NCBI GenBank assembly: GCA_030018315.1
Contig: JASEGA010000007.1
Span: forward strand, 1-64,000
From: a bacterium
Lineage (GTDB): Bacteria > Hydrothermota > UBA3073 > JACQXS01 > JAGMCI01
Length of the DNA stretch: 64,000 nucleotides
Direction: 5' to 3'
Numbering within the stretch: position 1 is the first letter of the stretch; each line of letters starts with the position of its first letter. The position numbers and the translations under genes were made by a program. The notes under the pieces are model-generated. The model did not search any database. It saw nothing but the letters and a program-made list of their open reading frames with translations, and was not told where the DNA came from. Shown here piece by piece: positions 1 through 64,000 of the stretch.

Positions 1-1
1 G

Positions 2-1447
2 ATACCAGGACAGCCTCTTCATACAGTTATCTCTTACTATATAAAAGCAAAAGATTTATCTGGATATATAAAGACAACACCAAAGTATACATTTAGAGTA
101 GCACCGACTCACGAATTCTACACCATTATTTGTGAGGCTTATAATACATTTATAACTACTAAGGATGAAATTGTGACCGCTAAGCCATGTACACTCAATT
201 ATAATAATTGGGATAAAGAAATAAGCTTCACTATTAAAGCAGAAAGCCCACTTGGGTGGAGTGAGGTCATAGTCCCATGGGATTTACTGCATGGAAGCCA
301 AGCACTTGGTAGACTCACAGTAAAAGTTGATGGTGGTGTTCCAGACTCTTTAAGTATAGAAGAATTCCCATGTCACTATACCAAGCTATATTTCACTTAT
401 GAGGAAGGTGAGCATTCCGTCAATATTTGGGCACCTATACGTGTTGGAGATATATATGAAGATGGAAAGATTGATGGTCTGGATATAACTACTGCATGCA
501 GGCTCTTTGGTAATACACCCGAATTGGCAGCGGCATTAGGGTTAAAGTGGGTTCCACGTGCTGATATAGATAAAAATAAGAAAATAGACGGAAGGGACAT
601 AACCTTTATATGTAGGTATTTTGGCGCTGGGAAATTATTAGACAATGCTATAATTCCAGAAATACCCACTCTTCTGAACTCTAAATCCAATGTGCCAAAA
701 GGAGTAATAATGTCAGTTAAGCCCGAAACTATTTGTGCTGAGCAGGAAGGAATAGCAGTGGGTGATAGTTTTAAAGATTCAATTTGTGTGAGTGGTATAA
801 CTAATGAACACCCTCTTTATTCATATGAAGTTCTTATAACTTTTGACACTACGGTGTTAGAAGTACATCCTAATAATGTTAAAGAGGGTCCTTTCCTATC
901 GAGCGTAGGTCCTACTACGTGGGCATGTGCTGAGGACCCTTTTGGAATTAAAAATGCGATAGCCTTTACAGCTACTTTAATAGGAGAGTCATCCGGAGCA
1001 ACAGGTAGTGGAACTCTTGCCTATATCACATGGAAAGTGGTTGGTGCGCATGATTCACCAATAGAAATATCAAACCCTGATACATGGCTTTTGGATACTG
1101 GTATGGTTGCTATACCATTTGATACAGTAGATGGCTATTTTAAGTGGAGTTCTGCAGGAGTAGAGGAAGTTTCTATGGGCAAAATAAATGAGCTATTATT
1201 ACAGAGCTATCCAAATCCATTTGGTCTATCAACAGTTATCAATTACCAATTGCCATCTGCTAATAGAGTATCGCTTAGGATTTATGATATTTCAGGCCGA
1301 TTGATAGAAACGCTGGTTGATGAGGCTAAAAAAGCAGGGTGCTACTCTGCTACTTGGGATACAAAAGTGGTAAACAATGGCATATATTTCTGCAGATTAG
1401 AGTGTGCGGGTAAAGTACTCACACAGAAGTTAGTGTTAGTGAAGTAA
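2..1447 (+). CDS. T9SS cargo protein with dockerin-like and cohesin-like regions (5' end outside window)
   Basis: The frame is open from base 2 to the TAA at 1447 with no stop, so the gene starts upstream of the window; an internal GTG at 173 is not a convincing start. A segment near 440-640 has two EF-hand-like loops (EDGKIDGLD and DKNKKIDGRD) about 40 residues apart, as in type I dockerins. A beta-rich stretch follows (about 710-1160) that resembles cohesin/CBM-type folds (SxKPETxxAxxxGxxVGDSF, then SYEVLITFD). The last 85 residues are a T9SS type A sorting domain (SYPNPF, IYDISGRLIETLVDE, NGIYFCRLE). The product is probably secreted across the outer membrane and anchored at the surface. 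Its enzymatic function, if any, lies in the missing N-terminal part. The pairing of dockerin-like and cohesin-like parts is by motif recognition only. Confidence 0.85.
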   Translation: MPGQPLHTVISYYIKAKDLSGYIKTTPKYTFRVAPTHEFYTIICEAYNTFITTKDEIVTAKPCTLNYNNWDKEISFTIKAESPLGWSEVIVPWDLLHGSQALGRLTVKVDGGVPDSLSIEEFPCHYTKLYFTYEEGEHSVNIWAPIRVGDIYEDGKIDGLDITTACRLFGNTPELAAALGLKWVPRADIDKNKKIDGRDITFICRYFGAGKLLDNAIIPEIPTLLNSKSNVPKGVIMSVKPETICAEQEGIAVGDSFKDSICVSGITNEHPLYSYEVLITFDTTVLEVHPNNVKEGPFLSSVGPTTWACAEDPFGIKNAIAFTATLIGESSGATGSGTLAYITWKVVGAHDSPIEISNPDTWLLDTGMVAIPFDTVDGYFKWSSAGVEEVSMGKINELLLQSYPNPFGLSTVINYQLPSANRVSLRIYDISGRLIETLVDEAKKAGCYSATWDTKVVNNGIYFCRLECAGKVLTQKLVLVK

Positions 1448-1458
1448 AGCCAACTTAT

Positions 1459-1506
1459 AAAGGCAGGCATTAGGAGTCCAAAGTCTCTATTGTCTGCCTT
1501 TTTTAT
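1459..1506 (+). terminator. Rho-independent terminator after the first gene
   Basis: An 11-bp stem (AAAGGCAGGCA at 1459-1469 with TGTCTGCCTTT at 1491-1501, one G.T pair) is followed by a short T run and lies 12 nt past the stop codon. Confidence 0.75.
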
Positions 1507-1649
1507 TAAAACTCCAATAAATTTGTAGTTCTTCCATGGTATGGGGTGAAACCAATAGATTGGTTTTTATTTTTCCATAATTCAATAAAGCAGAGGGTAA
1601 ACCAGGGATAGATTAGTTTAAGGTATAAATATAAAATATGAAAAATAAA

Positions 1650-1677
1650 TTGACATTTTGTCAATATACGATATTAT
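1650..1677 (+). promoter_or_regulatory. Sigma-70-type promoter for the DUF2520-recG operon
   Basis: TTGACA at 1650-1655, a 16-nt spacer and TATTAT at 1672-1677. The expected transcript start is about 1684, at the edge of the palindrome at 1685-1705. Confidence 0.65.
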
Positions 1678-1684
1678 TGATACT

Positions 1685-1705
1685 AAATCCACCTCAGGTG
1701 GATTT
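1685..1705. repeat. Perfect palindrome in the 5' leader of the DUF2520 gene
   Basis: AAATCCACCT, a single C, then AGGTGGATTT: ten perfect base pairs. It begins just after the predicted transcript start and includes an AGGTGG that could act as a distant SD. It may be an operator, a leader hairpin or a copy of a dispersed palindromic element. Confidence 0.6.
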
Positions 1706-1715
1706 GGAATGAGTT

Positions 1716-2495
1716 ATGAGGACAGGTATAGTTGGGCCTGGGAGAGTGGGTACTGCATTAGGGGGAGCATTTAAGCGTGCAGGCTATGAGATTGTGGGAG
1801 TTGTGTCAAGAAATAGGAAGGATGCTACCAAATGTATGCGTATTACTCAATGCAACTATTGGTCGGATAATCCCAAAGATATTGTTAAGATTTCCGACCT
1901 CATACTTATTGCAGTCCCGGATTCCTCAATTGAAGCTATCACTCGTAAAATTAGACCTATCCTAACACCTGAAGCTATCCTTGTCCATACTTCAGGAACA
2001 CTGCCAGCTAGCATTTTAGGTGCAAAGCACAGTGTCTCAATACATCCAATAGCATCATTTGCAGGAGATGAGCTTCCTAAGAATACCTATTTTGGGATTG
2101 ACGGTGATGTTGAAATTGGTAAAAAACTTGTACGCTCAATTGGGGGTATACCAATTGTAATCTCATCGGACAATAAGTCACTTTATCATGCAGCACTCAA
2201 TTTTGGTGCCTCCTATGTTTTGACTCTCCTTAATACAGGGAGCGAAGTACTTAGAATTAGCGGTATCAAAAATTCTGAACCGATAATTTTATCTCTTGCA
2301 AGCACTACATTACGAAATGCGAAGAGATTTGGAATAAAGAAATCGCTAACAGGCCCAATTGAAAGGGGGAATACCACAGTAATCAAGGATGAATTCAGAG
2401 CACTTAAGGAGATGGCTCCCGAGGTCTTAGAAATCTACAGGATACTTGCTAAAGAAGTAAAGAAGTTAGTTAAAAACACGAGATTGCTTCGCTAA
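1716..2495 (+). CDS. Rossmann-fold/DUF2520 NAD(P)-binding protein
   Basis: The 259-residue protein opens with a dinucleotide-binding loop (GIVGPGRVGTALGGAF, residues 4-19), as in F420/NADP-dependent oxidoreductases. The C-terminal half matches the helical DUF2520 domain (HPIASF near 110, LYHAALNFGASYV near 165). Related proteins are annotated as putative 6-phosphogluconate or ketopantoate reductase-like enzymes, but the substrate is unknown. A GGA lies about 8 nt before the ATG. Its last codons (NTRLLR) and stop fall inside a dispersed repeat at 2481-2513, so the natural C-terminus may have been changed by that insertion. recG follows 32 nt downstream and is probably cotranscribed. Confidence 0.8.
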   Translation: MRTGIVGPGRVGTALGGAFKRAGYEIVGVVSRNRKDATKCMRITQCNYWSDNPKDIVKISDLILIAVPDSSIEAITRKIRPILTPEAILVHTSGTLPASILGAKHSVSIHPIASFAGDELPKNTYFGIDGDVEIGKKLVRSIGGIPIVISSDNKSLYHAALNFGASYVLTLLNTGSEVLRISGIKNSEPIILSLASTTLRNAKRFGIKKSLTGPIERGNTTVIKDEFRALKEMAPEVLEIYRILAKEVKKLVKNTRLLR

Positions 2496-2513
2496 CACTC
2501 GCAATGACATTTA
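2481..2513 (-). repeat. Dispersed 33-nt repeat (copy A), GTCATTGCGAG...GAAGCAATCTC type
   Basis: On the minus strand it starts AAATGTCATTGC and ends CGAAGCAATCTC. A second copy at 52806-52838 matches at 29 of 33 positions. It supplies the last codons and stop of the DUF2520 gene. Confidence 0.8.
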
Positions 2514-2527
2514 TAGAGATTTGAGAG

Positions 2528-4588
2528 ATGAAGTATTCAGTTGATACTCCTGTCCAGTATCTGAAAGGGGTAGGTCCTAGGATGGCTATTTTATTTAAGA
2601 AGCTTGGAATAGAGAAAACAGAGGACCTATTAACCCTCATCCCTCGTGGATATGTTAGGAAATCTTTTATAAAGGATTTAAGATTAGGTGAAGATGCATG
2701 TGTTTTGGGCAGGATTATTGAGACAGGTAATAGAATTACGAGTAAGGGTAAGATTTTTATCGTTCGTGTATCTGATGGTACGGGGGTGCTCAGCTGCTGC
2801 TTTTTCAACTATTCTCCTAAAGCAACTTCTAAGTTTAAATGGAACGAACTGATTAAAGTTGAGGGTCAAGTCTCTTTATTTGGACAAGGTCTTCAATTTG
2901 TGAACCCAAGAGTTAGTTTTTCTACAACTGATGAGTCCAAATTTTTGCCTATTTACCCACTTACACAAGGAATGACTCACACATATATAAGGAAAATAGT
3001 AAAGGAGGCACTGATTAACAATGTGTATATACCCGAGACGCTTCCATCTTATATTCTTGAGCAACATAACTTCCTATCAAGAGAATCTACTATCCGTAAC
3101 TTGCATTTTCCAGCTGAACTTGGACTTGCTAAATCTGCACACGAAAGATTAAAATTTGAAGAACTATTCTGGCTTCAAATTTTGCTTGCACTGCGTAAAA
3201 AACGGCTGCAAACCAATGGAATAAAATTTAAAAAAGGGAGTGTACTTGCTAGGAAATTTTTTGACCTATTGACTACTGAAAATCCTAATTTTAAACTTAC
3301 CAATGCACAGCGTCGAGTATGCTGGGAGATACTTAGTGATGATATGGAGAGTAGTTATCGGATGAACCGTCTACTTCAAGGTGATGTAGGGTCTGGTAAG
3401 ACAATCATTGCTATTCTTGCAATGTTAAAGGCAGTTGAATCTGGCTATCAAGCTGTCCTTATGGCACCAACTGAGATACTTGCTGAGCAGCACTATTTTT
3501 GCCTTAAAGAGTACTTGCCAAAAATTGGCGTTAATATTAGACTATTAATTGGTAGTCAGTCACAGATTGATAAGAGGAAGTTGCAAGAAGAGCTTAAGAA
3601 TGGTGAAGCCCAGGTAATTGTAGGCACACATGCTTTGATTGAAGAGCCAATTAAATTCAAGAAGCTTGGCTTTGTTGTGATTGATGAACAGCACAAGTTT
3701 GGAGTTATGCAACGTACAAAGCTAATCAAAAAGGGAAAGTCGCCCGATGTCCTTGTGATGACTGCCACTCCCATACCGAGGTCACTCTCGCTTACAATTT
3801 ATGGTGACCTTGATATATCTGTGATTGATGAACTGCCACCAGGCAGGAAACCAATTATCACAAGGTGGGTAACTGATGACAAAATTGACGAAGTTTGGTC
3901 ATTTATTAAACAGGAACTCAATAAAGGAAGACAGTGTTATATTGTTTATCCAATTATTGACGAATCTGAGAAACTTGACCTAAAAGCAGCTCAAGAGTGT
4001 TATGAAAAACTGAAGGTGAGTGTCTTCAAACATTACGAAATTGGTCTATTGCACGGAAGGCTGAAGAGTGAAGAAAAAGAACGAGTGATGAGCGACTTTA
4101 GAGCTGGCAAGTTAAGTGTTCTGGTAGCAACACCAGTGATTGAAGTTGGTATTGATATTCCAAACGCTACCTGCATGGTTATTGAGCATGCGGAGCGGTT
4201 TGGGATTGCCCAACTGCATCAGCTACGTGGTAGGATTGGTAGGGGGGCAGAGCAGTCTTACTGTATCATTGTATCACCAAGAGGAATATCTGATACAGCA
4301 AAAGAGAGGCTTAAAACTATTGAGTTTGAGAATGATGGATTCAAACTTGCTGAAAAAGACCTTGAACTTAGGGGACCAGGTGAATTTCTTGGTATCCAAC
4401 AGCATGGACTGCCAGAGATTAGGTTTGCTAATTCTATCTATAATACACAGCTACTTTTGCAAACAAGGGAGCTTGCATTTAAAATTATAAAAGAGGACCC
4501 TGAATTACAGAGTCCAGAGAATCGTGTATTGGCTGAGACAATAAGGCGGAGTTATCAGGACAAACTTAAATTCTTGGAGGCTGGTTAA
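2528..4588 (+). CDS. recG: ATP-dependent DNA helicase RecG
   Basis: RecG remodels stalled replication forks and branch-migrates Holliday junctions. The 686-residue protein begins with the typical VQYLKGVGPRMA helix-hairpin region and has an OB-fold wedge domain (about 60-160). Superfamily 2 helicase motifs follow: Walker A GDVGSGKT near 284, DEQH box near 383, TATPIPR near 410, and motif VI QLRGRIGRG. The C-terminal region has the RecG-specific LELRGPGEFLGIQQHG. Length is close to normal for the family. It lies 32 nt after the DUF2520 gene and 15 nt before the zinc-ribbon gene, so it looks like the second gene of an operon. Confidence 0.97.
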   Translation: MKYSVDTPVQYLKGVGPRMAILFKKLGIEKTEDLLTLIPRGYVRKSFIKDLRLGEDACVLGRIIETGNRITSKGKIFIVRVSDGTGVLSCCFFNYSPKATSKFKWNELIKVEGQVSLFGQGLQFVNPRVSFSTTDESKFLPIYPLTQGMTHTYIRKIVKEALINNVYIPETLPSYILEQHNFLSRESTIRNLHFPAELGLAKSAHERLKFEELFWLQILLALRKKRLQTNGIKFKKGSVLARKFFDLLTTENPNFKLTNAQRRVCWEILSDDMESSYRMNRLLQGDVGSGKTIIAILAMLKAVESGYQAVLMAPTEILAEQHYFCLKEYLPKIGVNIRLLIGSQSQIDKRKLQEELKNGEAQVIVGTHALIEEPIKFKKLGFVVIDEQHKFGVMQRTKLIKKGKSPDVLVMTATPIPRSLSLTIYGDLDISVIDELPPGRKPIITRWVTDDKIDEVWSFIKQELNKGRQCYIVYPIIDESEKLDLKAAQECYEKLKVSVFKHYEIGLLHGRLKSEEKERVMSDFRAGKLSVLVATPVIEVGIDIPNATCMVIEHAERFGIAQLHQLRGRIGRGAEQSYCIIVSPRGISDTAKERLKTIEFENDGFKLAEKDLELRGPGEFLGIQQHGLPEIRFANSIYNTQLLLQTRELAFKIIKEDPELQSPENRVLAETIRRSYQDKLKFLEAG

Positions 4589-4603
4589 AAAAATAGCTAC
4601 AGA

Positions 4604-5380
4604 ATGACACAGAAAGACAAAAACAGCACTATGAATGCTAAACAGCCTCTTTTTCTTTTAATAAAGGGGGGTGAGTGTCCATCTTGTGGTAAATATATTG
4701 GATCAATAGAAATTTGCAATTATTGTGGGGCACATATAAAGAAGAGGTTATCACTTAAGTTGATCAAATATACTGCACTTTCAGTAGCTGTGCTTGGTGT
4801 TATCTGCCTTTATTTAGTAGCAAAAGTTATAGAAATTACAACAATAGAAATAAAAAACATTACCCCAAGTATGAACTTTGCAACTGTGGGTATCAAAGGT
4901 ATAGTATCAGGTGAACCCCACACTGGTGAAAGATATCTTTCATTTCCTGTATCAGATGAGACAGGTGAACTATTTGTAAGAGCTTATGGAGCTGTAGCTG
5001 AAGACATATTTCCGACACCAGAACTTGGTGATTCGGTGTATGTTGCAGGCTCTATCCAAATTAAAGAAGATGAGCCAAGCCTTATTATCAGTGCATCTGA
5101 TAGAGTATGGGTACACTCAAAAATAGCAATTACTCCAATTGATGAAATATCGTGGAGTAAAGTTGGGCAAATAGTCAGGCTAAGTGGTAGGGTTAAGTCC
5201 TATAGTAAAGTGAAGGGAGGTCTCATTATTTTGGTTGCTGACCAAACTGGTGAAATAAAAGTAGTAAACTGGGGTGAAAAGCCTACTATCTGGCCTGGAA
5301 GGGGGATAGAATGCGTAGGAATAGTGAAAATTTACAGAGAGGAAATAGAAGTGGTGGCAAGGAGGATAAAGTTCCAGTAA
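4604..5380 (+). CDS. Zinc-ribbon membrane protein with tandem OB-like domains
   Basis: The 258-residue protein has an N-terminal zinc ribbon (CPSC at 25-28, CNYC at 38-41) and one transmembrane helix (about 54-75). The remaining 180 residues look like two OB-fold modules: each has a V.(L/I).G.V core, and DQTGEIKVVNW near 215 is typical of nucleic-acid-binding OB strands. This predicts a membrane-anchored protein with its OB part on one side. I do not recognise a named family. A second ATG at 4631 would remove nine residues and still keep the zinc ribbon; neither start has a clear SD. It overlaps the next gene by 70 nt. Confidence 0.75.
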   Translation: MTQKDKNSTMNAKQPLFLLIKGGECPSCGKYIGSIEICNYCGAHIKKRLSLKLIKYTALSVAVLGVICLYLVAKVIEITTIEIKNITPSMNFATVGIKGIVSGEPHTGERYLSFPVSDETGELFVRAYGAVAEDIFPTPELGDSVYVAGSIQIKEDEPSLIISASDRVWVHSKIAITPIDEISWSKVGQIVRLSGRVKSYSKVKGGLIILVADQTGEIKVVNWGEKPTIWPGRGIECVGIVKIYREEIEVVARRIKFQ

Positions 5381-5859
5381 AAGTATGGGTGGAGGAAACA
5401 GCTCCATTTATTTTGTTGACCTCAGTAATAAACCGACCAGGGATAGGGGCTGAGATTTGTGGAATCCTTGCCTCAAAGAACATAAATGTTGAATCATTTA
5501 TGGGATTTAGTGCTCCCGGAAAAGAAAGGATTGATATACTTATAGAAGTGAGTAAAGATGACTTACCTACAGCAAGTTATCTTTTAGGTGGAATTGCTAA
5601 AGATGTACAAGCCAGAGGTTTACTTTATCCTGGTCTTTATGTTGAGGAGCTTGCTACTGTGGTTCTCCGTGGTCCGGGACTCAATAAACGACCGGGAATT
5701 ATTTCAAAGATTTTGGAGCTATTTTCTAGGCACAATGTAAATGTTTGGTCACTAATCACTACAAAAGCAGGAGAAGAGGCTGAGGTAAGAATCTGGATTG
5801 AGCAACGATTTCTGTCCGATTATCCGGAGGCATTGGATGAGATTAAAAATATAGTGTGA
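5311..5859 (+). CDS. Tandem ACT-domain protein
   Basis: The 182-residue protein has two ACT modules, about 33-100 (TSVINRPGIGAEICGILA) and 112-180 (RGPGLNKRPGIISKILELF). This resembles the amino-acid-binding regulatory tail of aspartate kinases or the IlvH subunit, with no catalytic domain. It probably senses an amino acid, which one being unknown. The ATG at 5311 has a good SD (AAGGGGG, 6 nt upstream) but lies 70 nt inside the previous gene. A GTG at 5389 would avoid the overlap but has poor SD spacing. Its stop overlaps the GTG start of the permease gene (GTGA), so the two are translationally coupled. Confidence 0.8.
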   Translation: MRRNSENLQRGNRSGGKEDKVPVKVWVEETAPFILLTSVINRPGIGAEICGILASKNINVESFMGFSAPGKERIDILIEVSKDDLPTASYLLGGIAKDVQARGLLYPGLYVEELATVVLRGPGLNKRPGIISKILELFSRHNVNVWSLITTKAGEEAEVRIWIEQRFLSDYPEALDEIKNIV

Positions 5860-7148
5860 CCATTATCATCTTTGTTCTTATTGGTGTTCTTACATCATCA
5901 CTATTTTCATTAATTCCGGCACTTCACATCTATAACATTATAGCCTTCTTGACTATTTCTACCTTCATTGACCCCTTATGGCTTACTTCTATTATGCTTG
6001 GTATGATTATTGGGTTTTCTATTGTAAATACTATCCCTTCTATATTTCTGGGTGCACCTGATGAGTCAGCTGCATTCCTTGTTCTCCCAGGACATAGGTA
6101 TATGTTGCAGGGGAGAGGACATGAAGCCTGCCTGCTCTCAGGGATTGGTAGTTTGCTTGCCATTTTTGCTATTATTCCACTCATTCCCCTACTTATAAAG
6201 GTTGTCCCTTTATTAAGGGTTATCTTATACAAGAACAGTGGCTGGGTTATTGGTGCAGTTATAGTTTATGTACTAATCTCCGAGTGGCCCAAAGGAGGGG
6301 ACAGAGGAAGACCCGGATATAAATTTATTGATGCATGGAAGTCGCTCGGTGCAGGTATACTTACTTTTTGCCTATCAGGGTTTATTGGTATGATATTATT
6401 TTATAAACCGATAACACCTGTTGAGCGTGGATTTCAAAATTTGATGCCCGCATTTATAGGTCTATTTGCTATTCCATGGGTGACTATGAACATTTTATTG
6501 GGAAGAGACATACCTACTCAGAACATAGTGAAATCTATGGATGTTAAGCCATCCCATTTATTACAGTCCTTGTTTTCAGGTATGTTTGGCGGTCTTTTTG
6601 CTGCAATAGTGCCGGGGGTGACAGGTGGAGTTGGTGGCTTACTCGCCGGGCATGCCACTGCTCAAAGAGATGATAGGATTTTCATTATCTCACAAGGGGT
6701 ATCAAAGACCACTTATTATGTAGGTGCATTTATGTTGTTTTTAGTCCCGGGACTCAGTATGAGAAGGGGTGGGCTTGCATGGATGGCAAGTATAAGATAC
6801 ACGCCTTCAAGATGGTGTGACTTTTACCACTTAATAGCTGGCTGCTTACTTGGGGCAATTCTTGCATTCTTCTTGCTTGACTATTTTGCAAAAAGAATTG
6901 CAAGTCTTATTGATAAATATACCTACAAAAGAATATCATGGGCAGGTCTTATAACAATAATTGCATTAGTTCTTGTAATGACAGGTCCAATGGGGTTAAT
7001 AATTGCAGGAGTGAGTACGGGTATAGGATTAATACCAATCCTATTTAATTCAAGGAGACTAAATTGTTTAGGAGTCATATTAGTACCAATTTGCTTGAAT
7101 CTTACCGGTATTGGACCAAGTTTTGCAAAATTCTTAGGCTTGATATGA
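5856..7148 (+). CDS. TctA-like (DUF112-type) membrane permease
   Basis: This 430-residue protein is very hydrophobic, with about ten predicted membrane segments. It carries the glycine/proline-rich signatures of the tripartite tricarboxylate transporter large subunit: SIFLGAPDESAAFLVLPGH near 62-80 and FAAIVPGVTGGVGGLLAGH near 250. It is closer to the single-gene archaeal TctA homologs than to classic TctABC, since no tctB or tctC genes are nearby. The substrate is unknown. The GTG start overlaps the stop of the ACT gene (GTGA), and its own stop overlaps the next start (ATGA). The ACT protein may regulate or respond to what this permease moves; that is inference. Confidence 0.75.
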   Translation: MTIIIFVLIGVLTSSLFSLIPALHIYNIIAFLTISTFIDPLWLTSIMLGMIIGFSIVNTIPSIFLGAPDESAAFLVLPGHRYMLQGRGHEACLLSGIGSLLAIFAIIPLIPLLIKVVPLLRVILYKNSGWVIGAVIVYVLISEWPKGGDRGRPGYKFIDAWKSLGAGILTFCLSGFIGMILFYKPITPVERGFQNLMPAFIGLFAIPWVTMNILLGRDIPTQNIVKSMDVKPSHLLQSLFSGMFGGLFAAIVPGVTGGVGGLLAGHATAQRDDRIFIISQGVSKTTYYVGAFMLFLVPGLSMRRGGLAWMASIRYTPSRWCDFYHLIAGCLLGAILAFFLLDYFAKRIASLIDKYTYKRISWAGLITIIALVLVMTGPMGLIIAGVSTGIGLIPILFNSRRLNCLGVILVPICLNLTGIGPSFAKFLGLI

Positions 7149-8110
7149 AAGGGTTAACTCATTTTTTAGTTGGTATTGCGGGTGCAACTTTCTTTAAAAA
7201 GGTACTCGGACTTACGATTGATGATAACTCGCTTATATTACTACTTGGTGGTCTCTATGGGATACTCCCTGATACCATTGACTTTAAGTTTACAAAGTTC
7301 TTTAATAAATTTGATTGTGAGATTGACCTCGACCCTGATAACCCGAGCAAAGTAGCCAAAATCATTGCATCTGCAATTGATAATACTGATAGTGGGATGG
7401 CAAAACAAGTAAAACTGCATACCCTTAGACTTGGTATAGATTTGTGGCAACAGTATGAGGTTGAATTTGACCATGAGCAAAGTGAAGTTAAAGTGAGAGT
7501 TGGCCCTAAGGTTACGACATCAGGAGCTGCTGTCTGGACTCCAAAGTCTCCAAAGGAAGGTGTAGCCCAGTTTAGCACAAAACTTTCTCCCAATATTTAT
7601 AAACGTACAACTGTAAACATTTTTGATGGTCCATCATTTAAATTTAAGCAAAGTAAACATGGGGTTGAAGTAATTTTTCTACCATGGCACCGCAGGTGGA
7701 GTCACTCAATAACAGTTGGACTATTACTCTCTTTATTTACTCTCCCATTTGGCTTAATTTACTGGGCAATTTCATTTCTTAGCTTTTTCTTGCATATCCT
7801 TGTGGATATGCTCGGTGTTATGGGCACAAATCTATGGTTCCCATTCACTAAGTGCCGTATCAGTGGACTTGGGTTGTTCCATTCATCTAACTCATTTGCA
7901 AACTTTGGTTTTATATGGGTATCAGCATTTTTTATAATCTATAATATCAATCGATTTGCCTATCATTTTCAAATATTCCAAGGACTCACTGTTATTGGAA
8001 TTGGGCTTTTACTTCCTATTGGAGTAATAATAACACTTTACATCCTAACAAAAGGAAAAACAAACGAAGATATTGAGAAAGAAGAAGAGCTAAAAGAGCC
8101 CCAAATGTAG
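7145..8110 (+). CDS. YdjM/DUF457-like membrane-bound metal-dependent hydrolase family protein
   Basis: I start this gene at the ATG at 7145 (MKGLTHFLVGIAG), which overlaps the stop of the permease gene as ATGA. A longer frame from 7064 would overlap the permease by 85 nt. The 321-residue protein has the family's early THFLVG histidine and an LPDTIDFK acidic motif near 43. A long soluble insert (about 60-180) follows, then WHRRWSHSITVG near 188 and HILVDMLG near 222, with membrane helices around them. The conserved H/D residues fit the DUF457 group related to LexA-regulated YdjM. The long charged insert is unusual. The C-terminus is a charged tail. Confidence 0.7.
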   Translation: MKGLTHFLVGIAGATFFKKVLGLTIDDNSLILLLGGLYGILPDTIDFKFTKFFNKFDCEIDLDPDNPSKVAKIIASAIDNTDSGMAKQVKLHTLRLGIDLWQQYEVEFDHEQSEVKVRVGPKVTTSGAAVWTPKSPKEGVAQFSTKLSPNIYKRTTVNIFDGPSFKFKQSKHGVEVIFLPWHRRWSHSITVGLLLSLFTLPFGLIYWAISFLSFFLHILVDMLGVMGTNLWFPFTKCRISGLGLFHSSNSFANFGFIWVSAFFIIYNINRFAYHFQIFQGLTVIGIGLLLPIGVIITLYILTKGKTNEDIEKEEELKEPQM

Positions 8111-8111
8111 G

Positions 8112-8129
8112 GCAAACCTTTAGGTTTGC
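8112..8129. repeat. Short palindrome between convergent genes
   Basis: GCAAACC, loop TTTA, GGTTTGC: a perfect 7-bp hairpin in the 41-nt gap between convergent genes. There is no clear T run on either strand, so it is a weak candidate for a bidirectional terminator. Confidence 0.5.
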
Positions 8130-8151
8130 AAAATTGTCTTTAGTCCTGCAA

Positions 8152-10134
8152 TTAAATGAGGAAAGGAGCGAGGACAAGCGAAATGACAGCCATCAACTTT
8201 ATCAAGATATTTATACAAGGTCCCATTGCATCTTTCATTGGGTCACCCACTGTATCTCCTATCACTGCAGCCTTGTGTGCGTCTGAACCCTTACCGCCAA
8301 AATTACCTTCCTCTATATACTTTTTAGCATTATCAAGAGCTGCCCCAGTATTTGCTGTCTGAATCCCAACTTGTAGACCGACAACGAGTGCCCCAATTAA
8401 TACTCCTGCAAGTGCCACTTTACCAAGACAAAAGCCAACTCCTACAGGCACAATAATTGCTATAATCCCAGGAATTGTTATATACTTGAGTGCTCCACTC
8501 GCTGCTATATCAACACACTTAGAAGATTCAGGGGTAGCAGTCCCTTCCATTAACCCATTTATTTCACGAAATTGACGTCTCACTTCCTCTATGATTTTAA
8601 ATGCTACTTTTGAGACTCCTGATGCTACGAGTGATGAGAATAAATAAGGTATTATACCTCCAATGAGTAAACCCACAATAAACCATACAGTTTGATAAGG
8701 CTCCTTAAATGATATGAGTATCTCTTGCTTAACTGTGGCAAGATAAGCTATAATAAGGCCAAGTGCTGCAAGAGCAGCGCTCCCAATTGCAAACCCTTTA
8801 CCAATAGCTGCAGTTGTGTTTCCACAAGCATCAAGCTTATCTGTAATTTTCCTAACTTCTGGTCCAAGTCCAGCCATCACTGCAATTCCACCTGCATTAT
8901 CTGCGACAGGCCCATATGAATCAACAGCTAAAGTAATCCCAAGTATAGAGAGCATTCCCAATCCTGCAAGTGCAACCCCATATAATCCACCATATAAGAA
9001 TGCAATAAGAGTGGCAGCTGCAATAATAACTCCAGGTATAAGTGTACTTCCCATACCTAGTGCAATTCCAGAAACTACAGTGACAGCCGGTCCTGTTATT
9101 GAGGCTTTTGCCAATTCCCTTGTAGGCTTGAACCTTGATGATGTATAAAACTCAGATACCCATCCAATTACAAGTCCTGCAAATAAGCCAGCAATCACTG
9201 CCCAGAACAATCCAAATGAAAGATTAGTTTTCCTTATTATAATTACTGAGCCTATAACCATAAGACAAGCGCCAACATAAACGCCTGCATTCAATGCTTG
9301 GTGTGGTTCTTTTGTCCTTATGGTACGGACTACCATCACTCCTATTATTGATGAAATTATACCCCACGTTGCAAGATATAGAGGTAAGAATACTGGGCTA
9401 CTCCCAATCCCTGCAATAGCCACTCCTATTGTAATTGTTGCAATTATAGATTCAACATATGATTCAAGTAGGTCTGCTCCTAGTCCTGCAATATCACCTA
9501 CATTATCGCCAACGTTATCTGCTATAACAGCTGGATTTCTTGGGTCATCTTCAGGGATTCCACGCTCTACCTTGCCTACGAGGTCTGCCCCCATATCTGC
9601 ACCTTTTGTAAAGATGCCACCACCCGCACGAGCAAATAGGGCAAGTAATGAGGCTCCCATGGCATAGCTATTTATATCTACTGGATTACCCTTAAATACA
9701 ATATATATTATACAGAGTCCGAGCAACGCTATACCAACTACACATAGCCCGGTAGCTGCTCCTCCTGTAAATGATATTGCAAGTGCTGGTTTAAGGCCAA
9801 TTTTTGCCGCTTCTGTAGTTCTTGCATTTCCACGTGTTGCAATTGACATAGCAAGATAACCTGCAATTGCTGAAGCCACCGCCCCTACTACAAATGAGAC
9901 TGCAACCTCCCAGCGACGCACCACAATGAAGCCAATAGCTATAACACATACAATAGGACCAACCCAAATATACTCACGTTTCAAAAAAGTCCTTGCCCCC
10001 TCTTGTATCCACTTTGATAGCTGCTTCATTTGTGGGGTTCCTTCAGGTTGTCTAAAAGCAAGCCAAACAAGGATAGCAACAGTTACGAGACTCGCAATAC
10101 TCACTATAATGGGAATCCAAATCATATAAATCAA
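8152..10134 (-). CDS. hppA: K+-dependent membrane pyrophosphatase (H+ or Na+ pump)
   Basis: This 660-residue polytopic protein couples hydrolysis of pyrophosphate to ion pumping. The PPi/Mg-binding sequence FTKGADMGADLVGKVE, DDPRNPAVIADNVGDNVGD is complete (about 170-215). The second acidic site (GSDAHKAAVIGDTVGDPMKD) lies near the C-terminus. GNTTAAIGKG near 437 has alanine where K+-independent enzymes have lysine, so K+ dependence is predicted. In transmembrane helix 6 the sequence LLESYVES has glutamates at both alternative positions associated with ion selectivity, leaving the pumped ion unclear. The ATG overlaps the stop of pth by 4 nt; both probably follow comM in one transcript. Confidence 0.96.
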   Translation of the reverse strand: MIYMIWIPIIVSIASLVTVAILVWLAFRQPEGTPQMKQLSKWIQEGARTFLKREYIWVGPIVCVIAIGFIVVRRWEVAVSFVVGAVASAIAGYLAMSIATRGNARTTEAAKIGLKPALAISFTGGAATGLCVVGIALLGLCIIYIVFKGNPVDINSYAMGASLLALFARAGGGIFTKGADMGADLVGKVERGIPEDDPRNPAVIADNVGDNVGDIAGLGADLLESYVESIIATITIGVAIAGIGSSPVFLPLYLATWGIISSIIGVMVVRTIRTKEPHQALNAGVYVGACLMVIGSVIIIRKTNLSFGLFWAVIAGLFAGLVIGWVSEFYTSSRFKPTRELAKASITGPAVTVVSGIALGMGSTLIPGVIIAAATLIAFLYGGLYGVALAGLGMLSILGITLAVDSYGPVADNAGGIAVMAGLGPEVRKITDKLDACGNTTAAIGKGFAIGSAALAALGLIIAYLATVKQEILISFKEPYQTVWFIVGLLIGGIIPYLFSSLVASGVSKVAFKIIEEVRRQFREINGLMEGTATPESSKCVDIAASGALKYITIPGIIAIIVPVGVGFCLGKVALAGVLIGALVVGLQVGIQTANTGAALDNAKKYIEEGNFGGKGSDAHKAAVIGDTVGDPMKDAMGPCINILIKLMAVISLVLAPFLI

Positions 10135-10697
10135 TCTTTATTACAAATTTCCATTGCTCGGTTAATGCCTTCTTTTATAAACACTTGGATAGAGAGAATT
10201 ACTTTCTCAATTGTAGCCTCTAATAACTTGAGTTCACTGCTTTTAAATTTTGATAGAACAAAATCAACCGAACTACCAGTGACCGGACCTATCCCGATTC
10301 TAAGTCTTGGGAAGTCTTCTGACTCTAAGTGGTAAATTATGGATTTAAGTCCATTATGACCACCACTTGACCCATTAGGTTTAAGCCTTGTCTTCCCAAT
10401 AGGAAGTGAGAAATCGTCAAGCACTACAAGAAAATCGGAGAGAGAGAGTCCAAATCTTATTACTACTTCACGAGCAACCATACCACACTCATTTACAAAA
10501 GAGAGCGGTTTTATAAGAACATATGGATTCCCATCACTATCTCCTTTGCCACATAGCCATCCCGCACATAACTTATGGGCGGGATTCATTTTAATGCGAT
10601 ACAAGGAGCTAATTCTATCTATAATCTGGAACCCAACATTATGCCTTGTCAACTTGTATTCTTGCCCCGGATTACCTATCCCAAAAATAGTCTTCAT
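10131..10697 (-). CDS. pth: Peptidyl-tRNA hydrolase
   Basis: Pth releases tRNA from peptidyl-tRNAs that drop off the ribosome. The 188-residue protein has the family signature GIGNPGQEYKLTRHNVGF at its start, with the catalytic histidine near residue 20. It also has VVLDDFSLPIGKTRLKP near 92 and the GSSGGHNGLKSI loop near 110. Length is standard. The ATG is preceded by AAGGCTGAAA, a weak SD. It sits 35 nt after comM and overlaps hppA by 4 nt, so it is the middle gene of comM-pth-hppA. pth is more often next to ribosomal protein or ribose-phosphate genes. Confidence 0.96.
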   Translation of the reverse strand: MKTIFGIGNPGQEYKLTRHNVGFQIIDRISSLYRIKMNPAHKLCAGWLCGKGDSDGNPYVLIKPLSFVNECGMVAREVVIRFGLSLSDFLVVLDDFSLPIGKTRLKPNGSSGGHNGLKSIIYHLESEDFPRLRIGIGPVTGSSVDFVLSKFKSSELKLLEATIEKVILSIQVFIKEGINRAMEICNKD

Positions 10698-10732
10698 TTT
10701 CAGCCTTAAAACTCAATAAACTCAATGAAATA

Positions 10733-12271
10733 TTATCTCAGCCAATATTTACGGTCAAGTGTCCGGTATTGGATGGCTTCAGAAATGTGCTCAGGCTTTA
10801 TATTAGAGGAGCACTCTAAATCTGCTATTGTACGGCTTACCTTAAGTATACGGCTGTAAGCTCTTGCAGATAGGCCAAATTTCTCAATTGCAAGCTTTAA
10901 TAACTCTTGTGATGAGTTATCAATTTCACAATACCTCCTTAAATCTTTTTGTGATAATTGGGCATTACAGTAGAGGGCTTTCCTACCCTTATACCTCTCA
11001 AGCTGAATCTCCCTTGCTCTGTTTACCCTTTTTCTTATTTCTTTTGATTCTTCACCTAACTCTTTACTTGCAAGCTCTTGGTAAGGAAGAGATGGAACTT
11101 CTACATGAATATCTATTCGGTCAAGTAATGGACCTGAAATTTTTGACACATACCGCTGTATCATTGCAGGTGTACAGGTACAGTTGTGATACAAATCGCT
11201 AAAATAGCCACACGGACATGGATTCATAGCAGCTACAAGCATAACTCTTGAAGGGAATGTCAACCTCATAGCTACCCTTGATATTGTTACTTCTTCATCC
11301 TCCATTGGTTGTCTCATTACTTCAAGTGTTCTCTTATTAAACTCTGGTAACTCATCAAGAAATAGGACTCCATTATGAGCAAGTGATATTTCACCAGGTT
11401 TCGGATAAGTTCCACCTCCAATTAAGCCAGCATCTGAAACAGTATGATGTGGAAGCCTAAACGGTCTTATAGCCACAATACCCTTACCTGGCGGGATAAG
11501 CCCAGCTACTGAATGTATTTTAGTAGTCTCAAGAGCTTCGTCAAGAGTGAGTTCTGGAAGTATTGTCGGTATTCTACGGGCAAGCATCGTCTTACCAGCA
11601 CCAGGTGGACCTATCATTAAAACATTGTGTCCACCTGCAGCTGATACTTCAAGTGCACGCTTCGCACCCTCTTGACCTCGTACATCAGAGAAATCTACAT
11701 CGTATTGTGATTCTTTTTTAAATAATTCGTTTACACTAACCTTATAGGGCTGAATTTCGAGTTCATGTGTCATAAAATTAACTACCTCTTTAAGACTTTT
11801 AGCAGGATAAACCTCAAGTTCATCCACTATTGCAGCCTCATTCTTGTTAGTATCTGGAACTATTATCTTGTTAAATCCAAGCTTACGTGCCGCAATAGCT
11901 ATTGGAAGAATACCTCTTACACCTCTAAGGTCGCCACTTAAAGAGAGCTCACCAAGGATAATAAAGTTATAAAAGCTATCCTTTGGAACTACAGATTGGG
12001 CAGCTAAAATTCCAAGTGCAATTGGGAGGTCAAAACTTGAGCCCTCTTTTTTTATATCAGCTGGTGCAAGATTGACAGTAATACGACGAATAGGAAAATT
12101 GAACCCCGAATTCCTTATAGCACTCTCTATACGGTCTTTAGATTCCTTCACTGCTGAGTCCGGGAGCCCAACTGTTGAGTAAGAAGGGATACCGCGTGAT
12201 ATATCTACTTCAGCTTCAACAAGGTAAGCATTGATGCCGATAACTGCAGAAGAGTGCACCTTGGCAATCAT
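10733..12271 (-). CDS. comM: YifB/ComM family Mg-chelatase-like AAA+ ATPase
   Basis: The 512-residue protein has an N-terminal Lon-protease-like fold (residues 1-165, typical SAVIGINAYLVEAEVDISRG and the serine-centred SSFDLPIALGIL), an AAA+ module with Walker A GPPGAGKT near 218 and Walker B FLDELPEF, a CPCGY/CTC cysteine cluster near 350, and a Mg_chelatase C-terminal domain. ComM-type helicases promote branch migration during natural transformation. This may connect with the type IV pilus operon nearby, though that is inference. The predicted promoter ends 8 nt before the ATG, so the mRNA is probably leaderless or nearly so. Confidence 0.93.
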   Translation of the reverse strand: MIAKVHSSAVIGINAYLVEAEVDISRGIPSYSTVGLPDSAVKESKDRIESAIRNSGFNFPIRRITVNLAPADIKKEGSSFDLPIALGILAAQSVVPKDSFYNFIILGELSLSGDLRGVRGILPIAIAARKLGFNKIIVPDTNKNEAAIVDELEVYPAKSLKEVVNFMTHELEIQPYKVSVNELFKKESQYDVDFSDVRGQEGAKRALEVSAAGGHNVLMIGPPGAGKTMLARRIPTILPELTLDEALETTKIHSVAGLIPPGKGIVAIRPFRLPHHTVSDAGLIGGGTYPKPGEISLAHNGVLFLDELPEFNKRTLEVMRQPMEDEEVTISRVAMRLTFPSRVMLVAAMNPCPCGYFSDLYHNCTCTPAMIQRYVSKISGPLLDRIDIHVEVPSLPYQELASKELGEESKEIRKRVNRAREIQLERYKGRKALYCNAQLSQKDLRRYCEIDNSSQELLKLAIEKFGLSARAYSRILKVSRTIADLECSSNIKPEHISEAIQYRTLDRKYWLR

Positions 12272-12279
12272 TTATCTTA

Positions 12280-12308
12280 AATATACATACAAAAATTCAA
12301 CCTGTCAA
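12280..12308 (-). promoter_or_regulatory. Promoter of comM, probably leaderless
   Basis: On the minus strand, TTGACA (12303-12308), a 17-nt spacer and TATATT (12280-12285). Only 8 nt separate the -10 box from the comM ATG at 12271 and there is no SD. Confidence 0.65.
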
Positions 12309-12369
12309 TTTTTTTCAGCAGTAGACTTGATAGGGAAGTGGAAATACTGGAGATAGGTAAATGTGAGAT

Positions 12370-12595
12370 TTACGCAACTACTATACAGGTAGCAGTAGAA
12401 CCTACACCATCTATTTCATGTATCTTTTCAGCTACTGTCTCTCCAAGTTCTTCAAACGGTGAGAAATGCTACTACATCATAAACTCCTATAACCATGTGA
12501 GCTTCTTTTATATTGGGAACATCTTTTACCTTTACTAAAACATCTGCAACTTTTCCAGCATTCGCTTTTATAAAGACATAAGCTGATATACTCAT
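12370..12595 (-). pseudogene. Stand-alone Lrp/AsnC ligand-binding (RAM) domain gene, frameshifted
   Basis: From the ATG at 12595 the frame reads MSISAYVFIKANAGK, KVKDVPNIKEAHMVIGVYDVVAFL, typical of the AsnC-type effector-binding domain, then stops early at 12452. One base over, the family sequence resumes (PFEELGETVAEKIHEIDG, ending TATCIVVA) to a TAA at 12370-12372. The span is 226 nt, one more than a whole number of codons, which fits a single-base insertion near 12457. It may be a genuine pseudogene or an assembly error. Intact, it would be a DNA-binding-free regulator of about 74 residues. A longer frame starting at 12736 lies inside yraN and is not real. Confidence 0.7.
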
Positions 12596-12632
12596 TTTCA
12601 GCCTTATTTTGTCCACTGGACACTTCATATAC

Positions 12633-13010
12633 TCAATGGCTGCTATTTTCTCTAAATGCATTTTCAATATGTTCAATTTTGTCTCCCTGTCCACAGGATC
12701 CTTTGGAAATCCCAATAATATCAAATCTCGTTTCACATCTGCCTAAAAGGCCACGAGAGTAAAGGTATTGACGCGCCACTTTTATAATCTTATTTGCTTT
12801 ATCAGGATTAACTGCCTCAATATGGGTACCAAATTCGTTACTACTCCTTATCTTCACTTCTACAAACACAACAACACCCATCTTCTCGCATATAATATCA
12901 ACCTCATTCTTACCAAATCTGTAGTTCCTCTCAAGAATTACATAACCACGATTTTTTAAATAATCTACAGCCATAGTCTCACCTGCTATCCCAAAGTTAC
13001 GTCTATTCAT
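12633..13010 (-). CDS. yraN: UPF0102 / YraN family putative nuclease
   Basis: The 125-residue protein has the restriction-endonuclease-like core of YraN: NRRNFGIAGETMAVDYLKNRGY at the start, then NEVDII with VFVEVKIRS (D-ExK catalytic triad, residues 36-55). The cellular role of the family is not established. It is the last intact gene of the rpsP-khpA-trmD-rplS cluster, 33 nt after rplS. In many bacteria rnhB lies between rplS and yraN; it is absent here. The C-terminus (ENAFRENSSH) is close to the normal end. Confidence 0.9.
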   Translation of the reverse strand: MNRRNFGIAGETMAVDYLKNRGYVILERNYRFGKNEVDIICEKMGVVVFVEVKIRSSNEFGTHIEAVNPDKANKIIKVARQYLYSRGLLGRCETRFDIIGISKGSCGQGDKIEHIENAFRENSSH

Positions 13011-13030
13011 CCCGTTTCCTCCCGTTTCCT
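13011..13030. repeat. Tandem 10-bp direct repeat at the yraN ribosome site
   Basis: CCCGTTTCCT occurs twice back to back directly before the yraN start. On the minus strand this gives two AGGAAACGGG blocks, so the SD-like AGGA is duplicated. Confidence 0.6.
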
Positions 13031-13043
13031 TTTGGAACAGGAT

Positions 13044-13358
13044 TCATTCCTTTTCTCTAAGATAAAAGAGTTTAGCTCTCCTACATTTACCTTTCTTTAC
13101 AGATACAAGCTTTACAATGTTAGGTGAATGCAAAGGAAATATACGCTCTACACCACACCCATCTACTACCTTTCTAACTGTAAATGTCTCATTTAAACCA
13201 TAGCCTTTCCTTGCTATCACTATGCCCTCAAATCTTTGAGTACGAACTTTATCGCCTTCCTTAATTTTTATATGTAGCCTAACTGTGTCACCAGGTCTGA
13301 AATCTTGTCCATCGGATCCCGCGGAAATTGGTTTACCTTTTTCATCTATTGAGTCCAT
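13044..13358 (-). CDS. rplS: 50S ribosomal protein L19
   Basis: This 104-residue L19 has the family core [59 protein letters not shown]19 sits at the interface of the two ribosomal subunits. The N-terminal helix is shorter than usual and is replaced by [17 protein letters not shown]. The gene starts 13 nt before the end of trmD, in another frame, so the two are likely coupled. Confidence 0.96.
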
Positions 13359-13984
13359 TTATTCCTTCTTTCAATTCGCCAGCGTCTTATTTTTTCATGG
13401 TCCCCTGAGAGTAAAACCTCTGGCACCTTTAGACCATCAAATTCTCTCGGTCTTGTATATAACGGGCCATCCAAAAAACCAAGTGAATCAGAATTAACGG
13501 ATTCTGGATTCTTCAAAACCCCCGGGATGAGCCTAACTATGGACTCAACAATTACCATACAAGCAAACTCACCACCACTAAGAATGTAATTACCTATAGA
13601 AAGTTCAATGTCAACAATGGTATGAACACGCTCATCTACACCTTGATATCTACCACATATAAATACAAGATGGGACTCGTGTGCTAATTTTTGAGCCATA
13701 TTTTGGGTATACAATTCGCCTCCGGGGGAAAGGAGAACGACCTTAGTATCACTGTTCTTAACAGACTTTACACCTCTAAAGATAGGCTCCGGTTTAAGAA
13801 TCATCCCTGGTCCACCTCCATATGGGTAGTCGTCTACTTTACGATGCGGGTCGCTGCTAAAATTGCGAAGATTCCATATCCGAATGTTAACAAGCCCCCT
13901 CTCTTTAGCAATTTGAATTACTCCATAAGAGAAAGGGCTATCAAACATTTGTGGAAAAATAGTAAAGATATCAACTATCATCAC
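13346..13984 (-). CDS. trmD: tRNA (guanine-N1-)-methyltransferase
   Basis: TrmD methylates G37 of tRNAs read at proline, leucine and arginine codons and prevents +1 frameshifts. The 212-residue protein has the N-terminal [11 protein letters not shown], the [14 protein letters not shown] segment, [13 protein letters not shown] near 112, and the trefoil-knot SAM site [14 protein letters not shown] near 132. It is shorter than the usual 240-250 residues, lacking part of the C-terminal domain. It overlaps khpA by 4 nt and rplS by 13 nt. rimM, which normally precedes trmD, is missing. Confidence 0.96.
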
Positions 13985-14211
13985 TCAAGTATCTCAAGTA
14001 CTGCACGCTTACCTATTTTCATAGAAGCTGCAGTTAACACTGTTCGCATTGCCCTCGCTGTCTTACCTTCCTTGCCAATAACTTTGCCAAGATCTGACTT
14101 GTCTACTCTAAGTTCGTAAACAATGGTGCGTTCCCCATCTATCTCTGTAACCTTAACCTTCTCAGGCGTGTCTACAAGACTCTTAGCCATAAGTTCAATC
14201 AACTCTTTCAT
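13981..14211 (-). CDS. khpA: KH-domain RNA-binding protein KhpA
   Basis: This 76-residue single-KH protein has the GxxG loop in [18 protein letters not shown]. KhpA binds RNA broadly and in some bacteria pairs with KhpB to influence cell division and small-RNA function. It sits between rpsP and trmD as is common, overlapping rpsP by 17 nt and trmD by 4 nt. Confidence 0.93.
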
Positions 14212-14446
14212 TTGTAACCTCCTCTTTCCTTTTCATTAATTCAGCCACTGCATCTGTGGGCTTAGCCCCTTTCTTTATCCAATCCCTTGTTTTACCAAGG
14301 TCGAGCTTTAACTCCTTCCCCCGAGGGTCATACCAACCTAAACACTCTATGTACTTACCATCTCTTGGAGTTCTTGAGTCTGTGACAACTATTCTATAAA
14401 ATGGTGAACCCCGTTTTCCCATACGAAAAAGCCTTATCTTAACCAT
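14195..14446 (-). CDS. rpsP: 30S ribosomal protein S16
   Basis: This 83-residue S16 matches the family along its length: [20 protein letters not shown], then [16 protein letters not shown] and the basic C-terminal half. It is the first gene of the ribosomal/tRNA-modification cluster. Its promoter ends 8 nt before the ATG with no SD, so it may be translated from a nearly leaderless mRNA. Confidence 0.97.
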
Positions 14447-14454
14447 TTTGTTAA

Positions 14455-14482
14455 AATTTAACCTAATATTTTAAAATGTCAA
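14455..14482 (-). promoter_or_regulatory. Promoter of the rpsP operon, probably leaderless
   Basis: On the minus strand, TTGACA (14477-14482), a 16-nt spacer and TAAATT (14455-14460). The ATG at 14446 is 8 nt past the -10 box. Confidence 0.6.
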
Positions 14483-14557
14483 GCATAAAATGTAATATAT
14501 AGAGGTGAGTCGTAGTAAACCATTTACAAATATTGATTAACTGTCAGCTGAGACGGT

Positions 14558-15790
14558 TTATTTCTTCTCTACCGGGATAATATGGGGAGTAACAAAGACA
14601 AGAAGCTCTGATTTTGACTGTGTTTTACTTTTTGATTTAAACAATCTACCAATAAGTGGTATACTTGAGATAATAGGGACACCCCTTATTACTTCACCTG
14701 TCTTTTCTCTAACTATACCACCAATCACAACAGTCTGGCCATCGTTTACCATTAGACTTGTATTTGCTTCACTTGAAAGGATAATAACACCACCAGCTAC
14801 TGTGGCTTCAGATGAAAGATCTGATACCTCTGGATGTAAATCCAATACAACTTGGTTTTCCGGATTTATATGAGGTTTAACTGTAAGTTTCAGTGCTACA
14901 TCATAAAATTGTATAATCTGATTACCTGCTCTATCGAGCGTAATTATAGGAATTTTTTTACCCGATAAAATCATCGCCTCCTCATTATCTATAACTGCAA
15001 CTTTTGGTTGTGAAAGTATACGCGCCTTATCCTTAGATTCAAGCATTAATAGTTTAGCTTCAAGATTAACACCAGATAATAGGGTGCCAAAAATAATATC
15101 GCTTACACCAGTTATAGGAGCAGTTACTCCACCCTCTACATGAGTTTCAACTGTTGGCTCTGTAAACTTTGCACGCCACTCAATTCCGAGTTCCCGTGCT
15201 GCCTTATAGTCAACTTCAACTATTTTTGCTTCAATCATAACTTGAGGAGTAGGTGTATCAATTTTATCCACAAATCTTTCTATATTGCTTACAGTAGTTG
15301 GGATGTCACAAATAATTAACGAATTTGTACGCTCATCTACTTTGCTCTTTCCACGCTCTGTCAGCATAGGAGAGATAGCATTTTCTATACTGCTCGCCTT
15401 TGCATACTTTATTCTTAAAATCTTCGTCTCAAGTGGTATAATACGCTTCTGCTCCTCACTCTCCTCCATTGTTATAACCCCTATTATCCCCTTTTGCTCA
15501 ACTGCCGTAAGACCATGAACCTGTAAAACTGTCTGAAATGCCTGTTCCCATGGAACATCTTCTAGTCTAAGGGTAACCCTACCGCTCACCTTTTCAGAAG
15601 CTACAATGTTTACTTTGCCGAGCTCTGCAAAAGTGCGTAAAACTGTCCTTACATCTGCATTTTCAAATGATAACGAAATAAGACGCTCCCTCTCCTGCTG
15701 TGCAAGTGATAAAGTAGAAACAATAAGACCAAGCATGAGAATGCATATTATAATAGATTTAAAAGAAAGTGCTCCTCCATATCTTTTCAT
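14558..15790 (-). CDS. pilQ: Type IV pilus secretin PilQ (short, without AMIN domain)
   Basis: PilQ forms the outer-membrane pore for the pilus. After a signal peptide the 410-residue protein has an STN-like domain (about 36-90, LISLSFENADVRTVLRTFAELGKVNIV), an N1/NHN-like domain (120-195) and a secretin domain. The secretin domain ends with the diagnostic GVPIISSIPLIGRLF and SELLVFVTPHIIP. The AMIN domains that normally precede STN are not here; one sits in the gene just upstream. It is the last gene of the minus-strand pilus operon, 8 nt after the AMIN-pilP gene. Confidence 0.93.
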   Translation of the reverse strand: MKRYGGALSFKSIIICILMLGLIVSTLSLAQQERERLISLSFENADVRTVLRTFAELGKVNIVASEKVSGRVTLRLEDVPWEQAFQTVLQVHGLTAVEQKGIIGVITMEESEEQKRIIPLETKILRIKYAKASSIENAISPMLTERGKSKVDERTNSLIICDIPTTVSNIERFVDKIDTPTPQVMIEAKIVEVDYKAARELGIEWRAKFTEPTVETHVEGGVTAPITGVSDIIFGTLLSGVNLEAKLLMLESKDKARILSQPKVAVIDNEEAMILSGKKIPIITLDRAGNQIIQFYDVALKLTVKPHINPENQVVLDLHPEVSDLSSEATVAGGVIILSSEANTSLMVNDGQTVVIGGIVREKTGEVIRGVPIISSIPLIGRLFKSKSKTQSKSELLVFVTPHIIPVEKK

Positions 15791-15798
15791 TACCCCTC

Positions 15799-16542
15799 CT
15801 ATTTCTTTTCTTCTATTGGCAGTAATTTAAGTGTAATCCTCTTTATACCACCAAAACTGCGTATAGCAAAAGTTACTTTGTTCTTATTTATAAGTTCAAC
15901 CTTACCGTCACTCACTGGGTCGCCTTCACGGAGTATGTATCCCTTACCTGTTTGGTCCTGTGCCAACGCATACTTGTCTTTTGGACTCCACATTATACCT
16001 ACAATTGTTGCCTTGCTAACATCAAGGAGGGTCTCGGCAACAGCAGGGATGCCAAGCCATGGCTTAAATGGGTCCCTTTTACCTCGTGAATGGTAGAAAA
16101 AGGGCTCAGGAAGTATAGCTATCTTTTTCTTCTCAGCAACGCTTATACCTAAATTAACTATTACACCTTCATCAGTCCGAGATATTGAATATTTAGATTC
16201 TTTATCAAGGTCAATTACCACTCTTGTAACAGGGATAAGTACTCGTCTAAATTGACTCGACCTGATAGACAGAATAGGCGAGATATTTACCTTTATTTTA
16301 GGTGATAAATAAGAAATAGCATTCTCAAAGTCTATTACTATCCTTTCAGGATTATGGAGGATAAAATCTATATACTTAAAGACATTGGTAAATATAAAAA
16401 CCTTCAACTCACCGTTAGTGGTGACCTGAATCTTCTTTACCTCACCACTGTAAAGTAATGAGCTAACAAACAATAACAAAATTGTAACAATCCTAAATAC
16501 CTGCCTCGCTGAGTCAAGGCGGGCATGTTTTTTATTTTTCAT
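15799..16542 (-). CDS. AMIN domain - PilP-like fusion protein
   Basis: The 247-residue protein has a signal peptide (about 15-32) and an AMIN domain (about 34-130: VKKIQVTTNGELKVFIFTN, NPERIVIDFENA, TRVVIDLDK). A PilP-like C-terminal domain follows (about 148-247: RDPFKPWL, ATIVGIMW, GKGYILREGDPVSDGKVELI, IKRITLKL). In most systems AMIN belongs to PilQ, where it binds peptidoglycan, and PilP is a lipoprotein linking PilNO to PilQ. Here both functions are joined, with no lipobox. Residues 7-14 (ARLDSARQ) are encoded by a 24-nt palindromic element also found in the pilM-pilN gene. Gaps to pilO and pilQ are 9 and 8 nt. Confidence 0.82.
   Translation of the reverse strand: MKNKKHARLDSARQVFRIVTILLLFVSSLLYSGEVKKIQVTTNGELKVFIFTNVFKYIDFILHNPERIVIDFENAISYLSPKIKVNISPILSIRSSQFRRVLIPVTRVVIDLDKESKYSISRTDEGVIVNLGISVAEKKKIAILPEPFFYHSRGKRDPFKPWLGIPAVAETLLDVSKATIVGIMWSPKDKYALAQDQTGKGYILREGDPVSDGKVELINKNKVTFAIRSFGGIKRITLKLLPIEEKK
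16500..16523 (+). repeat. 24-nt palindromic element (copy 1) inside the AMIN-pilP gene
   Basis: CCTGCCTCG and CAAGGCGGG form an imperfect hairpin (8 of 9 pairs counting T.G) around CTGAGT. It matches the element at 22177-22200 at 23 of 24 positions in the opposite orientation. It is read in frame in the signal-peptide n-region. Confidence 0.8.
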
Positions 16543-16551
16543 CTTGATGTC

Positions 16552-17091
16552 TCACCTTCCTTTTTTTGTTACACTGTATGCTGTGGCGATAAACTCTGCT
16601 TCTAATGTTTTATCTGGTTTACCGGAAGACATAAGTCTAATTTTATCCACATTTACAAGCCTTTGTAAACCAGCTACCCTTGATAAAAAATTACCAAGCT
16701 CATGATACCCTGCGCTCACTTTTATTTGAATTGGGTTCTCGTTGTAAAACTCACGTGGGACTGGAGTTAATGGTTTAAATAGGATGAAACTAACATTGCT
16801 TAGTCTACCGGCTTCAGCCATACCACGAAGTAATCCAGGCATCTCTTTTTCTTCAGGTAAATACTCTTCAAATATCTCCCATTGAGAAGATAATGAATCA
16901 AAAGCCACTTTCACACTCTTATACCTCTCTATTAAATTCTTTGATCTCTCAAGTGCTTTAGACACTTGCGCATACTTTTGGTTAAGCTCACGTATTTGTG
17001 CAGCTCTTGGTCTAAATAAAACAGTGAAAAATGCAAAAAATATTACAACCACTAAAACACACGCAAATAAAATGCGACGCGGTCTCGTCAT
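16552..17091 (-). CDS. pilO: Type IV pilus inner-membrane protein PilO
   Basis: The 179-residue protein has one transmembrane helix (9-27), a coiled coil (about 33-65) and a PilO-type ferredoxin-like periplasmic domain (MPGLLRGMAEAGRLSNVSF, PIQIKVSAGYHELGNFLSRVAG). PilO pairs with PilN to form the alignment subcomplex across the inner membrane. The pilN part is fused to pilM further upstream. Three unrelated surface-protein genes separate the two. Confidence 0.9.
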   Translation of the reverse strand: MTRPRRILFACVLVVVIFFAFFTVLFRPRAAQIRELNQKYAQVSKALERSKNLIERYKSVKVAFDSLSSQWEIFEEYLPEEKEMPGLLRGMAEAGRLSNVSFILFKPLTPVPREFYNENPIQIKVSAGYHELGNFLSRVAGLQRLVNVDKIRLMSSGKPDKTLEAEFIATAYSVTKKGR

Positions 17092-17095
17092 TTAC

Positions 17096-17584
17096 CTACT
17101 CCCCTGCAAACCACATAAGTGCTATAGGCCATAATCTGAATTCTTTACCTCTTGCAAGAGTTATACCGCCTCCATAGTCGTAGTATTTTCCACCTTTATA
17201 CACACAAAGTACCCTAACATCAGCATAATAAACATACTCATAACTACTACCACATTGTGTATGTCCTAAATACACAGGTATACTAAATAGACCTGTTGAA
17301 TCAGTGTACCCTATAATATCTGGCCCCCTATAAGGAATAGCAGATGCGATGTCAGGTTCAACAAAGACTTGTACACTCTCAACTGGGTTATAAAAATCCC
17401 ATTTTGTGTATTCCCATACTGAATCTACAAACACAGAGTCTGTTGGTACTGCATATTCGTATATATAGGCAGATACAACTGCATTATCTGTATCCAGTGG
17501 CTTCTGTTCGCATCCAGTAATAAGTAGTAAACTTAGAAGTAAGAGTACCCCTATACAATAAGGAATTAAGTATTTAATATTCAT
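17096..17584 (-). CDS. Small predicted lipoprotein in the pilus operon
   Basis: I start the gene at the ATG at 17584, which has a strong SD (GGAGG, 7 nt upstream) and gives a clean lipoprotein signal ending LLITGC. A longer frame from 17611 would begin inside a palindrome. The 162-residue product has a beta-rich body (VQVFVEPDIASAIPYRGP, YTDSTGLFSIPVYLG, YYADVRVLCVYKGGKYY) that looks like a small Ig/carboxypeptidase-regulatory-type fold. I do not recognise a family. It ends 4 nt before pilO, so it is likely part of the pilus transcript. Confidence 0.7.
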   Translation of the reverse strand: MNIKYLIPYCIGVLLLLSLLLITGCEQKPLDTDNAVVSAYIYEYAVPTDSVFVDSVWEYTKWDFYNPVESVQVFVEPDIASAIPYRGPDIIGYTDSTGLFSIPVYLGHTQCGSSYEYVYYADVRVLCVYKGGKYYDYGGGITLARGKEFRLWPIALMWFAGE

Positions 17585-17600
17585 ATTTCCTCCATTGTAG

Positions 17601-17620
17601 GGACACGCCATGGCGTGTCC
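17601..17620. repeat. Perfect 20-bp palindrome between two lipoprotein genes
   Basis: GGACACGCCA followed by its exact complement TGGCGTGTCC. It is intergenic and has no T run on either side. Confidence 0.7.
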
Positions 17621-17626
17621 ATGTAA

Positions 17627-19570
17627 TTAATAAATCTCACCATAGACTGCCGCGCTGGCATTGCCATTATCACTTGTTACATCAACTAATATTTTTGACC
17701 TCCTTAAGTTTACTGTATCAGGCTCATCATCCCAAAGCGAGAAACTAAATTGAGTCCAAGCCGGGGACTGGGTATCAGGAATCTTAACATCTATGTCACC
17801 CCTCAGCTCACCCGCTGTAGCACTTACTTGTATAGCTGTGCCTCCAGTTAGTGGATTACCATTTATATCTCGCAATGTATATATGAAACTTGCATTCCCA
17901 GCATTTGGGATGTTGAAGCTATCTGGCAAAAGTTTAAGCATAGTATCATGTGACCAAAGAACTCTTACAGAATCCTTAATAGTACTACCATTCCCATCTA
18001 TTGTCCAGCCATAAACATAAAATAGACCAGTTAATGGCCAAGGTGCACATGAGATAAGGGTATTGGATGTGATGCCATTTGAGGTAACACCTGAACCTGG
18101 CTGAATTATACCACACTGTGTAGTAAACCAGACTATGGTATTGTCCGGTACAGGGTTACCGTATTGGTCACCAACATAGGCTGTAATTATATCTTCAACT
18201 CCAGCATACCATAGTGCATAAAGATTGCGTTTCTCAGTTGCAAGCGAAAAATGTTCCTGAACTGGTGGACCACCAAGTATGACTATCCTGACCGGACTTG
18301 ATGAGATACTTGTCCCTTGTACACTAGCTACGATTCTAACTGGACCAGAAATTGTGCCACTGTTAAGATGAGTAGTAACTAAAGCCAGGCTCTCAGTAGA
18401 TGCAGAAGTAGGCCAAAGATATTCACCACCACCCGGACCACCTACAATTGCGAAATCAACTGTCTTTATGCCACTAACTGGGTTGCCTTCACGGTCCCTA
18501 ACCTGAAAAATAATAGTGGAAGTCTCATTAGAGCCAGTCCCATGTACATAGATTGATGTGTAATCAATCCAATAGACAACAACACTGGCTGGTACTGTAT
18601 CACCTACTACTGTAAAGGTAAGAAGAACACTATCCTTCACAATAGGACTATACCAAGCTTTAACTATAGCTACACCCGGTACGGCACTACTCGTTAAGAC
18701 TGCAAATGCATTACCAACAGAATCGGTACTATCCACTGGTGTTATTGTGCCCAAATTAGTTGAAAAATTAATTACAAAACCGGGTGCCGGATTATTATTC
18801 GTATACCTAAGATTTGCAGTTATAATTGAAGTACTGATTCCATCTGCTGGAATACTTGAAGGCTCTGCTGTCATAGAGTATATATATAAATCGGTATCAC
18901 TCACTGTAAACTCCACTTGAATACTATCCCTTACTGTTTGACTATACCAAGCCTTAACAAAGGCTGTACCTGGGGTAGTTCCACTTGTCAAGATTGCAAA
19001 GGCGTTACCAGTAGAATCAGTAGTGTCTATCTGTGTTATCGTACCTAAATCAGTTGAAAAATTGATTACAAAGCCGGGTGCCGGATTATTATTAGCCTGG
19101 TATTTGACATTTGCAGTTATAGTTGATGTGTAACTACCGCCTGCTGGAATACTTGGAGGGTCAGCTGTTAAGGAATATATGTATACCTCACCAGTTATAG
19201 AAGTAAATTGAACATAAATTGACTTAAGTTTGTTACCACAAGAGGCATCTACTCTTGCCATACCAGCAATCGTACCACTGGTAAGAGTAGCAGTAGCTAC
19301 TCCATTAGAGTCAGTTGTATCAGGAGTAGTTATTTTCCCTAAACTTGTAATAAACTTAACTTCTAACCCATCAGCTGGTCTACCATCCGAATATTTAACT
19401 GTTGCAGTTATTATTGAACTACTTGCCCCATCTGCAGGTATGCTATCAGGCTCTGCTACAAGAGACAAAATATTTATGACAGGAGCTGGCGCCACTGTTG
19501 GTGGCTTCTTCTCGCACCCTACAAAAGTTATAATAAGAGCACAAAGACTAAAAAACCATTTCCGTAACAT
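17627..19570 (-). CDS. Lipoprotein with tandem invasin/Big_1-like Ig domains
   Basis: The 647-residue protein starts with a lipoprotein signal (ITFVGC, cysteine near 19). It then has three close repeats of about 97 residues (roughly 33-125, 130-225, 229-320), each with the bacterial Ig-like (Big_1/invasin) pattern: AEPDSIPADG, SSIITATVKY, G.ITTPDTTDSNGVA.A.LTSGT..G. Two or three more divergent Ig-like domains follow. Such proteins usually extend adhesive or structural domains from the outer surface. It lies within the pilus operon, between a T9SS protein and a small lipoprotein, and could cooperate with the pilus; that link is inferred only from position. Confidence 0.82.
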   Translation of the reverse strand: MLRKWFFSLCALIITFVGCEKKPPTVAPAPVINILSLVAEPDSIPADGASSSIITATVKYSDGRPADGLEVKFITSLGKITTPDTTDSNGVATATLTSGTIAGMARVDASCGNKLKSIYVQFTSITGEVYIYSLTADPPSIPAGGSYTSTITANVKYQANNNPAPGFVINFSTDLGTITQIDTTDSTGNAFAILTSGTTPGTAFVKAWYSQTVRDSIQVEFTVSDTDLYIYSMTAEPSSIPADGISTSIITANLRYTNNNPAPGFVINFSTNLGTITPVDSTDSVGNAFAVLTSSAVPGVAIVKAWYSPIVKDSVLLTFTVVGDTVPASVVVYWIDYTSIYVHGTGSNETSTIIFQVRDREGNPVSGIKTVDFAIVGGPGGGEYLWPTSASTESLALVTTHLNSGTISGPVRIVASVQGTSISSSPVRIVILGGPPVQEHFSLATEKRNLYALWYAGVEDIITAYVGDQYGNPVPDNTIVWFTTQCGIIQPGSGVTSNGITSNTLISCAPWPLTGLFYVYGWTIDGNGSTIKDSVRVLWSHDTMLKLLPDSFNIPNAGNASFIYTLRDINGNPLTGGTAIQVSATAGELRGDIDVKIPDTQSPAWTQFSFSLWDDEPDTVNLRRSKILVDVTSDNGNASAAVYGEIY

Positions 19571-19602
19571 AATACCCCCTATTCTTATGCATAAATTTTA
19601 CA

Positions 19603-20379
19603 TCATCTTATCATAATCAATTTCTTTGTCACTGTGTAATAGCCTGCTTCAAACTTTGCAAAATAAATGCCAGCCGGATAGTCTTTAGCGTTCCATTTTA
19701 CTGTATAATACCCTAGCTCTTTTTCTCCATTGACCAGTGTCTCCACTAACCTACCACTTGCATCGTAAATCTTCAAATTTACTATTCCCTTTTTAGGTAG
19801 GGCAAATCTAATTTTAGCTTCTGAACCAAATGGATTGGGATAGCTCTGATAAAGAGTAAACGATACTGGGAACTCAATAGAATTTTTCCCTTCCGAAAGT
19901 CTCTGGGTGGTAGAAAAGATAATAGGTAATCCTACGTTGCCACTGTATACAGCTATGCTATCTTTTCTCATATCAATAGTATCTGCAAGCGTGACTGTGC
20001 CAAAAGTAGGCAAATCTTCTGGACTCCAAAAAAGTGAGTCAATAACACTATGAACTATCACCAGTTCCCAAAGAATAAATGTATCTATGGAAGATCTAAC
20101 ATCTATATCCATACTATAAGGTAGGTTAACGGTATCCTCTATAGAATAAAAGTAAGCATCAAATTCACCAGGTGGCGCAGGAGGATGAATTACATCCAAA
20201 CCTTGGTCATAGAGGTCAGTTCCATTTGGATCAGTTGCAAAAGTAAGAATGTATGAGATACTATCTCCTTTTATAGTCACAGACACCGCCCAAGTAAATG
20301 GGAATACAGCGCTCGGCGCTAACAGACAAGACATCAAAACTGAGCAAACTCCAAACCCAATTCTAAATAAAACTTTCAT
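19603..20379 (-). CDS. Small T9SS-sorted secreted protein
   Basis: The 258-residue protein has a signal peptide (about 1-30) and a beta-rich body (FATDPNGTDLYDQGLDV, FDAYFYSIEDTVNLPYSMD). It ends with a T9SS type A sorting domain (YQSYPNPFGSEAKIRFALP, LKIYDASGRLVETLVNGE, AGIYFAKFE, TKKLIMI). Unlike the large cargo proteins in this window, its sorting domain carries no heptamer insertions. It stands between the pilM-pilN gene and the Ig-domain lipoprotein. Confidence 0.85.
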   Translation of the reverse strand: MKVLFRIGFGVCSVLMSCLLAPSAVFPFTWAVSVTIKGDSISYILTFATDPNGTDLYDQGLDVIHPPAPPGEFDAYFYSIEDTVNLPYSMDIDVRSSIDTFILWELVIVHSVIDSLFWSPEDLPTFGTVTLADTIDMRKDSIAVYSGNVGLPIIFSTTQRLSEGKNSIEFPVSFTLYQSYPNPFGSEAKIRFALPKKGIVNLKIYDASGRLVETLVNGEKELGYYTVKWNAKDYPAGIYFAKFEAGYYTVTKKLIMIR

Positions 20380-20564
20380 GTAAGTCTCCTCGTTATTCCA
20401 ATTATAATTAACCCTTAAATTTTTATTTTCCTCATCTATTTTTATTGCACTCCTTTGGTCATCACTCTAGGGCTCTACCCAGATTCTCACTCATGGATTG
20501 ATTGTAAGTGTCACACCCTCACCCCTTGGTTTCCTTTTAGCTATCATCTTTTCTGCCCCTATTC

Positions 20565-22226
20565 TTATTCTTTAAATCTTGCCTTTATCTCAAACTCTAT
20601 TGTCTCAATACCTGAAATTTCGCCCCTCTGTGTATAAGATAGGTTGACATCGCTAAAATTGGGCACTTGTTCAAGTCTTTGCATGAATTCAGATACTGCA
20701 AAGTTTGAAGTTGTAATTCCACGAATTAAAATGTTAATCCCAAAAGTATCTACAGACTCCTCATTTAAAGCTACAAGCCAAGTGTATCGTGGTAGTAAAC
20801 GGTTTAACTCGTCTAATAATTTAATTCTCGCATACCTGTGTTTACTTAAGTCTTGTACAACTTTTATCTTGGTTGATAACTCATTTTCTTTACTTATTAA
20901 ACTACGCACTAAATCTGCTTTATCTGTCATTGATGCCTGCTGTAGCTCCATATCCTTAATTTCGCCTTCAATCCTATTCTGTTTTTTTACTATACCAAAT
21001 CCTATAAGACTGAGAATTACTAAAGCAACAATAGAGCTGTAAAATGGGAGTCCTGTATCAATTGCCTCTATAATTTTATTCCTTTCTTTTATTCTTTCCT
21101 CAAATGGTAAAAGGTTAACTCCAAGGGTCTCAAGTTTTGATATAGCTAAGCCAATGGCAATATCAAAAGTATGAGGAGATTTAGGTGGTTCAGTGGCACA
21201 TTCTATCAACTTTAATGGATTGCCAATCTCGCAGTGAGTATTAAACTTTTCAGCAAAAGCTTCCTTTATTCCGGGAATGTCAGCCCCGCCTCCCCCTAAG
21301 ATAACTCCGCTCCGCTCTGGAATCTCGGGTAGTATCCGTTCCGCCCTACTTAATAACCTTTTTAAAGTGCTACTTATTGCCTTAGAGACATCCTTTGGTT
21401 TTACATCTTTAATTTCCTCACCATGGAGGACACGTGCTGCTTCAGCATAACTAATTCCACATACTCTCTGAATTTCCTCAGTAAAAGAACGAACACCAAT
21501 AGGAATATCATCGTCAAAGAAATAGCCCCTATTCTTAACGATTGTCATCAATGTATGTTCAAACCCAATATTGACCAAAAGGAAGGCACCCTCATCTTTT
21601 ATATAGTCATTCACTTGATAAACGGACTGAAGTGCAAATGGAGCTATATCAATATTATATGGTAAAAGTTCAGTATCTTTTATAACATCTATTAGGGGAT
21701 AAAGGACCTCATTTTTTGCACCTGTAAGTACAAATTCGAGGCGTTCTTTCTCTTCCTTTAATTTCTTATAATCAGTAACAACTTCTTTAAGGTCAAAGGG
21801 AATATTTTCTTTGATAAGCTTTTGAACTAAAGTTGGAACTTCTCTACGTTTAGTGAATTTGGTCTCAAGTCTTTTAAGAATAACATCCTTGCCGGATACG
21901 ATGAGTGAGATTTTTGTCTCTTTAAGGTCGCTACTCTTAACTAAGTTTCTTATGTTTTCAATAAGGGTTTCGCGGTCCATAAACTCACGGTCTACAATTA
22001 CACCAAATGGTAATTCTACTACTCCATATTTTTCAAGTAAATAACCCTTTTGAGTTTTCTTCACTTGAGCAAGTTTTATATAACGTGTCCCAATATCTAA
22101 TCCAACGCATACCCGCCTGGGAGTTAAAGGCCTCTTCAAGAATCCGAATGCTGACCTAAACTTGGATGTAAACACTCCCGCCTTGACTCGGCGAGGCAGG
22201 CCTAATTTAGGTAATTCCAATCTCAT
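20565..22226 (-). CDS. PilM-PilN fusion protein
   Basis: The first 350 residues are PilM, an actin-like ATPase of the pilus platform (VCVGLDIGTRYIKLAQVKK, LVNIGFEHTLMTIV, GVILGGGGADIPGIKEAF). From about 367 the chain reads LGVNLLPFEERIKER, the PilN N-terminal peptide that normally binds PilM in trans. A transmembrane helix (about 387-407), a coiled coil and a PilN periplasmic domain follow to residue 553. Separate PilM and PilN have about 350 and 190 residues, so this is a full-length fusion. The unusual N-terminal extension (1-38) includes PRRVKAGV, encoded by a 24-nt palindromic element. It overlaps the previous gene by 4 nt. Confidence 0.9.
   Translation of the reverse strand: MRLELPKLGLPRRVKAGVFTSKFRSAFGFLKRPLTPRRVCVGLDIGTRYIKLAQVKKTQKGYLLEKYGVVELPFGVIVDREFMDRETLIENIRNLVKSSDLKETKISLIVSGKDVILKRLETKFTKRREVPTLVQKLIKENIPFDLKEVVTDYKKLKEEKERLEFVLTGAKNEVLYPLIDVIKDTELLPYNIDIAPFALQSVYQVNDYIKDEGAFLLVNIGFEHTLMTIVKNRGYFFDDDIPIGVRSFTEEIQRVCGISYAEAARVLHGEEIKDVKPKDVSKAISSTLKRLLSRAERILPEIPERSGVILGGGGADIPGIKEAFAEKFNTHCEIGNPLKLIECATEPPKSPHTFDIAIGLAISKLETLGVNLLPFEERIKERNKIIEAIDTGLPFYSSIVALVILSLIGFGIVKKQNRIEGEIKDMELQQASMTDKADLVRSLISKENELSTKIKVVQDLSKHRYARIKLLDELNRLLPRYTWLVALNEESVDTFGINILIRGITTSNFAVSEFMQRLEQVPNFSDVNLSYTQRGEISGIETIEFEIKARFKE
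22177..22200 (-). repeat. 24-nt palindromic element (copy 2) inside the pilM-pilN gene
   Basis: Plus-strand sequence begins CCCGCCTTGACTCGG and ends CGAGGCAGG. It is 23/24 identical to copy 1 at 16500-16523, but in inverted orientation and read in a different frame (PRRVKAGV instead of ARLDSARQ). Confidence 0.8.
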
Positions 22227-23437
22227 TCTGTATATGGTTTTAAAACTAATCTCCGTTGTAATATTTTTTCAACTACCTCTTTTGTGATTGGTTCTTTTTC
22301 ATATCTTGAAAATGCTATAACCTCTTTTAAGACTCCCTCAAGCTCTCTCACATTAGTAGTTACCCTTTCAGCTATTAGAGACAGTATCTCGTTAGGTACT
22401 TTTGCACCTTTAGCTTTAAATTTTAGTATAGCAACACGAGTCTCGAGGTCTGGTGCCTCTATCTCTGCTATTAAGCCACCCTCAAACCTTGACCTAAGAC
22501 GCTGTGAAAGTGTTGAAAGCTCCTTTGGGGGGCGATCGGAAGTCACAACTATTTGCTTAGAGTTTTGAAAAAGTTCATTAAATATATGAAAGAACTGTTG
22601 CTGCGCAACCTCATCACCAGCAATAAGTCCAATATCGTCTATTAGCAGTATATCAATTGCTTTATATTGGTCTTTAAATTCATCCATCCTCTTTGACTCA
22701 ATTGCAGCTCTGAGTTCTTCTACAAATCTATCAGATGAGTAAAATAGAACCTTTCTTGATTGCTGTCTTTCAATCATATAATTCCATATAGAAACTAAAA
22801 GATGGGTCTTACCCAATCCTATATCTGAATATATAAAAAATGGATTGCTGTCATCTGAATAAGTTCTTGCAACTGATAAAGCTACAGAATAAGCAAAGTC
22901 ATTGCACTTACCTGTTACAAAGTTTTCAAAAGTGTATTTCTTAAGAAGCGAAGGAATTGGAGGAGCCATCTTTGATATCAGAGTAGCTTTGTGCATCTCT
23001 TCTTCTGGTAAACTTGGTCCATAATACTTTGTAAGGGCGCTCTCAATGTCGCTCTTCTTTGCTACAAAAGGAAAAACATCAAGATAAACTGATTTGCGTA
23101 AATTTGACATAGCTTCCCTATCCAATGGATTCGTCATCACTACAGCTAATGAAGTGTCTGATTGTCTCACTGGTATAATAAAAAAACGCTTCGCAATCCA
23201 AGATGGGACAAGCTTCATTGCCTCAGGGCTCATCTTTAACTCGTTCAAATCAAGTATATGATAGTGAAACTTACGTGAAAGTAACGTAATTAAACTCTCC
23301 TCAGTAAAATAACCGAGTCTTACTAAATTCTCTTCCGTATCACCACCCTCTTTCCACTGACGACTTATAGCCTCATCAAGTTGTTCACGTGTTATAATTC
23401 CAAGTTCAAGTAATGTGCCTATAAAAGACTCTGCCAT
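22223..23437 (-). CDS. MshEN domain - DnaA-type AAA+ ATPase fusion in pilus operon
   Basis: Residues 1-140 match the MshEN/T2SSE N-terminal domain of pilus ATPases (FIGTLLELGIITREQLDEAI, then the FFIIPVRQSDTSLAVVMTNPLD segment). Residues 166-400 match domain III of DnaA: YTFENFVTGKCNDFAY, Walker A SDIGLGKTH (about 204-212), Walker B ILLIDDIGLI (about 262-271), sensor 1 TSDRPPKEL, box VII RLRSRFEGG (about 315), sensor 2 VRELEG (about 361). The DnaA DNA-binding domain IV is absent and the first glycine of the P-loop is serine. It is not chromosomal DnaA and has no PilB motor domain. It overlaps pilM-pilN by 4 nt and lies 1 nt after the TPR gene. Its function is unknown; a nucleotide-dependent regulator or assembly factor of the pilus is plausible. 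Confidence 0.85.
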   Translation of the reverse strand: MAESFIGTLLELGIITREQLDEAISRQWKEGGDTEENLVRLGYFTEESLITLLSRKFHYHILDLNELKMSPEAMKLVPSWIAKRFFIIPVRQSDTSLAVVMTNPLDREAMSNLRKSVYLDVFPFVAKKSDIESALTKYYGPSLPEEEMHKATLISKMAPPIPSLLKKYTFENFVTGKCNDFAYSVALSVARTYSDDSNPFFIYSDIGLGKTHLLVSIWNYMIERQQSRKVLFYSSDRFVEELRAAIESKRMDEFKDQYKAIDILLIDDIGLIAGDEVAQQQFFHIFNELFQNSKQIVVTSDRPPKELSTLSQRLRSRFEGGLIAEIEAPDLETRVAILKFKAKGAKVPNEILSLIAERVTTNVRELEGVLKEVIAFSRYEKEPITKEVVEKILQRRLVLKPYTE

Positions 23438-23438
23438 C

Positions 23439-24494
23439 TCACATCTGCCTTAATTTACTTAACCTATCCTTAACATCTTTGTATGAAATGTTATAAAGAT
23501 AGACTTCCTCAAATGCATGTAGCGCATTATCATGGTCTCCAAGTGACTCGTAAGCCCTTCCAAGTCCATACTGAAGCTCAATGTAATTCTTTGAAGTCTT
23601 ACCCCCTTCTTCAATTGCCTGCTTAAATGCATTTACAGCAAGCTTGGCTTCACCTTTTTCCAAAAAGCAATAACCAAGCTCACATAAAGCCTTTTGCCGA
23701 AAGGAGTCAATAGTTGAGGCAAGTTGAAGCTCCCTTACAGATGCATCGTAAAAACCGAGCGCCCTGTATTCAATTCCTAATTTATAATGGTCTATTTGCT
23801 CAAGTTTTGAAAAATCGCTTGCTTTAATTTCATTTATTGCATGTAATAAAAACTGTACTTCTTTCTCATCTATCACTTGACGTGAGGGTTCAGCAATTGG
23901 AGTCTCACGCTCTGGCTTAATTTTAGTTTCCCTTATAAGTTCTGGCTTTTTAACTACCACTTTTGGCTCTGCAGGAAGAAGACCAAAAATTTTATCTAAC
24001 TCCTCTTCTCTTTGGTTTATTTCTGTATAAAGGCTTTTAAGCTTTGACTTAAGAGACTCATCATCTGCAAGCAAAGCGATAAGTTTTTTATATTTTTCTG
24101 GTTTCTTTTTAACTTCCTTTCTGTGTTTTGATAGCTTCGCATAACTTGTAAGTGAATCTATAGATTCGGTTAGTAAACCAACTTCTGCATAAAGCCTTGC
24201 TAAATCAAAGTAAACTTCAGTTGTGTTAAGACCAAGCCTTAATATCTTCTTACAAACTGCTATCCCATTTTCGTACAATCCGTCATTCTCGTAAAGCTCA
24301 ACTGCACGAAGATACTCAGAGATAGCACTATTTGAGTCTTCCATCTTTACATACACATCCCCAATAAGGTTATAGATATTTGGGTCATCACCTTTGGCAT
24401 CGAGTATCTCCCTATATAGAGAGATTGCCTTCTCCCATTCACACCTTGAAATATAAGCACGTGCCTCACGTTCGACTTGAATTCTATCAAGCAT
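23439..24494 (-). CDS. TPR-repeat protein heading the pilus operon
   Basis: The 351-residue protein has tetratricopeptide repeats in its first 110 residues (WEKAISLYREILDAKGDDPNIY, AISEYLRAVELYENDG) and again after 215 (YRALGFYDASVRELQLASTID, LAVNAFKQAIEEG, DNALHAFEEVYLYN). A charged proline-containing linker separates them (about 150-215). There is no signal peptide, so it is probably a cytoplasmic scaffold. It is the first gene of the operon, directly before the MshEN-DnaA gene, and may bind it or the PilM platform. That is inference from gene order. Confidence 0.8.
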   Translation of the reverse strand: MLDRIQVEREARAYISRCEWEKAISLYREILDAKGDDPNIYNLIGDVYVKMEDSNSAISEYLRAVELYENDGLYENGIAVCKKILRLGLNTTEVYFDLARLYAEVGLLTESIDSLTSYAKLSKHRKEVKKKPEKYKKLIALLADDESLKSKLKSLYTEINQREEELDKIFGLLPAEPKVVVKKPELIRETKIKPERETPIAEPSRQVIDEKEVQFLLHAINEIKASDFSKLEQIDHYKLGIEYRALGFYDASVRELQLASTIDSFRQKALCELGYCFLEKGEAKLAVNAFKQAIEEGGKTSKNYIELQYGLGRAYESLGDHDNALHAFEEVYLYNISYKDVKDRLSKLRQM

Positions 24495-24523
24495 TTATAT
24501 ATAGGGTATATGATTTATAACCA

Positions 24524-24552
24524 AAAATAACTCTTTTAGAAATAAATGTCAA
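24524..24552 (-). promoter_or_regulatory. Promoter of the pilus operon
   Basis: On the minus strand, TTGACA (24547-24552), a 17-nt spacer and TATTTT (24524-24529). It predicts a leader of about 22 nt before the ATG at 24494, without a clear SD. Confidence 0.55.
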
Positions 24553-24863
24553 GAATATAATATAAAAAAGTGTGAAAAAATGATGCCCTACTTTCTGAAA
24601 TGTGATATTATACAAAAGGGCGGAACCCGACAAGAAACGAAAAGAAGACATCATGAATAATTATACACCAGGGGGTGGATTTGCACAAGAAATTTTTTAA
24701 CTTTCTCTGCCCGGATAACAACAGAAATAGAAATAGAAGAAAAACGGGCGCTACCTGAAAAAGTAGAACACATAGAACGCTGATTTTACTTGCTTTGTTG
24801 AATAGATATTTTTGGCACCTTTAATTTTCAACCTCTGACTTGGTTTTAGACAATTTTGACCTT

Positions 24864-24890
24864 GTCATTCTGAACAAAGTGAAGAATCTC
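24864..24890 (+). repeat. Dispersed repeat, GTCATTCTGAAC...GAAGAATCTC type
   Basis: GTCATTCTGAACAAAGTG followed by AAGAATCTC. Its ends resemble those of the repeat at 2481 and 52806 (GTCATT ... GAA..AATCTC), but the centre differs. I know similar sequences as common scattered repeats in several bacterial groups. Confidence 0.5.
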
Positions 24891-24957
24891 ATAAATCGGT
24901 GTCAATCAAGGTGTTGCAAGTTTTGTAAAGCGAATTATTCAATAAAGCAAATTTTAC

Positions 24958-24986
24958 TTGACTTATTACTATTGACGATATATTAT
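24958..24986 (+). promoter_or_regulatory. Promoter of icd, probably leaderless
   Basis: TTGACT (24958-24963), a 17-nt spacer and TATTAT (24981-24986). The ATG at 24993 is 6 nt past the -10 box, which places the transcript start on the start codon. Confidence 0.7.
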
Positions 24987-24992
24987 GACACT

Positions 24993-26084
24993 ATGCATAA
25001 ATATAAAATTGCTGTCTTACCCGGAGATGGTGTTGGACGCGATGTTGTAGAAGCTGCACGTATAGTGTTAGATAAGATTGAACTTGATGCAGAATATATC
25101 TATGGAGATATAGGATGGGAGTTTTGGAAACGAGAAGGTAACCCATTACCGGAGCGTACTATTGAGTTATTGAAAAATACTAATTGCTGTCTATTTGGGG
25201 CAATCACATCTAAGCCAAAATCTGTTGCACAAGAAGAAATAGCACCTCACCTTAAAGATAAGGGCTTTGTATATTCAAGTCCAATTGTCAAGATGAGGCA
25301 ACTATTTGACCTATATATCTGCTTTAGACCGTGTAAAGCATTTACTGGTAATCCGTTAAACTATAAAGAAGGGATAAATATTGTAATCTTTAGAGAGAAT
25401 ACTGAAGATTTATATGCAGGGATAGAGTTTTATCCAATTCCTGATAAGATGTTAGAGATAAAAGGTATGGATAAGGTGCCAAAGGATGCGGCAATTTCAC
25501 TAAAAGTTAATACAAAAAGGGGATGCGAACGTATCATCAGGGCAGCATTTGAGTATGCAAAAAAGAACAATCGTAAAAAAGTGACCTGTGTCCACAAGGC
25601 AAATGTGGTAAGAGTAACTGATGGTCTATTTCTTGATATATTTAATGAGGTTGCAAAAGAATATCCTGAGATTGGGTCTGACAATGCTAATGTAGATTCT
25701 TTATGTATGTGGTTACTAAAGGATCCACTTAACTACGATGTCCTTGTGGCACCCAATTTATATGGGGATATAATCTCTGACTTATGTGCACAGATGGTTG
25801 GTGGGCTTGGATTTGCTTCAACTGCTAATATTGGCGATAACTATGCAGTGTTTGAGCCTACACATGGCTCGGCCCCTAAATATGCAGGCCAGTACAAGGT
25901 AAACCCAATGGCTACACTACTTGCCTGTAAACTTATGATTGAATGGCTTAGTGAATTAGAGAAGGCAAAAAAGTTGGAATATGCAATTTCTGAAGTAATT
26001 AAAGAGGGACAAGTAAAAACTTACGATTTAGGTGGTACAGCAACTACACTTGATGTAGCGAGAGAAGTAGTAAGAAAACTGTAG
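24993..26084 (+). CDS. icd: Isocitrate dehydrogenase, predicted NADP-dependent
   Basis: The enzyme converts isocitrate to 2-oxoglutarate in the TCA cycle. I start at the ATG at 24993 (MHKYKIAVLPGDGVG); a frame extending back to 24840 would run through the promoter and a repeat. The 363-residue protein has RENTEDLYAGIE near 133, the isocitrate rather than isopropylmalate signature. It also has VKANVVRVTDGLF-like HKANVVRVTDG near 205 and a nucleotide loop THGSAPKYAGQ near 291. Lysine-tyrosine in that loop is the pair that binds the 2'-phosphate of NADP in E. coli Icd, so NADP is predicted. It stands alone, convergent with rmuC. Confidence 0.9.
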   Translation: MHKYKIAVLPGDGVGRDVVEAARIVLDKIELDAEYIYGDIGWEFWKREGNPLPERTIELLKNTNCCLFGAITSKPKSVAQEEIAPHLKDKGFVYSSPIVKMRQLFDLYICFRPCKAFTGNPLNYKEGINIVIFRENTEDLYAGIEFYPIPDKMLEIKGMDKVPKDAAISLKVNTKRGCERIIRAAFEYAKKNNRKKVTCVHKANVVRVTDGLFLDIFNEVAKEYPEIGSDNANVDSLCMWLLKDPLNYDVLVAPNLYGDIISDLCAQMVGGLGFASTANIGDNYAVFEPTHGSAPKYAGQYKVNPMATLLACKLMIEWLSELEKAKKLEYAISEVIKEGQVKTYDLGGTATTLDVAREVVRKL

Positions 26085-26086
26085 TG

Positions 26087-26112
26087 GTTCCGCACATAAT
26101 TATGTGCGGAAC
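26087..26112. repeat. Perfect 26-bp palindrome downstream of icd
   Basis: GTTCCGCACATAA followed by its exact complement TTATGTGCGGAAC. It starts 2 nt after the icd stop in a convergent intergenic gap. A further GCCC...GGGC pair lies at about 26117-26133. It may serve as a bidirectional transcription stop although no T run is present. Confidence 0.75.
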
Positions 26113-26180
26113 GGTTGCCCAAAATGAAAGGGCAGGTATAAAGACATATCCCTACATTTCTTGTGTATTGTATAGGTTTA

Positions 26181-27137
26181 TCACTCTATAGGAAGTGATT
26201 TAGTCTTATCATCAGGAAGTTCACTTGTAGCTGTGAGTTTATCACCAAGTTGAACTAATCTCCTCTCCGCTTCATCAAATTTGTTCATTGCGTTCCTTAG
26301 ATGTGTACGAAGTACATCAAAGTCTACTTTAAATCGCTCAAAATCGCCTCGCAGTCTTGAAATTGATTGAATTACTTTTTGAACACTCTTTTCAATTTGG
26401 AAACCACGCAATCCTTCAATAATTACCTGTAAATAAGCATAAAATGAACTAGGTGAAACAGGGATAACTTTTTTCCCTATAGCGTAAGAGAATATGCTAT
26501 CTGTGTCTGTGTCCTTGATAATCGTCTCATAGTATACATTTTCAGCTGGTATATACATTAATGCAAAGTTATAAGTGCCTTCATCTGGTAGTATATATTT
26601 ACTTGCAATATCATTAACATGCTTCTTGACATCCTTCATAAATCCTCTGCGATAGGCTACACGTTCTGCTTCAGTTGTACTTTTTATCATAGGCTCAAAA
26701 GCACCAAGGGGAAATTTTGAATCAACTGGAACTAATTTATCACCCAAATGAATTACTGCATCCACTTTAGCACCAGTTTTGAAAACATATTGAGTCTTAT
26801 AATATTGGGACGGTAGTATCTCGTTTAACAGGTGTTCTAAAAATGTTTCACCAAGTCCACCCCTAAATTGAGGTGGTTTAAGTAAATCTTGTAAAGTAGA
26901 AATGTTTTTACCTATGTCCAAAACTTGCTGTGCTGCAACAGCCGTATCTTTTATTGCCTTTGTTGTATCCTCCAATCTTGTATTGATTTGCATAGTTGTG
27001 CTCTGAAGCTGTTGTTGCATTAAATTGAGTGCCTGATTATTCTTTAAATCATCTATAGCACGATTGGTACGAGAGATAAAAAACAAGAAAATGACTATAA
27101 ACACCACAAATATACCAAGGATTATAAATGAGGTCAT
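26181..27137 (-). CDS. rmuC: RmuC family DNA recombination protein
   Basis: The 318-residue protein has an N-terminal membrane helix (3-23), a coiled-coil region (about 25-90) and the RmuC domain: PPQFRGGLGETFLEHLLNEILP, VDAVIHLGDKLVPVDSKFPL, MYIPAENVYYE, PSSFYAYLQVI. RmuC limits inversion of short repeats in E. coli and has a predicted nuclease-like core. That is relevant here because this genome carries many short inverted repeats. It ends the minus-strand apt-rmuC pair, 18 nt after apt. Confidence 0.9.
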   Translation of the reverse strand: MTSFIILGIFVVFIVIFLFFISRTNRAIDDLKNNQALNLMQQQLQSTTMQINTRLEDTTKAIKDTAVAAQQVLDIGKNISTLQDLLKPPQFRGGLGETFLEHLLNEILPSQYYKTQYVFKTGAKVDAVIHLGDKLVPVDSKFPLGAFEPMIKSTTEAERVAYRRGFMKDVKKHVNDIASKYILPDEGTYNFALMYIPAENVYYETIIKDTDTDSIFSYAIGKKVIPVSPSSFYAYLQVIIEGLRGFQIEKSVQKVIQSISRLRGDFERFKVDFDVLRTHLRNAMNKFDEAERRLVQLGDKLTATSELPDDKTKSLPIE

Positions 27138-27155
27138 TCCACTTCCTCTTACATT

Positions 27156-27683
27156 CTAATATTTTATTAGTGAGAACACTTCGTAGCCCTTAAATCTATT
27201 TCTAGCTCTCAACTCTGTAAGTTCAACTAAGAAACCTACACCTATTATTTTGCCACATAATTTTTCTACAAGTTTACAAGTAGCAAGCGCTGTCCCCCCT
27301 GTAGCTAATAGGTCATCAAATACTAAAACTTTATCACCAGGATTAATCGCATCACGATGTATCTCTAATGCATCAGTTCCATACTCAAGCTCGTATTCTT
27401 CACGAATGGTTTTAGCTGGCAATTTACCTGGCTTACGAACTGGAACTATACCACATCCTAATTTATAAGCAAGCGCACCACCAAAAATATAGCCCCTCGC
27501 TTCAGTTGACACTACTTTATCTATTTTTTTATCCTTATAGTGGCTATATATTGCATCAATTGTCTCCTTAAATGCATACTTGTCTTTTATAAGAGTAGTT
27601 ATATCCCTAAATAAAATTCCTTTCTTTGGAAAATCAGGAATAGACCTTATAAGTTCTTTTAACTCAAGTTCTATATTTTCCAT
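27156..27683 (-). CDS. apt: Adenine phosphoribosyltransferase
   Basis: Apt makes AMP from adenine and PRPP. The 175-residue protein has the typical start (LIRSIPDFPKKGILFRDITTL), VVSTEARGYIFGGALAYKLG, the hood-closing RKPGKLPAKTIREEYELEYG, and the PRPP motif KVLVFDDLLATGGTA near 122. Length is standard. It lies 2 nt after acyP. Confidence 0.97.
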   Translation of the reverse strand: MENIELELKELIRSIPDFPKKGILFRDITTLIKDKYAFKETIDAIYSHYKDKKIDKVVSTEARGYIFGGALAYKLGCGIVPVRKPGKLPAKTIREEYELEYGTDALEIHRDAINPGDKVLVFDDLLATGGTALATCKLVEKLCGKIIGVGFLVELTELRARNRFKGYEVFSLIKY

Positions 27684-27685
27684 CT

Positions 27686-27961
27686 CTAAAATTTTATACT
27701 AAATTCACTAAACTCTCCCGTGTATTCTTCCCATTTAACCTCAACTCCTTTAACTTCAGCAGCTCTCGGTCCCACACGCAACTCTTTTATGAAATCCATA
27801 ATAAGCCCCTTTTCGCCTTCACATACAACTTCAACCCTTCCATCCCATAGATTTCTAACCCACCCATTAAGGCCAAGTGCCTTTGCTTTAGTTTGGGCAA
27901 ACCACCGATAGTACACCCCCTGAACAAGTCCTGATACCCATATATGAGCCCTTGATAACAT
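27686..27961 (-). CDS. acyP: Acylphosphatase
   Basis: The 91-residue enzyme hydrolyses acyl phosphates. It has the catalytic arginine in VQGVYYRWF (near 20) and the catalytic asparagine in GWVRNLWDGRVEV (near 38). Length is normal. Its ATG overlaps the stop of the TIGR00725 gene by one base. HypF, also encoded in this window, carries a related domain, but this is the free-standing enzyme. Confidence 0.95.
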   Translation of the reverse strand: MLSRAHIWVSGLVQGVYYRWFAQTKAKALGLNGWVRNLWDGRVEVVCEGEKGLIMDFIKELRVGPRAAEVKGVEVKWEEYTGEFSEFSIKF

Positions 27962-28410
27962 TATTTTTTTGCTAACTTGATAGCTAACTCTACTGCCTCT
28001 TTTGGAGTATTAACCCTTTCAATAGGCAAATCTATTTCCCAAGTCTTTAAACCTACAACCGGGACTCCTAACTGAATTGCAAATGCCAGTTCTGATAGTG
28101 TCCCATATTCTCCATCTATTGCAATTATTGAATCCGATGACCGCACAATTATGATGTTTCTTGCTATACCCATGCCAGTTACTATTGGAATATCAACCCA
28201 TAAGTTAGACTTGTCCTTTGAATCGCCCGGTAGCACTCCTATAGTGAGACCACCACCATTTTTTGCTCCTTTACAAGCAGCTTCCATAACTCCTGATAAC
28301 CCTCCACATATAAGCATATTGCCACTTCTTGCAATTAAGTGCCCAACTTCAAATGCAAGCTTCTCTATCTCATGTGGACAACTTGACCCTCCTATAACCC
28401 CAATAATCAT
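27961..28410 (-). CDS. TIGR00725 / LOG-like nucleotide-binding family protein
   Basis: The 149-residue protein has the Rossmann-like fold of the LOG/DprA group: IIGVIGGSSCP at the start, LLICGGLSGVMEAACKGAKNGGG near 32-54, and GEYGTLSELAFAI near 98 (the variant of the PGGxGT motif). Family members bind phosphate-containing ligands; the reaction is not known for this subgroup. It is followed without a gap by acyP and preceded by tRNA-Pro(CGG). Confidence 0.85.
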   Translation of the reverse strand: MIIGVIGGSSCPHEIEKLAFEVGHLIARSGNMLICGGLSGVMEAACKGAKNGGGLTIGVLPGDSKDKSNLWVDIPIVTGMGIARNIIIVRSSDSIIAIDGEYGTLSELAFAIQLGVPVVGLKTWEIDLPIERVNTPKEAVELAIKLAKK

Positions 28411-28421
28411 AGTCTATTTCA

Positions 28422-28495
28422 TCGGGGGGACCGGATTTGAACCGGCGCCTTCTTGGTCCCGAACCAAGCGCGCTACCAGACTGCGCTACCCCCCG
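28422..28495 (-). tRNA. tRNA-Pro (anticodon CGG)
   Basis: A 74-nt cloverleaf on the minus strand. The acceptor stem CGGGGGG pairs with CCCCCCG, followed by discriminator A. The anticodon stem CTTGG/CCAAG encloses the loop TTCGGGA, giving CGG. The T-loop contains GTTCAAATC. CCA is not encoded. It lies between pcm and the TIGR00725 gene in the same orientation. Confidence 0.95.
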
Positions 28496-28524
28496 TGTAT
28501 AAAAATCAAATATCAAATTTAATA

Positions 28525-29199
28525 TCATTCTTTCCATCCGTGCACTCCAACAAGTGGGACAAACATACAATCAAAAAGTTGCTCCTCAATTGGTTTTCCA
28601 TTAATTTTTCTAACTAATGTAAGAGCTTGAACTATTTTATTGCCTATAGGAATTATGAGTCTACCGCCTTCCTTTAATTGGTCAAATAATGGCTCTGGAG
28701 TCTGAGGAGCTCCAGCTGTTACTAATATACCATTATAGGGAGCATAATCTGGAAGTCCATGAGTTCCATCACCTACTTTCACAACTATATTTTTATAGCC
28801 TAATTTTTGTAACAAAAGTTCAGCTTTTCTTGCAAGTGTATCTACTCGTTCAATTGTAAAAACTTCGTGCACAAGTTCAGCAAGTATAGCTGATTGGTAA
28901 CCGGAACCTGTTCCTACCTCAAGTATACGGTCTTCAGGCTTAGGGTCAAGCTGAAGTGTCATCTCCGCTACCATATAAGGTTGAGAAATTGTTTGTCCCT
29001 CGCCTATCGGGAGAGGATAATCGCCGTAAGCCTCATCTCTTAAAAACTCGGGGACAAAGCAATGGCGTGGCACTTTACTCATTGCTCCTATTATTCTCTC
29101 ATCTTTAATACCTCTGGCTATAATTTGCTCTTCTACCATCCGCTGTCTTAAGGACTCAAAATAATTTTTCCCAATTTTTAATTTCTTTAATAGCCTCAT
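28525..29199 (-). CDS. pcm: Protein-L-isoaspartate O-methyltransferase
   Basis: Pcm starts repair of isoaspartyl residues in aged proteins. The 224-residue protein has MVEEQIIARGIKDERIIGAM near 21-40, VPRHCFVPEFLRDEAYGD, and the SAM motif ILEVGTGSGYQSAILAEL near 105. The first 20 residues overlap surE by 44 nt; an ATG at 29139 would remove the overlap, but neither start has a clear SD. The surE-pcm pairing is conserved in many bacteria and fits a joint role in stationary-phase survival. Confidence 0.95.
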   Translation of the reverse strand: MRLLKKLKIGKNYFESLRQRMVEEQIIARGIKDERIIGAMSKVPRHCFVPEFLRDEAYGDYPLPIGEGQTISQPYMVAEMTLQLDPKPEDRILEVGTGSGYQSAILAELVHEVFTIERVDTLARKAELLLQKLGYKNIVVKVGDGTHGLPDYAPYNGILVTAGAPQTPEPLFDQLKEGGRLIIPIGNKIVQALTLVRKINGKPIEEQLFDCMFVPLVGVHGWKE

Positions 29200-29872
29200 A
29201 ATTAGTTAAGTCAATGCAAAGAGGGGTAACCGAGATATACCCTTGTTTACAAGCTTCAAGGTCTGTACCGGGCTCATCAGAGTATTTAGGTGTCCCCCCA
29301 ATTAAATACCTGCCCATCCTTCTTTCTACAACATTCTCATAGTTTCTCCTAGCAAGTTTTGTAATTTTAATTCCCCTTGGTCTCCATGGGATATTAATAT
29401 TCAAAACCATATCTTTTAAGAACTTATTTTCTTTTACAAATTTTACCAACTTCAACGCAAACTCTGCCCCGGTATCAAAATCAAATGGCTTATCACCATA
29501 AAAAGACATAGCAATAGAGGGAATACCAATAATAGCACCCTCAAATGCTGCCCCCACTGTTCCAGAGTAAGTGACATCCTCAGCAAGATTTGGGCCCGAA
29601 TTTATTCCAGAAAAAAGTAACTCTGGAAAGTCATCTAATAAATTATAGACCGCTAATATTACACAATCGGTCGGTGTACCGTATACACTAATTATGTTAG
29701 GACTTAATCTCTTTACCCTTAACGACCTTTTTAAAGTAAAAGAATGTGATGTTGCATTTGATTCCTTAGCTGGTGCAACAATTGTCACTTTATGTTCTTT
29801 TGAGAGTGTATCAAATAAAGTCATTATCCCATTAGAACGAACACCGTCATCATTTGTTAAGAGGATTCTCAT
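29156..29872 (-). CDS. surE: 5'/3'-nucleotidase SurE
   Basis: SurE removes phosphate from nucleoside monophosphates. The 238-residue protein has the metal-binding LLTNDDGVRSNGI at the start, PAKESNATSHSFTLKR near 36, the GTPTDCVILA loop near 65, and LLFSGINSGPNLAEDVTYSGTV near 84. Length is normal. It overlaps the glycosyltransferase gene by 4 nt and pcm by 44 nt. Confidence 0.96.
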   Translation of the reverse strand: MRILLTNDDGVRSNGIMTLFDTLSKEHKVTIVAPAKESNATSHSFTLKRSLRVKRLSPNIISVYGTPTDCVILAVYNLLDDFPELLFSGINSGPNLAEDVTYSGTVGAAFEGAIIGIPSIAMSFYGDKPFDFDTGAEFALKLVKFVKENKFLKDMVLNINIPWRPRGIKITKLARRNYENVVERRMGRYLIGGTPKYSDEPGTDLEACKQGYISVTPLCIDLTNYEAIKEIKNWEKLF

Positions 29873-30537
29873 CTATAAAAAATAGATTTGACTGCTAATA
29901 CTACGAATCTCACAGTATCTATAAAGGGTCTCATTTTACTCTTTTCTTCTCTGTAGATTGTGCTAATTGGAACACTCCCTATACGATAACCTAATCTTGC
30001 AGCTTTTATGAGTATCTCAGATTCAGTCTGAAAGTTTGAAGTAGTAAGATGGACTCCTCTCAGGACTCTTGTAGAGAGTGCCCTATATCCGGATTGCGCA
30101 TCCTTTATTGTCTTGTGAGCCAGAAAAGAAACAACAAAGGAAGTTACTAAGTTAGTAAGATATCTGATAAGTGGCATATTAAAAGGTGAGCGTCTCCTTG
30201 TTCCTATTATTATATCAGCTTTATTTTTGTTTATTTCATTAGTAAACTTTGTAATCTCTTTTGGGTCGTGCTGTCTATCTCCATCCATAGTAATCACATA
30301 ATCATACCCTTTAGCTATTGCATACTCAAATCCTGTCCGATGCGCATATCCTTTACCAAAATTACGCTTATGTTTAAGTAAAACTGCCATCTCACTTGCA
30401 ATATCTCCACTCCTATCTTGTGAGCCATCGTCTATAACAATTATATCTCTCTTGTTCCAGTGTAAATCTCGTAATAAGTCACCTATATACTGCTCCTCGT
30501 TGTACACAGGAATAATGATAGCAATTCTCACGCCCAC
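29869..30537 (-). CDS. Family 2 glycosyltransferase (DPM1/polyprenyl-phosphate type)
   Basis: The 222-residue GT-A enzyme has IPVYNEEQYIGDLLRDL near 8, DDGSQDRSGDIA near 38 and the metal-binding DGDRQHDP near 86. It also has GTRRRSPFNMPLIR and QSGYRALS, typical of dolichol- or undecaprenyl-phosphate sugar transferases. It lacks the C-terminal membrane domain of larger relatives. The acceptor is unknown; the neighbouring acyltransferase suggests envelope lipid or glycan synthesis. It overlaps that gene by 10 nt. Confidence 0.88.
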   Translation of the reverse strand: MGVRIAIIIPVYNEEQYIGDLLRDLHWNKRDIIVIDDGSQDRSGDIASEMAVLLKHKRNFGKGYAHRTGFEYAIAKGYDYVITMDGDRQHDPKEITKFTNEINKNKADIIIGTRRRSPFNMPLIRYLTNLVTSFVVSFLAHKTIKDAQSGYRALSTRVLRGVHLTTSNFQTESEILIKAARLGYRIGSVPISTIYREEKSKMRPFIDTVRFVVLAVKSIFYR

Positions 30538-31343
30538 AATGGCTCAAATACAAACCACTGAGTTATATATCTTTTTATATACTGCTCAAGCACCTTAGCC
30601 CACTCTTCTACCCCATTTTTAATAGGTGGCTCAAAGTAAACTCGATACTTGTCCACATCCCTTACACAAAATGCAGGAATGATGGTAGAGTTAGTGCGAG
30701 ATGCAAGCTCAAAAACTCCATAAGGGAAATAAATTGGCTTTCCGAAGAATTTGGCTTTAATACCAACGCCTGAGTATGTACGGTCACCAAGTGTAGCAAC
30801 CACTCCCTTACGAGTCAAAGCTGTAATCACATCCCTCATTTTTTCACCTAAATAAACAATTTTCATCCCAACTGCTTCACGACGCTTTGTAAAGAAATCC
30901 CTTATATATCTGGAAGGTTGAGCTAATGCAATCACTGTAGGTGAATACCCTAAAATTGAAAGCATAGCTGCACCGAGCTCCCAATTACCGAGATGTGCTG
31001 TAAGAACCAATACTCCACTACTTTTTCTATTTACAGCATCATCAAGTCTTTCTTTATTTATTATTTCAAGATAATTAAACAAATTGTCTTTATCTATTTT
31101 TGGTAAAATTAAAAATTCGTAAATAAATCTTGCAAAATTTCTGTAAATTTTTAAAGCAGTCTCTTTTAATTCAGCAGACTCCATTTGCCTGTAGACCATT
31201 TTAATGTTTGACATCACTGTTTTTCTCTGCTTTCTATAGAGAGTAAAATACATAAGGTCTGCTATTCTCTCTGTGATGAAAACAGCAACTTTTTCTGGAG
31301 TAATATGTGACAAAAAAGCAGTCACCCAGTAAAACCATATCAT
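30528..31343 (-). CDS. LpxL/HtrB-family lysophospholipid (lipid A) acyltransferase
   Basis: The 271-residue protein has the HX4E catalytic motif in TAHLGNWELGAAM near 118. It also has VYLGEKMRDVITALTRKGVVATLGDRTYSG and the KAKFFGKPIYFPYGVFELA region of the LpxL/HtrB family. It would acylate a lipid A precursor or a similar glycolipid at the inner membrane. That suggests a double-membrane cell, in agreement with the secretin and T9SS cargo. It lies just after tRNA-Pro(GGG). Confidence 0.88.
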   Translation of the reverse strand: MIWFYWVTAFLSHITPEKVAVFITERIADLMYFTLYRKQRKTVMSNIKMVYRQMESAELKETALKIYRNFARFIYEFLILPKIDKDNLFNYLEIINKERLDDAVNRKSSGVLVLTAHLGNWELGAAMLSILGYSPTVIALAQPSRYIRDFFTKRREAVGMKIVYLGEKMRDVITALTRKGVVATLGDRTYSGVGIKAKFFGKPIYFPYGVFELASRTNSTIIPAFCVRDVDKYRVYFEPPIKNGVEEWAKVLEQYIKRYITQWFVFEPLWA

Positions 31344-31423
31344 ATCATTGAGTTAGACTGAAAACCATCAACCGAAAATTCTGTGTTTATCTGTGTCGTG
31401 CTCTGTGAACTCTGTGTCTTTTC

Positions 31424-31499
31424 TCGGGGCGAGTGGATTTGAACCACCGACCCCCAGCCCCCCATGCTGGTGCGCTAAACCGGACTGCGCCACGCCCCG
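31424..31499 (-). tRNA. tRNA-Pro (anticodon GGG)
   Basis: A 76-nt cloverleaf on the minus strand. The acceptor stem CGGGGCG pairs with CGCCCCG, followed by discriminator A. The anticodon stem CCAGC/GCTGG encloses the loop ATGGGGG, giving GGG. The T-loop contains GTTCAAATC. CCA is not encoded. It is 3 nt from the merR stop. The spacer after it (31381-31420) has four irregular CTGTG units. Confidence 0.95.
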
Positions 31500-31502
31500 A
31501 AA

Positions 31503-31823
31503 TCAACTTAAAATCTTAAGTAAATCTTTAAGTCCACTTTTAATCTCTTTCAACACATCGTTAGTTAGATTGCTTACATTATTCCCTTTCTTTATCTCTT
31601 TGAGTCTCATTCTTGCACCTTCAATAGTGTATTTATCTTTATAAAGTAATTCTTTTATAAGAAGTATCAACTCTATATCCTTAGAAGTATATGCTCTCCT
31701 ACCTCCATCTGTCTTCTTTGGACGAAGTTCTCTAAACTCTTGTTCCCAATACCGTAATACATAAGGATGCAAATTCACTGTTTTTGACACCTCTGATATT
31801 GAATAGTAAAATTTCTCACTCAC
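31503..31823 (-). CDS. MerR-family transcriptional regulator
   Basis: The DNA-binding domain is clear: YYSISEVSKTVNLHPYVLRYWEQEF, then GGRRAYTSKDIELILLIKELLY. I start it at a GTG at 31823 (VSEKFYYSISEV), giving 106 residues. A longer frame from a TTG at 31859 would run through a TTGACA/TATTTT promoter, and family members normally begin within a few residues of YYSI. With this start the mRNA has essentially no leader. There is no obvious effector domain beyond a short helix, as in small MerR proteins found near ribosomal or tRNA genes. It is divergent from deoB. Confidence 0.88.
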   Translation of the reverse strand: MSEKFYYSISEVSKTVNLHPYVLRYWEQEFRELRPKKTDGGRRAYTSKDIELILLIKELLYKDKYTIEGARMRLKEIKKGNNVSNLTNDVLKEIKSGLKDLLKILS

Positions 31824-31830
31824 CTCTTTA

Positions 31831-31859
31831 AAAATATTCCCTAATTCAATATTTGTCAA
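31831..31859 (-). promoter_or_regulatory. Promoter of merR, probably leaderless
   Basis: On the minus strand, TTGACA (31854-31859), a 17-nt spacer and TATTTT (31831-31836). The GTG start at 31823 is 7 nt past the -10 box. Confidence 0.65.
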
Positions 31860-31883
31860 GCAAAATTGTACCCAAGAAAAAGC

Positions 31884-31911
31884 TTGACCTATAAGAAATG
31901 TGAGTTATATT
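31884..31911 (+). promoter_or_regulatory. Promoter of deoB, probably leaderless
   Basis: TTGACC (31884-31889), a 16-nt spacer and TATATT (31906-31911). The ATG at 31917 is 5 nt past the -10 box. Confidence 0.65.
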
Positions 31912-31916
31912 AAGTT

Positions 31917-33098
31917 ATGGTGAAGCGGGTAATTTTAGTTCTATTGGATGGGGTTGGTTGTGGTGAACTCCCAGATGCCTCAAAGTATGGTGACAAAGGT
32001 AGTAATACACTCGGTAATCTGGCAAATGAAATTGGAGGTCTCAACCTGCCTAATCTTGCATCACTTGGTATTGGAAATATAATTAAAGTGAAAGGAGTAC
32101 CTGCTGCAAAATCGCCGCTTGCCTCCTACGGAAAAGCTGCTGAGCTATCAGCTGGAAAGGACTCAACTACAGGACATTGGGAGCTCATGGGGCTTATACT
32201 CAAAAAGCCATTCCCTACATTTCCTAATGGGTTCCCAGAAGTTATGATTAGACAGTTTCAATCCGCAATCCCACAACGCGGGACACTTGGGGGCTGGCCT
32301 GCATCTGGTACTCAAATTATTGAAGAACTCGGAGAAAAACACATAAGGACTGGCTATCCAATTATTTACACATCAGCAGATTCAGTGTTCCAGATTGCTG
32401 CCCACAAGGATGTAATTACACTCACTGAACTATACAAATTGTGTGAGACTGCAAGAAAATTGTTTCCTGATATTGGGAGGGTGATTGCACGTCCATTTAC
32501 TGGTAAACCCGGTGCATTTAAGCGGACACCAGAACGAAAAGACTTCTCATTGCCACCGCCGGATTTGACCCTATTAGATTTGCTTACTAATAAAAGATTG
32601 CCAGTGGTTACAGTTGGTAAAATAGATTACATATTTGCGAATAGAGGAATAACCACTACTATTCATATGAAAGATAATCATGATGTGATGAATAAGATAC
32701 TTAGGGTTATGGATGAGTCAAAGCAGGGCCTTATCTTTGCTAACTTAGTAGATTTTGATATGATATGGGGACATAGGAATGACAAGGAAGGATTTGCAAA
32801 AGGGTTAGAGGAGTTTGACAAATGGCTACCAAATCTATTAGAGAAACTGACCCCAGATGATATATTATTTATAACTGCTGACCACGGCAATGACCCGACT
32901 ACACCGTCAACTGACCACTCAAGAGAATACATTCCAATATTAGTTTATAATCCCGGTAGGGGCGGGGCTTGTCCCTGCCCTGGAGTCAATCTTAGTATAA
33001 GGGAAAGCTTTTCAGACGTTGGTGCTACAATAGGAGAGTACTTTGGAATAAGACTCAAAAATGGCAAAAGCTTCTTAACTAAGATACTAAAAGCATAA
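31917..33098 (+). CDS. deoB: Phosphopentomutase
   Basis: DeoB interconverts ribose 1- and 5-phosphate (and the deoxy forms), joining nucleoside salvage to the pentose pathway. The 393-residue alkaline-phosphatase-superfamily enzyme has LLDGVGCGELPDA at its start, the phospho-acceptor threonine in AGKDSTTGHWELMG near 83, and metal ligands in ADHGNDPTTPSTDHSREYIP near 322-341. Near 346-354 it carries an insertion (GRGGACPCP) encoded by a GC-rich palindromic element, where relatives usually have a short linker before PGVNLG. The rest of the sequence appears intact. Confidence 0.95.
   Translation: MVKRVILVLLDGVGCGELPDASKYGDKGSNTLGNLANEIGGLNLPNLASLGIGNIIKVKGVPAAKSPLASYGKAAELSAGKDSTTGHWELMGLILKKPFPTFPNGFPEVMIRQFQSAIPQRGTLGGWPASGTQIIEELGEKHIRTGYPIIYTSADSVFQIAAHKDVITLTELYKLCETARKLFPDIGRVIARPFTGKPGAFKRTPERKDFSLPPPDLTLLDLLTNKRLPVVTVGKIDYIFANRGITTTIHMKDNHDVMNKILRVMDESKQGLIFANLVDFDMIWGHRNDKEGFAKGLEEFDKWLPNLLEKLTPDDILFITADHGNDPTTPSTDHSREYIPILVYNPGRGGACPCPGVNLSIRESFSDVGATIGEYFGIRLKNGKSFLTKILKA
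32956..32980 (+). repeat. GC-rich palindromic element inside deoB
   Basis: AGGGGCGGGG and TCCCTGCCCT flank a short loop (8 of 10 pairs counting G.T). It is far richer in GC than its surroundings and encodes the extra residues GRGGACPCP in frame. Confidence 0.55.
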
Positions 33099-33135
33099 AA
33101 GGAGTAGTACCTAGTTTTCTTGACAAATTATAAAA

Positions 33136-34452
33136 ATGGAGAAGAGTTTAGTTATTAGCAGTGGTCCAGAAAATACTATTAATACCACACATTTCAAAAT
33201 TCATTACACTACAAGTGGGGGTGACTCTGTTACACCAGCATATGCGGAGTCTATAGCTGTGTATGCCGAACATGTGTGGGATGAACAGGTAACGAACTTG
33301 GGATATGAACCTCCTCTTCCTGACTATGGAAATGGAGGCGATGACCTCTACGATATTTATATTCAGGGAATAGGTGATGCAGGTTATGCGCAGCCGGAAG
33401 ACACGGCACCGGATACTCATCCCTATGAGGATGCGTATACCAGTTTTGTGGGTATAGGTGACATGCTTACAGATGATGAGAAAAAAATATTTCGTAGCCC
33501 ACAAGTTTCATCATTCCTGTCAGTTCAGTTACAGTATGTGGGAGACAGGATTTTGGCTTGAAAACACTGCTACTTGGATGGCGGATGTAATCTATAATGA
33601 CATAAATTTTTATGTCCAGTGGCATTTCAACACCGTTTTGGAGGATCCATTGGAAAACCCTGAACTTATGATAACGACATTTGTGTTTGGCGGGGATTAC
33701 CAGTATGCAGGTTGTATATGGCCGATGTTCCTGGAAGAATATAAGGATATAGCAATAATGAGGAGATGCTGGGAACAAATGGGAATCCACACAGGCTCAC
33801 ACACACTTGAAGATATGGACTATATCTTATCTACTATAGAATTTGTTAATGTCAGTAATGATACTTTCTATATAACATTCAATGGACAGGCTGGCTACTA
33901 CTGGAAAACTTATATTATCGGATATAACCCACCAAATAGTGATGAATACGAAATACCATTAGAAGATAATAGTCACACTAGCGAACCCTATAGAGTTACT
34001 GGTAGTTACAATCATTTTGTGCTTGTCCCAGTAGCAACTCACTGGTAAACATCTGCTAATCTTACTTTTAATTATACCGCAGATACTTCGGTAGTCGACA
34101 CGTTTCCCCCTGAAATTGTAGAGTTAATCTCTTCTACTTGTAGTACTTACTTAAACGATGGCATGGTTGACTTTATTTGGCATTCTTCAACAGATTACTT
34201 AAGTGGTATTGATTACTATGTTCTTCAATATGCATTAGACAATCAAAAGATGCCAATGCAAACATTACCGTTTATAATCTCTTGGGTCAGAAAATAGCAA
34301 CTCTTGTAAGTGGGGAAATTGAGGCAAGCTATCATACTGTAAGATGGGATGGTAAGGATAACTCTGGTAATAAGCTGGCGAGTGGAATCTATTTCTATAG
34401 ATTACAAGCGGGTGACTATACGGCAACAAAGAAGATGTATTTAATGCGATAG
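33136..34452 (+). pseudogene. Decayed secreted metalloprotease (MXAN_6640-type) with T9SS tail
   Basis: Three defects break this gene. The first part (33136-33490) reads TTHFKIHYTTSGGDSV, DDLYDIYIQ and so on, but lacks any signal peptide, so the 5' end is missing. The frame shifts at a run of seven A (33481-33487); the next frame gives VAHKFHHSCQFSYSMW and GFWLENTATWMADV, the family's HEFHH zinc site with E changed to K. An in-frame TAA at 34046 interrupts it, although the same frame continues (SANLTFNYTADTSVVDTFPP). A further shift or deletion near 34250 leads into a T9SS sorting domain (ITVYNLLGQKIATLV, WDGKDNSGNKLASGIYFYRLQ) ending at 34452. Confidence 0.8.
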
Positions 34453-34586
34453 CTTATTAATTAGACTATTTTACAAGCTTCTCTTGATTGCTTAAAAAGG
34501 ATGTTTTTTAATTTTTTAGCTCTATTAAGCTTTTCTATATATTTCCCTTCTGAAAATGTACTCTATCTAACAAAAGGCGTTTTAAC

Positions 34587-34615
34587 TTGACCCATTGCTA
34601 AATTTATAGTATAAT
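34587..34615 (+). promoter_or_regulatory. Promoter of the hycI-hypF operon
   Basis: TTGACC (34587-34592), a 17-nt spacer and TATAAT (34610-34615). The ATG at 34630 is 14 nt downstream, so the leader is about 7 nt and has no SD. Confidence 0.7.
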
Positions 34616-34629
34616 TTAAAGCTGTAATT

Positions 34630-37416
34630 ATGAAGAGATATAGAAAGCACTCCCAAAAGCTTGCTATTGTTCCCAGAATCCTGTGGATAGGCATTGGTAA
34701 TAAGCTAAAGGGCGATGATGGTGTCGGTCCCACATTCATAGGGCTACTGCGTAAATGTAAATCCCGCCCCTTTACAAAGGAGCGGGATAAATCTCGGCTC
34801 AAAAATATGGTATTATTTGACTGTGGTGAAGTACCTGAAAACTATTTATATCCGATAGTAAAAGCAAATCCAGATATAATTATAGTTGTGGACGCTGTCA
34901 ACTTTGGAGTTGAGCCCGGCACTATTAAGGTATTTAGTACTGATGAAATAGACTCTTATGGATTATCAACTCATACTCTTTCATTAGATTACTTTGTAAA
35001 GTGGATTAGGGATGAAAGTAGAGCTAAAATCTTTACACTCGGGATACAGGTCAAGTCGTGTAGGTTTGGAGAAAGACTTAGTAAACCAGTTGCAGAGGCT
35101 GTAAAGTTGATGGCAAAAGAAAAAATAGGTGCCGAAATAATACTTGAAGGAGTAGTGCAAGGGATTGGATTTAGGCCATTCTTACACAGGGTTGCAAAAA
35201 AGTTCTCACTAACGGGCTGGGTAAAAAATTTCTCAGGTGGAGTAAAAGTATGGGTTGAAGGTAATAAGATAGACATCCTGCTTTTCTACGACCACTTATT
35301 ACAAGAAGCGCCGCCACTTGCTACTATCAAAAACAGAACACTCGAGTTTAAGCCTGCTAAAGGAGTTAAAGGATTTAAAATAGAGCCAAGTGAGATGGTA
35401 AGTGGTAAATCCCGCACCTTTACAAAGGAGCGGGATAAATTTGTGCTTATCCCTCCAGATATATCTATTTGTGATGATTGTTTGCGAGAGCTTCAAACTC
35501 TAAAAGACCGTAGATATAGATACCCTTTCATAAACTGTACCAATTGCGGTCCTAGGTTTACAATTATACACGATATCCCATACGATAGATGTAAGACAAC
35601 GATGGCTGAGTTTGTAATGTGTAAGGACTGCGCAAACGAATACAAAGATATTGAGAACCGCAGGTATCATGCACAGCCAAATGCCTGTCCTAAATGTGGA
35701 CCTCAAGTAGAGTTAATTCAGAATCGGGGACAGTCCCCATTCGGGGACAGTCCCTATCCTACATGTGGAGATAAAGCAATAAAATTAGCTGTTAAGTTGC
35801 TAAAACATGGCAAAATTATAGCAGTCAAAGGGATAGGTGGTTTCCATCTATGTTGCGATGCAACAAATAAAGAAGCAGTGACGAGGCTGAGAAAAGCAAA
35901 AGCAAGAGAATTTAAGCCATTTGCAGTTATGTCAGCAGAAGTAGGACTTGTAAAAAAATACGCCTATGTGTCAAAGGATGAGGAGCGATTATTAAAGTCG
36001 GTTCAAAGGCCAATTGTGTTATTAAAGAAAAAAAAGAATAATCTTATCGCTCCATCAGTAGCACCTGAAAATGAATATATTGGAGCTATGCTTCCGTACA
36101 CTCCTTTACACTATTTAATAACTGAAGACTTATTGGCTATAGTAGATACAAGTGGTAACTTTAAAGATGAGCCACTGTTAATAGATAACTGTGAAGCAAT
36201 TACGAAACTATCGGGTATTGCAGATTACTTACTCGTTCATAACAGGAATATTTATTCAAGATGTGATGACTCGGTTGCTAAAGTTATAAATAACACACCT
36301 GTCATTTTCCGTAGGGCAAGAGGCTGGACTCCTTTACCGATAAAGCTGCCAACTAACGGACATTGTATTCTTGCAACTGGTGCAGAATTAAAGAATACTT
36401 TCTGTGTAACGAGAGATAATCTTGCTTTTGTATCACAACATATAGGCGATTTGAATAATCTTGAGACATATAAGTTTTATAAATCTACAATTGAGCACTT
36501 CAAGAAACTGTTCGGAATAGAGCCAAAAATCGTTGTACACGACTTGCACCCAGAATATTTATCTACTAAATATGCGTATAGTATACAGGATACAGAACAC
36601 AGGATACAGGTTCAACATCATTATGCTCATATTGCAAGTTGTATGGTAGAGAATGAAGTAGAGCCGCCAGTGATTGGGATAGCATTTGATGGTGTAGGCT
36701 ATGGAGTTGATGGTAAAGCGTGGGGGGGTGAGTTCTTAATTTGTGATTATAAAAAGTTTGATAGAATTGGGCACTTAAAATATATTCCGCTACCAGGAGG
36801 TGATAAGGCGGCGATTGAGCCGTGGAGGATGGCTGTTAGCTATCTCTGGAATGTATTTGGGGAGGATTGCGAAAGATTTATCAAAAGATGGAAAAACAGT
36901 AGGTTTATACTTCAAATGATTAAACAAGGTGTAAATTGTCCGTTGAGTTCAAGTATGGGTAGACTTTTTGATGCCATTTCAAGTTTACTTGGACTATGTG
37001 ATTTCAATACATACGAAGGTGAAGGTGCGATAAGACTTGAACAAGTGTGTAATCTAGAAGACTGCTGTCAAGTTCATCCATATAAATATGAAATAAAGGA
37101 TGGTGTTGTGGATGTATCACAAATGATGCGTGAGATAGTAAATACGAAATCCAACATATCTGAGATAGCTACACGCTTCCACTATACTATTGTTGATATA
37201 ACAAAAAGTTTTTGCTTGCAAATCCGTAAGAAATATAGTATAAACAAAGTAGCATTATCTGGAGGTGTATTCCAGAACAAGATTTTGACCGAGCTTGTAG
37301 TAAACATGCTTGAGACTGAAAATTTCATTGTCTACACGCATTTAAATGTACCTCCAAATGATGGGGGTATATCTTTAGGACAGGCAGCAGTAGCACAGGC
37401 GATAGCAAATGGGTAA
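34630..37416 (+). CDS. Hydrogenase maturation protease (HycI-type) fused to carbamoyltransferase HypF
   Basis: Residues 16-165 are a HycI/HyaD-type endopeptidase (ILWIGIGNKLKGDDGVGP; DAVNFGVEPGTIK with the metal aspartate; THTLSLDYFV). Residues 172-928 are HypF, which makes the cyanide ligands of [NiFe]-hydrogenase. Its parts in order are: acylphosphatase domain (VVQGIGFRPFLHRV), zinc fingers (CDDC, CTNCGPRFTI, CKDC, CPKCGP), YrdC-like domain (KGIGGFHLCCDATN, KPFAVMS), and Kae1-like domain (VQHHYAHIASC, GIAFDGVGYG, SGGVFQNKIL). Three palindromic elements (codons 43-54, 260-270, 365-375) and a heptamer repeat (about codon 652) add residues in frame between domains. No other hyp or hydrogenase genes are in the window. 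Confidence 0.92.
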   Translation: MKRYRKHSQKLAIVPRILWIGIGNKLKGDDGVGPTFIGLLRKCKSRPFTKERDKSRLKNMVLFDCGEVPENYLYPIVKANPDIIIVVDAVNFGVEPGTIKVFSTDEIDSYGLSTHTLSLDYFVKWIRDESRAKIFTLGIQVKSCRFGERLSKPVAEAVKLMAKEKIGAEIILEGVVQGIGFRPFLHRVAKKFSLTGWVKNFSGGVKVWVEGNKIDILLFYDHLLQEAPPLATIKNRTLEFKPAKGVKGFKIEPSEMVSGKSRTFTKERDKFVLIPPDISICDDCLRELQTLKDRRYRYPFINCTNCGPRFTIIHDIPYDRCKTTMAEFVMCKDCANEYKDIENRRYHAQPNACPKCGPQVELIQNRGQSPFGDSPYPTCGDKAIKLAVKLLKHGKIIAVKGIGGFHLCCDATNKEAVTRLRKAKAREFKPFAVMSAEVGLVKKYAYVSKDEERLLKSVQRPIVLLKKKKNNLIAPSVAPENEYIGAMLPYTPLHYLITEDLLAIVDTSGNFKDEPLLIDNCEAITKLSGIADYLLVHNRNIYSRCDDSVAKVINNTPVIFRRARGWTPLPIKLPTNGHCILATGAELKNTFCVTRDNLAFVSQHIGDLNNLETYKFYKSTIEHFKKLFGIEPKIVVHDLHPEYLSTKYAYSIQDTEHRIQVQHHYAHIASCMVENEVEPPVIGIAFDGVGYGVDGKAWGGEFLICDYKKFDRIGHLKYIPLPGGDKAAIEPWRMAVSYLWNVFGEDCERFIKRWKNSRFILQMIKQGVNCPLSSSMGRLFDAISSLLGLCDFNTYEGEGAIRLEQVCNLEDCCQVHPYKYEIKDGVVDVSQMMREIVNTKSNISEIATRFHYTIVDITKSFCLQIRKKYSINKVALSGGVFQNKILTELVVNMLETENFIVYTHLNVPPNDGGISLGQAAVAQAIANG
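34759..34792 (+). repeat. 34-nt in-frame palindromic element, copy 1 in hycI-hypF
   Basis: ATCCCGCCCCTTT, AC, AAAGGAGCGGGAT: 13-bp arms with one mismatch. It encodes KSRPFTKERDK inside the HycI domain and is identical to copy 2 at 33 of 34 positions. Confidence 0.9.
35407..35440 (+). repeat. 34-nt in-frame palindromic element, copy 2 in hycI-hypF
   Basis: ATCCCGCACCTTT, AC, AAAGGAGCGGGAT, read in the same frame as copy 1 to give KSRTFTKERDK. It lies in the linker between the acylphosphatase domain and the first HypF zinc finger. Confidence 0.9.
35724..35754 (+). repeat. Tandem GGGGACAGTCCC elements in hycI-hypF
   Basis: TCGGGGACAGTCCC occurs twice (35724-35737 and 35741-35754). Each copy is itself a palindrome around GGGACAGTCCC. 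Read in frame they add RGQSPFGDSP between the zinc fingers and the YrdC-like domain. Confidence 0.85.
36585..36612 (+). repeat. Heptamer repeat in hycI-hypF (4 units)
   Basis: ACAGGAT, ACAGAAC, ACAGGAT, ACAGGTT: four consecutive 7-nt units. They encode IQDTEHRIQ just before the conserved VQHHYAHIAS. Confidence 0.75.
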
Positions 37417-37795
37417 AATGAAAATTAAGATAGAAGCAGGAAAGGCTACAATGATAGGTGAGCTTAACAACTCTAAGACAGCCAAACTTATCTGGTCTGC
37501 TCTACCTATCAATGGGACTGTAAACACGTGGGGTGACGAAATCTATTTCACTATTCCAGTAACTACTCAGATTGAGAACCCCAAAACCATAGTTGAGTTA
37601 GGAGACATCGGCTATTGGCCAGATGGTCGTGCATTTTGTATATTCTTTGGCCCTACACCTATCAGCAGAGGGAATACAATTAAACCGGCGAGTGCTGTTT
37701 GTGTAGTTGGAAAGGTCATTGGTGACCCAAGTGAGTTTAAGAAAGTGAGTGATGGTGAAGTTATCACTTTAAGCAAAGTAGAGGCAAATTTATGA
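37409..37795 (+). CDS. Cyclophilin-like-fold protein (TM1367/DUF369 type)
   Basis: The 128-residue protein matches the small bacterial/archaeal cyclophilin-like family: TAKLIWSALPINGTVNTWGDEIYFTIPV, VELGDIGYWPDGRAFCIFFGPTPIS and VVGKVIGD. The fold resembles cyclophilin; peptidyl-prolyl isomerase activity is not established. The ATG at 37409 lies 8 nt inside the hypF end, and a second ATG at 37418 is equally possible. Its stop overlaps the purD start (ATGA), so these three genes are coupled. Confidence 0.85.
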   Translation: MGKMKIKIEAGKATMIGELNNSKTAKLIWSALPINGTVNTWGDEIYFTIPVTTQIENPKTIVELGDIGYWPDGRAFCIFFGPTPISRGNTIKPASAVCVVGKVIGDPSEFKKVSDGEVITLSKVEANL

Positions 37796-39054
37796 AAGTA
37801 CTTGTTGTAGGGGGGGGTGGCAGGGAGCATGCTATTGTTTGGAAGATTTCCAAGTCACCACTTGTGGATGAGCTCTACTCTGCACCCGGGAATGGCGGTA
37901 TTTTAGAGATTGCTGAATGTATCCAAATAGGGGCTGAAGATATTGGTGAACTTATTAAGTTTGCAAAGAATGTTGACCTTGTGATAGTGGGACCTGAAGC
38001 TCCTCTGGCTCTTGGTCTTGTTAATGAGCTGCCTAAAAATAGGGCATTTGGTCCTACTAAAGAGGGTGCTACAATAGAATCGGATAAATCGTTTGCTAAA
38101 GAGTTAATGAAAAAAGCTGGAATCCCGACTGCAGAATTTGAGATATTCAATGATATAGAAACAGCAAATTCTTTTGTAAAAACTGCTAAATATCCGATTG
38201 TGATAAAGGTAGCTGGACTAGCAGCTGGTAAGGGTGCATTCATTGTGAAGGATAAAAAAGAAGCTGCTGAGATATTGCAAAAAATAATGGTTGAAGAGAT
38301 ATTTGGTAGGTCAGGTAGCCAAGTTGTTATTGAAGAATACCTTGAAGGTGAGGAAGTTTCTGCAATCGCATTTACTGATGGTAAAGATTTCGTACCACTA
38401 CTTCCATGTCAAGACTATAAGAAACTACTTGACGGTGATAAAGGGCCGAATACCGGCGGTATTGGTGCTTATGCACCGGCAGTGCTGTCAAAAACGGATG
38501 TTGATAAAGTAATTGAGCAAGTTTTTGAGCCCTGTATATGGGGATTGCAGAAGGAGGGTGTAGTTTATAAAGGGATATTGTATGCAGGACTTATAATTAC
38601 TGAGAAAGGTACAAAAGTGCTTGAATTTAATTGTAGGTTTGGTGACCCTGAGACACAACCTGTCCTACCTTTACTTGAAAGTGATATAATGGAACCAATA
38701 CTTGCGACTATTGAAGGTAATCTGAAATCGGTATCACTTAAGTGGAAGCAAGACTTTGCTACCTGTGTAGTATTAGCATCAGAGGGGTATCCGGATAAGT
38801 ATGAAAAGGGTAAGGAAATAACAGGACTAAATAAGATACAAGATGTAATCATCTTTCATGCAGGGACTGAAAAAAAGGGAGATAGACTTTTTACTTCTGG
38901 GGGGAGGGTTCTTGGTGTAACAGGGGTTAGTAACTCATTAAAAGGGTCAATAGAAGCAGCATATAGGGAGATAAAGCATATTCATTTTGATGGAATGTAT
39001 TATAGGAAAGATATAGGGGAGAAGGGACTAAAGGTAAATTATAAATTTAAATAG
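37792..39054 (+). CDS. purD: Phosphoribosylamine-glycine ligase
   Basis: PurD joins glycine to phosphoribosylamine in purine synthesis. The 420-residue ATP-grasp enzyme has VLVVGGGGREHAIVWK at the start, LVIVGPEAPLALG near 64, the ATP-grasp KVAGLAAGKGAFIVKD near 144, CQDYKKLLDGDKGPNTGGIGAYAPA near 204, and EFNCRFGDPETQPVLP near 278. Length is normal. No other pur genes are nearby. Confidence 0.96.
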   Translation: MKVLVVGGGGREHAIVWKISKSPLVDELYSAPGNGGILEIAECIQIGAEDIGELIKFAKNVDLVIVGPEAPLALGLVNELPKNRAFGPTKEGATIESDKSFAKELMKKAGIPTAEFEIFNDIETANSFVKTAKYPIVIKVAGLAAGKGAFIVKDKKEAAEILQKIMVEEIFGRSGSQVVIEEYLEGEEVSAIAFTDGKDFVPLLPCQDYKKLLDGDKGPNTGGIGAYAPAVLSKTDVDKVIEQVFEPCIWGLQKEGVVYKGILYAGLIITEKGTKVLEFNCRFGDPETQPVLPLLESDIMEPILATIEGNLKSVSLKWKQDFATCVVLASEGYPDKYEKGKEITGLNKIQDVIIFHAGTEKKGDRLFTSGGRVLGVTGVSNSLKGSIEAAYREIKHIHFDGMYYRKDIGEKGLKVNYKFK

Positions 39055-39065
39055 GGGGTAGAATT

Positions 39066-39362
39066 ATGTCTACATTTGTTCTTATGACAAAGTTAGCTCC
39101 TGAAGTAACAAAACGAATAAAGGAGAGAGCCGCAATTGGGGAGCGGTGGCGTAGGATGGTAAAAGAGAAATGCCCTGGAGTGAAGTTCATATCTCACTAC
39201 GCATTACTCGGTCCTTATGACTTTCTCGATATCTATGAAGCACCAAATGAAGAGGTAGCGGCAAAGGTATCAATGATAAGTCTATCATTAGGGGCTACAA
39301 AGGCAGAGAGCTGGACTGCTATTCCTTATAAACGATTTGTTGAACTCACTGAGGAGATATAA
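39066..39362 (+). CDS. GYD-domain protein
   Basis: This 98-residue protein of the small GYD family has a ferredoxin-like dimeric alpha-beta fold: STFVLMTKLAPE, then HYALLGPYDFLDIYEAPNEEVAAKVS, in which GPYDF takes the place of the usual GxYD. The family's function is unknown. It follows purD by 11 nt with a GGGGG SD-like run before the ATG, so it may be cotranscribed. Confidence 0.85.
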   Translation: MSTFVLMTKLAPEVTKRIKERAAIGERWRRMVKEKCPGVKFISHYALLGPYDFLDIYEAPNEEVAAKVSMISLSLGATKAESWTAIPYKRFVELTEEI

Positions 39363-39368
39363 ACAGAA

Positions 39369-39403
39369 GCAGATAGTAGACAGTATATAGTATGAATTAT
39401 GAA
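39369..39403 (+). repeat. Heptamer repeat at the start of the next gene (5 units)
   Basis: GCAGATA, GTAGACA, GTATATA, GTATGAA, TTATGAA: five degenerate 7-nt units. The ATG of the gene at 39399 is inside the last unit and there is no SD. Confidence 0.65.
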
Positions 39404-40520
39404 TATTAAGGCGATAAGTGAGAAAAGAGTAAATGCTATAAAAGATTTGGCAAAAGCTGTATGGAAAAACTATTCACCTTATGAGTTGCAGCAAAGACTA
39501 CAATTGCTATGGGAGAAGCTAAGAAAAGATACGAGTATCAAATTTGTTCCACTATATGAGCTAAAAGAAGATGAGATACTTTCCTGTGCAATATTTGGGT
39601 CAGGAAGTTTCTTAACTGGCAGGAAAGAGTTAGAGATAGCAAGTGAAATTAAATCTTATTTAGGGTGGTCTCCCATTAAATACAAATTCATTGTCACAAA
39701 TAACGCCAAGTCTAACGCCAGAGCTGTATATGAAGAATTTAAAACCATATCGCTAAACTATGTTGAACTTGACTTTGCTACCTGGTATAGAAAAAATTAT
39801 AATCTCCAATCCCAATCCCCAATTAAAGAGACAAGATTCTTTTATCCGCCAGGCTCAATACCGCCACCCAAAAGTGAGATTGAAAAAAATTTTAATATAA
39901 GGAAAGAATTTGATAAGGAGATGAATAAGGCTATAATGGAATATGGCGACTTTCCAACCTCTATCTCCCTTAGAGGATATAATTTTCCACTATTTAAGGT
40001 GCTTATCCCAGAAGGCCATACGGTACTCATAGATGATACACATCCTGCTGATATGAGTTACATTAACTCTGACACTAATCTGCAACTTTATGCAGGCTGG
40101 CAGTCGGGTGCGACTTCTATGATGAAAGCTGACGGTCATTCAATGTATCGTGGTAGTTTGATTGCAATTGATTTACTTGATTCATTTGATGATTCACAAA
40201 AGGTAGATACAGGTATCTTGTATACACTTTCACCCGGAATAAAGGCGCCAAAGAATTGGTCACCAGTTGCAATCCAAGTTAATATGAAGCAGACTGAGGA
40301 CTACTTTTTTAATAGCCTAAAGGCAACAGGAATCTTTCCTTATTTATGGGGGATATCAGAACATCCAGTCGATGTTGAATACCAATCACTTAGTGGCAAA
40401 AGTGTGATTCTTAAACAGAGAGCTATCGTTGTTGGTGACAAGATAATGTGTGGCAAAAATGCATTTGGTCAAGCTATGGACGACCTCAAGCATATTAAAG
40501 AGATTTTGGAATTAATTTAA
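39399..40520 (+). CDS. Conserved protein of unknown function
   Basis: I do not recognise this 373-residue protein. It is soluble, with no signal peptide or membrane helix. Visible features are CAIFGSGSFLTGRKELEIASEIKSYLG-type alpha/beta sequence near 63-90, a stretch TRFFYPPGSIPPPKSE near 146, and a histidine/aspartate-rich centre (PEGHTVLIDDTHPADM near 206, MKADGHSMYRGS near 240) that could bind metal. A run NLQSQSPI near 135 is encoded by CCCCAAT-like repeats (39801-39824). The start lies inside a heptamer repeat, so the true start may be uncertain. amzA follows 9 nt downstream. Confidence 0.65.
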   Translation: MNIKAISEKRVNAIKDLAKAVWKNYSPYELQQRLQLLWEKLRKDTSIKFVPLYELKEDEILSCAIFGSGSFLTGRKELEIASEIKSYLGWSPIKYKFIVTNNAKSNARAVYEEFKTISLNYVELDFATWYRKNYNLQSQSPIKETRFFYPPGSIPPPKSEIEKNFNIRKEFDKEMNKAIMEYGDFPTSISLRGYNFPLFKVLIPEGHTVLIDDTHPADMSYINSDTNLQLYAGWQSGATSMMKADGHSMYRGSLIAIDLLDSFDDSQKVDTGILYTLSPGIKAPKNWSPVAIQVNMKQTEDYFFNSLKATGIFPYLWGISEHPVDVEYQSLSGKSVILKQRAIVVGDKIMCGKNAFGQAMDDLKHIKEILELI

Positions 40521-40529
40521 TAATAGCCT

Positions 40530-41108
40530 ATGTGGATTTTAGGGATTAGCTTTCTATTTTTAGATTATCCTGCTAAAATTAAAGTTACAAATAGCACGAT
40601 TGCATTAGTGCCAGTGGGTGAAGTTGATACGAATGTAATTAGTTTTCTTAAAGAATCGCTTCAAGCGAGATTTACAAGAAATGCGATTGTTGATTCTGGA
40701 TTTAAAATACCTGAATCTGCATACAATCCTAAGAGGGGACAATATCTATCAACTCCCATTGTTAAATTTATTTCTGATAGTATAAAGAATTATGAGAAAG
40801 TATTGGGTTTAATAGATGTAGATTTATATGTACCTGGGCTTAATTTTATATTTGGAGAGGCAGAGTCAATAGGAGGGAGGGTTGGGATAATATCACTTAC
40901 ACGGCTAAGACAGGAATTTTACAGTCTCCCAGTTGATACTAACCTCTTCTTTAAAAGGGCACTTAAAGAGGCAGTTCATGAGCTTGGTCATTTATATGGG
41001 CTATCGCATTGCAATAATTCCAAATGTGTTATGTATTTCTCAAATTCATTACTTGATACAGACCATAAAGGGGTAGATTTTTGTCAAAAATGTAGACATA
41101 AGTTATGA
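40530..41108 (+). CDS. amzA: Archaemetzincin-type zinc metalloprotease
   Basis: The 192-residue protein has the complete archaemetzincin signature HExxHxxGxxHC...C.M...CxxC: EAVHELGHLYGLSHC near 151, then KCVMYF and FCQKCRHKL at the C-terminus. The second cysteine cluster binds a structural zinc in this family. The upstream part (ALVPVGEVDTNVISFLKE, LGLIDVDLYVPGLNFIFGEA) matches the family's N-terminal half. The substrate is unknown. It is convergent with the C25 protease gene with only 8 nt between them. Confidence 0.93.
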   Translation: MWILGISFLFLDYPAKIKVTNSTIALVPVGEVDTNVISFLKESLQARFTRNAIVDSGFKIPESAYNPKRGQYLSTPIVKFISDSIKNYEKVLGLIDVDLYVPGLNFIFGEAESIGGRVGIISLTRLRQEFYSLPVDTNLFFKRALKEAVHELGHLYGLSHCNNSKCVMYFSNSLLDTDHKGVDFCQKCRHKL

Positions 41109-41116
41109 ACCATTTC

Positions 41117-44100
41117 CTATCGAAGTAATATTATTTTTCTTGTTCTCCGAAATTGTTCAGCCTCCAAAGTGCAGAAATATACTCCAGACGCAACTCTCTC
41201 ACCTGAAGAATCGCAACCATCCCAGGACACAGCAGTGGTTAGTGGTTCGCAGAATCCTGTGGATAAGTGGTTAGTGATAAGTGGGAATAATTTAACTAAT
41301 CTACCAGTAAGGTCGTAAATTTTTATCTGAGGTCTAACTCCTAACCCCAGTGATTTGGTTCCTGGTATCTGATATTTAATCACCGTCCTTTTACCAAATG
41401 GGTTTGGATATGGTGGATATAGGTCAAAAAACTTTGGTAACTTCTCAATTAGTTCAATTCCAACCTGGGGCACAAGATAGTGTGCAGTATTTTCAAGTAA
41501 CTGTGCTCCAACTGAGCTATCAATTGCCATTAAATTGAAAGCATAGAATACAATCTGACCTACCTGTGGGGTTGGTTCGTAAGCCAATATTCCTACAGCC
41601 CTATTATACTTACGAGTCCCATAAATAATGGTTGCATCTTCTAATGGACGAAGAACATCAGCATCACCCCAATTACTATAAGATATTGGTATAGTATATG
41701 GTAAGTTGTTTGGAGTAGTAACTATAGAATGCGAAAGATTCTGTGCCACAAGTGGGCCAGCAGTGTCTCCATACCAGCTATCTACATGAAGTACTGTCCT
41801 TGCAAAATTGGAGTCAAAGTCTAACATTAAGTAGCCAATTTCACCCCCCTCAATTAGTAATTTTCTGCCAGTTTGTACATGACTCTTTAATGAATCTCGT
41901 AGAACAGAATTTGTAAGTGCTCCTGCAGCATCACCGGCACTCCATACAATAAAATTGTAATCTGCCCAAGTAGATGGGGATGTAGCTGATGATTGCTCTT
42001 GGGTAACATCGTAACCAAATTTTGTAAATAGGGTTGCTATTCTGGTAGCTGATTCTCCAGCCTTTGCAAGGTCGTCATTGATAACAAGGATATTGACATT
42101 AGTTTTACACATAAGAAAATTTAACTCTAAACTATCGCTATCAATAGTTACATTACGATAAATTATAGAATAATGCGGGGATACCACATGCAATTTGTAG
42201 GTAAAGTAGGGGAGTGCAACTTCATAGACGCCAGTAGCAGGCTCAGTGTAAGCAGTGGTATAAAGTTCCATATTATCTACACGGTAGATTTCTATATTAG
42301 CACTTAAAGAGGTTCCTGTCATTGAGTCAGTCACTGTCCCATAAAGTAGAGCATATGGGGCAGGTTGTAGCTGTATATCAAAAGTATCTATACCATGCTT
42401 AACAATATGGGTAGCAAAATAAGGGAGGTAGCCAAATCTTACAGCATAGATATCGTATTTGTCAACTGAAATTGAGTCTCTACTCGAATACCAACCACTT
42501 GCATCAGAGGTGTCAATAAAAATTGGATACACTGCTGCTGTATCTATGCCTGCTCTATACCCTTTTATTATCACCCCAGGAATAGGATTGTTATTATATT
42601 TCACAGTGCCAACTAATTTTCCAAAAATCTTTATTACAGAGAAAGCTTCTTTATACACCTTATAACCAGTCTTTGCAATGTAACTCCATAATGTACCCCA
42701 ATTGGTAGGTGTAACACCTAAATTACCCGCTGTTCCTATAGTAGTGGCTGAAGTATCAACTCCACATCCTTTAGCAAAGATAGTAAAGCCAGAATTTTCG
42801 CAACTTCCTGTGATAATTCCTTCGTAGTAAGGAGTTAAAACATCAACAAGTCCTATTTCTGGGACTTGAGTTGATAGATTGGGAGAGGTGAACTCCGTAG
42901 CTCCAGTTACCCAAATTGAATCCCAGAATAAGTTCCAGTTTTCGCCTATCTTGTATCCATAACATCTTAGAATCTCACCATATGGTGGATTGACATTAAT
43001 TATACACTGCCCAACTGTATTTGTTGTATCAAGTTCTGAGACTCCAAGTCCTGAGATTCTCACTACAACATTAGGAACACTCTGATTTAGAGTGTCGCGT
43101 AATGTGATGGAAATGGGGGTTGGATTGGTTACTTTGATGGTATCGGGTTCAATGACTACTGAGACTGGTGATGATATTATAGTGTATCCCTCATATGGCA
43201 GGAAATTATGTGTCGTAACAGTAACATATAAAGTTCCTGTAGTTGTTGGAGTGATACTAAATATTACCCTTCCTAATAGGTCAGTTGTTCCAATTTCATA
43301 TAGCTCATTTTCCTTCATTAGACACACAACAGCATTTGAGACAGGGCTGTTATTATAAGAGCAGGCTACTTCAAACTTACTTGGTCCAATATAAATTATT
43401 GGCTGGTAGTTAACAGTCAAATTCTTTGGCTCATCAGTCCATACCGGTAGCTCTGGGTCACCAAATAGGGTAAGTTCGTAAATACAATATCTCCAAAGTA
43501 CCTCTGATACGGGTTGGGTAGCAGTGGCATATTCCTCCCTAGACGCATTGTGGGCTTCACCTATATGATAAAGGTCTTCATTGAACAATTTCTTATAAAA
43601 TTCAAGGTCCATAAGCTCTGATGGTCCTAATTCTGGGACAGCACCGAGTCCTAATCTTGTATTCATAATGCATGCAATACTTCCACCATTGGGATTATTC
43701 ATCAAATGCTCAGCAAAACAGTCACCACCCGGCACCCAGTCTACTGCCCCTGGGGCACAACTAATAGCATTATGGATACCAAGCTTATCTCCATTGTGAA
43801 GTCCATCAACATCGTCTGAGTCAAAGAATGTTTCACCATTCATCCAACAGAGTCCATTAGGTCTACCATGGGCTGCATAATGGACAAAAGCAAAACCAGC
43901 ATTGAGTGAATCTCTCACTCTCTGTCTACTTAGTGTTCCATTTGACTCGTATAGCTTTGCAATCCCCCATCCACCTGGTGGTGTAACCTCTGCTATGGCA
44001 TTATTTACTACATCGCCCCAGTAATCAACTAAGGTAAATAGATGCGCTGCTGGTAGTAAAATTTTCTTTTGATACCCCATTGGAGGATTTCTTTCGTAAG

Positions 44101-45220
44101 TGAGCACTTTATCTACAAATGTCTGTGCCTGAGTCAAATTCATTACAGGTGCCCTACCAACAAAGACATCAGAATATAAATCTACTCCATCGTCCATCTC
44201 CCCATAGGTTCCATTACCGTTGCCATCCCATGTGCCATCAAGAGCAGAATAATACATATCGCAGGGTACAGTGTCACAATCAGGGAAAACATCCGGAGGC
44301 TCATATGTGCAATAAACGTCTCTTCTTGGCACAACCTCTTGTCCATTTTCAAAGTCACACTGTCCACCTAATAAAAAGTACTGGGTCCCTAAGTTGTCGT
44401 ATGCATCTCTAATAAAGTTTCTTATCTTTGTGGGATTATCTATCCCTGGGTAGTTAGCATATATTGAATCAAGTGCTACAACTTTTGTCTTAATTCCCTT
44501 CTTTGTTTTCCAATCAGCAAGCCTTTGAAATTCATATGCAAAATCTGAACTCGTTATTATGCAATACCTAATTTCATTTTGCTTATCCTTAACTAATGGA
44601 GCGTACATATTTATGACTTCAGGATTTATAACTAACCCCCTGATCGTTCTTTCCATAGCTTCTTTCTGAAATTCGGTTATCTCACTTATAGGATGCCGAT
44701 TTTCGTAATTTAACCTCAAAACGATACTTGAATAGAAAATAAGAGAACGCTCAGCTGGAATATATTGAACTGGATAGATGAGTATTTCAGCAATCCTATA
44801 TCCACCTTTAGACTCAGTACCTACAAGTTCTGCAAGTTTTCCAGGATAAGGAGAATGTGAACTGTAAACTTCAGGATTAGGTTGCACAAATGGTATTTCC
44901 TCTTTAATAGAAACAGGTCTTGGTGGTTGTGTTGGGCAAATAGTGTACTTACCGTAAAGTTTTTCTTTATCAAATAAAATGGCATCCAATCGGGTAGCAG
45001 TGGCTGTTGATGGGATAAGAATTCTCACTTGGTAGCATGGAAGCAAAGGATTGCCAACTTCTGTAGTGTATACTGCATCTTTCAGCTTGATAACGTCGTA
45101 TTCATTAAACTTACTAAATATAAGGTCAGTTTTACTGAATCTAACGGTCTCCGTTAGTTCTCCACCAAAAAGTGATAAGCTGAGAGAAAGTATCCCCAAT
45201 AAACTTAAAAGTTTATTCAT
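41117..45220 (-). CDS. C25 (gingipain-type) cysteine protease with T9SS sorting domain
   Basis: The 1367-residue protein has a signal peptide (1-19) and a propeptide region (20-210). The peptidase C25 domain (about 215-600) has its catalytic histidine in VHYAAHGRPNG near 450 and cysteine in AISCAPGAVDW near 488. Carboxypeptidase-regulatory-like and Ig-like modules follow (about 610-1040), then a ThuA/GATase-like segment (about 1045-1265: NILVINDDLAKAG, GRKLLIEGGEIGYL) and a sorting domain (LYPPYPNPFGKRTVIKYQIP). PorU, the T9SS sortase, is also C25 but normally lacks a sorting domain, so this is more likely cargo. The ATG has a strong GGGAGGT SD. Heptamer units lie in the sorting-domain loop. 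Confidence 0.92.
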   Translation of the reverse strand: MNKLLSLLGILSLSLSLFGGELTETVRFSKTDLIFSKFNEYDVIKLKDAVYTTEVGNPLLPCYQVRILIPSTATATRLDAILFDKEKLYGKYTICPTQPPRPVSIKEEIPFVQPNPEVYSSHSPYPGKLAELVGTESKGGYRIAEILIYPVQYIPAERSLIFYSSIVLRLNYENRHPISEITEFQKEAMERTIRGLVINPEVINMYAPLVKDKQNEIRYCIITSSDFAYEFQRLADWKTKKGIKTKVVALDSIYANYPGIDNPTKIRNFIRDAYDNLGTQYFLLGGQCDFENGQEVVPRRDVYCTYEPPDVFPDCDTVPCDMYYSALDGTWDGNGNGTYGEMDDGVDLYSDVFVGRAPVMNLTQAQTFVDKVLTYERNPPMGYQKKILLPAAHLFTLVDYWGDVVNNAIAEVTPPGGWGIAKLYESNGTLSRQRVRDSLNAGFAFVHYAAHGRPNGLCWMNGETFFDSDDVDGLHNGDKLGIHNAISCAPGAVDWVPGGDCFAEHLMNNPNGGSIACIMNTRLGLGAVPELGPSELMDLEFYKKLFNEDLYHIGEAHNASREEYATATQPVSEVLWRYCIYELTLFGDPELPVWTDEPKNLTVNYQPIIYIGPSKFEVACSYNNSPVSNAVVCLMKENELYEIGTTDLLGRVIFSITPTTTGTLYVTVTTHNFLPYEGYTIISSPVSVVIEPDTIKVTNPTPISITLRDTLNQSVPNVVVRISGLGVSELDTTNTVGQCIINVNPPYGEILRCYGYKIGENWNLFWDSIWVTGATEFTSPNLSTQVPEIGLVDVLTPYYEGIITGSCENSGFTIFAKGCGVDTSATTIGTAGNLGVTPTNWGTLWSYIAKTGYKVYKEAFSVIKIFGKLVGTVKYNNNPIPGVIIKGYRAGIDTAAVYPIFIDTSDASGWYSSRDSISVDKYDIYAVRFGYLPYFATHIVKHGIDTFDIQLQPAPYALLYGTVTDSMTGTSLSANIEIYRVDNMELYTTAYTEPATGVYEVALPYFTYKLHVVSPHYSIIYRNVTIDSDSLELNFLMCKTNVNILVINDDLAKAGESATRIATLFTKFGYDVTQEQSSATSPSTWADYNFIVWSAGDAAGALTNSVLRDSLKSHVQTGRKLLIEGGEIGYLMLDFDSNFARTVLHVDSWYGDTAGPLVAQNLSHSIVTTPNNLPYTIPISYSNWGDADVLRPLEDATIIYGTRKYNRAVGILAYEPTPQVGQIVFYAFNLMAIDSSVGAQLLENTAHYLVPQVGIELIEKLPKFFDLYPPYPNPFGKRTVIKYQIPGTKSLGLGVRPQIKIYDLTGRLVKLFPLITNHLSTGFCEPLTTAVSWDGCDSSGERVASGVYFCTLEAEQFRRTRKIILLR
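41234..41286 (+). repeat. Heptamer units AGTGGTT in the C25 sorting domain
   Basis: AGTGGTT twice (41234-41247), an 18-nt break, then AGTGGTT, AGTGATA, AGTGGGA (41266-41286). On the coding strand this forms the loop between GRLVKLF and VSWDG of the sorting domain. Confidence 0.65.
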
Positions 45221-45254
45221 AGTTTTACCTCCCTAAAGTCAATTTTGTGCATCT

Positions 45255-46082
45255 TTACAACATTTCTTTGAATCTATTAAAAGACTCTTTCTCTTCTTTT
45301 AGATATATTGATTGGCGTTTCATCAGTAACTCAAAATCGACTAAATGAGCATCAAATTCTGGTCCATCCACACATGTAAACTTTGTTTCACCGCCTACTT
45401 CAACTCGACATGCACCACACATACCAGTTCCGTCTACCATTATTGGGTTTAGGCTTACTATTGTCTTAATTCTATAGGGGCGCGTTAATTCAGAGACTAC
45501 TTTCATCATTATTGCTGGTCCTATTGCTACAACACGGTCTATCTTAAGCCTAGTAGTGATTAGATTCTTAAGTGCATTTGAGACAAAGCCCTTCATCCCA
45601 TAAGAACCGTCATCTGTAGTAATATAAATTTCAGAAGAAGCCTGTCGGATTTCCTCTTCAAGTATTAATAGGTTTTTACTCTTTGCCCCAATAATAGATA
45701 TTACTTTATTACCTTTTGCTTTTAATGCTTTCACTATAGGATAAAGAGGAGCAATACCTACTCCTCCGCCTATACAAATAACAGTCCCAAATAATTCAAT
45801 CTCAGATGGTTTACCAAGTGGGCCAACAACATCAAGAATTTCGTCCTCCTCTTTAAGAGTACCAAAGTAAGTAGTTGACTTACCTACTTCTTGGAATATT
45901 ATTATAATAGAGTGATTTGTTTTGTTTACATCAGCTACTGTTATTGGAAACCTTTCACCTTTTTCATGACACCGGATGACAACAAATTGACCAGGTAGTA
46001 TTTTATCTGCAATTAGTGGGTTATCAATCTCAAACAGTTTTATTCCGGGTGCCAGTATCCTCTTACTTAGAATTTTGTTCAT
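45255..46082 (-). CDS. Ferredoxin-NADP reductase alpha / NfnA-SudB-type FAD, 2Fe-2S protein
   Basis: The 275-residue protein has an FAD-binding barrel (LPGQFVVIRCHEKGERFPITVAD near 28-50), an NAD(P)-binding domain (GTVICIGGGVGIAPLYPIVKAL near 99) and a C-terminal [2Fe-2S] site (MVDGTGMCGACRVEVGGE then FTCVDGPEFD). This is the arrangement of NfnA/SudB and PyrK. The NfnB/GltD-like large subunit that normally lies next to it is absent, so its electron partner must be elsewhere. Its promoter predicts a leaderless mRNA. It is divergent from holA. Confidence 0.9.
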   Translation of the reverse strand: MNKILSKRILAPGIKLFEIDNPLIADKILPGQFVVIRCHEKGERFPITVADVNKTNHSIIIIFQEVGKSTTYFGTLKEEDEILDVVGPLGKPSEIELFGTVICIGGGVGIAPLYPIVKALKAKGNKVISIIGAKSKNLLILEEEIRQASSEIYITTDDGSYGMKGFVSNALKNLITTRLKIDRVVAIGPAIMMKVVSELTRPYRIKTIVSLNPIMVDGTGMCGACRVEVGGETKFTCVDGPEFDAHLVDFELLMKRQSIYLKEEKESFNRFKEML

Positions 46083-46088
46083 AGTTTT

Positions 46089-46118
46089 AATATATAGTGC
46101 TTAAATTATAAATGTCAA
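46089..46118 (-). promoter_or_regulatory. Promoter of the nfnA-like gene, probably leaderless
   Basis: On the minus strand, TTGACA (46113-46118), then TATATATT reaching 46089-46096 (spacer 16-18 nt depending on the -10 register). The ATG at 46082 is 6 nt past its end. Confidence 0.65.
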
Positions 46119-46154
46119 ATAAAAAAAGTTCTTTATAGTTTTAAGAGATACCTC

Positions 46155-46182
46155 TTGACAAAGATGGAATGTGTGTTATATT
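46155..46182 (+). promoter_or_regulatory. Promoter of holA, probably leaderless
   Basis: TTGACA (46155-46160), a 16-nt spacer and TATATT (46177-46182). The ATG at 46190 is 7 nt past the -10 box. Confidence 0.7.
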
Positions 46183-46189
46183 CTAACAA

Positions 46190-47140
46190 ATGTTGAAAGA
46201 ATATCAAAAGTTTATCACAAAAATAAAGGAGAATAAGATTGAACCCGGCTACCTACTTTTAGGTGAAAATGAGTTTATAAAAGATGAAATAATAGCTCTT
46301 ATACACTCGAAACTCATAGACCCAAGATTTGAAGCCACTGATAAACTCGTTGTTTATGGTGAAGATTTTCAAATTGATATTATTTCGTGGCTGTTAGTGC
46401 CACCATTTGGGTCTAAAAAGAAGCTACTTATAATTAAAAACGCCGACCTACTACCACAAAATGTGAGGAAAGCACTACAACAATGGCTTGATAAGCCAAG
46501 TAAAACAGCTGTCGTTATATTGATGAGTGAGAAGGTTGAATTTGAGCATGTTATGAGATTAAAGTGCTGGAAATTATTTGAAAATGAGATACCGGGATGG
46601 ATTAAATCTTTGACTAAAGAGAGGGGATTTGATATAGAATACGAAGCTATTGAATTCTTACAGCAAATTTTTTGTGTCGACCTTTACTCATTAGCTACAG
46701 AGATTGCAAAGATTATGAATTTTATTGAGCCAAGAAGGACTATTAGTCTGAGTGATGTACAAGAACTTGAATCTCATGAGCTTACAGGCTCTATATTTGA
46801 TTTAATACATGCAATAGGAGAGAAGAAGAGTGAGGTAGCATATAGAACGCTTAAATTACTGTTTGAACTTGGTGAAGAGCCCACCAAAATAGTGTGGCAC
46901 ATTCGGACGCACTTTGATAAACTACTTAAGTTAAAAGAACAACCGGATGAGTCGTTTGGAATACATAAACATTTCTTACCAAGATATAAAGAACAAACAA
47001 AACTATGGTCTAACGAAGACTTACTCAATGTATTCTCATATTTATTTGAGACAGACCTTGCAATCAAAACAGGAAAGGCAGACCCACAATTATTACTACA
47101 CGAACTAATCTACAAATTATCTCAAAATACAATGCAATGA
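46190..47140 (+). CDS. holA: DNA polymerase III delta subunit
   Basis: HolA is the clamp-loader wrench that opens the sliding clamp. The 316-residue protein has the N-terminal GYLLLGENEFIKDEIIALI, KKLLIIKNADLLP near 83, the SEKVEFEHVMRLK segment, and the C-terminal helical collar domain (SIFDLIHAIGEKKSEVAYRTL, TKIVWHIRTHFDKLLKLK). As usual for delta it is an AAA+ fold without a functional P-loop. Size is normal. It stands alone on the plus strand. Confidence 0.92.
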   Translation: MLKEYQKFITKIKENKIEPGYLLLGENEFIKDEIIALIHSKLIDPRFEATDKLVVYGEDFQIDIISWLLVPPFGSKKKLLIIKNADLLPQNVRKALQQWLDKPSKTAVVILMSEKVEFEHVMRLKCWKLFENEIPGWIKSLTKERGFDIEYEAIEFLQQIFCVDLYSLATEIAKIMNFIEPRRTISLSDVQELESHELTGSIFDLIHAIGEKKSEVAYRTLKLLFELGEEPTKIVWHIRTHFDKLLKLKEQPDESFGIHKHFLPRYKEQTKLWSNEDLLNVFSYLFETDLAIKTGKADPQLLLHELIYKLSQNTMQ

Positions 47141-47214
47141 GGGAGTAGTTTCTAAACAAGCTCCATAGTTGCCAACTTCCGCTAAGACCGTATCTTTCAA
47201 TTTTTAGTTTTGGC

Positions 47215-47242
47215 TTGACAAATTCCAAATTAGGCATACACT
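47215..47242 (+). promoter_or_regulatory. Promoter upstream of the TIM-barrel gene
   Basis: TTGACA (47215-47220), a 16-nt spacer and TACACT (47237-47242). The leader of about 18 nt contains a strong SD (AGGAGG) before the ATG at 47267, in contrast to the leaderless promoters in this window. Confidence 0.55.
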
Positions 47243-47266
47243 ATCAATTAAAATTAGGAGGGCGAG

Positions 47267-48253
47267 ATGAAGAGGTATCACCTCAAGTTGAAAGATGTAA
47301 TTAGTCTTATGGAAAAGGTGGGTATTCCTGGTAAAGATGCTTATGACCTGCCTACCAGCACCAAGCGTTTTCCAGATGGTGCCTGGTATCGTATGGAAAT
47401 ATCAGGTGTAGAGCGTGTAAATGTACTTGAAGCTCTTGTTGATGAGATGAACAAGCGTAAAGTGCCTATACATCGTGCAGTCTCAGTAGTTATGGGTGCT
47501 ACATTGCTTGATAAATTTGAACTTAAAGATTTTGCCCAGATTGCTCATGATGCTAAATTGGAAGTCATAATCGCTCCCGGACCACGTTCAGCTTGGGATA
47601 CGGGACGACAACTTGTTACACCTGAAGGTGCTTTTTCTGGATTAAGATTTAGGGGCTCAGACCAGCTACGGGCAGTAATTTCAGATATTATGCGATGCAT
47701 TGAGATTGGATTTCGTGGCTTCCTTGTGATAGATGAAGGTGAGTTGTGGTTACTTAATCTACTGAGACAAAGAGGTGATATACCTAAGGATGTAATTTTT
47801 AAAGTCTCAATTTATGCCGGACACGCCAATGCAGCGGGTGGCAAAGTGCTGCAACTACTTGGGGCAGATAGCTTTAATCCGGTAGCTGACCTTAGCTTAC
47901 CACAATTTGCATCCATCCGTAAAGCAGTTGATATACCGATAGATGTCCATGTTGTGCTCACTGAATCTTTTGGTGGCTATATTCGTATTTATGACAGTCC
48001 AGAGTTTGCTCGTGTCTGTGCACCATGCTATTTTAAAATAGAGCCAGGACCAGCATGTGCAGCTGGACCCGGTGCTCTTTACAAGCCATGGGTTGATGAA
48101 AAGATGTTAGCTAATTGGGTAAGGGAGAAAGTTAAATATGCTCAAATCATACATGAACTTATACAGGAAAATTTGCCTGAAGCCAAACTATCTAAACAAG
48201 GAGTGAAGGATTTAGCTATTCCAAAATTACAAAAGGGGGATAAGAATGTTTAA
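47267..48253 (+). CDS. Predicted TIM-barrel protein, possibly U32-peptidase-like
   Basis: The 328-residue soluble protein looks like a TIM barrel: alternating strands such as LEVIIAPGPRSAWD near 101, FRGFLVIDEGELWLLNLL near 150, VIFKVSIYAGHANAAGG near 175, and IPIDVHVVLTESFGGYIRIYD near 225. The sequence CAPCYFKIEPGPACAAGPG near 247 could bind a metal or cofactor. It may belong to the broad U32-like group, but I cannot assign a reaction. A strong AGGAGG SD sets the start. It overlaps the TSUP gene by 8 nt, so the two are coupled. Confidence 0.55.
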   Translation: MKRYHLKLKDVISLMEKVGIPGKDAYDLPTSTKRFPDGAWYRMEISGVERVNVLEALVDEMNKRKVPIHRAVSVVMGATLLDKFELKDFAQIAHDAKLEVIIAPGPRSAWDTGRQLVTPEGAFSGLRFRGSDQLRAVISDIMRCIEIGFRGFLVIDEGELWLLNLLRQRGDIPKDVIFKVSIYAGHANAAGGKVLQLLGADSFNPVADLSLPQFASIRKAVDIPIDVHVVLTESFGGYIRIYDSPEFARVCAPCYFKIEPGPACAAGPGALYKPWVDEKMLANWVREKVKYAQIIHELIQENLPEAKLSKQGVKDLAIPKLQKGDKNV

Positions 48254-48608
48254 TATCATTGCGTATGTAATACTCGGTTTAGTGGCTGGTACACTTGCTG
48301 GAATACTTGGAATTGGGGGTGGTATCATAATAGTTCCAGCTTTAGTATATCTATTTGGGTTAAGTCAACACCAAGCTCAAGGGACGACACTTGCATTATT
48401 AGTCCCTCCTATTGGATTACTTGCTGCGCTTGTATACTATAACAAAGGATATGTAAACTTGAAGATAGCCGCTTTTACCTGTTTAGGCTTCTTTATAGGT
48501 GGTCTTTTGGGAGCTGATATAGCAGCTCATATTTCTGACCCTTTCTTAAAGAAAATATTTGGTATAGCTCTGTTAGGGATATCCATTAGGATGATTTTAG
48601 GAAAGTGA
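48246..48608 (+). CDS. Half-size TauE/SafE (TSUP) membrane protein
   Basis: The 120-residue protein has four predicted membrane helices and the TSUP signature GLVAGTLAGILGIGGGIIIVPALVY-type sequence at its start, with TTLALLVPPIGLLAALVYY and LLGADIAAHI following. Normal TSUP transporters have about 250 residues formed by two such halves, so this would have to dimerise. Sulfur-containing anions are typical substrates of the family; the one here is unknown. The upstream coupled gene may act on that substrate. Confidence 0.85.
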   Translation: MFNIIAYVILGLVAGTLAGILGIGGGIIIVPALVYLFGLSQHQAQGTTLALLVPPIGLLAALVYYNKGYVNLKIAAFTCLGFFIGGLLGADIAAHISDPFLKKIFGIALLGISIRMILGK

Positions 48609-48681
48609 TAAGATTTTTTGATTTAAAACCCAGTCTGCAAGTAAAAGTTGCTCAAAGAGGGTATAGTAAAAACTCTTTGAT

Positions 48682-48795
48682 TCATTCCTTAATTCGTTTC
48701 TTGTCCATATTAGCTTTTGGCATAAGCTTCTTTTGCTGAAACTTTTTTGTGAGTGTCTTTGGCGGTAGTGATTCCTTAGGTGCAGGTTCTTCTTT
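48682..48795 (-). other. Open frame continuing rplU past its stop codon
   Basis: Directly after the rplU TAA the same frame stays open for 37 codons (starting KEEPAPKESLPPK, ending MDKKRIKE) to a TGA at 48682-48684. The Lys/Pro/Glu-rich composition is like the C-terminal tails of some ribosomal proteins. It may be a tail lost by a nonsense change, or chance. A TCAAAGAG...CTCTTTGA hairpin lies just beyond (about 48652-48682). Confidence 0.5.
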
Positions 48796-49119
48796 TTATG
48801 TAGGTTTATCGACTTCGGCTATTTTGTCTATCAGTAGCATAGTATATGGCTGACGGTGTCCTTTCTTACGACGATACCTTTTTTTAGACTTGTATTTGTA
48901 TACAATTACTTTGGGTTCCTTACTAAGTCCAAGAATTTTTGCCTCACAAAATACTCCTTTTACATAAGGTTGACCAATTATATTTTTATCTTTTCCAAGT
49001 AGCATCAGGACTGGAAAATTGACTTTATCTCCTTCTTTGCCATGTAGTTTGGGTACCTTTATAGTATCATTCTCTTTTATTTTGTACTGAAAACCAGCAA
49101 TTTCAACAATTGCCTTCAT
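48796..49119 (-). CDS. rplU: 50S ribosomal protein L21
   Basis: The 107-residue L21 has the family pattern: MKAIVEIAGFQYKIKENDTIKV, DKVNFPVLMLLGKD, YKYKSKKRYRRKKGHRQPYTMLLIDKI. L21 binds 23S rRNA. rpmA (L27), which nearly always follows rplU, is absent. It starts directly at the end of secG. Confidence 0.95.
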   Translation of the reverse strand: MKAIVEIAGFQYKIKENDTIKVPKLHGKEGDKVNFPVLMLLGKDKNIIGQPYVKGVFCEAKILGLSKEPKVIVYKYKSKKRYRRKKGHRQPYTMLLIDKIAEVDKPT

Positions 49120-49413
49120 CTATTCTTCCTCGTAAGGAATAGGCGCAACTTCACCTTTTTTGACTGCCCTCTCTATTGCAGAACGAGGTTTAGTCTTACC
49201 TGACATCAAGGTGAGACTAAACGAGGTTAGCAGAAACAATATAAAGAGTACAATAGTTGTCTTCGTGAGGAATGGAGCTGCCCCCCTTCCTCCAAATATT
49301 GATTGACCGCCACCAAAAACAGTTGAAAGCCCGCCCTCCCTTTGTTGCATTAGGATAGCAAGAATTATAAAGATAGCCACAAGTATGTGAATTGTAAAAA
49401 CAAATGCATGCAT
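49120..49413 (-). CDS. secG: Protein-export membrane protein SecG
   Basis: The 97-residue protein has two membrane helices (about 4-22 and 51-70) and the conserved cytoplasmic loop ILMQQREGGLSTVFGGGQSI. SecG assists SecYE in export. Length is typical. It is followed at once by rplU and preceded by the SurA-like gene with a 16-nt gap. Confidence 0.93.
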   Translation of the reverse strand: MHAFVFTIHILVAIFIILAILMQQREGGLSTVFGGGQSIFGGRGAAPFLTKTTIVLFILFLLTSFSLTLMSGKTKPRSAIERAVKKGEVAPIPYEEE

Positions 49414-49429
49414 TTATCCTCCTGCATTT

Positions 49430-50656
49430 TTACAACATCACTTTTACGAATATTTCCTGTTTAAGCTCAGATATTAGTTTACTATAAAATTTGACTAATT
49501 TTCTCTGATGTATAAATTGTTTTAGCTCCTGTCTCATCTCATAAAAGTTTAGTTTACGTTCAGGCTGCAGTTCTATAGGTTTAATTACTTCAAATCCGTA
49601 TGGATTGCTAAAAGTGTAAATTTCACCTATATTTATTGACTCGAGGGGTACAGAAAATGGAGTACTATACAAAGGGATGAACTCTTCGCCTTTGGCCGTA
49701 ATTTTTACATCTAATCCTTCAATTGGTTCACCAAGTTTCAACTTCTCTTTTACTAACTCTAATGTTTGCTTGGTAGATTGAGAATCTGAATGAGTTGGAT
49801 ATATTCTTATCACAATGTCTCTTAGATGAAGTATGTCACCGTATTTTTCGTCACATTTTATAATGTGATACGCATCTGCAGTCTGTACAACATTTGTTTC
49901 ACCAACATCTAATTTTGAGACAACATCTTGGAACTCTTTGGCTAACTCTCTTATATTTAAACTACCTAAGTCACCTCCATGACTCCTTGTAACTTTGTCA
50001 TCTGAATACTTCTTTGCAAGCTTTTCAAATGATTCACCCCTTTTTATACGGTCTAAGATTTTATTCACTTTCTTCTCTGCAATGGATTGGGCTTTTGAAG
50101 AAAGTCTATAAGGAACAATTATACCTAAGAACCTTATGCTTGCTGGTTCAGGTGGGATTGAATCCTTATAAGTATTATAGAAATTGATAGCTTCAATATC
50201 ACTAACTGCTAACTCTTTACCAAATTTCTTTTGAAACAGTTTTTGGATAAGTAAATTTTCTCTCGCCTCTTTTTTATATCTGTCAATCAAACTTTCCTCT
50301 GTAAGGCCTGTCCTTTTAAGTTCATCTTTATAAACTTCATCTGATAGAAACCTACCCCGTAATTCAAGCATAGCAGAGCTTACGGTAGCTGACAGTTCTT
50401 CATCGCTCACTTCTAATGTCTCATTTTCTGCTTGAATCAATAGTAGATTACGCTCAATTAGCTGCTCAAGTATTTTTAACCTAAGTGAGTCAGAAGGAGT
50501 AAGTTGAGTTAATAGCATAGCCTCGTCGAGTTCCGATTGAGTTACCACTTTATTTCCAACAATTCCTACTATTCTATCAATAGTTTCTGTTCCGACTATA
50601 GCCGGAATAAAGAAAAAACATAAAACTATTATTAAAGATTTATTCAAGTATCCCAT
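49430..50656 (-). CDS. SurA-like periplasmic chaperone / peptidyl-prolyl isomerase
   Basis: The 408-residue protein has a signal peptide (about 1-22) and a SurA N-terminal chaperone domain (DRIVGIVGNKVVTQSELDEA, LEQLIERNLLLIQAE). A parvulin domain follows (about 170-270: ASIRFLGIIVP, FEKLAKKYSDDKVTRSHGGDLGSL, YHIIKCDEK), then a degenerate second one. It would help outer-membrane proteins fold, such as the secretin and T9SS parts. It overlaps the upstream PPIase lipoprotein gene by 17 nt. Confidence 0.9.
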   Translation of the reverse strand: MGYLNKSLIIVLCFFFIPAIVGTETIDRIVGIVGNKVVTQSELDEAMLLTQLTPSDSLRLKILEQLIERNLLLIQAENETLEVSDEELSATVSSAMLELRGRFLSDEVYKDELKRTGLTEESLIDRYKKEARENLLIQKLFQKKFGKELAVSDIEAINFYNTYKDSIPPEPASIRFLGIIVPYRLSSKAQSIAEKKVNKILDRIKRGESFEKLAKKYSDDKVTRSHGGDLGSLNIRELAKEFQDVVSKLDVGETNVVQTADAYHIIKCDEKYGDILHLRDIVIRIYPTHSDSQSTKQTLELVKEKLKLGEPIEGLDVKITAKGEEFIPLYSTPFSVPLESINIGEIYTFSNPYGFEVIKPIELQPERKLNFYEMRQELKQFIHQRKLVKFYSKLISELKQEIFVKVML

Positions 50657-51458
50657 AATTTTCCTCTACTACTTTTTCCTTACGAAGTTTAACTAAAAGG
50701 TCGCTTACTATTTTCTTTTGTTTGGATAGGATTAACAAATTCCTTATATTATCTTTTATATTTTCGTAATCTACTTCTTTATCTGTTTTCCTTATATCAA
50801 GTAACTTTACTATATGGTACCCATAAACTGTCCGAATAGGTTCACTTATAGCTCCAACTTCCTTGATTGAATATACAGCATCTTCAAACTCTGGTAAATT
50901 TGGCATATCACCACGCCTTATATATCCTACTAAGCCACCATTTTTTGATGACGGGTCAATTGAATATTGAGCTGCTAGTTTTGAGAATGGTTTCCCTTCA
51001 TTAAGTTTTTCAATTATTTCATATACATGAGACTCATCCCTAACCACTATTTGGGCAACCTGTCTCTCTGTATTGTATTCTTCTTTGTGACGCTCAAAAT
51101 ATGCAATGACTTCTGAATCATCAACTCCTCCCATTTTAGTTATGTACCGCTCAAGGAATTCATTTGCAATTATTTCGCGTCCCATCTCATAAATTCTTGA
51201 CTTAACTTGTGACTCTTTATCTATTTTCTCTTTTAGAGCCTCCTGATACAAGAGTTCGGTATCTATCCAATTTTTTAATATCTCCTTTTTCTGAGCAGGG
51301 GTAAGCATACTTATATACTGAGGAGGAATCATTAAGTAAAATTCTTCCTCAGTAAAAATAGTTTTACCTACTTTTGCTAAAACTTTACCTTTTTCTTTTC
51401 TGCATCCCGCGAGGAACAAAAAAGGAATAAATACAAAAAAAAGTGCTCTATTATTCAT
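50640..51458 (-). CDS. Parvulin-type PPIase lipoprotein (PrsA-like)
   Basis: The 272-residue protein has a lipoprotein signal ending FLAGC (cysteine near 19). A SurA_N-like helical region follows (MLTPAQKKEILKNWIDTELLYQEAL) with one parvulin domain (about 135-235: RQVAQIVVRDES, FSKLAAQYSIDPSSKNGGLVGYI, YGYHIVKLLDI). It is probably anchored to the outer face of the inner membrane or the inner face of the outer membrane. It pairs with the SurA-like gene that overlaps it. Confidence 0.92.
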   Translation of the reverse strand: MNNRALFFVFIPFLFLAGCRKEKGKVLAKVGKTIFTEEEFYLMIPPQYISMLTPAQKKEILKNWIDTELLYQEALKEKIDKESQVKSRIYEMGREIIANEFLERYITKMGGVDDSEVIAYFERHKEEYNTERQVAQIVVRDESHVYEIIEKLNEGKPFSKLAAQYSIDPSSKNGGLVGYIRRGDMPNLPEFEDAVYSIKEVGAISEPIRTVYGYHIVKLLDIRKTDKEVDYENIKDNIRNLLILSKQKKIVSDLLVKLRKEKVVEENYGILE

Positions 51459-51470
51459 TGATTTAAACAG

Positions 51471-51497
51471 ATTATATCAATGATAGCTTTTTGTCAA
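51471..51497 (-). promoter_or_regulatory. Promoter of the two-PPIase operon
   Basis: On the minus strand, TTGACA (51492-51497), a 15-nt spacer and TATAAT (51471-51476). The ATG at 51458 is 12 nt downstream, so the leader is about 5 nt. Confidence 0.55.
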
Positions 51498-51512
51498 CTA
51501 AAACATTTTTTA

Positions 51513-52565
51513 TCATACCCGAAATGGGACTGGTATAAAAGTAATAACAAATATAAACAATGCTATTACACCAATGATTCTATGTTGTAAGTCTAATTGA
51601 GTGATACTATTAAGTGGTGGTGGGTGTTTAATGCCGATAATTACAAGAATAAGTATTGACCACATCCACCAGCCCGGCCAGTAAATTCCAAGTGCAAGCA
51701 TTAGCCCAATCATAATCCATGGTATAAATTTGACCCTCTCTCCCAACAGGGCATAACTTATATGACCACCATCAAGTTGTCCCAATGGTAAAAGGTTGAT
51801 GGCAGTCACAAACATACCAACCCAGCCAGAAAAAGCTATTGGATGTAGTGATAGTTCATACCCAATAGGTGGATGTGAAGCAAACAATTTTGTAAGTGTC
51901 CAGAAAAGCAATGAATTACCAAGGAATATCGCACCCTTTATTTGAGAGGCTGGTATAAATTTTGATAACTTCAATCCAATTATAGTAATTGGGATAGCCA
52001 TAATAAACCCAGTAACCGGACCTGCTGCCCCAACTTCAACTAACCCCTTTTTATCTGATATTGGTGCTTTTATTCGTATAATAGCCCCAAATGTGCCGAG
52101 TGGAAAAATTGGCGGTGGCACCGGAATAAAGTATGGTAGGGTTGCACTTATGTTACGATGTCTACAAGCAAAGTAGTGTCCAAGTTCATGTGAACCAAGA
52201 ATTAGAAGCAGGGTAAAAGAAAACGGAATACCATACGAGATATATTTCAAATTTTCAAATGGATTAACACCTGAAAGGAAACTACCTGCAAATACAGTCG
52301 TGATAACAGTAGCAATTAGGAGTACAAGGTTGACCCATCGTTTCTCTTCTCTTATTTTAGGAAGCTCTACTATTCTGAGTTCAATTTTCCCTTCCTTTTT
52401 CCTAAACACTGGCAGTAAATTAAATCCCTTAAGCCTGTCACTTATTAATTTAAATGCCTGCTCTGCCTCTATAAGTAATGTTCCACATATTACAGGGATT
52501 CCGTTTCGATACGAGTGTTCCTCAACGTTGATGCAATCACTTACTAAAGATTCAATATCATCCAT
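51513..52565 (-). CDS. Site-2 protease family (M50) membrane metalloprotease
   Basis: The 350-residue protein has about eight membrane segments, the zinc site SHELGHYFACRHRN near 125-137 and a second ligand motif LLPLGQLDGGHI near 255. An N-terminal soluble part (1-80) precedes the first helix. It would cleave within membranes and release signalling proteins or process export signals. It is followed downstream by the PPIase lipoprotein operon and preceded by the DUF2905 gene. Confidence 0.92.
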   Translation of the reverse strand: MDDIESLVSDCINVEEHSYRNGIPVICGTLLIEAEQAFKLISDRLKGFNLLPVFRKKEGKIELRIVELPKIREEKRWVNLVLLIATVITTVFAGSFLSGVNPFENLKYISYGIPFSFTLLLILGSHELGHYFACRHRNISATLPYFIPVPPPIFPLGTFGAIIRIKAPISDKKGLVEVGAAGPVTGFIMAIPITIIGLKLSKFIPASQIKGAIFLGNSLLFWTLTKLFASHPPIGYELSLHPIAFSGWVGMFVTAINLLPLGQLDGGHISYALLGERVKFIPWIMIGLMLALGIYWPGWWMWSILILVIIGIKHPPPLNSITQLDLQHRIIGVIALFIFVITFIPVPFRV

Positions 52566-52578
52566 TTTTTCTATGGGT

Positions 52579-52791
52579 TTACTTTCTTAAAAATAAAGAT
52601 AGAATTAAAGTAATCACTGCAGATAACAATATACAGGATGTAATTGGGAAGTAGAATGAGAAATTTTCATGCTGTATGCGAATATCCCCGGGTAGTTTGC
52701 TGAATCCAATCTTTCCAAGAATAAGAGTTACTCCCCCAAATAAAATAAGAAATGTTCCAATAAGTATTAGTATCTTTGCTATATTTGTCAT
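52579..52791 (-). CDS. DUF2905 family small membrane protein
   Basis: I start at the ATG at 52791 (MTNIAKILILIG), which has GGAAAG about 9 nt upstream. A TTG at 52806 would begin inside a dispersed repeat. The 70-residue protein has two membrane helices and the family signature LGKIGFSKLPGDIRIQHENFSFYFPI between them. Its function is unknown. It lies 13 nt before the site-2 protease gene. Confidence 0.88.
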   Translation of the reverse strand: MTNIAKILILIGTFLILFGGVTLILGKIGFSKLPGDIRIQHENFSFYFPITSCILLSAVITLILSLFLRK

Positions 52792-52805
52792 TTTTCGACT
52801 TTCCA

Positions 52806-52838
52806 AAATGTCATTGCAAGCATTAACGAAGCAATCTC
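52806..52838 (+). repeat. Dispersed 33-nt repeat (copy B)
   Basis: AAATGTCATTGCAAGC ... TAACGAAGCAATCTC; 29 of 33 positions match copy A at 2481-2513 (opposite strand). It lies between DUF2905 and the CapD-type gene. Confidence 0.8.
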
Positions 52839-54654
52839 ATGAATAATTATCTATAATGGACTTACATTTTTTGATAACAAGTTCTGTATTTTGTGTAGTT
52901 ACATACTGTTCAAGTTCATTGAGCTCCTTTAAGAGCTCAGAGTGAGAGATATGATTATCTGAGCTGACAACGAGTATGTTCTCATCGTGAGTTAATTGAA
53001 CTTTTTCACCTTTTCCGATAAGTTCTTCTTCAATTTTCTCACCCGGTCTTAAACCTATAAATGAGAATTTAGCTTTATCTTTGGGTAAGCCGGACAGTGC
53101 AATAAGGTCTTGTGCAAGGTCAATGATAGGTATTGGGTCGCCCATTTTTAATATGAATATTTCACCCCCATTCCCCATAGCGCCTGCCTGAATAATAAGT
53201 TGACCAGCTTCAGGTAGAGTCATAAAATACCTTTTTGCATCCGGATGTGTAATAGTGATAGACTCGTTCTCTTTTATTTGCTGCCTAAATATAGGAATAC
53301 AGCTACCAGTAGAGTCAAGCACATTACCAAATCTTACGGATACAAATTTTGTACCCGATTCATTTGATAGAGACTGAATATAAAGCTCATTTATTCGTTT
53401 AGAGATGCCCATAATGTTTTTTGGGTTGACTGCCTTATCTGTTGAAACCATGACAAATTCTTCTATCGTATATTTGAGGGCAAGGTCGGCAAGCCTTTTT
53501 GTACCCAATATGTTATTTTTTACACCCTCAATTACGTTTATATTTTTTTCTAAGACTGGTACATGCTTGTAAGCAGCTGCGTGGTAAATTATTTGTGGTC
53601 CTGTAGTTTTTATTATTTCCTCAATCCTTGCAGTATCTTTTATATCAGCTAAGAATGAGACTATATCCAAATTCGTGAATTTACGTCTAAGCGAGAGCTC
53701 AACAAGGAAAAGCGGACTCTCCGCTATATCAACCAATATGAGCTTATTTGGATTAAATTTTGCTATCTGATGACAAAGTTCTGCCCCAATTGAGCCACCT
53801 GCACCTGTAACCATAATCCTTTTGCCAGATAGATGTAGAGAGATAAATTTTGTATCTAACTCTATTGGCTTGCGTCTGAGTAAATCTGTGACATCTACAT
53901 CTTTAATTTGTGATATGGATACAGTTCCATTTATTATATCACCAAGTGCAGGTAATGTCTTAAAGTTAACACCCGAAAGCTTACACTTTTCAACAATTTT
54001 ACGCATCTCGTCTCCTGATGCAGATGGTATGGCAATAATAATTTCCTGTACCTTATATCTACTTACAAGATTTGGAATATTATCTTGTTTGCCAATTATA
54101 GGAACTCCGTGGATTGCCCTGCCTTGCTTTAAAGGGTCATCATCAACAAACCCAATTGGATTGTAACCAATACTTGGATTATTTTTCATCTCCTTTAAAA
54201 TCATTGTCCCTGCATCTCCTGCACCTACAATTAAGACACGCTTAGAACGAGTAATAGAAGGCTTAAGAGCCTCCTTTCTTATCCTTATAATAAACCTGGA
54301 GCCACCCACAAATATTACAGTAAGGAACCAATCTATAATAGGGACTGAACGCGGATACCCTACTCCTCGAGATAGTGCAAAAATTACAAAAATTATTGAT
54401 AAAGTAGTAAGGGTGGCAGCTTTGAGAATATCAATCAAGTCTTGGATAGAAGCATATTCCCAGATTCCTTTATGGAGTTCAAAGTAGTTAAATATAACAA
54501 ACTTTATAAGGATTGCAATTGGTAGAGTTTTTAAAAATATAGGAAAATCAGCTGGAAAAGTAAAACTTGAAAACCTTAAGACAAAGGCTATATAATATGC
54601 AAACCCACCTATCCCAACATCAAATAAAGATATACCTATTTGGCTCTTTCTCAT
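52837..54654 (-). CDS. CapD/FlaA1/PglF-type UDP-sugar 4,6-dehydratase
   Basis: The 605-residue protein has four N-terminal membrane helices (1-120) and a CoA-binding-like Rossmann domain (VLIVGAGDAGTMILKEM near 138). A second Rossmann domain with VTGAGGSIGAELCHQI near 282 carries the catalytic core. The catalytic stretch MVSTDKAVNPKNIMGISKR has the methionine-lysine pair that replaces the usual tyrosine-lysine in this family. It would make a 4-keto sugar for surface glycans. Its promoter predicts a leaderless mRNA. It stands alone. Confidence 0.93.
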   Translation of the reverse strand: MRKSQIGISLFDVGIGGFAYYIAFVLRFSSFTFPADFPIFLKTLPIAILIKFVIFNYFELHKGIWEYASIQDLIDILKAATLTTLSIIFVIFALSRGVGYPRSVPIIDWFLTVIFVGGSRFIIRIRKEALKPSITRSKRVLIVGAGDAGTMILKEMKNNPSIGYNPIGFVDDDPLKQGRAIHGVPIIGKQDNIPNLVSRYKVQEIIIAIPSASGDEMRKIVEKCKLSGVNFKTLPALGDIINGTVSISQIKDVDVTDLLRRKPIELDTKFISLHLSGKRIMVTGAGGSIGAELCHQIAKFNPNKLILVDIAESPLFLVELSLRRKFTNLDIVSFLADIKDTARIEEIIKTTGPQIIYHAAAYKHVPVLEKNINVIEGVKNNILGTKRLADLALKYTIEEFVMVSTDKAVNPKNIMGISKRINELYIQSLSNESGTKFVSVRFGNVLDSTGSCIPIFRQQIKENESITITHPDAKRYFMTLPEAGQLIIQAGAMGNGGEIFILKMGDPIPIIDLAQDLIALSGLPKDKAKFSFIGLRPGEKIEEELIGKGEKVQLTHDENILVVSSDNHISHSELLKELNELEQYVTTQNTELVIKKCKSIIDNYS

Positions 54655-54660
54655 TTATAA

Positions 54661-54688
54661 AATTTATCCTGTAATTCTAAAAAGTCAA
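54661..54688 (-). promoter_or_regulatory. Promoter of the CapD-type gene, probably leaderless
   Basis: On the minus strand, TTGACT (54683-54688), a 16-nt spacer and TAAATT (54661-54666). The ATG at 54654 is 6 nt past the -10 box. Confidence 0.65.
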
Positions 54689-54865
54689 GTTTTTATTCCC
54701 TGCGAGTTATGAAAATACAAAATATTTAAAATAAGAAAGTAGCTTCTTTTAGATATAGATTATCTAACCAAGCTTTTTACTGGAAATAAAATTTGTAAAG
54801 AAAGTAATAAGCTGGTGTATCTGTTATTGCAGCCATCCACAGGTGCTTACCATATAAATGAGTTG

Positions 54866-57544
54866 CTATCGTAATAACACCATCTTCTGGGTGAGTACTC
54901 TACCCCCATACTCTAATTTACAGAAATAGATGCCTTCTCTCATGAGTTTAGCATCTAAGACAGTAGAGTGGTAGCCAACTTCTTTGACTTCATCAACCAG
55001 TGTCTTTACTAATCTACCTGAAATGTCATAAACCCTTAACGATACTTTACTCTTTACCGGTAACTGATAACTGATGACTGTAGTTTGGGTGAATGGATTT
55101 GGTGTGATTTTGAGTAAGAGTGTAGTTTTATCCAAAATAGCCTCCTCAACTCCAATGAATGGATAGTATTTACCGTAAGCCCGTAAAACTTCGTAAGGTG
55201 AAGAGGCATATCTTGAATAAGTAAACAATGCTTTGTTAGAAGGACCATTTGCAATGGCTGGTGTTACCTCTGTAACCGGTTTATCTGATACAACTATTGT
55301 TTCAATAATTTCACCACTTGTATCAATGATTGCCCCATATATGTCACAATTAGTACCACTACGCCAATCTTCCCATAAAACAATGTAATTAGTACCATCA
55401 AAAGTTACGCTCTGAAACCCTTGTGCTGAACTATTAGTACAAATTGGTATACCCGATGGGTCAAGTACTACCCCTTCACGAGTCACCCTTCCGCCATAAA
55501 TATCCCAATTCCCATTCCTTGTATCCATCCAGGTAACAAAATAATGAGTGCCACCAAAACAAATTCTTGGTAGCACACATGAGCGTCCCAATCCGCTGGG
55601 GAACAAGCAGATGCCATCAGGGTCAAGTAATGTGCCACCCGGTGTTAAGCGTGCACCGTAAATCTCAAAATTAATACCAGTCCTACAGTCTTGCCATACA
55701 ATAAAATAATTATCACCATCAAATGCAACTGATGGAAACCATTGTTCTAGTGGTGCAGTTGAAATAGGAATACCAAATATGTCCATAACTGCACCCGATT
55801 TCTTTACCCTTGCCCCATAAATGTCTTCTTTCCCATTTCTACTATCATCCCATACTACAAGCCAATTTACACCACCATATGCAACTGATGGATAGCCCTG
55901 ATTACCTGCCCATGCCCCTATAGTAATACCATTTGGGTCAAGCACTTCTCCTGATGGTGTAACCCTTGCACCCCAAATATCCCAACTTGATGGAAAAGCA
56001 TGCCATGCAACTAAGTAACTTGAATCTGCAAATGCTATTGTAGGCCAGTATTCAATCCAATTCCTTGTTGATATGGGAATAAGGTCACCAATTGAGCCAT
56101 CTTGTTGAGTAATTCTTTTACCATATATATCCCACGAATTACGATGCTCACTCCATGCAGATAAATAATTTACACCATCATAGGCAACTACTGGCATCTC
56201 TTGAATATTTGATTGAGTTGATACAATAAACCCATTAGTGTCAAGAACAACACCAGCCTGATTTACTCTTGCCCCAAATATATCCCTTGAGTCATATCGC
56301 GCTTCAGTCCAGACTGTAAAAGAATTTAACCCATTTGATGCAACTTCAGTCACATATGCAGGCGTGACATTTTCTATCTTAATTGGTGTAGCATCAAGTA
56401 ATATACCATCTTTACTTACCCTTGCCCCATAACAACCCTTATATTGACCACTCTGGACTGGCCAAGTCACAAAATAATCTATACCATCAAAAGTAACAGA
56501 TGCAAAAGGTGTATAATATGTAGTCGGTGAGATTCTAATTGGCAAGGAGTCAAGCACTTGTGCTTTTTTATTAACTCTCACTCCATAATCTTCACCAAGG
56601 CTTTCCCATACAACAAAATAATAAGGGTCACCAAATGTAACGCGTGGCATAAATGTATGTTGACCAGGCATATCACATATTGCAAACCCTTGTGGGTCGA
56701 GGACTTCAGCTTGTGGTGTTACCCTTGTCCCATAAGTTGACCAGTAACTGCTTTTTTCCTCAGTCCATACTACTAAATAATTTTCGCCATCAAAGGCAAC
56801 ATCTGAATAAAAACTTCTACCCACAGTAGATTTATAAATCAAAAACCCATTAGGCCAGTCTAATACAACACCTTCAGGTGTCACTCTTGCACCTCTAATC
56901 TCATCATCTCCTCCACCAGGAACACAATCATGCCATACAACAAGAAAATTAGTGCCATCAAATGCTACATGAGCCATACCTCCAGCACGATTTGGTGAAT
57001 CTGTTATGTTAAAGCGGAGTGTGTCAAGTACTAAACCATCGCTTGCCCGTATCCGTACACCAAATAAATCCCAAACCCATGTCCCCCCAATATCTAAGTC
57101 TTCGTACACACATAAATAAATACCATCCCCATATCCAACCACTGGAAACATGCCAACAAGGTAGTTACCAACAGCACCTGTCCCACCTACCTTAATCCCG
57201 TTAGGGTCAAGAACTTCACCTTCAGCAGAAACACGTGTGCCATAAACATCTTGCAATACCCTCTCATCACTCCATATAACAAAATAATCTTCACCATCAG
57301 AAGCAACTTTAGGTGTACCCTGATGAGCTGGTGAAGACCAAAAACATAGAGTTGTATCTATCATAAAATCACTATATGAGACGGTATTCCACTCCCTGTT
57401 GCTGCCACTAATCTTAGTATAGGATTCAAATCTCTTCATCCAATCCGGTCCCTTCGTCAATTCTACTCTATCTGTTTCTGCCCCATAATAGACATTGGAG
57501 CCCCAAAAATAAGCCCCAAACATTAAAGCTAATACTATATTCAT
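54866..57544 (-). CDS. Large T9SS cargo protein with about 15 propeller-like repeats
   Basis: I start at the ATG at 57544, which has a strong GGAGGTG SD and gives a signal peptide (MNIVLALMFGAYFWG). A longer frame from 57586 begins in a repeat element. The 892-residue protein consists mainly of repeats of about 42-50 residues with the core FDGTNYLVVWED.R...DIYGARVT..G.VLDP.GI.I. They resemble blades of a beta-propeller-type repeat. The C-terminal 85 residues are a T9SS sorting domain (KITPNPFTQTTVISYQLP, LRVYDISGRLVKTLVDE). The gene at 61681-64000 is a paralog. The ligand is unknown; a surface adhesin or sugar-binding protein is possible. Confidence 0.88.
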   Translation of the reverse strand: MNIVLALMFGAYFWGSNVYYGAETDRVELTKGPDWMKRFESYTKISGSNREWNTVSYSDFMIDTTLCFWSSPAHQGTPKVASDGEDYFVIWSDERVLQDVYGTRVSAEGEVLDPNGIKVGGTGAVGNYLVGMFPVVGYGDGIYLCVYEDLDIGGTWVWDLFGVRIRASDGLVLDTLRFNITDSPNRAGGMAHVAFDGTNFLVVWHDCVPGGGDDEIRGARVTPEGVVLDWPNGFLIYKSTVGRSFYSDVAFDGENYLVVWTEEKSSYWSTYGTRVTPQAEVLDPQGFAICDMPGQHTFMPRVTFGDPYYFVVWESLGEDYGVRVNKKAQVLDSLPIRISPTTYYTPFASVTFDGIDYFVTWPVQSGQYKGCYGARVSKDGILLDATPIKIENVTPAYVTEVASNGLNSFTVWTEARYDSRDIFGARVNQAGVVLDTNGFIVSTQSNIQEMPVVAYDGVNYLSAWSEHRNSWDIYGKRITQQDGSIGDLIPISTRNWIEYWPTIAFADSSYLVAWHAFPSSWDIWGARVTPSGEVLDPNGITIGAWAGNQGYPSVAYGGVNWLVVWDDSRNGKEDIYGARVKKSGAVMDIFGIPISTAPLEQWFPSVAFDGDNYFIVWQDCRTGINFEIYGARLTPGGTLLDPDGICLFPSGLGRSCVLPRICFGGTHYFVTWMDTRNGNWDIYGGRVTREGVVLDPSGIPICTNSSAQGFQSVTFDGTNYIVLWEDWRSGTNCDIYGAIIDTSGEIIETIVVSDKPVTEVTPAIANGPSNKALFTYSRYASSPYEVLRAYGKYYPFIGVEEAILDKTTLLLKITPNPFTQTTVISYQLPVKSKVSLRVYDISGRLVKTLVDEVKEVGYHSTVLDAKLMREGIYFCKLEYGGRVLTQKMVLLR
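55060..55087 (+). repeat. Heptamer repeat in a T9SS sorting domain (4 units)
   Basis: GTAACTG, ATAACTG, ATGACTG, TAGTTTG. On the coding strand it encodes the TTVISYQLP strand of the sorting domain; the paralog at 61864-61926 has the same units. Confidence 0.7.
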
Positions 57545-57562
57545 AATACACCTCCTCTTATT

Positions 57563-57709
57563 TAAATTCGAAACTCCAATTTCCAAATCCTAAACAAATC
57601 ACAATTTCCAATGTCACAAACCGTTTGAGATTTGGTAAATTGGAGAATTAGAATTTGTTTACCCAGCATCACTTTGGTGCGGGGTTTAGAGTTTAGAATT
57701 TCGAATTTA
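57563..57709. repeat. Long imperfect inverted-repeat element, copy 1
   Basis: About 147 nt of A/T-rich sequence with outer arms TAAATTCGAAA/TTTCGAATTTA and inner partners built from CCAATTT, CTAAACAAAT and their complements. A nested GCATCACTTTGGTGC hairpin is near 57666. It fills the spacer between two cargo genes; a related copy is at 59491-59622. Confidence 0.75.
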
Positions 57710-57722
57710 GGATTTAGTTTAG

Positions 57723-59378
57723 TCATTCCATTAAAAGCAGTTGCTTGGTTAGACTCCTATTCCCAACTTGTAGCTTACAGAAGTATACACCACTTGGTAA
57801 TAGCTTGCCACTCTCATCTCTGCCATCCCAGACAACAGTTATTGGGTTCATCCCGATTTTATCGGGATTGAGCTCGGGTAGTTTTGGGTCTCCTGACCCA
57901 AAAGACTTAACTAATCTGCCAGTTAGGTCATAAATCGTTAATCTGTAATCTGTACTCTGTAATCTGTAATCTATACTTTGTATTCTGATTTCTGTTTTTC
58001 TGCTGAATGGATTAGGATAGACTTCTAATTTTACACTTTGCACTTCTAACTTTGAACTTTGAACTTCCTCAATACCCATATTAGTATTTTCAAATAGATA
58101 ATTGCCAGAGAGGGCAAGTTCCATATCTATTGAGTAAGTGTATTCAACTGTCAAAATATTACCAGAATCGGGCATATTCTTAAGTGTAAACCAGCCAGCT
58201 ACCAAATCATAACAGTAATCACTAATTGGAACCGTATCATTATTAACCTTTATCACTTGTAACTTATGAACCGGGTAATGCGATAAGTAGAATAATTTCT
58301 TTGTCCCATCAACTGTAAATGTATCTATACTTGCAACAAGCCCATCATTGTCAACATCACCCCACGCTACATTATGTATACCACTGACATTTGAGAACCA
58401 ATCAGGCCAAGCAATTAGACTGCCATTATTATTTGCATAGACACAAGCAGCACGTCCTATGTTTGCACACGCTAAATCCATATAACCATCACCATCTACA
58501 TCACCAAATGCTACCCCTATAGAGTTGTAGACATCAGCTGATACCCATGATGGACTTGTCTCAAGTGTTCCACCTGTATTCATAAAGATAAAGTTAGGAG
58601 CATCTTCCATAGCCGCACCTGCCCCATTTCCACAAGCTACATCAAGCCAGCCATCGTTGTTTACATCAGCAACTGACACACCACCGACTGGAAGAATTTG
58701 TGGTGTCTCAGAAGTCCAAGAAGCTGTAGTCTCAAGTGTTCCATTGTGGTTATAATATACTCTTAACATAGGCTTTGCCCAGTTAATATTACCAACTACA
58801 AGGTCAAGCCAGCCATCGTTATTTATATCTGCCCAGGCACCACCTGAAAAGTCAATATCGTGGTCATTAGCCTGCCATGAAGGATTAGACTCAAGTACTC
58901 CATTATTATTGTAAAATACACAAGGATATTGTAGCATATCAATAGCAGCTAAATCCAAATCACCATCATTGTCTACATCAGCCCAACCAGCCCAGCAGCC
59001 ACCCTTTGAGCCTACCCATACCGGACTAGTACTTATGGAGCCAGCCTCATTTTTGTACAGTTTTAGCCTACCACCTAAAAATTGACAATTCGCTATTACC
59101 AAATCTAAGTCACTATCATTATCATAATCAGCCCAAGCACACCATACAGAAGGGTCAAAATCAGCCGATTGCCATACTGGGAATGTGTCAAGTATACCAT
59201 GTTTATTCATAAAGATGTAGTTAGGATATGCCTCCCTAGCAACTGATAAATCAAGCCAGCCATCATTGTTGAAATCAGCTAAACTGATACCACGTGCCTT
59301 ATCATCATAATAAGACCAGCGAGGGGCAGGATTTAATGGAACCAATTGCATAATCCATAGCATTAATATTGCTACCAT
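57723..59378 (-). CDS. FG-GAP/VCBS-repeat T9SS cargo protein
   Basis: The 551-residue protein has a short signal peptide followed by FG-GAP/VCBS-type repeats, each with a calcium-binding D.N.DG.LD loop: ADFNNDGWLDLSVA, ADYDNDSDLDLVIA, ADVDNDGDLDLAA, ADINNDGWLDLVVG, ADVNNDGWLDVACG, GDVDGDGYMDLAC, GDVDNDG. This predicts a seven-bladed calcium-stabilised propeller. A short beta domain (about 345-430) and a T9SS sorting domain (VYPNPFSRKTEIRIQ, IYDLTGRLVKSF, SGVYFCKLQ) complete it. The sorting domain is enlarged by heptamer repeats and two palindromes. A GGGGG run precedes the ATG. Confidence 0.9.
   Translation of the reverse strand: MVAILMLWIMQLVPLNPAPRWSYYDDKARGISLADFNNDGWLDLSVAREAYPNYIFMNKHGILDTFPVWQSADFDPSVWCAWADYDNDSDLDLVIANCQFLGGRLKLYKNEAGSISTSPVWVGSKGGCWAGWADVDNDGDLDLAAIDMLQYPCVFYNNNGVLESNPSWQANDHDIDFSGGAWADINNDGWLDLVVGNINWAKPMLRVYYNHNGTLETTASWTSETPQILPVGGVSVADVNNDGWLDVACGNGAGAAMEDAPNFIFMNTGGTLETSPSWVSADVYNSIGVAFGDVDGDGYMDLACANIGRAACVYANNNGSLIAWPDWFSNVSGIHNVAWGDVDNDGLVASIDTFTVDGTKKLFYLSHYPVHKLQVIKVNNDTVPISDYCYDLVAGWFTLKNMPDSGNILTVEYTYSIDMELALSGNYLFENTNMGIEEVQSSKLEVQSVKLEVYPNPFSRKTEIRIQSIDYRLQSTDYRLTIYDLTGRLVKSFGSGDPKLPELNPDKIGMNPITVVWDGRDESGKLLPSGVYFCKLQVGNRSLTKQLLLME
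57850..57903 (+). repeat. Two adjacent in-frame hairpins in a sorting domain
   Basis: ATCCCGAT/ATCGGGAT around TTT (57850-57868), and TTTTGGGTC/GACCCAAAA around TCCT (57882-57903). Together they encode most of the extra loop FGSGDPKLPELNPDKIGM between GRLVKS and VVWDG. Confidence 0.75.
57939..57994 (+). repeat. Heptamer tandem repeat (8 units) in a sorting domain
   Basis: Eight consecutive 7-nt units of the TAATCTG type. On the coding strand they encode RIQSIDYRLQSTDYRLT. It differs at one base from the repeat at 59823-59878. Confidence 0.9.
58021..58069 (+). repeat. Heptamer tandem repeat (7 units) before YPNPF
   Basis: ACTTCTA, ATTTTAC, ACTTTGC, ACTTCTA, ACTTTGA, ACTTTGA, ACTTCCT. It encodes EVQSSKLEVQSVKLEV, the linker leading into the sorting domain. 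Confidence 0.85.
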
Positions 59379-59395
59379 TTTACACCCCCTTTTAC

Positions 59396-59426
59396 AAACT
59401 CATCCCAACTTTGTCGGGATAAGTTT
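59396..59426. repeat. Intergenic hairpin, CATCCCAACTTTGTCGGGAT
   Basis: AAACT.ATCCC and GGGAT.AGTTT arms around AACTTTGT. It is related to the ATCCCGAT hairpin at 57850, and lies 18 nt upstream of the FG-GAP gene start. Confidence 0.6.
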
Positions 59427-59490
59427 TACCTCGAAAAATATAGCCCATTTCCTTCTATATCACACAATCATAGACATCACCACCTTCTTA

Positions 59491-59622
59491 AAATTCTAAA
59501 TCCCAATTTCTAAATCCTAAACAAATCTCAACCCCGAAATCCCAATGTTCCAAACTGTTTGGAATTTTGAAAAATTGAGAATTAGAATTTGTTTAGAGTT
59601 TAGGATTTTGGATTTAGAATTT
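59491..59622. repeat. Long inverted-repeat element, copy 2
   Basis: The outer arms AAATTCTAAATCC and GGATTTAGAATTT are perfect, CTAAACAAAT pairs with ATTTGTTTAG further in, and the centre TTCCAAAC T GTTTGGAA is perfect. It is a 132-nt element between two cargo genes and is related to 57563-57709. Confidence 0.8.
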
Positions 59623-59633
59623 ATCATAGCATC

Positions 59634-61583
59634 TTACCTTAGCATAAGCAATTGCTTGGTTATGCTCTTATTACCCACTTTTAACTTGCAAAAATAGATT
59701 CCAGAACCTACCTCTTTACCAGAAAAATCTTTACCATCCCAGCTAATAGAGTTAATTAGTTGATTAGTTGATTGGTTAACTAGTAAGGAGCGAACTAATC
59801 TGCCAGCTAAGTCATAAATCATTAATCTGTAATCTGTAATCTGTAATCTGTAATCTATACTTTGTATTCTGATTTCTGTAGTTCTGGTGAATGGATTAGG
59901 ATAGATTTCCAATTTGGGCCCACTTATCACTGATTGTAATTTAGTATTTTCCTCAATTCCAGGTGGTCCAGTCGCTATAGTGAATGTGGCATCACTTGAA
60001 TCAGTGGTCTCACTCCAAGGCGTATAATATATTTGCACCTTTGCTTGATTTGTAGGTGTATTGGGAACTTTCCATGAATATACACCGTCATCAGGGTCGC
60101 TATAATCTATTACAGACCAACTTGTGCCATTGAAATAGTGGATTACGACATCACCACTTAACCCAGTTGTCACCCATTTAATATCATAAGTTGAATCTAC
60201 TCTCAACCATTCACCACCATTAGGATATAAAATTTGGATTTGACGGCAGATAATAAAGTTGACATCACTATAATCATTAATGGAAGGTTCACTAATAACT
60301 GTTATTTTTACCTTGTAGTTAGTATCAGGAGTACAAGATGTCGGTACAGTCCATGAGTATAAACTATCATTTTGAGTACTACTCGCTATGGTTTCAAATA
60401 AGCTACCACCCTTATACAACTCAAGCTTTACATCACCACCTACAGTTGTTATCCACTTTATATCGTAGGGCTTCCCTATTACCCAGCATAGCTTACTGTT
60501 AGGCGATGTTACCTCTATTGCCCTTATAGTGAAGTTGGCATCACTTGCATCAGTATTAGTGGGGATACAGCTTGTATGCGTTACCTTCACTCTACCCTGA
60601 GTTGTAGGTTTGTTTGGGACTGTCCATGAATATAAACCATCATCAGGTGTGCTCTTAATTATCGTATTCCACAATGAGCCGCCATTAGTAGAGTAATCTA
60701 TTCTGACATCGCCACCTCCACCTGAAGTATTCCATGTAATGTTATATGATTGACCACCATTTAAGACTTCACCCCCATTTGGTAATACTACTTGAACATT
60801 TTGACATATGCTAAAGTTCGTATTACTATAGGTATAAATGGATGGAGCACTCACACTTATAATTTTTACCTTATAATCTGAGCCCGGCTCCTGAGTTGCA
60901 GGTATACTCCATGAGTATAGACTATCATTTTCAGTGCTACTACTTATAGTGCTATTTAAGCTACCTCCTTTATACAACTCTATCTTTACATCACCAGTGA
61001 CGCCTGCACTTAACCAGCTTATGTTATGTAAATTACCCCTCATCCAATGCTCACCACCAGTTGGCGACCTAATTAATATTGCAGGTGAATTATAATAGCC
61101 ATCAGCTCTTTTGTGTATTATTGGTTGTGCACTCGGTGAGGCAAGGTCAACATCCCCTAAATGTAATATTGAGCCCCTACCACTTACAACTACTCTCCAT
61201 ACTATTGCAAAAAGTTTACCATTACCATCAAGACCAGGATTTGGAGACAGACAAGCACATGCTACCCATAACCAGCCCTCAGTATTGTTTATATCTCTCT
61301 TTATCCAAAAGACATTGCCACTGTTACTTAAGGCTGTACTATCAATAATCCTATCACAAGTTATCACTGATGGGTCAAAGTATAGCTTGACATCAAACCC
61401 GTACAGATTTGGACTGGTAGTACTCTCCATATAATAAACTGAATCCCTAAAAGTAGAGCCAGCCGATAAACCAGTCTGCGTCTCAGGTGATACAGATACA
61501 AGCGGTGTATCAATAAGACTCGGACTCTTTTGAGTACTAAAATTTACCCCTATAAGAACTATCAATAGAACAAAATTATACAT
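59634..61583 (-). CDS. T9SS cargo with cohesin-like domain and four KNH/Ser-Thr-rich Ig-like repeats
   Basis: The 649-residue protein has a signal peptide and a cohesin/CBM-like domain (about 30-165: SVSPETQTGLSAGSTFRDSV, LYGFDVKLYFDPSVITCDRI). The same domain type is near the C-terminus of the first gene in the window. Four repeats of about 90 residues follow (about 172-530), each with the pattern P.GGE....G..Y.I.W...G..GDV.I.......L...I..ST..D..YSW..P. These match the KNH/Kre9-type Ig-like domain. A T9SS sorting domain ends it (IYPNPFTRTTEIRIQ, IYDLAGRLVRS). A strong GAGAGGGGGG SD sets the start. Confidence 0.87.
   Translation of the reverse strand: MYNFVLLIVLIGVNFSTQKSPSLIDTPLVSVSPETQTGLSAGSTFRDSVYYMESTTSPNLYGFDVKLYFDPSVITCDRIIDSTALSNSGNVFWIKRDINNTEGWLWVACACLSPNPGLDGNGKLFAIVWRVVVSGRGSILHLGDVDLASPSAQPIIHKRADGYYNSPAILIRSPTGGEHWMRGNLHNISWLSAGVTGDVKIELYKGGSLNSTISSSTENDSLYSWSIPATQEPGSDYKVKIISVSAPSIYTYSNTNFSICQNVQVVLPNGGEVLNGGQSYNITWNTSGGGGDVRIDYSTNGGSLWNTIIKSTPDDGLYSWTVPNKPTTQGRVKVTHTSCIPTNTDASDANFTIRAIEVTSPNSKLCWVIGKPYDIKWITTVGGDVKLELYKGGSLFETIASSTQNDSLYSWTVPTSCTPDTNYKVKITVISEPSINDYSDVNFIICRQIQILYPNGGEWLRVDSTYDIKWVTTGLSGDVVIHYFNGTSWSVIDYSDPDDGVYSWKVPNTPTNQAKVQIYYTPWSETTDSSDATFTIATGPPGIEENTKLQSVISGPKLEIYPNPFTRTTEIRIQSIDYRLQITDYRLMIYDLAGRLVRSLLVNQSTNQLINSISWDGKDFSGKEVGSGIYFCKLKVGNKSITKQLLMLR
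59751..59790 (+). repeat. Octamer tandem repeat (5 units) in a sorting domain
   Basis: GTTAATTA, GTTGATTA, GTTGATTG, GTTAACTA, GTAAGGAG. On the coding strand it forms the loop RSLLVNQSTNQLINSI between the two halves of the sorting domain. Confidence 0.8.
59823..59878 (+). repeat. Heptamer tandem repeat (8 units) in a sorting domain
   Basis: TAATCTG four times, then TAATCTA, TACTTTG, TATTCTG, ATTTCTG. It encodes RIQSIDYRLQITDYRLM in the gene at 59634. Confidence 0.9.
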
Positions 61584-61626
61584 TTTCCCCCCTCTCTTAA
61601 ACTATTGTTTATAGTTTTTAAATCTA

Positions 61627-61655
61627 TATTTACAATACTAACTGAAATTTGTCAA
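61627..61655 (-). promoter_or_regulatory. Promoter of the 59634-61583 cargo gene
   Basis: On the minus strand, TTGACA (61650-61655), a 17-nt spacer and TAAATA (61627-61632). The leader of about 38 nt contains a strong SD. Confidence 0.6.
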
Positions 61656-61680
61656 GTCATTTTTGCCTTCTTCTATGACA

Positions 61681-64000
61681 TTACCTTAATAAAAGCACTT
61701 GTTTAGTTAGATTCTCATCACCTACTTGTAACTTACAAAAGTAGATACCACTTGGCAGTCTATTCCCACTATCATCTGTGCCGTCCCACGAAATAGTAAC
61801 AGTATGGTAAGGCTTCAGCCTTGCAAAAGATTTGACTAATCTACCTGCTAAGTCGTAAATACTCAATCTGACTTCTGACTTCTGTCCTCTGGTTTCTGGT
61901 AACTGATAACTGATAACTGTAGACTGACCGAATGGATTGGGTCGTATGTAGAGGTAAGGGCTACAAATTGGTAATGTAGTTGTCTCTTCTATTCCTGGAA
62001 TAGTATAAATGAGACCCCATACTCGTTCTGTAGAGTATGGAGCGGGTGTAAATCTATACCATGTAATAAAGAATTCATCATCCGGTCCCTTTGCAATTGA
62101 TGGTGCGTATTGGTCATAAGGCTGAATAGAGATTGGTATACCACCCGGGTCCAATACTTCACCACTCGTTGTCACTCTTGCACCATAAATGTCTGTATCC
62201 ACATTACGCTGGTCACACCAGCACACTAAATAATTAGTGCCATCAAATGTAACTACTGGATACCATCTTGGTGCCATCCCTGAAGAGATAACAATTGCGT
62301 TAGGGTCTAAGACTTCGCCATCTATACTTACACGTGTCCCATGTATACCCCACTTCCCAGTGTATGGGTCATACCACGCCCATACAACTAAATAATTCTT
62401 ACCATCAAAGCCGACTGCCGGATATCCTTTATTTCCTGTCTCAAGTGATATCCGCATGCCGTTATGGTCAAGAACCGTGCCTTGTAGACTAATTCTTGCA
62501 CCGTAGATTTCAAAGTGTCTACCATCATCTCTACTATCATGCCATACTACTAAATAATTACTGGCCCCAAAAGCAACTTCAGTAAAACCACTACCACCCT
62601 GGTTGTATGGGACATGATGGGTAATATTAAGATGCGCAACAACATTACCCTCTGGGGTTACCATTGCACCGTAAACCTCACCTTCACACTCAGGGAAAAA
62701 ATCAGCTGCATCGTCGTAGACTACAAGATACCTATCTTTACCAAAAGCTACCTTAGGATACCAGAGGTCAACACCAGTGAAATCAATAAGGATTCCAGCA
62801 GGATCCAATACTGCACCTCCTTGACTAACTCTTGCCCCATAAATGCTATAATAAAAGCCACTCCTAAAATCCATCCATACTGTTAGGTAATTCGTACCAT
62901 CAAATGCTACACGTGCCCCATATTGCCAAGAGTGAGCAGTTGAAATAGGGATAGCAACTGTATCTAAGAATTCACCATATTGATTCATACGTTTACCGTA
63001 AATATCCCATTCAGTAGATATGCTCCTATAATCTTGCCATGCAGCAAAGTAATTTGTCCCATCCCATAAAACTGATGGCAGAATCTGGGTATTAGAAGCC
63101 CATGAAAAATTAATCCCTGCCAGGTCTAATACATCACCACCTACTGATATACGAGAGCCAAAAATATCGCTTGCACTCCCAATCCTAAATTTATCCCAAG
63201 CCACTAAGTAATTTATACCATCAAATGCTACACTCGGATTACGATTCATTGGATATGACTCAGCTTGTGTAATCCTAATACCTAAAGTGTCTAAAACAGT
63301 GCCATCGCCAGCTACCCTCGCAGCATAGATGTGTGGGTACCACTGATGGTCTCTGTCATCAGTCCACGCTATGAGATAATTAGTCCCATCAAATGCTACA
63401 ACTGGCCCACTTTGGGAGTTAGGGGCAGTAGAGACAGGGATGCTGACAGTATCTAATACTACACCATCTTTGCTAACTCTAGCCCCATAAATATCAGGCC
63501 TGTACTGGTTAGTTTGGTCCTCCCACACAACCATATAGTTAGAGCCACCAAAAGCAACTGAAGGCCAGCAGCAAGGAGCGGGAGTAGTCTCAATAGGAAT
63601 ACCTACACTGTCAATCACAGTGCCAGCAGTTGTTACTCTCGTACAATAGATATCATAGTTGCCACTTCGTTTGTCCATCCACACAACTAAATAATTAGTG
63701 TCATCAAAGCTGACTCTCGGATTAGCTTGAATACTATTTGCTGATGATATAACAAAGCCATTAGGGTCTAACACTACACCTTCCTGGCTTACCCTTGCCC
63801 CATATACATCACTTGCATCCGGTATATACTTAGTCCAGGTCACTAAATAATTAGTGCCGTCAAATGCTACAGATGGTCGTCCCTGATACCCTTGGGCTAC
63901 ACATATCTCAATCCCATACGGGTCTAAGACTTGTCCATCCATGCTAACCCGTGCCCCATATATATCTCCATTATCGTTGCGTTTATCTCCCCATACTACA
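61681..64000 (-). CDS. Large T9SS cargo protein, paralog of 54866-57544 (5' end outside window)
   Basis: The frame stays open through the right edge (upstream codons read WGDKRNDNGDIYGARVS), so the ATG at 63942 is internal and the gene is cut. The visible 770 or so residues consist of repeats of about 45-50 residues with the core FDGTNYLV.W.D.R....DIYGARV...G.VLDP.GI.I, as in the gene at 54866. A T9SS sorting domain follows (IRPNPFGQSTVISYQLP, LSIYDLAGRLVKSF, SGIYFCKLQ). The sorting domain is enlarged by nine heptamer units and a small palindrome. It is probably a surface-exposed propeller-type protein of unknown ligand. Confidence 0.88.
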   Translation of the reverse strand, partial: VVWGDKRNDNGDIYGARVSMDGQVLDPYGIEICVAQGYQGRPSVAFDGTNYLVTWTKYIPDASDVYGARVSQEGVVLDPNGFVISSANSIQANPRVSFDDTNYLVVWMDKRSGNYDIYCTRVTTAGTVIDSVGIPIETTPAPCCWPSVAFGGSNYMVVWEDQTNQYRPDIYGARVSKDGVVLDTVSIPVSTAPNSQSGPVVAFDGTNYLIAWTDDRDHQWYPHIYAARVAGDGTVLDTLGIRITQAESYPMNRNPSVAFDGINYLVAWDKFRIGSASDIFGSRISVGGDVLDLAGINFSWASNTQILPSVLWDGTNYFAAWQDYRSISTEWDIYGKRMNQYGEFLDTVAIPISTAHSWQYGARVAFDGTNYLTVWMDFRSGFYYSIYGARVSQGGAVLDPAGILIDFTGVDLWYPKVAFGKDRYLVVYDDAADFFPECEGEVYGAMVTPEGNVVAHLNITHHVPYNQGGSGFTEVAFGASNYLVVWHDSRDDGRHFEIYGARISLQGTVLDHNGMRISLETGNKGYPAVGFDGKNYLVVWAWYDPYTGKWGIHGTRVSIDGEVLDPNAIVISSGMAPRWYPVVTFDGTNYLVCWCDQRNVDTDIYGARVTTSGEVLDPGGIPISIQPYDQYAPSIAKGPDDEFFITWYRFTPAPYSTERVWGLIYTIPGIEETTTLPICSPYLYIRPNPFGQSTVISYQLPETRGQKSEVRLSIYDLAGRLVKSFARLKPYHTVTISWDGTDDSGNRLPSGIYFCKLQVGDENLTKQVLLLR
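61809..61822. repeat. Small palindrome AAGGCTTCAGCCTT in a sorting domain
   Basis: Six-bp arms AAGGCT/AGCCTT around TC. It contributes the residues ARLKP in the loop after GRLVKSF. Confidence 0.5.
61864..61926 (+). repeat. Heptamer tandem repeat (9 units) in a sorting domain
   Basis: CAATCTG, ACTTCTG, ACTTCTG, TCCTCTG, GTTTCTG, GTAACTG, ATAACTG, ATAACTG, TAGACTG: every unit ends in CTG. On the coding strand it encodes STVISYQLPETRGQKSEVRLS, two core strands of the sorting domain plus the loop between them. Confidence 0.9.

Follow-up and report, generated by a model that had tools for sequence, protein, structure and literature searches.

What does an ATPase that joins the N-terminal domain of pilus motors to the AAA+ core of DnaA do in a pilus operon? 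The question is raised by a gene in the window, by which we mean the whole 64,000-nt stretch of DNA analyzed. The original prediction had placed this gene correctly at 22223–23437, and its strand was established here as minus; the minus-strand reading frame was open, and the plus-strand reading of the same interval contained many stops. The gene and the pilus genes around it are as follows.

22223..23437, minus strand: MshEN-DnaA ATPase gene, 404 aa (start 23437, stop 22223)
23439..24494, minus strand: TPR protein gene, 351 aa, 1 nt upstream of the MshEN-DnaA gene
20565..22226, minus strand: fused PilM-PilN gene, 553 aa, with a 4-nt overlap with the MshEN-DnaA gene
16552..17091, minus strand: PilO (Pfam)
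15799..16542, minus strand: AMIN-domain protein (Pfam)
14558..15790, minus strand: PilQ secretin (Pfam, NCBIfam)

The spacing to both neighbors was as originally predicted, and pilM-pilN proved to be a single fused gene, with PilM_2 at residues 42–362 and PilN at residues 470–550 in Pfam. Gene spacing and neighbors supported the further proposal that the ATPase gene belongs to the pilus transcript. The top NCBIfam match of the TPR protein was SgmX, far under the cut-off of that model; we know of no link between SgmX and a DnaA-type ATPase. Between PilM-PilN and PilO, in most loci of the phylum to which the window belongs (candidate division WOR-3/Stahlbacteria/Hydrothermota, from contig names; hereafter WOR-3), there is a conserved gene with a lipoprotein-like signal. 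Its 171-aa product in the window (17096–17611) gave no match in Pfam, and it is perhaps a stand-in for PilP. The pilus operon of the window also includes an Invasin/Big_1-repeat protein and a T9SS-tail protein (17627–20379). Elsewhere in the window, a hydrogenase maturation protease (HycI) and HypF are joined in one open frame (34630–37416).

In the window protein, Pfam assigned residues 60–142 to MshEN (E 2.6e-16) and residues 166–324 to Bac_DnaA (E 4.9e-57). The NCBIfam models TIGR02538 (PilB) and TIGR00362 (DnaA) spanned residues 8–146 and 160–397, respectively, and in a sequence search of the PDB, residues 5–150 matched PilF/PilB/MshE and residues 143–391 matched DnaA. The AlphaFold model had a mean pLDDT of 83 and consisted of two well-ordered domains connected by a low-confidence linker at residues 142–161. 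Foldseek matched the N-terminal part with the MshE-c-di-GMP structure 5htl (TM 0.79 by target) and the C-terminal part with domain III of Bacillus subtilis DnaA, 8bv3 (TM 0.90 by target, 47% identity). The modules were delimited as follows.

23267..23428, minus strand: MshEN N-terminal subdomain, residues 4–57, with both degenerate c-di-GMP motifs at residues 4–27 and 33–56 (NCBIfam, model)
23012..23260, minus strand: MshEN C-terminal subdomain, residues 60–142 (Pfam MshEN, model)
22247..22960, minus strand: DnaA domain III-type AAA+ module, residues 160–397 (Pfam, NCBIfam, PDB search, Foldseek)

DnaA domain I was absent, with MshEN in its place, and the protein stopped after the lid of domain III, so that domain IV, which binds the DnaA box, was also absent by sequence, Pfam, and NCBIfam. 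Pfam gave no match to a T2SSE motor domain in the window protein; separate PilB/PilT-type genes were present in the same genome. The predicted architecture, an MshEN domain followed by DnaA domain III without domain IV, was borne out by Pfam, NCBIfam, and Foldseek, and the domain searches assigned the N-terminus to nothing other than an MshEN/PilB-type domain. The residues of the ATP site and a neighboring motif were located in the AAA+ module.

22805..22828, minus strand: Walker A, SDIGLGKT, residues 204–211
22634..22648, minus strand: Walker B, LLIDD, residues 264–268
22604..22618, minus strand: GDEVA, residues 274–278, replacing the GKERT-type motif of DnaA
22487..22504, minus strand: box VII with arginine finger R317, residues 312–317
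22334..22357, minus strand: sensor 2, TNVRELEG with R364, residues 361–368

Together with sensor 1 (residues 297–301) and the box VII arginines (R313/R317), all of the ATPase motifs named in the original prediction were present. The Walker A lysine and the Walker B aspartates were found in every aligned homologue. The arginine finger and sensor 2 were retained in the class of the window (families f1–f5); both were gone in most members of family f10, and the finger was gone in f21, which argues against a common cycle driven by hydrolysis. Because the finger and sensor 2 have been lost in places and Walker A and B never, ATP binding seems more generally important than hydrolysis. When the fusions were aligned with the DnaA proteins of WOR-3, the ATP-site residues were retained. 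An arginine at position 259 that is invariant in WOR-3 DnaA was replaced in the fusions, including the window protein, and the GKERT-type lysine at position 275 was replaced in the order of the window; family f5 still has RERT. In DnaA, both of these basic positions lie around the initiator-specific region, and the GKERT-type motif contacts single-stranded DNA, a contact that a literature search did not confirm. This residue pattern fits an ATP-binding switch that would no longer handle DNA. A role in DNA handling, either in uptake through the pilus, as had originally been raised, or in the control of replication by surface contact, would be in keeping with DnaA as the nearest relative of the AAA+ core. 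We consider it improbable, since domain IV is absent, the two conserved basic residues are replaced, and the genome has its own DnaA.

To place the AAA+ module relative to DnaA, an unrooted tree of 78 AAA+ domains was used, from which long rows (fast-evolving tandem domains) had been left out and which contained 49 bona fide DnaA sequences of WOR-3, Saccharibacteria, Nitrospirota, Campylobacterota, Thermodesulfobacteriota, and Myxococcota. A single branch with support of 99/92 parted all MshEN-linked AAA+ domains from the bona fide DnaA sequences, and the WOR-3 fusions made up one side of a branch with support of 98/98. A first tree, which still contained the tandem domains, did not recover the fusions as a clean group (2 changes, 18% of bootstraps). 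The clean split was obtained after dropping the tandem rows and adding fusions of other phyla, and it therefore depends partly on the omission of long branches. A recent origin by copying of the DnaA gene of the same genome was rejected by both trees. Judged by sequence, the MshEN-linked AAA+ module is an old, non-replicative DnaA paralogue. Since its relatives in several phyla branch apart from DnaA, an engine of the replication type seems to have been recruited early to the pilus machine. The tree of the fusions and that of PilM-PilN had 14 of 19 splits in common, which is in line with joint inheritance of the two genes.

Besides fragments, full-length MshEN-DnaA matches were present in another 24 genomes, from this phylum or from other phyla, so that the architecture is not due to chance. 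The gene lay immediately upstream of the fused pilM-pilN in all annotated WOR-3 loci (22/22, window included) and directly downstream of a TPR gene in 20 of the 22, the adjacent TPR gene being absent in genomes G006 and G003. After PilM-PilN the order was mostly the small conserved gene, PilO, the AMIN protein, and PilQ, as far as the contig extends, and two more loci (G087, G089) had the same arrangement by eye. The question of whether such genes always lie beside pilM/pilN, which the original prediction had posed, was thus answered positively for the annotated loci of the phylum; other contexts occurred in other phyla. An artefactual fusion of two genes that are usually separate was rejected, as the architecture recurs in many genomes. 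When a pattern from a closer set of N-terminal sequences was used for scanning, the full fusions it detected were confined to WOR-3/Hydrothermota records and one probably misfiled contig. A contig filed as Candidatus Hydromicrobium americanum (L087) has a WOR-3-type pilus operon with a fusion of 65% identity, and it is probably misbinned. In family f5, a stand-alone MshEN gene is found between two TPR genes, just before the MshEN-DnaA gene (L040:5642-6076, L041:8042-8533, and L042:4243-4746). Other WOR-3 genomes encode proteins of 616–885 aa with two DnaA-type AAA+ domains (L049:8625-10553, L050:8145-10046, L051:9568-11418, and L052:3102-5759) near PilT-like, MglA-like, DUF4388, or CheB/CheR/CheD-like genes; these tandem-domain proteins are perhaps a second DnaA-type family linked to pili or signaling.

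In the class of the window, the fusion occurred together with T2SSE-type motors in 11 genomes and alone in none; two genomes (G010, G012) had motors without the fusion, and three (G001, G009, G015) had neither, PilM also being missing from G001 and G009. The chance of this split was approximately 0.02 (hypergeometric by hand, kinship ignored), and the fusion was absent in 3/3 motor-less genomes, which are few and related. The pilus operons of WOR-3 families f6, f11, f12, f15, f20, and f26 were without the MshEN-DnaA gene. Its absence from several families and from the pilus-bearing G010 and G012 indicated that the gene is not an essential pilus part. The same gaps are what would be expected of a hitch-hiking gene that was fixed beside pilM by chance and is unrelated to pilus function. 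That origin is highly improbable, as the adjacency is conserved across the phylum, the protein has a pilus-motor docking domain, the gene is co-absent with the pilus, and independent pilus contexts are found in two other phyla.

Outside the phylum, all members came from profile searches, by which three more phyla were found to have MshEN-DnaA proteins. The gene of G317 and that of G170 each stand immediately before pilB-, pilT-, pilS-, pilR-, and pilC-like genes. A pilD-like gene precedes several MshEN-DnaA proteins in both G294 and G390, and in G294 a PilB gene comes after them. One pilus cluster of G294 (L180:4309-15923) encodes four MshEN proteins in a row, one of which, 1993 aa long, is composed of MshEN, a DnaA-type domain, long helical repeats, and a second DnaA-type domain. 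Two large proteins of 2132 and 1786 aa (L202:7958-14356, L203:7725-13085) have a DnaA-type domain at the C-terminus and an N-terminus of Cys/His-rich look. In G262, genes for an MglA-like GTPase, a roadblock protein, and two DUF4388 proteins adjoin the gene, and no pilus genes were found around it in the stretch read. The G262 neighbors, the TPR gene beside most WOR-3 fusions, and the MglA-like, PilT, and Che-type genes adjoining the tandem DnaA-domain proteins of the phylum would suit a polarity or spatial factor. Such a factor would be an ATP-dependent oligomer scaffold that, with the TPR protein, positions pilus machines or switches them on, in a manner like that of MglA-SgmX, and does not itself act on the motors. 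We regard this as possible, if on the unlikely side; direct work at the motor site is favored by the immediate linkage with PilM-PilN and, in other phyla, with pilB.

A DnaA-type oligomer gated by c-di-GMP had been the proposal of the original prediction. MshEN binds c-di-GMP via two 24-residue motifs (PMC5013675), and the first Arg of the motif is replaceable by Lys or Leu (PMC11731258). The criterion applied was therefore two (R/K/L)LGxx...Q motifs with a 5-residue spacer. The window protein had the MshEN fold (Pfam, Foldseek) and lacked the two motifs: in motif I, R was changed to S and G to I, and in motif II, R was changed to D, L to T, G to E, and Q to K. The LG step of both motifs and the second-motif Gln were altered in the window protein and in all aligned WOR-3 homologues, and the Glu for Gly in the second motif was invariant (16/16 aligned WOR-3 homologues). 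In XpsE, comparable changes go with loss of c-di-GMP binding (PMC5013675). A search for GGDEF proteins gave no match in five gene-bearing relatives (G002, G005, G007, G013, and G052) and one match in the window's genome, and the window protein scored exactly at the cut-off (38.0) of the NCBIfam c-di-GMP motif model. The single GGDEF match and this borderline score are in favor of gating, as are the relatives in other phyla, in which both motifs were almost intact (G294/G390) or nearly so (G317). The degenerate motifs and the GGDEF search of the five relatives argue against it, so that gating of the window protein was left unsupported, c-di-GMP gating was rejected for the WOR-3 clade, and the proposal as a whole is quite improbable. 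From the motifs retained in other phyla, the c-di-GMP idea may hold elsewhere, and binding may be ancestral.

The pilus association of the MshEN-DnaA ATPase is well supported. For its function, we tentatively favor a cytoplasmic accessory ATPase that docks on PilM by its MshEN domain and, with the TPR protein, regulates or loads PilB/PilT, a reading to which we give somewhat less than an even chance. Attachment to the platform via PilM is plausible, and docking and motor loading are inferred. According to PMC11656802, PilB docks in a PilM socket, its N1D-PilM contact being deduced from T2SS complexes, and there is competition for the stator between the extension and retraction motors; on this basis, MshEN is proposed to carry the DnaA-type ATPase to PilM. 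Within PilM-PilN, the MshEN domain would dock the ATPase on PilM, just as PilB/GspE docks on PilM/GspL by its N-terminal domain, and ATP binding by the DnaA-type module would switch its oligomeric state there. ATPases of the DnaA/DnaC family load the DnaB ring, and by analogy the switched oligomer may regulate or load the hexameric PilB/PilT at the socket. Recruitment would probably fall to the TPR protein, acting like SgmX, which stimulates pilus formation in Myxococcus xanthus (PMC7519303). This accessory-ATPase reading is favored by a domain, MshEN, that the pilus motors themselves have at the N-terminus, by the adjacency to PilM-PilN, by the joint absence of gene and motors in the class, and by the pilus contexts in two other phyla. 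The MglA/roadblock context of G262, the gene-less G010, G012, and WOR-3 families, and the missing adjacent TPR gene in G006 and G003 count against it. A bolder version, in which an ancient DnaA-family lineage acts as a PilB/PilT loader or exchange factor at the PilM socket, as a pilus equivalent of the DnaA/DnaC loading of the DnaB helicase, c-di-GMP control having persisted in some phyla and disappeared from WOR-3, is doubtful. To our knowledge, DnaA is a replication initiator, and few of its described relatives do other work; the branch considered here occurs in the pilus clusters of three phyla or more, with the docking domain of the motors and a retained ATP site. Such a branch would mean one more ATPase in a machine regarded as driven by PilB- and PilT-type motors. 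It could account for motor exchange at the socket, and the DnaA AAA+ module would have been reused for a membrane machine.

As the original prediction had held, no description of a DnaA-type ATPase in a pilus system was found in the open-access literature, and we rate the system as a combination, undescribed in the literature searched, of modules that are known with a machine that is also known. The TPR neighbor weakly resembles SgmX, a TPR protein that activates type IV pili in M. xanthus (PMC7519303), but it is much shorter. Other MshEN proteins also place this module on new output domains, DnaA not being among the outputs named in the available portion of PMC5013675; unlike those proteins, the window protein has lost the c-di-GMP motif. 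Hda, the regulatory paralogue of DnaA, likewise has a DnaA-type AAA+ module without domain IV, whereas the window protein has an added MshEN and scored 93.5 bits against the Hda equivalog cut-off of 194.8. With the motor ATPases PilB, PilF, and MshE the window protein shares the N-terminal MshEN/N1D domain and the pilus gene clusters, and it differs from them in that a DnaA-type AAA+ module replaces the T2SSE motor domain. It differs from DnaA in its MshEN domain, the lack of domains I and IV, the lost basic residues, the separate branch, and a score of 305.4 bits against the DnaA equivalog TIGR00362, under the cut-off of 343.9. With domain III of B. subtilis DnaA (PDB 8bv3/8btg) it shares the AAA+ fold, Walker A and B, sensor 1, the box VII arginines, and sensor 2, at 47–48% identity in the structural match.
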